DNA from: Spirochaetaceae bacterium
Lineage (GTDB): Bacteria; Spirochaetota; Spirochaetia; Treponematales; Breznakiellaceae
DNA length: 14,959 nucleotides
Direction: 5' to 3'
Assembly (NCBI GenBank): GCA_031275595.1
Contig: JAISOO010000058.1
Span: 1 to 14,959 of the forward strand
How positions within the stretch are numbered: position 1 is the first letter of the stretch; each line of letters opens with the position of its first letter. This document shows positions 1-14,959 of the stretch, piece after piece. Under the pieces are notes generated by a model. The model saw only the letters and a program-made list of their open reading frames with translations. It made no database searches and had not been told where the DNA came from. The position numbers and the translations under genes are program-made.

Positions 1-114
1 GCCTTTCCCAAAACCCGGTTGGTTTTGGGAAAGGCTTCCGAAAAAGCGGTCTAAAGCCCGCTTTTTCCAATAAATCTAAGGTTGCTTTCCCAAAAACTGA
101 AGTTTTGGGAAAGC
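1..114 (+). repeat. Palindromic intergenic repeat, copy 1 (full-length so far as visible)
   Basis: Three hairpins follow one another. Hairpin A1 pairs 1-15 with 21-35 (15 bp, GCCTTTCCCAAAACC and its complement). Hairpin B pairs 40-49 with 58-67 (GAAAAAGCGG / CCGCTTTTTC). Hairpin A2 pairs 84-95 with 103-114 (GCTTTCCCAAAA and its complement). The same three-part unit occurs inverted at 13147-13260, and the A2 segment there is an exact reverse complement. Shorter copies lie at 13461-13510 and 14892-14959. The repeat may continue to the left of the window. It sits just downstream of the exported-protein gene that ends at 149 on the minus strand. Confidence 0.93.
40..67. terminator. Candidate bidirectional intrinsic terminator (hairpin B of repeat copy 1)
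   Basis: The stem is A-tract-GCGG and CCGC-T-tract, so on either strand a GC stem is followed by five U residues. For minus-strand transcription it lies about 80 bases past the stop codon at 149-151. That suits the end of the series ispE to exported protein. Hairpin A2 (84-114) lies between the gene and this stem. The GC part of the stem is only four pairs, so termination strength is uncertain. Confidence 0.55.
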
Positions 115-148
115 CTCCACCCTTTGAAAGATGTTCGCACCGGTCTAC

Positions 149-1975
149 TCATCTAACCCCATCCCGGTTCAAATTCCAAGCTCTCTTCAGGGTTCCGTCG
201 GTAAAATATTCTTCCCCCATTTCAAAAATACCGTCCCCGTCCCAATCGCTTTGGGAGGATTCAATACCCCAACCATAATCCGCAGCCCCCTCCCGAAGCT
301 CCCCCCTGGGGGCGGGTTCCCGGGTCTGTCCCCCCGGGGGGGAATCAAAAAACAAATAATCCCCGGAGGATGAGAACTCCTCCCGAAACCGCCGTATGGT
401 TTCCATCCGTCCGTCAAGATCCAGATCTATCCGCTGGAACAGGGGCCTGCCGGACCTGAATTCGGTTTCCGAAACGAGCCGTTCGTCCAGAAACTCCACC
501 GCCCTTTGGGGTATGCCCCGGTCAAACTCCACCCGTTCCAGGGCCTTATCAAAATTGCTCCCGGGCCTTTCCGCATAAAGGGAAAAAGACACCAGGGTAC
601 GCCGGGTTATCCGGCCAGCCAGGGGATCCCCCTCCGGAAGGGAAAACCCCGCAAAATCAACGAACCTGACCGGAGCATAAAAAAACTCAAAGGGGCGGGG
701 GACGTACTTTACCCCTTCCCAAAAAACAACCCGCACCGCCGGGTATTGTTCCCAGTGGATCACCCCCTTAATCCGGTCCTCGTCCTTTACCGGATAGGCA
801 AAGACCTCCCCCCCGGGATCCCCGGAAAAGGCCGGCGTTTTAAGAGAAACCACCAAGGTTCCTTGTTCCGGTACTCCCTGGTTAAAGGAAATCAAAAGCT
901 CCGCAAGCCCGTCCTGATCCGGATCATACCAGTAAGACTCCGGAAGCCCCCCGGAAAAAGCGGTTTTGACTTCAGGGTACCCATCCTGATCCCTATCATC
1001 CATAATAACACCGGAAAAGGCCGAAAGGTTTCGGCTAAAACGCTCCCGGCTCTCGGGGGTACGGAGAAGGTTCCAGACGGAAAGCAGGAGGGTCCGGTCT
1101 ACATCAAGTTTTCCGGGGGTTTTGGAAGTAACGAGAAACCGGGGAAAAAAAAGCTCCTCCAGCGCCTGGGCTTCGTCAATAAGCCCCAGTTCCAGGGCCG
1201 CAGGAATTGAAGCGGCCTTGGGATCCCCCGTGGCCCGGTAGGCCGCGGTGAACCGGCGGGCCGAGTCACGATCGGCGATAAAGGGAACCGCCGCATAGGC
1301 CAGCTCCCCGTCCAGCTCTAAAAGCAGGGGCAGCCGGCGGAGGGCGATACGGATCAGGGAGCGTTCGTTTGGTTCATTTTCTCCGGGGTCCAATTCCGGG
1401 ATATTGCTTAATCGGGGATAACGGGACCGGAAAAACGCAAAGAGGAGCCGTACCGGTCTGGGATCCCAGGGGTATTGCTCCAAAGCCCGCGCCATGGTCC
1501 GGCTGAAATCCTCTCTGTCCCCCAGCCCTTTGAGGGCGGCAAGGCGGAGATTGATCTGATCGGCTCCGGGGGGAATACGGCTTAGAACCCTGAGGGCTTC
1601 GGTAAAGGACCGCAGGATAATCAGGGTCTCCGCTTCCAGGAGCCTCGCCTCATCCGCCGAATAGGCATACCACCGGTCCGCCTCAAGGCCGCGGCGCAAG
1701 GCTTCAAGCACCGCCCCCTTTGGGGCATCTTCGTGAAACCGGGCCCGGGCCAAAAGGTAGGAAAGGTCCGAAGAAACATCGGCAAAATCCGCGGCCCGTT
1801 CCAGAACCTCCCGGGCCTCCTTCCAGCGGCCTTCTTCTACGGCCTGCTCCGCCCATTGGATATACCATTCCGCCATGGCCGCGTCCCCCTCGGGGGGGGG
1901 CTTGCCATACTGCTGGGCATATCCGGGGGCGGCAAGCGCCAAGATAACCCACAAACCTAAAAAAAAGCGGATCAT
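149..1975 (-). CDS. Exported hypothetical protein with TPR-like N-terminus and DxDxDG loops
   Basis: I do not recognise a named family. The 608-residue product starts with a classic signal peptide: a hydrophobic stretch after MIRFF and a likely cut after Ala20 (GYA|QQ), so it should leave the cytoplasm. Residues 33-170 are Ala/Leu/Glu/Arg-rich paired helices resembling tetratricopeptide repeats (WKEAREVLERA, FTEALRVLSR). The C-terminal half carries acidic DxDxDG-type loops at 326-332, 351-356, 517-522, 577-582 and a variant near 601-606, as in calcium-binding EF-hand-like or FG-GAP-like proteins. The reading frame extends upstream to 2113, but the ATG at 1975 is chosen because it opens the signal peptide and lies one base past the ftsH stop. 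A run of nine C on the coding strand (1892-1900) encodes Pro26-Pro28. An envelope scaffold or binding protein is an inference. Confidence 0.85.
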   Translation of the reverse strand: MIRFFLGLWVILALAAPGYAQQYGKPPPEGDAAMAEWYIQWAEQAVEEGRWKEAREVLERAADFADVSSDLSYLLARARFHEDAPKGAVLEALRRGLEADRWYAYSADEARLLEAETLIILRSFTEALRVLSRIPPGADQINLRLAALKGLGDREDFSRTMARALEQYPWDPRPVRLLFAFFRSRYPRLSNIPELDPGENEPNERSLIRIALRRLPLLLELDGELAYAAVPFIADRDSARRFTAAYRATGDPKAASIPAALELGLIDEAQALEELFFPRFLVTSKTPGKLDVDRTLLLSVWNLLRTPESRERFSRNLSAFSGVIMDDRDQDGYPEVKTAFSGGLPESYWYDPDQDGLAELLISFNQGVPEQGTLVVSLKTPAFSGDPGGEVFAYPVKDEDRIKGVIHWEQYPAVRVVFWEGVKYVPRPFEFFYAPVRFVDFAGFSLPEGDPLAGRITRRTLVSFSLYAERPGSNFDKALERVEFDRGIPQRAVEFLDERLVSETEFRSGRPLFQRIDLDLDGRMETIRRFREEFSSSGDYLFFDSPPGGQTREPAPRGELREGAADYGWGIESSQSDWDGDGIFEMGEEYFTDGTLKRAWNLNRDGVR

Positions 1976-1976
1976 C

Positions 1977-3914
1977 TTAGCCTTCCGGAGGGGACTCCCC
2001 TTTTTCGGAGGGAACCCCCCCCGCCTCCGTCCCCGGGGGATCCCCCGGGTTTTCACGGGGAAGGGCATCATCCCGATCCCGGGGGGGCAGTCCCAAAAGA
2101 ACCCGTACCTCATCGTCGATGAGGGTCTCCCGGTTTATCAAGGCGTCGGCCAGCTTTTCCAACTCGTCTTTATGGCTTTTCAGGATACGCTCCGCGGAAT
2201 CTCTCGCGGTGTCTAATATGTTTTTTACGGCCCGGTCGATACCTTGGGCGGTCTCCTCGGAATAATCCTTGTGCCGGGCGATTTCCTTCCCCAGGAATAT
2301 GGGTTCTTCCTCCTGGCCGTAGGTTACCGGTCCCAATTCATCGGCCATGCCCCATTCACAGACCATACGCCGGGCCATATCCGTGGCCTGTTCAAGGTCC
2401 TGCTTGGTTCCGGTGGTGGTCTCGTCGTAAAAGAGCCGTTCCGCCACCCAACCGCCGTAGCAGATCACGATCCGGTCCATGATCCAGCCCCTGGTACGGC
2501 TGTAACTATCCTCTTCCGGCAGGGACATGGCCATTCCCAGCGCCCGGCCGTGGGGAATAATGGTTACCTTGTGGAGGGGATCGGCGTTTTTGAGGAAATA
2601 GTGGAGCATGGCATGACCGGCTTCGTGGATGGCGGTCATCCGCCGCTCCTTCTCCGATATGGCCAGGGTCTTCCGGGCAACACCCATGAGGATCTTATCC
2701 CGGGCTTCCTCAAAATCCGGCATTCCCACGGTGTTTTTATCCTTCCGGGCGGCAAAAAGGGCGGCTTCGTTTACCAAATTGGCGATTTCCGCCCCGCTCA
2801 TTCCCGGGGTCGCCCGGGCTATCCGGGCCAGGTCGACCTCCTGGGCCAGGGGAATTTTGACGGCGTGGATCTTGAGGATCGATTCCCGCTCCTTAATGTC
2901 CGGCATGGCCACCACCACCTGCCGGTCAAAACGTCCGGGCCGGAGCAGGGCCGGGTCAAGCACATCCGGGCGGTTGGTGGCGGCCAGGATGATGACCCCG
3001 TCCTTGGAGTCAAAGCCGTCCATTTCCACCAAAAGCTGATTCAGGGTTTGTTCCCGCTCGTCATGGCCTCCCCCGTATCCCGCTCCCCGGGTTCTGCCAA
3101 CGGCGTCCAATTCATCGATAAAGATGATGCAGGGGGCGCTGCGCCGGCCCTGCTCAAAGAGGTCCCGGACCCGGCTCGCCCCGACTCCGACAAACATTTC
3201 CACGAAATCGGAACCGGACATATGAAAATAGGCCACCCCCGCCTCCCCGGCTACGGCCTTGGCCATGAGGGTTTTTCCGGTTCCGGGCATACCCACCAGG
3301 AGTACCCCCTTGGGAATCCGGGCCCCCATTTTGGTGAATTTCTGGGGCTCTTTAAGGAAGGCCACCACCTCCTGCAACTCGTATTTGGCGTCATCCTGGC
3401 CGGCCACATCGGCAAAGGTGGTCCTTTTCCCCTCGTCCTGATACCGCTTCGCCCGGCTTTTGCCAAACTGAAAGGCCTTGTTGCCTGACCCCTGCATATT
3501 CCTGAACATGATCCAGATAAAACCAAAGCCGATGAGCCAGGGAAGGAATTCCAGGAAGATCCGCCAGGGGCTGATCCCCGCGGTTGCCCCGGATACATTG
3601 ATGTTTTTTGCCCGCAGTTCCGGCAGCAACCCCGGGTCCTGGTAGGGGATCAGGGTTTTAAAATAGGACTTATCCCGCAGGGTCCCCTCAATGATACTGT
3701 TGTCATGGATGGTAACCGCGATAACCTCATTCATCTCCAGATAGGTCGTAAAAGCCGAATAGGGGATCTCCCGGACAGCCGACTCCTTGGGCTTAAAAAA
3801 ATAGGCAATAAAAAGACCCACCATGATAAGAAAAAATATCAAGGCAAAACGATTGGGCCGGCCGGTCTGTAAAGAGGGCCGAGGCGGCATATTGTTATTT
3901 TGATCATTAAACAT
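1977..3914 (-). CDS. ftsH: ATP-dependent zinc metalloprotease FtsH
   Basis: Membrane-anchored AAA+ protease that unfolds and degrades membrane and some soluble proteins as a hexamer. The 645-residue product has TM1 at about 23-40, a periplasmic segment, TM2 at about 117-137, then the AAA module. Walker A is GMPGTGKT (208-215), Walker B IIFIDE (263-268), the pore segment MFVGVG (240-245), and the second region of homology spans about 313-331 with Arg fingers in RPGRFDR. The zinc site is HEAGH (430-434), with a downstream Asp (about 506) in the QDLEQAT segment as third ligand. Length is normal for the family. The reading frame runs up to a TTG at 3929, but the ATG at 3914 is preferred: it overlaps the tilS stop by 8 bases and has a G-rich ribosome-binding stretch just upstream. 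The tilS-ftsH pairing is common in bacteria. Confidence 0.97.
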
Positions 3915-5298
3915 CAGTACCCCCGGCAAGGGAAAAGAAAAAAAACGGCGGTCCCTCCGCTCCGGCTTCCCTTTCCCTGCGCAATAAAATCACCGGTCCC
4001 TTCCGGTCCAGGCCGATTACCGCGGCCGTACCTTCCGCATCCCCGATGTTTATAATATCGGTATACTCCGATCGGGGCATCCTCGCAAGGGCCTTTTTAA
4101 CGGACCGTTTTCGTCCTTTTACGATAATAACATCGTCATGAAAATTCCGTCGTACTACCAGGGGAAGGAGGGCGAAAAAGCCTTTTTTCCCCTCCCCGGG
4201 ACCGGCGGTTTCAATAACAAACCCCTTGAGCTTATAGCGTCCCGGCTCTTTAATCAACCGCGAAAATCCCGCCTCATACTCCCCCCCGGGGGAAAGGGCA
4301 AAAATTCTATCCCCCCGGTCTTCTATCCGCAGGGGACCCGCATCCAGGGCGGAAATGCCCCCCCGGGCAAAAAGCCGGATAACCTCCCGCCGGGGTTCCC
4401 GGGCCCCCCGGGGCCGGACCCTGTCCGGGTTAAACCCGGCGCCCCCCTCCCCCGCTTTCAGCCGGTCCGCGGCCAAAAACAGGGCCTCCTCCCGGATGAT
4501 TTCCGGCGCCGCGAAAAAATCTTCCCGGGGGAGGGCCAGGGCCCGGTGCCCGGCAGACTCCCAGGGGAGCCCGCAACGGGCGGAGGCGGTGATAAAGGCC
4601 GCCGCAAGACCTTGGGTTTCCCCAAAAACCGGGAGAGATCGCTGCCAGAAGGGAAACAACTCATCCAGGATGGGAATGAGCTTGTTCCGGATACGGTTCC
4701 GCAAGAAACCGTTATCCGCGTTGGTAGAATCGGTTCGGTAGGAAAGATTCCGGTCCTCCAGATAACGGAGCACCGCTGACCGATCCTGATCCAGGAGGGG
4801 ACGAAACAGGCGGCTCCGGGATCGGGGTATGCCGGCCAGCCCCGCGGGACCGGCCCCCCGCAAAAAACGCATCAGGATCGTTTCCCGGAGATCGTTCCGG
4901 GTATGGGCGGTGAGGATCCGATCCGCCCCGATCCGCCGGGCCTCCCGGTTCCACGCGGCATGGCGGTAGAGCCGGGCCGCTCCCTCCAGCCCGATACCCC
5001 GCCGCCGGGCGGCCTCCGCCACCCTTCCCGGCGGTATGGAAACAACCCTGCAGGGTATCTCCAGAAAGGCGCAGAGCTTTTTTACCCACCGGGCATCCCC
5101 CCGGCTTTCTTCCCGGGACCGAATTCCGTGGTCCACATGGAGGCAAAAAAGGTCAAACCCTAAATTCTCCTGCAGGGCCGACAGGGCGGCCAGCATAGCG
5201 GTAGAATCGGCCCCGCCGGAAACAGCCGCCAACAGCCGAAACCCTTTCCTGACCACGGTCCCCAGTTCCCGGGCAACCGCTTCTTCAAAGGCATTCAT
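3907..5298 (-). CDS. tilS: tRNA(Ile)-lysidine synthase TilS
   Basis: Cytoplasmic enzyme that attaches lysine to C34 of the CAU-anticodon tRNA-Ile, so that it reads AUA instead of AUG. The N-terminal PP-loop ATPase motif SGGADS is at residues 27-32, followed by HVDHGIR, the TAHTRNDLRET segment (the family usually has AHHxDDxxET, so this is slightly divergent), and the diagnostic TDSTNADN...RNRIRNKLIP stretch. The C-terminal half (about residues 230-463) fits the TilS substrate-binding and C-terminal domains but is much less conserved. At 463 residues the length is typical. A GTG at 5301 directly precedes the chosen ATG at 5298; either could be used. The last 8 bases overlap the start of ftsH, which suggests translational coupling. 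Spirochaetal relatives usually have pth just upstream; here only about 80 bases separate it from rplY. Confidence 0.95.
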   Translation of the reverse strand: MNAFEEAVARELGTVVRKGFRLLAAVSGGADSTAMLAALSALQENLGFDLFCLHVDHGIRSREESRGDARWVKKLCAFLEIPCRVVSIPPGRVAEAARRRGIGLEGAARLYRHAAWNREARRIGADRILTAHTRNDLRETILMRFLRGAGPAGLAGIPRSRSRLFRPLLDQDRSAVLRYLEDRNLSYRTDSTNADNGFLRNRIRNKLIPILDELFPFWQRSLPVFGETQGLAAAFITASARCGLPWESAGHRALALPREDFFAAPEIIREEALFLAADRLKAGEGGAGFNPDRVRPRGAREPRREVIRLFARGGISALDAGPLRIEDRGDRIFALSPGGEYEAGFSRLIKEPGRYKLKGFVIETAGPGEGKKGFFALLPLVVRRNFHDDVIIVKGRKRSVKKALARMPRSEYTDIINIGDAEGTAAVIGLDRKGPVILLRREREAGAEGPPFFFFSLAGGTDV

Positions 5299-5382
5299 CA
5301 CCCGGCCATCATCCCCACAACCGTTTTCCCCCGGAGAACTGAAGGGGTTTGACCGTATCCCGAACCGGGCCCCGCCGGGGGG

Positions 5383-5994
5383 TTAGGATTTTGCCTCAGC
5401 CTCGGGGGCGGCGGCCTCTTCTTCCGCGGCCGCGGCGGTTTCAGCCTTGGCGAACTTCACCAGGGCCACCACCTGGTCGCCCCCTGAAATAAGCCGCACC
5501 CCCGAACCCAGAGCCATATCCCGAACGTGGATCGACTGATTCACCTTGAGGTCTGAAACATCCACATCGATCCGCTCGGGAAGATCCTTGGGGAGACATT
5601 CCACCTCAATATCGTGCAGGGGGGATTCCAGGATACCCCCCTCCCGGACCCCGATGGGATTTCCATGGATATGTACCGATACCCGGGCCCGCAGGGGAGT
5701 ATTACTTTCCACCTCATAAAAATCCACATGGAGGACCTTTCCATCGGTGATATTCCGCTGGGTATCCTTAACAAAGGCATCGTGGATATTGCCGTCTACT
5801 TCAACCTTGACGATGGTGCTTTCAGAAATACCCCTAACCCCATGGATAAACTCCACGGCATCCAGATCGATGGAGAGGGCCTTGCCTGAACGTCCGTAGA
5901 TCACCGCCGGAATACGTCCGGCATTACGGATCCGGCGGGCGTCCCCGGAACCTGTGCTGGCCCTGTTCCGGGCCGCGAAAACAACCTGACTCAT
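5383..5994 (-). CDS. rplY: 50S ribosomal protein L25 (long CTC/TL5 type)
   Basis: Binds 5S rRNA in the central protuberance of the large subunit. The 203-residue product has the L25 domain (GRIPAVIYG, then the VKVEVDG...DTQRN...HVDFYEV segment) followed by the beta-rich TL5/CTC C-terminal domain (IDVDVSDLKVNQSIHVRD). It ends in an Ala/Glu-rich tail (about residues 182-203) that is probably disordered. The open frame extends to a GTG at 6024, but the ATG at 5994 gives the normal L25 N-terminus (MSQVVFAARNR) and has an AGGAG sequence about ten bases upstream. It follows tRNA-Gln and a repeat region; the 200-base gap to the tRNA gene contains a duplicated tRNA tail and a nested palindrome. Confidence 0.95.
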   Translation of the reverse strand: MSQVVFAARNRASTGSGDARRIRNAGRIPAVIYGRSGKALSIDLDAVEFIHGVRGISESTIVKVEVDGNIHDAFVKDTQRNITDGKVLHVDFYEVESNTPLRARVSVHIHGNPIGVREGGILESPLHDIEVECLPKDLPERIDVDVSDLKVNQSIHVRDMALGSGVRLISGGDQVVALVKFAKAETAAAAEEEAAAPEAEAKS

Positions 5995-6037
5995 TACGCT
6001 GCAACTCCTCTTATAGCCCTCCACGGGGCCGTGTTAT

Positions 6038-6061
6038 ACCTTTCTGGGACGACAGGGTTCG
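6038..6061. repeat. Duplicate of the tRNA-Gln 3' end (partial copy)
   Basis: These 24 bases are identical to 6195-6218, the last 18 bases of tRNA-Gln plus 6 bases beyond it. The two copies are 157 bases apart and in direct orientation. The match stops inside the T-loop, so this is not a functional tRNA. Direct repeats of tRNA 3' ends commonly mark integration sites, but the 133 bases between the copies are too short for an ordinary element. Confidence 0.85.
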
Positions 6062-6087
6062 CCCTCCTGCCCTCAACATCCTGTTTC

Positions 6088-6180
6088 GGGCCTCCGGGCC
6101 GGGGTTCAGCCCTGCCGGCGCCATCCCTGGCGCCTTTTCCTCCCTTAGGTCGGCGGGCTGAACCCTTCGAACCCTGCCTG
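6088..6180. repeat. Nested palindrome between the tRNA-Gln gene and rplY
   Basis: The outer arms GGGTTCAGCCC (6102-6112) and GGGCTGAACCC (6155-6165) are perfect 11-base complements. Next inward, GCCG (6114-6117) can pair with CGGC (6151-6154). Inside lies a second hairpin, GGCGCC twice (6117-6122 and 6129-6134) around a 6-base loop. A smaller GGCC/GGCC hairpin lies at 6089-6100. The segment CGAACCCTGC at 6169-6178 is also a near inverted match to the duplicated tRNA tail at 6052-6061. No coding potential is evident. It could be an intergenic repeat element or a structured RNA processed from the transcript. Confidence 0.7.
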
Positions 6181-6200
6181 GTCCACGGACATAAACCTTT

Positions 6201-6272
6201 CTGGGACGACAGGGTTCGAACCTGTGCATGCCGGAGCCAAAACCCGGTGGCTTACCACTTGCCTACGTCCCA
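6201..6272 (-). tRNA. tRNA-Gln (anticodon TTG)
   Basis: A 72-base cloverleaf folds fully by eye. The acceptor is TGGGACG/CGTCCCA, the D stem GGC/GCC with a GTGGTAA-type loop, the anticodon stem CCGGG/TCCGG, and the 7-base loop TTTTGGC with anticodon TTG. The variable loop is 5 bases and the T arm is ACAGG-TTCGAAC-CCTGT. The discriminator is G, as expected for glutamine. CCA is not encoded and must be added. It sits between spoVG and rplY and is probably cut out of a longer transcript. Confidence 0.96.
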
Positions 6273-6317
6273 ATTATAGACGCCCCGCAAAAATCAATTT
6301 CGGAGGCGCCCATAGTC

Positions 6318-6599
6318 CTAAATCTCTACAGAAGGATCGTCCTGAACATTTCCGGAATCGTATTTTTCCAGGATCTTCTTCTGTAACTCCGCGCGGAATT
6401 CGGGATGAATCGGATGGGCCACATCCTTGTATTCTCCTATCCTCGTCTTCCTGCTTGGCATGGCGATGAATACACCGCTTTTACCCTCAATGATTTTTAC
6501 ATTATGAACTACAAAGCAGTCATCAAATGTAACCGTTACATATGCCTTTAATTTACCCTCACCGGCCACTTTACGGACCCTAATGTCGGTTATCTCCAT
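6318..6599 (-). CDS. spoVG: SpoVG-family nucleic-acid-binding regulator
   Basis: Small (93 residues) member of the SpoVG family, found in non-sporulating bacteria as well. Family members bind DNA and RNA site-specifically; the spirochaete version in Borrelia has been reported to do so. The whole protein is the SpoVG domain: MEITDIRVRK at the start, the central VHNVKIIEGKSGVFIAMPSRK signature, then DVAHPIHPEFR, with a short acidic tail. An AAGGAG ribosome-binding site lies seven bases before the ATG. It starts 38 bases after the ispE stop and is followed at 45 bases by tRNA-Gln. It is probably transcribed from the ispE promoter, since no convincing promoter is seen in the short gap. Confidence 0.97.
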   Translation of the reverse strand: MEITDIRVRKVAGEGKLKAYVTVTFDDCFVVHNVKIIEGKSGVFIAMPSRKTRIGEYKDVAHPIHPEFRAELQKKILEKYDSGNVQDDPSVEI

Positions 6600-6637
6600 G
6601 GCGCTTCTCCTTTTTCTCGGTCCAGGTTAACATAATA

Positions 6638-7552
6638 TTATTGTAATACCGCCTTGCCCGAACGCGCAAGAGGAAAGGTTATTCTGACAAAATTCCATTC
6701 CTCCAAGAGGATTTTTATCGCCCGATCCGCCGCTCCTCCATTCGTAAAAATTCCAAAGCAGGTCGATCCCGATCCGGATAAGCCCGCAAATTCCGCGCCC
6801 AGGGCCTTAAGACTCAAAATTATCCCTCGATAAGCCCCGGCCGCCTCACCGGGGCCCCTCTCCAAAAAAAGGGGCAAAAAATCATTCCCATAGGGCCATA
6901 AAGCCGGCGGCCCGCAAAGGGCCTTTGCCAAGGCCCCCGGATCAAGTTCCTTCGGCACCGGCCATCCCCTCCCCCGCTCCGCGTCCAAAAGGCGGAAAGC
7001 TCCGGCGGTATCCTGGGGAAACCCCGGATTAACCAAAACCACCCGGATGTTTTGGGGGTGATCCAGGGGGGTAAGCGCTTCCCCCCGGCCGTAAACCAGG
7101 GCCGCCCCGGGGGAAAGGAAAAAGGGCACATCGCTCCCCAGGGCCTCGGCCAGGACCCCCAGGGCGGCCTGAGACAGGCCGGTCCCCGCCGCCTGATCCA
7201 GGGCCAAAAGAACCGCCGCCGCATCCGAGGAACCACCCCCCAGACCCCCCCCCAGGGGAATCCGTTTATCCAACTCAATTCGCAGGGCCCGGTCAAAGCC
7301 GGTTTTTGCCCGGAAAAGCGCGGCGGCCCGGTAGGCCAGGTCCTCTTCCGGGGGAAAAGGCAAGTCCCCCTGGGGAAGCAGACAATTCCTGAACAATTCA
7401 CAGGCCCCCGGACCCTTTGAAACGCCGATCCGCAGGGTATCCCCCCACTCCAGGGCCAAAAAAACACTTTCCAGGGCATGATACCCATCGGCCCGAAGCC
7501 CTTTAACCCGGAGGTGCAGATTAATCTTGCAAGGGGCCTCCCGGGTTACCAC
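6638..7552 (-). CDS. ispE: 4-diphosphocytidyl-2-C-methyl-D-erythritol kinase
   Basis: GHMP-family kinase of the methylerythritol phosphate (non-mevalonate) pathway. It phosphorylates the 2-OH of CDP-methylerythritol on the way to isopentenyl diphosphate. The 304-residue product has the N-terminal CKINLHL segment with Lys9, the glycine-rich ATP loop PLGGGLGGGSSDAA (99-112), Asp141 in GSDVPFFL as the catalytic acid, and the C-terminal GLSGSGSTCFG motif (257-267). The start is a GTG preceded by an AGGGGGG site six bases upstream. The ATP loop is encoded through a run of nine G. It is the first gene of the left-hand minus-strand series, about 110 bases behind a good promoter. A 14-codon reading frame overlaps its start. 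Confidence 0.95.
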   Translation of the reverse strand: MVTREAPCKINLHLRVKGLRADGYHALESVFLALEWGDTLRIGVSKGPGACELFRNCLLPQGDLPFPPEEDLAYRAAALFRAKTGFDRALRIELDKRIPLGGGLGGGSSDAAAVLLALDQAAGTGLSQAALGVLAEALGSDVPFFLSPGAALVYGRGEALTPLDHPQNIRVVLVNPGFPQDTAGAFRLLDAERGRGWPVPKELDPGALAKALCGPPALWPYGNDFLPLFLERGPGEAAGAYRGIILSLKALGAEFAGLSGSGSTCFGIFTNGGAADRAIKILLEEWNFVRITFPLARSGKAVLQ

Positions 7553-7590
7553 CGGAAACCCCCCTGCCGGTTTTTGTTTACCTTTTCCAT
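7546..7590 (-). CDS. Possible 14-codon upstream reading frame overlapping the ispE start
   Basis: An ATG at 7590 with GGGAG five bases upstream opens a frame encoding MEKVNKNRQGGFRW. Its TAA lies inside the second codon of ispE, a 7-base overlap. That layout would allow ribosomes ending here to restart on the GTG of ispE. The peptide has no recognisable similarity. A frame this short can arise by chance, so this is speculative. Confidence 0.2.
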   Translation of the reverse strand: MEKVNKNRQGGFRW

Positions 7591-7669
7591 CGGCTCTCCC
7601 GATCCGGCCGCCGCATGAGCGGGGGGCTGTCTCTCAAGCCGGCTGACCGGGGACAAACCCTAGGAGAGA

Positions 7670-7699
7670 AGTATACCAAAAAAAACGGAATCCTGTAAA
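7670..7699 (-). promoter_or_regulatory. Predicted promoter for ispE-spoVG-tRNA-Gln and downstream genes
   Basis: Read on the minus strand, TTTACA (7699-7694) and TATACT (7675-7670) each match the sigma-70 consensus at five of six positions, with an 18-base spacer containing a T-tract. Transcription would start near 7663 and leave a leader of about 110 bases before ispE. It is divergent from the promoter of the acidic-protein gene, about 60 bases away. Confidence 0.7.
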
Positions 7700-7758
7700 G
7701 CGCGTTGCCGTCAGGATGCAAAAAAAATAAAAAAAATGCTTAATTAGGCAAAAAGTAG

Positions 7759-7788
7759 TTGACAGATACTGAAACTCTCCCTTATGTT
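7759..7788 (+). promoter_or_regulatory. Predicted promoter for the acidic-protein gene
   Basis: A perfect TTGACA (7759-7764) is followed after 18 bases by TATGTT (7783-7788, four of six). The start point would be near 7795, giving a leader of roughly 26 bases to the ATG at 7821. Upstream is an A/T-rich stretch (7721-7757) that could act as an UP element. This is the only clear plus-strand promoter in the window. Confidence 0.7.
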
Positions 7789-7820
7789 TCAAGAGAAATA
7801 ATCTTAATATGGAGAAAACG

Positions 7821-8129
7821 ATGGTTCTGGATGAGACCATGAATACCAGGCGGATCCCCGCAGACGACTTAGGTTTGTCATATGAACTCGCCATGATTCC
7901 CCTGATGGATGAGCGCCATGACAAGTTTCCCGTTCCTTTTTTCATCTTCGATGATGAGGACGAAGATGAGGACGACCTTGACGAAGAAGATGATTTCGAC
8001 GACATGGACGACGGGTTTGATGACGACTTCGAGGATGATGATTTTGATGACGAAGACGATGATTACGATGACGAAGACGATGATTACGACTATGAAGAGG
8101 ATGTCGATTACGACGATTTTGAGGAATAG
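7821..8129 (+). CDS. Small protein with an extreme Asp/Glu C-terminal tail
   Basis: The family is not recognised. The 102-residue product has an N-terminal part (1-43) of ordinary composition ending in the hydrophobic stretch KFPVPFFIF. Residues 44-102 follow, in which 46 of 59 residues are Asp or Glu, none is basic, and Phe or Tyr recurs every few residues. The tail mixes GAT, GAC, GAA and GAG codons, so the acidic character looks maintained at protein level and not a simple DNA repeat. The ATG at 7821 is preferred over the one at 7809 because a GGAG lies six bases before it. It is the only plus-strand gene, has its own promoter, and converges on rsfS with 43 bases between stop codons. A DNA mimic, a chaperone of basic proteins or RNA, or a metal-binding protein are possible; none is shown. 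Confidence 0.85.
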   Translation: MVLDETMNTRRIPADDLGLSYELAMIPLMDERHDKFPVPFFIFDDEDEDEDDLDEEDDFDDMDDGFDDDFEDDDFDDEDDDYDDEDDDYDYEEDVDYDDFEE

Positions 8130-8172
8130 GGTCGGTCGTTGCTAGAAAGTACGTCTTGGGGAAGGTCTTTTT

Positions 8173-8535
8173 CTAAAAGTATAGGATCTCAGCGGCGCTC
8201 CAAAGCCGTTCCAGCTCATAAAAAGCACGGGAATTGACTGTCATAAGATGGATAACGATATTTCCCATATCTATCAGGTTCCATTCGTCATCAAAGGATC
8301 GTTTATGGGAACCCCGGTGGATATCCAGCCCGTGCTGATGGGCGAATTCCCGGATATACCGCTCCAGCCCCTGGAGATGGGTACGGGAAGAGACCGTGGC
8401 GATAACGAAAAAATCCGTCCACATATGGAGGGGGCGGAGGTCCATGACTACCACATCCCCGCCCTTGTGTTCCCGGAGGAGCCCCCCCAAGGCCAGGGCG
8501 GCGGCTTTATTGTCCATCGGTAACGTATCGTCCAT
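8173..8535 (-). CDS. rsfS: Ribosomal silencing factor RsfS
   Basis: Binds L14 on the free 50S subunit and blocks joining with 30S when nutrients are limiting. The 120-residue product covers the full RsfS domain: DVVVMDLRPLHMWTDFFVIATVSSRTHLQ, then HRGSHKRSFDDEWNLIDMGNIVIHLM and RAFYELERLW. The ATG at 8535 has a GGAAGGGA ribosome-binding stretch just upstream and overlaps the 3' end of the LCP gene by 29 bases. A second ATG at 8517 would reduce the overlap to 11. It is the last gene of the right-hand operon. The nadD-LCP-rsfS order fits the widespread nadD-rsfS neighbourhood. Confidence 0.96.
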   Translation of the reverse strand: MDDTLPMDNKAAALALGGLLREHKGGDVVVMDLRPLHMWTDFFVIATVSSRTHLQGLERYIREFAHQHGLDIHRGSHKRSFDDEWNLIDMGNIVIHLMTVNSRAFYELERLWSAAEILYF

Positions 8536-9727
8536 TAAAATCCCTTCCCAATATCAGGGTAAAATCAGATTTATATTCAAAATTTTGCAGATCCATATCC
8601 GCCTCTATTTCCAGTTCATCAAGGTCCAGGGATTCGTACCGAATGTTGCTGCACCGCAGCACCTCCGCAAAGGTCTCGACGATATTCGCATACCCGGAAC
8701 GGTCGATAATTTCCGTTTTTTCGTAATCATTGCGATCGGCGTTTCCGATGGAAATAACATCGTATCCAAACCCCCGAAGGAGCTCGGCGGTCCTTCCCGC
8801 AAGGCCGGTGGCGGAGGTCCCGTTGAGGACCTCCACGGTAAAGATCCGCTCATTGACGGCCCCTTCTACCTGGCGGGTAAGGGAACCCAGGGCCTGACGT
8901 ACAATTTCTTTGATGAGATTGCCGTCATAGGAGGGGAACAACAGGGGTTGACCCGAAACAACCCGGCTGATCCCCCCAACGGAATGGATCCCCACCCGGT
9001 CGGTATCAATTCCGGCGTATTCGTCGAAAAGCCGGACCCGGATGCGCTGGTTCATGGTGGTCTTCATGAAGGACTGGCATAAACGAAGCGCCCGGGGGCT
9101 TTTGAGGATCTCGTTTTTTTCCCCAAGACCCTTGATTAAGCCCAGGAAGAACCGCTGTCTGCGGAATCGGGTTAATTCGGGGTCCTCCTCGGGGAGTTCA
9201 TAGGTAATGTAGTCCTGGGCCTTATCCCCGTCGAGCCGGATAACCCCCGAAGGAAAGAGGATCGGGGGGTCGCCGTAAATTTCCACCACCCCGGGGATGA
9301 ATATTTCCACCCCTTCGATCAGATCCACGATTTTGCCCAGGTTTTCCATGGTCAAAATCACGGAATTATTGATATCTATCCCCAAGAGATTTCCGATTTC
9401 TCCCTCAAAGGCGGAATTTTTTTGGGGGTCGTAGAGGGTATCTATCCGGTCCACCCGGTTTATACGAGGAATAATAAGCCCCACCTCTCCGGGAATATCA
9501 AAAACCGCGGCCCGCTTGGTAGAAGGGTAATAGAAGAGTACATAAGAGCAGAGGGGCTTTCCGTCCTTTTCTATGATAAACAGGGTGTTGATAACCCGAT
9601 CCTGGGCAAGGGCGTCTTCTATAGGGTCAGACTGCAGGCTGCGGACAACAAAAAAAACGCCCCCCCCCAGGAGTACGACAATGATAACCAGGAGCAGAAG
9701 ACTCGCATCGGTCCTGACCCTTTTCAT
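8507..9727 (-). CDS. LytR/CpsA/Psr (LCP)-family membrane-anchored protein with LytR_C domain
   Basis: In Gram-positives LCP enzymes transfer undecaprenyl-linked glycopolymers to peptidoglycan; a spirochaetal role is not established. The 406-residue product has one N-terminal TM segment (about 9-28, positive-inside), so most of it is extracytoplasmic. An LCP-like domain spans about 47-205, followed by a LytR_C domain at about 295-395 (FTVEVLNGTSATGLAGRTAE). The C-terminal LCP motif with Arg residues is kept (ELTRFRRQRFF, 184-194). The expected IPRD motif reads DIPGE (77-81), so its Arg and Asp are missing. The ATG at 9727 has AGGAGG five bases upstream and overlaps the nadD-yqeK stop as TGATG. 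Runs of nine G and eight T fall in the TM-coding region. Confidence 0.85.
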   Translation of the reverse strand: MKRVRTDASLLLLVIIVVLLGGGVFFVVRSLQSDPIEDALAQDRVINTLFIIEKDGKPLCSYVLFYYPSTKRAAVFDIPGEVGLIIPRINRVDRIDTLYDPQKNSAFEGEIGNLLGIDINNSVILTMENLGKIVDLIEGVEIFIPGVVEIYGDPPILFPSGVIRLDGDKAQDYITYELPEEDPELTRFRRQRFFLGLIKGLGEKNEILKSPRALRLCQSFMKTTMNQRIRVRLFDEYAGIDTDRVGIHSVGGISRVVSGQPLLFPSYDGNLIKEIVRQALGSLTRQVEGAVNERIFTVEVLNGTSATGLAGRTAELLRGFGYDVISIGNADRNDYEKTEIIDRSGYANIVETFAEVLRCSNIRYESLDLDELEIEADMDLQNFEYKSDFTLILGRDFNGRYVTDGQ

Positions 9728-10926
9728 CACATCCTCCTTTTATGGATCGCCGCCAACAGCCGCTTGGTACTCTCCGATATATCCACGTTCCGGGAGGAGA
9801 GGTAAACCACGGTGTTGTCCACCACCGCGGTGAATAACGATTCCAAATCAGGGTAATGGTTTAGTTCCCGGAGCCGGGAATCTACCTCCTGCCGGGAAGG
9901 CTCGATTTTATCGGCAATAAAAACCGCCTTCGCCAGGGAGCCCATGGATATATCCCCGGTGGTATGGAGCCGTACCGCCTCCAGGATACTTTCATTATGA
10001 ACACCAAACCGGTCCTTGAGCAAGACTGCGGCGGCCCGGGCGTGGAGCAGGGAAACTTTTTTATATTCCATGGGGGAGATCCCCTGGCCGTCACTACCGG
10101 CAAGGCGGATCAATGCCTCCTCCGGGAGCGGTTTGGCCATATCATGGGCTATCCCCGCCAGGTAACCCGCGGCGGCGTCCAGGTCAAACCGGAGACAGAT
10201 GTCATAGGCGAGGAGGGCGGTATTCCGGGAGTGGAGAAAGCGGCCCGAAGCCAGGATTGAACGGACCACGGTTTCTATCCTCCCGATGAGCTCCCAGGAA
10301 ACGTTTTGAGAACCGATCCCCTCCCCGCCGGAATCCCCGGGAGCGGCCGCGGGTTTCACCCCGTAGAGGCCCCGGTCCTCAATGAGGAGCCGGGTTCCCG
10401 GGGGCACCAGGTATCGCCAGCTTTCACCCTGCCGGATCCGATCCCTGACCATCCCTGAGGAGAGGTCCATGATATCGTTTTTGAGCCGGCGGTGGGGAAA
10501 GGGAAAGGGGAGTTCCCCGGAACTTATCCGGTGGGCGATAACGATATCCGCCCGTTCCGCGATTTCCCGGGCCTTTTTCCACCGGGGGAAGTCCCGGGCC
10601 AAATCATCCCCCAGGATCAGGCCGGGCTTCCCCTGGGGCAGGTAGCGTCTTTCAATATCCTCCAGGGTATCAATGGTATAGGATACCCCCTGCCGACGAA
10701 TTTCACCGTCATCCACGGTAAACCGGGGATCGGCGGTAATAGCGGCGGTCAGCATATCCAGCCGGTCCTCGGGGGAAGTTACCGGGGCGCCGGGTTTAAA
10801 GGGGGATTGAAAGGCGGGGATCATGATGACCCGGTCATAACCGAAGGCGGAAATGACGCCGTCGGCGAGCAAAAGATGCCCGAGATGAACCGGATTAAAA
10901 CTACCCCCTAAAATCGCGATCCTCAC
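9727..10926 (-). CDS. nadD: Fusion of nicotinate-nucleotide adenylyltransferase (NadD) and YqeK-type HD hydrolase
   Basis: Bifunctional 399-residue protein. Residues 1-190 are NadD, which makes deamido-NAD from nicotinate mononucleotide and ATP. They show GGSFNPVHLGH (7-17), SYTIDTL, LILGDDLARDFPRW and a SSGMVRDRIRQG segment. After a Gly/Pro/Ser-rich linker (about 190-208) comes an HD-domain phosphohydrolase of the YqeK type: FLHS (His232), HD (261-262), LLHARAA (His295), HTTG (His321) and IADKIEPSR (Asp339). YqeK family members hydrolyse Ap4A symmetrically to two ADP. The frame is continuous through the linker, so this is a real fusion, not two adjacent genes. The start is GTG with GGGGAGG ten bases upstream. 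It overlaps the LCP gene by one base. Confidence 0.93.
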   Translation of the reverse strand: MRIAILGGSFNPVHLGHLLLADGVISAFGYDRVIMIPAFQSPFKPGAPVTSPEDRLDMLTAAITADPRFTVDDGEIRRQGVSYTIDTLEDIERRYLPQGKPGLILGDDLARDFPRWKKAREIAERADIVIAHRISSGELPFPFPHRRLKNDIMDLSSGMVRDRIRQGESWRYLVPPGTRLLIEDRGLYGVKPAAAPGDSGGEGIGSQNVSWELIGRIETVVRSILASGRFLHSRNTALLAYDICLRFDLDAAAGYLAGIAHDMAKPLPEEALIRLAGSDGQGISPMEYKKVSLLHARAAAVLLKDRFGVHNESILEAVRLHTTGDISMGSLAKAVFIADKIEPSRQEVDSRLRELNHYPDLESLFTAVVDNTVVYLSSRNVDISESTKRLLAAIHKRRM

Positions 10927-10967
10927 CGGTAAGAAACCTCCCCTGGCTCAAAAATAACGTTTCCCAT
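10923..10967 (-). CDS. Possible 14-codon upstream reading frame overlapping the nadD-yqeK start
   Basis: An ATG at 10967 with a strong GGGGAGG site seven bases before it opens the frame MGNVIFEPGEVSYR. Its TGA overlaps the GTG start of nadD-yqeK as GTGA, a 4-base overlap typical of coupled genes. The frame can be extended to an ATG at 10997. The upstream site is better spaced than the one serving nadD-yqeK itself. No similarity is recognised. Confidence 0.3.
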   Translation of the reverse strand: MGNVIFEPGEVSYR

Positions 10968-11002
10968 CGCAGAGCCTCCCCGGCGCAAACGGTACATCGG
11001 TA

Positions 11003-12070
<1,068 letters not shown>

Positions 12071-12151
12071 TCAAAAAACAAACCATCCGCCGGGATACCC
12101 AGGATGGATAAACAACCGTCCTCAACAAGGTTCAGGCCAGCCGGCAAAAAC

Positions 12152-12412
12152 CTATTCTGCCGTGACGGGAATAACCCCCGCCAGTTTCCGGCCCCGGCGG
12201 CTGGAAAAGGCAACCCTTCCGTCTACCTTGGCAAAGAGGGTATAATCACCCCCGCAGCCCACGTTCCGTCCCGGATGGATCTTGGTGCCCCGCTGCCGGA
12301 CAATAATGGTTCCCGCCTTTACCAGCGTATTTCCCGATGCCTTGATCCCCAGGTATTGGGGATTTGAATCCCTGCCGTTCTTCGCGCCGCTGCCGCCTCT
12401 TTTCCGGGCCAT
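12152..12412 (-). CDS. rpmA: 50S ribosomal protein L27
   Basis: L27 lies at the peptidyl transferase centre, and its N-terminal tail reaches toward the P-site tRNA. The 86-residue product starts directly as [16 protein letters not shown] and contains the conserved [28 protein letters not shown] stretch in two overlapping parts. There is no N-terminal extension with the FF-A cleavage motif found in Firmicutes: upstream in the same frame there is a stop nine codons before the ATG and no start codon between. A GGAGG site lies seven bases before the ATG. It follows prp with one base between the genes. Confidence 0.97.
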
Positions 12413-12413
12413 A

Positions 12414-12758
12414 TTAATTCCTCCGCTCCTTATGAATATTCATCCTGCAATAACCGGGATAAGCCTCCGAGACCGAAACCAAACCTTCCATCAAAAAAGC
12501 ACTGACGGCGGCAAGGAAATCCCTGCCTTTACCGGTATAATCCGTTTCGAGCCCAAAACGCCCCCGTTCCGGAACACCCGCCGGGACCCGGACGATAATT
12601 CCTTCCCTGTCCGTAAGGGTCTTCAGGGCGGTTTTCGTCAGGATCGACACGGCGGCACAGACAATATCGGAACCTCCCGGTCCCGCCCCGGCGTGGCCCG
12701 TAACCTTACAGGACTTGAGGAGCCCCTCAACATCCAAAACCACGTCGATGCTTATCAT
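12414..12758 (-). CDS. prp: Ribosomal-processing cysteine protease Prp
   Basis: Prp removes the N-terminal extension of L27 in Firmicutes. The 114-residue product has the family signature [18 protein letters not shown] with the catalytic pair His22 and Cys34. With the ATG at 12758 these fall on the same numbers as in the characterised Staphylococcus enzyme, which is why I prefer it over the ATG at 12785 (nine codons longer, with a purine-rich stretch directly against the start codon). It lies between rplU and rpmA, the classic place for prp. The neighbouring L27 has no extension to remove, so the substrate here is unclear. Confidence 0.9.
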
Positions 12759-12811
12759 CCCCGCCCCGGTTAAAATTCCCTTCATCTCCGCCGGGACAAA
12801 CCCGGCAGCCG

Positions 12812-13123
12812 TTAGACGCCGGTGATATCCCCGATCTTAATGATCGAATATCCCTGACGATGCCCCTGTTTGCGACGGTAATCCTTTTTAGGCTTGTACT
12901 TAAAGACAATGATCTTCCGTTCCTTGCCGTGACGTTCCACCACCGCCTGAACCTTGGCGCCCGCTATATAGGGAGTCCCCACGGATACCGTATCCCCCGA
13001 ATGGAGGAGCACCGAATCTATGCCCAGTTCGGCCCCCGGTTCGGCATCTATCCTATCCACCTTTAACAGGGCGCCCTTTTCGGCCTTGTACTGCTTGCCT
13101 TTAAATTCCATTAAAACATACAT
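12812..13123 (-). CDS. rplU: 50S ribosomal protein L21
   Basis: Large-subunit protein binding 23S rRNA near domain VI. All 103 residues match the family: YVLMEFKGKQYKAEKG at the start, a central VLLHSGDTVSVGTPYIAGAKVQAVV part, and the KYKPKKDYRRKQGHRQGY signature near the C-terminus. Its ATG is preceded by AAGGA at about nine bases. It is the first gene of the operon running to rsfS. The leader is unusual because it carries a full palindromic repeat unit between the predicted promoter and the gene. Confidence 0.97.
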   Translation of the reverse strand: MYVLMEFKGKQYKAEKGALLKVDRIDAEPGAELGIDSVLLHSGDTVSVGTPYIAGAKVQAVVERHGKERKIIVFKYKPKKDYRRKQGHRQGYSIIKIGDITGV

Positions 13124-13146
13124 GAATCAACATCCTTAAAACCGAG

Positions 13147-13260
13147 GCTTTCCCAAAACTTCAGTTTTTGGGAAAGCTGCCTTGGATTTATATGAAAAAG
13201 CGGGCCTTGGACCGCTTTTTCGGAAGCATTTCCCAAAACCAACCGGATTTTGAGAAATGC
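13147..13260 (-). repeat. Palindromic intergenic repeat, copy 2 (full length, inverted)
   Basis: This is the reverse complement of copy 1 (1-114) over its whole length, with scattered substitutions. Hairpin A2 (13147-13177) is exact, hairpin B is 13194-13203 with 13212-13221, and hairpin A1 spans 13226-13260. In A1 the third stem pair is A-T where copy 1 has C-G, a compensatory change. It lies wholly within the predicted leader of the rplU operon, ending 23 bases before the rplU ATG. Confidence 0.93.
13194..13221. terminator. Terminator-like hairpin in the rplU leader (possible attenuator)
   Basis: On the minus strand the RNA would read GCGG, an 8-base loop, CCGC, then five U, the form of an intrinsic terminator. 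It lies between the predicted promoter (13281-13310) and rplU (13123), with related hairpins on both sides. If it works, transcripts would stop before the operon unless the structure is altered. Whether it terminates cannot be read from sequence alone. Confidence 0.4.
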
Positions 13261-13280
13261 TCAACCATATAGTATTTTAT

Positions 13281-13310
13281 ATCTTAGGATAAAACCTCAT
13301 GGTTCGTCAA
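13281..13310 (-). promoter_or_regulatory. Predicted promoter of the rplU-prp-rpmA-obgE-nadD-LCP-rsfS operon
   Basis: On the minus strand TTGACG (13310-13305, five of six) and TAAGAT (13286-13281, four of six) are separated by 18 bases. The start site would be near 13274, leaving a leader of about 150 bases filled by repeat copy 2. Only 23 bases lie between the repeat and rplU, too few for a separate promoter. Confidence 0.6.
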
Positions 13311-13460
13311 GGTCCCGGTAACCGGCAGGGTGAGTACATTTTTTACGCGCCCCAGATCCCGCAAAATCCCGTAGCTTTGAAGAAAATGAACCACGGACCC
13401 ATGGTTAAATTCGTTATTTATTCGGTTTCCATACGCCGGCCGGTTTTCACCGGGCAACAG

Positions 13461-13510
13461 GATTTTTCCCAAAACCAGCCGGGTTTTGGGAAAAATCTTT
13501 GAAAAAACGG
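13461..13510 (+). repeat. Palindromic intergenic repeat, copy 3 (partial)
   Basis: Hairpin A1 is present as a 16-bp stem (13461-13476 with 13482-13497), with GATTTTTCCC in place of GCCTTTCCC and matching changes on the other arm. It is followed by only the left arm of hairpin B (GAAAAAACGG, 13501-13510); the right arm is missing where the NADH oxidase gene ends (13524). It is the likely 3' structure of the NADH oxidase transcript. Confidence 0.88.
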
Positions 13511-13523
13511 GCCTGACCCCGGC

Positions 13524-14858
13524 TCACGGGGCCGTAAGCGCCGCCATGGTGATATAGTTGTAAGGCTGGTTGAAGTGGGGGAGGAAGAAGATATCCAGCA
13601 GTTTAAGTTTATCGATGGTTACCTTTTCCTCTATCGCCAGGGAGAACAGGTGGATCCCCATGGAGATATCCTGATAGGATGCCATCTGGGCGCCCAATAC
13701 CCGGCGGGTCTTTTTATCGTAGACAATGCGGATTTTAACCTTGTGGTTATCTTCCTTAATAAAAGCCGGTTTTTGGGTGTCCTCAAATTGGGTGTAGAGG
13801 GGGGTATACCCCGCCTTTTCCGCGGCCGCGAGGTTGAGTCCGGTGGATACCATCTTGTACCCGTAGATACAGATCCCGTTGGAACCTTGCACCCCGATAG
13901 ATTCCAGGGGGGTGCCTCCGGCATTATGACCCGCCACCACCCCGCTGCGGACCGCGTTGGTCGCCAGGGCGATGTAGGCGGTATTCTCAACGGCGTTGCT
14001 GTACACCGTGGCGCAGTCCCCGATGGCATACACCCCCGGTTTGCTGGTTTCCTGCCTGAGGCTGACCTTGTAGGCGCCGTTGGCAAAGGTCTCCAGTTCA
14101 CCCGCGGCCAGGGCGGTGTTCGGCCGGAATCCGATGGCCATGATCACCATATCCACGGGGTACTCCCCCTTGTTGGTAACGATCCCCTGTACCTTGGAGG
14201 CCCCCTTTATCTCCTGTACCAACTCCCCGAAGTGCAGGCCTATGTTGTGGTCTTTAAGGACCTTGTCCATGTCCTGGGTGAACCAGTCGTCGTAATAGGT
14301 GGAAAGGCTGGTATTGGCCGCCTCAAAGAGCAGGACGTTTTTACCCCGGCGGCGCGCCGCTTCGGCTAACTCCACCCCGATATACCCCGCCCCCACCACG
14401 GCGATGGTTTTGATATCCCCCTGATCCATGAGGCTGTTGATCTTCTGACCGTCCTGGAAAAGTTTGGCGGACGCCACCTGGGGCAGGTCCAGGCCCTTGA
14501 TTTTGGGAATAATGGGGAGGGAACCCGTGGCCAGGATAAGTTTATCGTAGGATTCGGCGATCTCTTTTCCCGCCTTATCCCTGGCAAAGACCTTTTTCGC
14601 GCCGAAATCTATCTTCTCCACCGGGGTCTCCATGTGAACCGTCGCCTTTTTAGAAGTCAGAATGTCCTTGGAAGAATAAAAAAGTCCGTCGGGACCGTCG
14701 ATTTGCTGCCCCACCCACAGGGCCGTACCGCAGCCCAGGTAACTGATATTACTGTTACTGTCAAAAATGACGAGCTGGTTTTCCGGATAATTATCAAGAA
14801 TGGTATTAGCCGCCGCCGTTCCCGCGTGATTTGCCCCGATTAACACAATTTTTGCCAT
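13524..14858 (-). CDS. nox: NADH oxidase, FAD-dependent, Cys-based (probably H2O-forming)
   Basis: Flavoprotein that oxidises NADH with O2, in this subfamily normally to water. It regenerates NAD+ and removes oxygen in the cytoplasm. The 444-residue product shows the FAD-binding start [14 protein letters not shown] with His11, the redox-active Cys43 in [12 protein letters not shown], the NADH-binding loop [14 protein letters not shown], the second FAD motif GVYAIGDCA, and a typical C-terminal dimerisation domain. Having a single Cys and not a CxxxxC pair separates it from glutathione or lipoamide reductases. A CoA-disulfide reductase is the nearest alternative. The ATG at 14858 has GGAGG six bases upstream. 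It stands alone between two repeat copies and does not belong to the ribosomal operon. Such an enzyme suits a fermentative anaerobe or microaerophile exposed to traces of oxygen. Confidence 0.93.
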
Positions 14859-14891
14859 ATTTTACCTCCGAATGAAATTTGAAACACCAGA

Positions 14892-14959
14892 GCCTTTCCC
14901 AAAACCCGGTTGGTTTCGGGAAAGGCTTTGGAAAAAACGGCCCAAAGCCCGTTTTTTCC
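14892..14959 (+). repeat. Palindromic intergenic repeat, copy 4 (cut by the window end)
   Basis: Hairpin A1 spans 14892-14926 and differs little from copy 1. Hairpin B pairs 14930-14940 with 14949-14959. Its stem has ACGG/CCGT where copies 1 and 2 have GCGG/CCGC, again a paired change. It begins 34 bases upstream of the nox ATG and runs off the window. A promoter for nox is not visible between repeat and gene, so the repeat may lie inside the nox leader or end the gene beyond the window. Confidence 0.9.

What the first reader, a model, noticed from the sequence alone, without database searches (positions are those of the whole stretch)
1..114. A family of about 114-bp multi-hairpin intergenic repeats with covarying stems
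Four copies occur in 15 kb (1-114, 13147-13260 inverted, 13461-13510 partial, 14892-14959), all between genes. The unit is hairpin A1, hairpin B, hairpin A2. Stem positions change in pairs between copies: A1 third pair C-G versus A-T, GATTTTT-type arms with matching partners at 13461, and GCGG/CCGC versus ACGG/CCGT in B. Paired change suggests the fold itself is maintained, as in REP/BIME or MITE-like elements. The A arms resemble B-type terminators in having T/A tracts. I do not recognise the family by name.
Basis: partly seen in the sequence, partly recalled or inferred. Interest (0 to 1): 0.7.

Follow-up and report, generated by a model that had tools for sequence, protein, structure and literature searches.

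The report
Hairpin-ended mobile repeats in Treponema
The repeats are copies of a small jumping DNA element built of three hairpins, found in many Treponema genomes; its outer stems change from one lineage to another but still pair, while one loop and a short linker stay much the same.

Summary
The 119-bp unit (GAG...CTC; hairpins A1-B-A2) is in the window as one complete copy (13144-13262), two cut by the window ends (1-117, 14890-14959) and one truncated (13461-13515). It is a MITE, not a REP: 36 of 73 complete copies have an exact 4-bp target duplication (shuffled mean 1.5, maximum 7), and the complete window copy has an empty site in a relative. Its ends match insertion sequences with DDE_Tnp_1+DUF772 transposases, nearest to IS1182 but below that family's cut-off; arms match the local insertion sequence in only 5 of 14 genomes compared by eye. 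The model hits 164 of 190 genomes of the family. The paired change is real: in 20 chosen divergent copies 92.0% of stem cells pair against 73.5% shuffled. Outer arms are 66% conserved; A1 loop, linker and inner A/T arms 88-91%. Hairpins are better matched than the terminal repeats in 26 of 36 copies, worse in none. Why fold, loop and linker persist is open. A strong-terminator role is unlikely: the complete copy lies between promoter and start codon of rplU.

The parts
1..117 (+). Element copy 1; A1 hairpin 1-35, B hairpin 40-67, linker AAATCTAAGG 72-81, A2 hairpin 84-114, right end CTC at 115-117; first 2 bases lie outside the window
13144..13262 (-). Element copy 2, complete, 119 bp, in the rplU leader
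13140..13143 (.). Target duplication AACC, left
   Evidence: single copy (GGTT on the other strand) in L375
13263..13266 (.). Target duplication AACC, right
13461..13515 (+). Truncated copy: A1 hairpin 13461-13497 and the left half of B, hairpin 26 bp from the nox stop codon; hairpins with other arms lie at the same place in L196 and L197, none in L198
14890..14959 (+). Element copy 4, A1 and B, cut by the window end, 31 bp upstream of the nox start; not present in the three orthologous upstream regions read (L197 has another small hairpin there)
13281..13310 (-). Promoter-like TTGACG-18-TAAGAT of rplU, upstream of copy 2, recognisable by eye in the relatives L373-L375
   Evidence: (2 promoter-like sites found, 1.7 expected from shuffles)
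12812..13123 (-). rplU (L21) gene, named from general knowledge; orthologues found in 8 of 9 genomes searched
13524..14858 (-). nox-like NADH oxidase gene, named from general knowledge; orthologues at 94, 92 and 87% identity in 3 of 5 genomes searched

Best explanation
The unit is a non-autonomous DNA transposon (MITE), moved in trans by a DDE transposase of the IS1182/IS5 group that acts on ends of the form GAG...CAAAAC and cuts the target with a 4-bp stagger. Shown: 4-bp duplications, an empty site, presence/absence between relatives, insertion sequences with the same ends, many copies, spread over the family, covarying stems. Inferred: that these insertion sequences are the helpers. Also inferred: each terminal hairpin is a terminal repeat plus an inverted subterminal copy of it, inherited from hairpin-ended IS1182 elements or formed by duplication. 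The stems stay paired while the outer arms drift, probably through a mixture of template-switch correction of the palindromes and selection on a structure (cruciform or RNA) whose loop and linker are recognised.
For: Duplication: 36 of 73 copies, shuffled mean 1.49, maximum 7 of 1000; 3-bp 1 and 5-bp 0 of 73. Empty site in L375 for the window copy; no element between promoter and start codon in L374 and L376; another insertion in the opposite orientation in L373. The copy upstream of nox is absent in L196, L197 and L198. L273: 1244-bp insertion sequence with ends GAGCCTTTCCCAAAACT/AGTTTTGGGAAAGCCTC and one intact 377-aa frame. G001, a relative of the window's organism (nox 94%), has an insertion-sequence end GAGCCTTTCCCAAAACCC, the first 18 bases of window copy 4. 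Two of the four insertion-sequence copies in G142 have 4-bp duplications, TCTA and TTAA. In G362 an IS1182-like element has hairpin ends with GGGGCTGTCC, as has the local MITE. Covariation. Spread: 164 of 190 and 18 of 248 genomes; IS protein in 49 of 195.
Against: 37 of 73 copies lack an exact 4-bp duplication. Of 7 complete insertion sequences looked at, 2 have a 4-bp duplication, L273/L297 has 5 bp (ATCAT), four have none; the G362 one has none either. On the copies seen, element arms agree by eye with the local insertion sequence in G001, G011, G028, G362 and, loosely and on one truncated copy, G137, but not in G007, G021, G031, G093, G112, G116, G134, G142 (one weak copy) and G178: 5 of 14. 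In G048 an insertion sequence but no element was found. So no one-to-one helper is shown. The L273 insertion sequence has no significant hairpin at its ends. A plain MITE does not explain why the outer arms are less conserved than the A1 loop and linker.
Confidence: 0.8

Rival explanations
1. REP/BIME elements moved by RAYT Y1 transposases.
For: Intergenic palindromic repeats; G006 has 47 and G002 29 Y1_Tnp matches.
Against: 4-bp duplications; ends match DDE insertion sequences; G004 has 19 element matches and 0 Y1 matches, though it is a MAG and may be incomplete; among the 15 Y1 loci read, element-type hairpins lie near the gene only in L187 and L194.
Confidence: 0.04
2. Intrinsic terminators or insulators kept by selection, the repeats having spread as useful terminators.
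For: B has an A-tract, GC stem, T-tract plan on both strands; A hairpins are called terminator-like at 14927-14891 and 13177-13147 (6 such sites in the stretch against 3.2, sd 1.9, in shuffles, so no clear excess, and B was not called); 6 of the 12 G362/G332/G403 copies looked at have palindromic flanks of 3-6 bp in A and T runs, two of them apparently the same site in two genomes (no control run).
Against: Copy 2 lies between the promoter-like site and the start codon of rplU, and G001 has another element there; with crude gene calls only 3 of 63 copies lie between convergent genes against 84 of 456 gaps in the background.
Confidence: 0.1
3. The paired changes are mutational: template switching within quasi-palindromes makes the arms match, with no selection on the fold.
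For: Self-correction of imperfect palindromes is an established process (recalled); it explains why the hairpin match exceeds the terminal-repeat match in 26 of 36 copies with no reverse case.
Against: Does not explain the conserved A1 loop and linker. It is compatible with the rest of the covariation and is not exclusive of the best explanation.
Confidence: 0.4
4. The hairpins are landing sites: IS1182-type transposases target stem-loops, so palindromic ends breed nested and solo elements.
For: IS1272 of the IS1182 family is reported to replace stem-loops without duplications (PMC5678879: abstract, passages and section 21 read); 3 of 19 isolated hairpins have flanks continuing the palindrome by 4 or more bases (shuffled mean 0.29, maximum 2).
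Against: About half of the complete copies show ordinary 4-bp duplications; 5 of 19 isolated hairpins have them too. I did not search for insertion sequences inserted in A hairpins and met none.
Confidence: 0.15

Closest known systems
Bacterial MITEs in general (review PMC10969869: passages only)
   Same: Short, no gene, terminal inverted repeats, target duplication, insertion sequences with the same ends, many copies
   Different: Each end is itself a hairpin; outer arms vary more than the A1 loop and linker between lineages
BrickBuilt MITE of Porphyromonas gingivalis (PMC4596501: abstract and outline read)
   Same: MITE holding a 23-nt minisatellite; most G006 copies fetched hold about 22-bp tandem units in the A2 arm
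   Different: Other phylum and sequence; the window copies have no tandem array
IS1182 family / IS1272 (PMC5678879)
   Same: Nearest named transposase family; hairpin-prone ends; palindromic targets
   Different: IS1272 is reported to leave no target duplication; the L273 and L272 proteins score 85-88 bits against a cut-off of 270
REP/BIME with RAYT (PMC2817692: search listing only)
   Same: Intergenic palindromes in many copies
   Different: DDE-type ends and 4-bp duplications here
RU-1/RU-2/RU-3 elements (PMC2759123: search listing only)
   Same: 103-168 bp intergenic MITE-like repeats
   Different: Enterobacterial; no three-hairpin plan with changing arms known to me (recalled)

Membership tests
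MITE | Short, too short for a transposase, many copies | tested here: met
   119 bp; 8-69 BLAST matches, partial ones included, in each of 7 genomes
MITE | Terminal inverted repeats | tested here: met
   GAG...CTC ends; 83.1% of cells of the 14 cross-pairs form standard pairs
MITE | Target site duplication | tested here: met
   36 of 73 copies with 4 bp; empty site
MITE | Autonomous relative with the same ends | tested here: met
   L273 and insertion-sequence ends in other genomes; internal sequence not shared, so kinship rests on the ends, and local arms match in only 5 of 14 genomes
MITE | Mobilised by that transposase | not testable with these tools
   needs a transposition assay
REP/BIME with RAYT | Y1 transposase in the genome | tested here: not met
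   G004 has no Y1 match but 19 element matches; 6 of the 7 genomes do have Y1 matches
REP/BIME with RAYT | 20-40 bp palindromes with a GTAG or CGTC tag | tested here: not met
   unit is 119 bp ending GAG/CTC; size and tags as in the listing of PMC3733652
IS1182 family (presumed helper) | NCBIfam IS1182 score at or above 270 | tested here: not met
   84.8 and 88.1 bits for the L273 and L272 proteins
IS1182 family (IS in G362) | NCBIfam IS1182 score at or above 270 | tested here: inconclusive
   two pieces of a broken gene score 206 and 214 apart; searched apart, not joined
Any Rfam family | Score above gathering threshold | tested here: not met
   only a tRNA in the window

The most novel reading that the evidence does not exclude
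An old mobile element, spread beyond one family of Treponema, that is recognised by shape: the cruciform or RNA hairpins with their kept A1 loop (CTCGGTTAG-like), A2 loop (CTGAAG-like) and linker (AAATCTAAGG) are the lasting identity, and the outer arms are an exchangeable part that can be rewritten to fit whichever IS1182/IS5-group transposase is present, all four arms changing together. That would be structure-guided helper switching in a MITE.
Probability: 0.2. Interest if true: 0.8.

Novelty: new variant of a known kind. Interest (0 to 1): 0.6.

Why it matters
These repeats are very common in Treponema MAGs (probably of termite guts, from sample codes; recalled) and probably break their assemblies: the window begins and ends inside copies, and other contigs begin or end in them. 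A mobile element whose outer end sequence is its least conserved part, while the hairpin pairing, one loop and a linker are kept, runs against the usual expectation for MITEs and gives a natural series for testing whether some DDE transposases read DNA shape. Copies in the rplU leader, at different points in the window and in G001, give simple tests of effects on expression.

Tried and rejected
REP/RAYT: rejected. A loop-linker pairing (CTAA with TTAG/TTGG): tabulated, no association (of 41 classified copies, CT in the linker with A-type loop 17 and G-type loop 14). Of the 30 DDE_Tnp_1 loci of the first seven genomes, only L154 showed the element's ends on both sides of the frame. Gene context with a home-made ORF caller is crude, because frames were cut at the element, and is used only against a convergent-gene bias. 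Frames of 200 aa or more between pairs of ends in the first 150 loci were listed but not tested for transposases; none stood out. Phage and plasmid collections: no match; viral contigs: no pattern match. Literature: searches listed no paper on this family; most subscription papers are not held, so 'undescribed' holds only for those searches.

Rows dropped: of 44 full-length copies, 36 went into alignment A1; eight with long inserts or short forms were left out (L138, L143, L150, L055, L253, L126, L264, L227). One search omitted L120, L128 and L148, omitted L229 and L349; loci L200-L209 and L270-L345 were not searched with the model. Alignment A2 holds 20 copies chosen by me for divergent arms, so its covariation and conservation figures describe a chosen set. 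Control (a) of the pair counts does not remove relatedness.

Full report
What is there. The window carries four copies of one unit. With flanks from relatives, the complete unit is 119 bp, GAG...CTC: hairpin A1 (15 pairs), hairpin B (10 pairs), a 10-base linker AAATCTAAGG, hairpin A2 (12 pairs). Copy 1 folds 6.8 standard deviations better than shuffles. The window is itself bounded by copies: it starts two bases into one and ends in the B hairpin of another. Other contigs begin or end likewise, as expected where an assembler stops at a repeat.

Where it occurs. 119 lie in MAGs titled Treponema or Spirochaetaceae, whose sample codes I take to be termite or cockroach gut (recalled), and one in a goat-rectum Oscillospiraceae MAG with another loop. 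BLAST with copy 1 gave 8 to 69 matches, partial ones included, in each of 7 such genomes. No match in phage or plasmid records, no Rfam family.

It moves. Of 73 distinct complete copies, 36 have an exact 4-bp direct repeat at the flanks, against 1.49 expected and at most 7 in 1000 shuffles; 3-bp and 5-bp repeats are not in excess. The window copy 13144-13262 is flanked by AACC twice. In the relative L375 the same leader of rplU reads ...ttattatGGTTttaaggatg...ATG with GGTT once; L374 and L376 have no element between promoter and start codon (L374 has what looks like a remnant about 250-330 bp upstream), and L373 has another insertion in the opposite orientation in the same leader. The copy upstream of nox is absent from three orthologous sites, while the truncated copy behind nox has counterparts with other arms in two of those three relatives. 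In more distant genomes 4 of 20 copies looked at have 4-bp repeats.

What moves it. In genome G031 a 1244-bp insertion sequence (L273) has the element's ends and one intact 377-aa frame with DDE_Tnp_1 and DUF772. A protein search finds relatives, mostly pieces, in 49 of 195 genomes. Contig ends in ten genomes stop inside such insertion sequences and show their ends, among them G001, GAGCCTTTCCCAAAACCC, as in window copy 4. Four nearly identical copies in G142 are 1217 bp, two with 4-bp repeats. NCBIfam places the L273 and L272 proteins nearest IS1182 but far below its cut-off, then IS5. In G362 an IS with a broken IS1182-like gene has hairpins at both ends (z -5.3 and -3.0) and the same GGGGCTGTCC end as the local MITE, but no target duplication. 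The ends of L273 fold no better than shuffles. On the copies seen, local insertion sequence and element arms agree by eye in 5 of 14 genomes, loosely in one of these, and disagree in 9; so the helper relation is inferred, and a past or unseen helper is needed in many genomes.

The fold. On alignment A1, 91.4% of cells pair (84.1% shuffled) and 15 of 33 pairs show changes on both sides (10.2 shuffled, 5 of 500 as high). The arms are also terminal repeats, so I asked which match is kept. On the same 14 positions the within-hairpin pairing is 93.0% with 64 two-sided cells, the cross pairing of terminal repeats 83.1% with 32. Per copy, the hairpin is better matched in 26 of 36, equal in 10 and worse in none; leaving out the pair where A1 and A2 differ by consensus, better in 10, equal in 26, worse in none (sign test 0.002). 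On 20 divergent copies chosen from across the class, 92.0% of cells pair (73.5% shuffled), with two-sided changes in 18 of 27 pairs; RNAalifold finds the A1 hairpin and the outer seven pairs of A2 unaided, but not B. Conservation is 0.66 in the outer arms, 0.91 in the inner A/T part of the arms, 0.90 in the A1 loop, 0.88 in the linker, 0.75 in the A2 loop. The conserved inner part, CAAAAC, together with GAG may be all that a transposase needs, which speaks against my boldest reading. By eye the B hairpin is replaced by other hairpins in other lineages. Not every copy fits: decayed copies such as L228 and L236 are about two-thirds matched.

How it works. Established: a MITE with 4-bp duplication. 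Likely: trans-mobilisation by IS1182/IS5-group transposases. Open: why fold, A1 loop and linker persist. Template switching explains matched arms but not loops. A strong terminator role sits badly with the rplU leader, where the promoter-like TTGACG-18-TAAGAT lies upstream of the element. Stem-loop targeting, reported for IS1272 (PMC5678879: abstract, passages, section 21), is a lead: of 19 isolated hairpins 3 have palindromic flanks and 5 ordinary duplications, one counted in both.

Novelty. No listed paper describes it; two papers searched by term do not mention Treponema, a third mentions Spirochaetes only for CGTC repeats. As a kind it is a MITE. Hairpin ends with changing but paired outer arms and a kept loop and linker make it a new variant.

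Noticed in passing
G006 and G002 (loci L185, L186, L191, L192): 47 and 29 divergent Y1_Tnp (RAYT-like) matches in two genomes of 2.0 and 1.7 Mb, against 0-9 in the five others; no element ends around the four of these read.
   Followed up: partly
L250-L269 (G006): Most copies fetched from this genome carry tandem units of about 22 bp (CAAGCAAAGCTTGTCTCC) in the 5' arm of A2, in varying number.
   Followed up: no
L230-L249 (G003): Loops of A1 and A2 in many copies carry extra palindromes such as GCGAACTATGTTCGGCGAACACAGTTCGGG.
   Followed up: no
window 6035-6061 and 6192-6218: 27-bp direct repeat, 96% identical, the second copy overlapping a tRNA at 6201-6272 on the minus strand; may be a duplicated tRNA 3' end.
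   Followed up: no
window 7809-8129 (+): 106-aa frame, its second half almost only Asp, Glu, Tyr and Phe.
   Followed up: no
L381-L392 (G362, G332, G403): 6 of 12 copies have palindromic flanks of 3-6 bp in A and T runs and none of the 12 has a 4-bp repeat, as if they had replaced or entered a terminator hairpin.
   Followed up: partly
L045 1154-1192, L058 1221-1256: Isolated hairpins whose palindrome continues about 8 and 7 bases into the flanks.
   Followed up: no
L330-L342 and L345, without L343: Contigs that stop inside IS1182/IS5-like insertion sequences, showing lineage-specific ends.
   Followed up: partly
L374, about 250-330 bp upstream of rplU: Stretch resembling a decayed A2 end (ggcgttccgaaacatcagattttgaa), also similar to the L373 element.
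   Followed up: no
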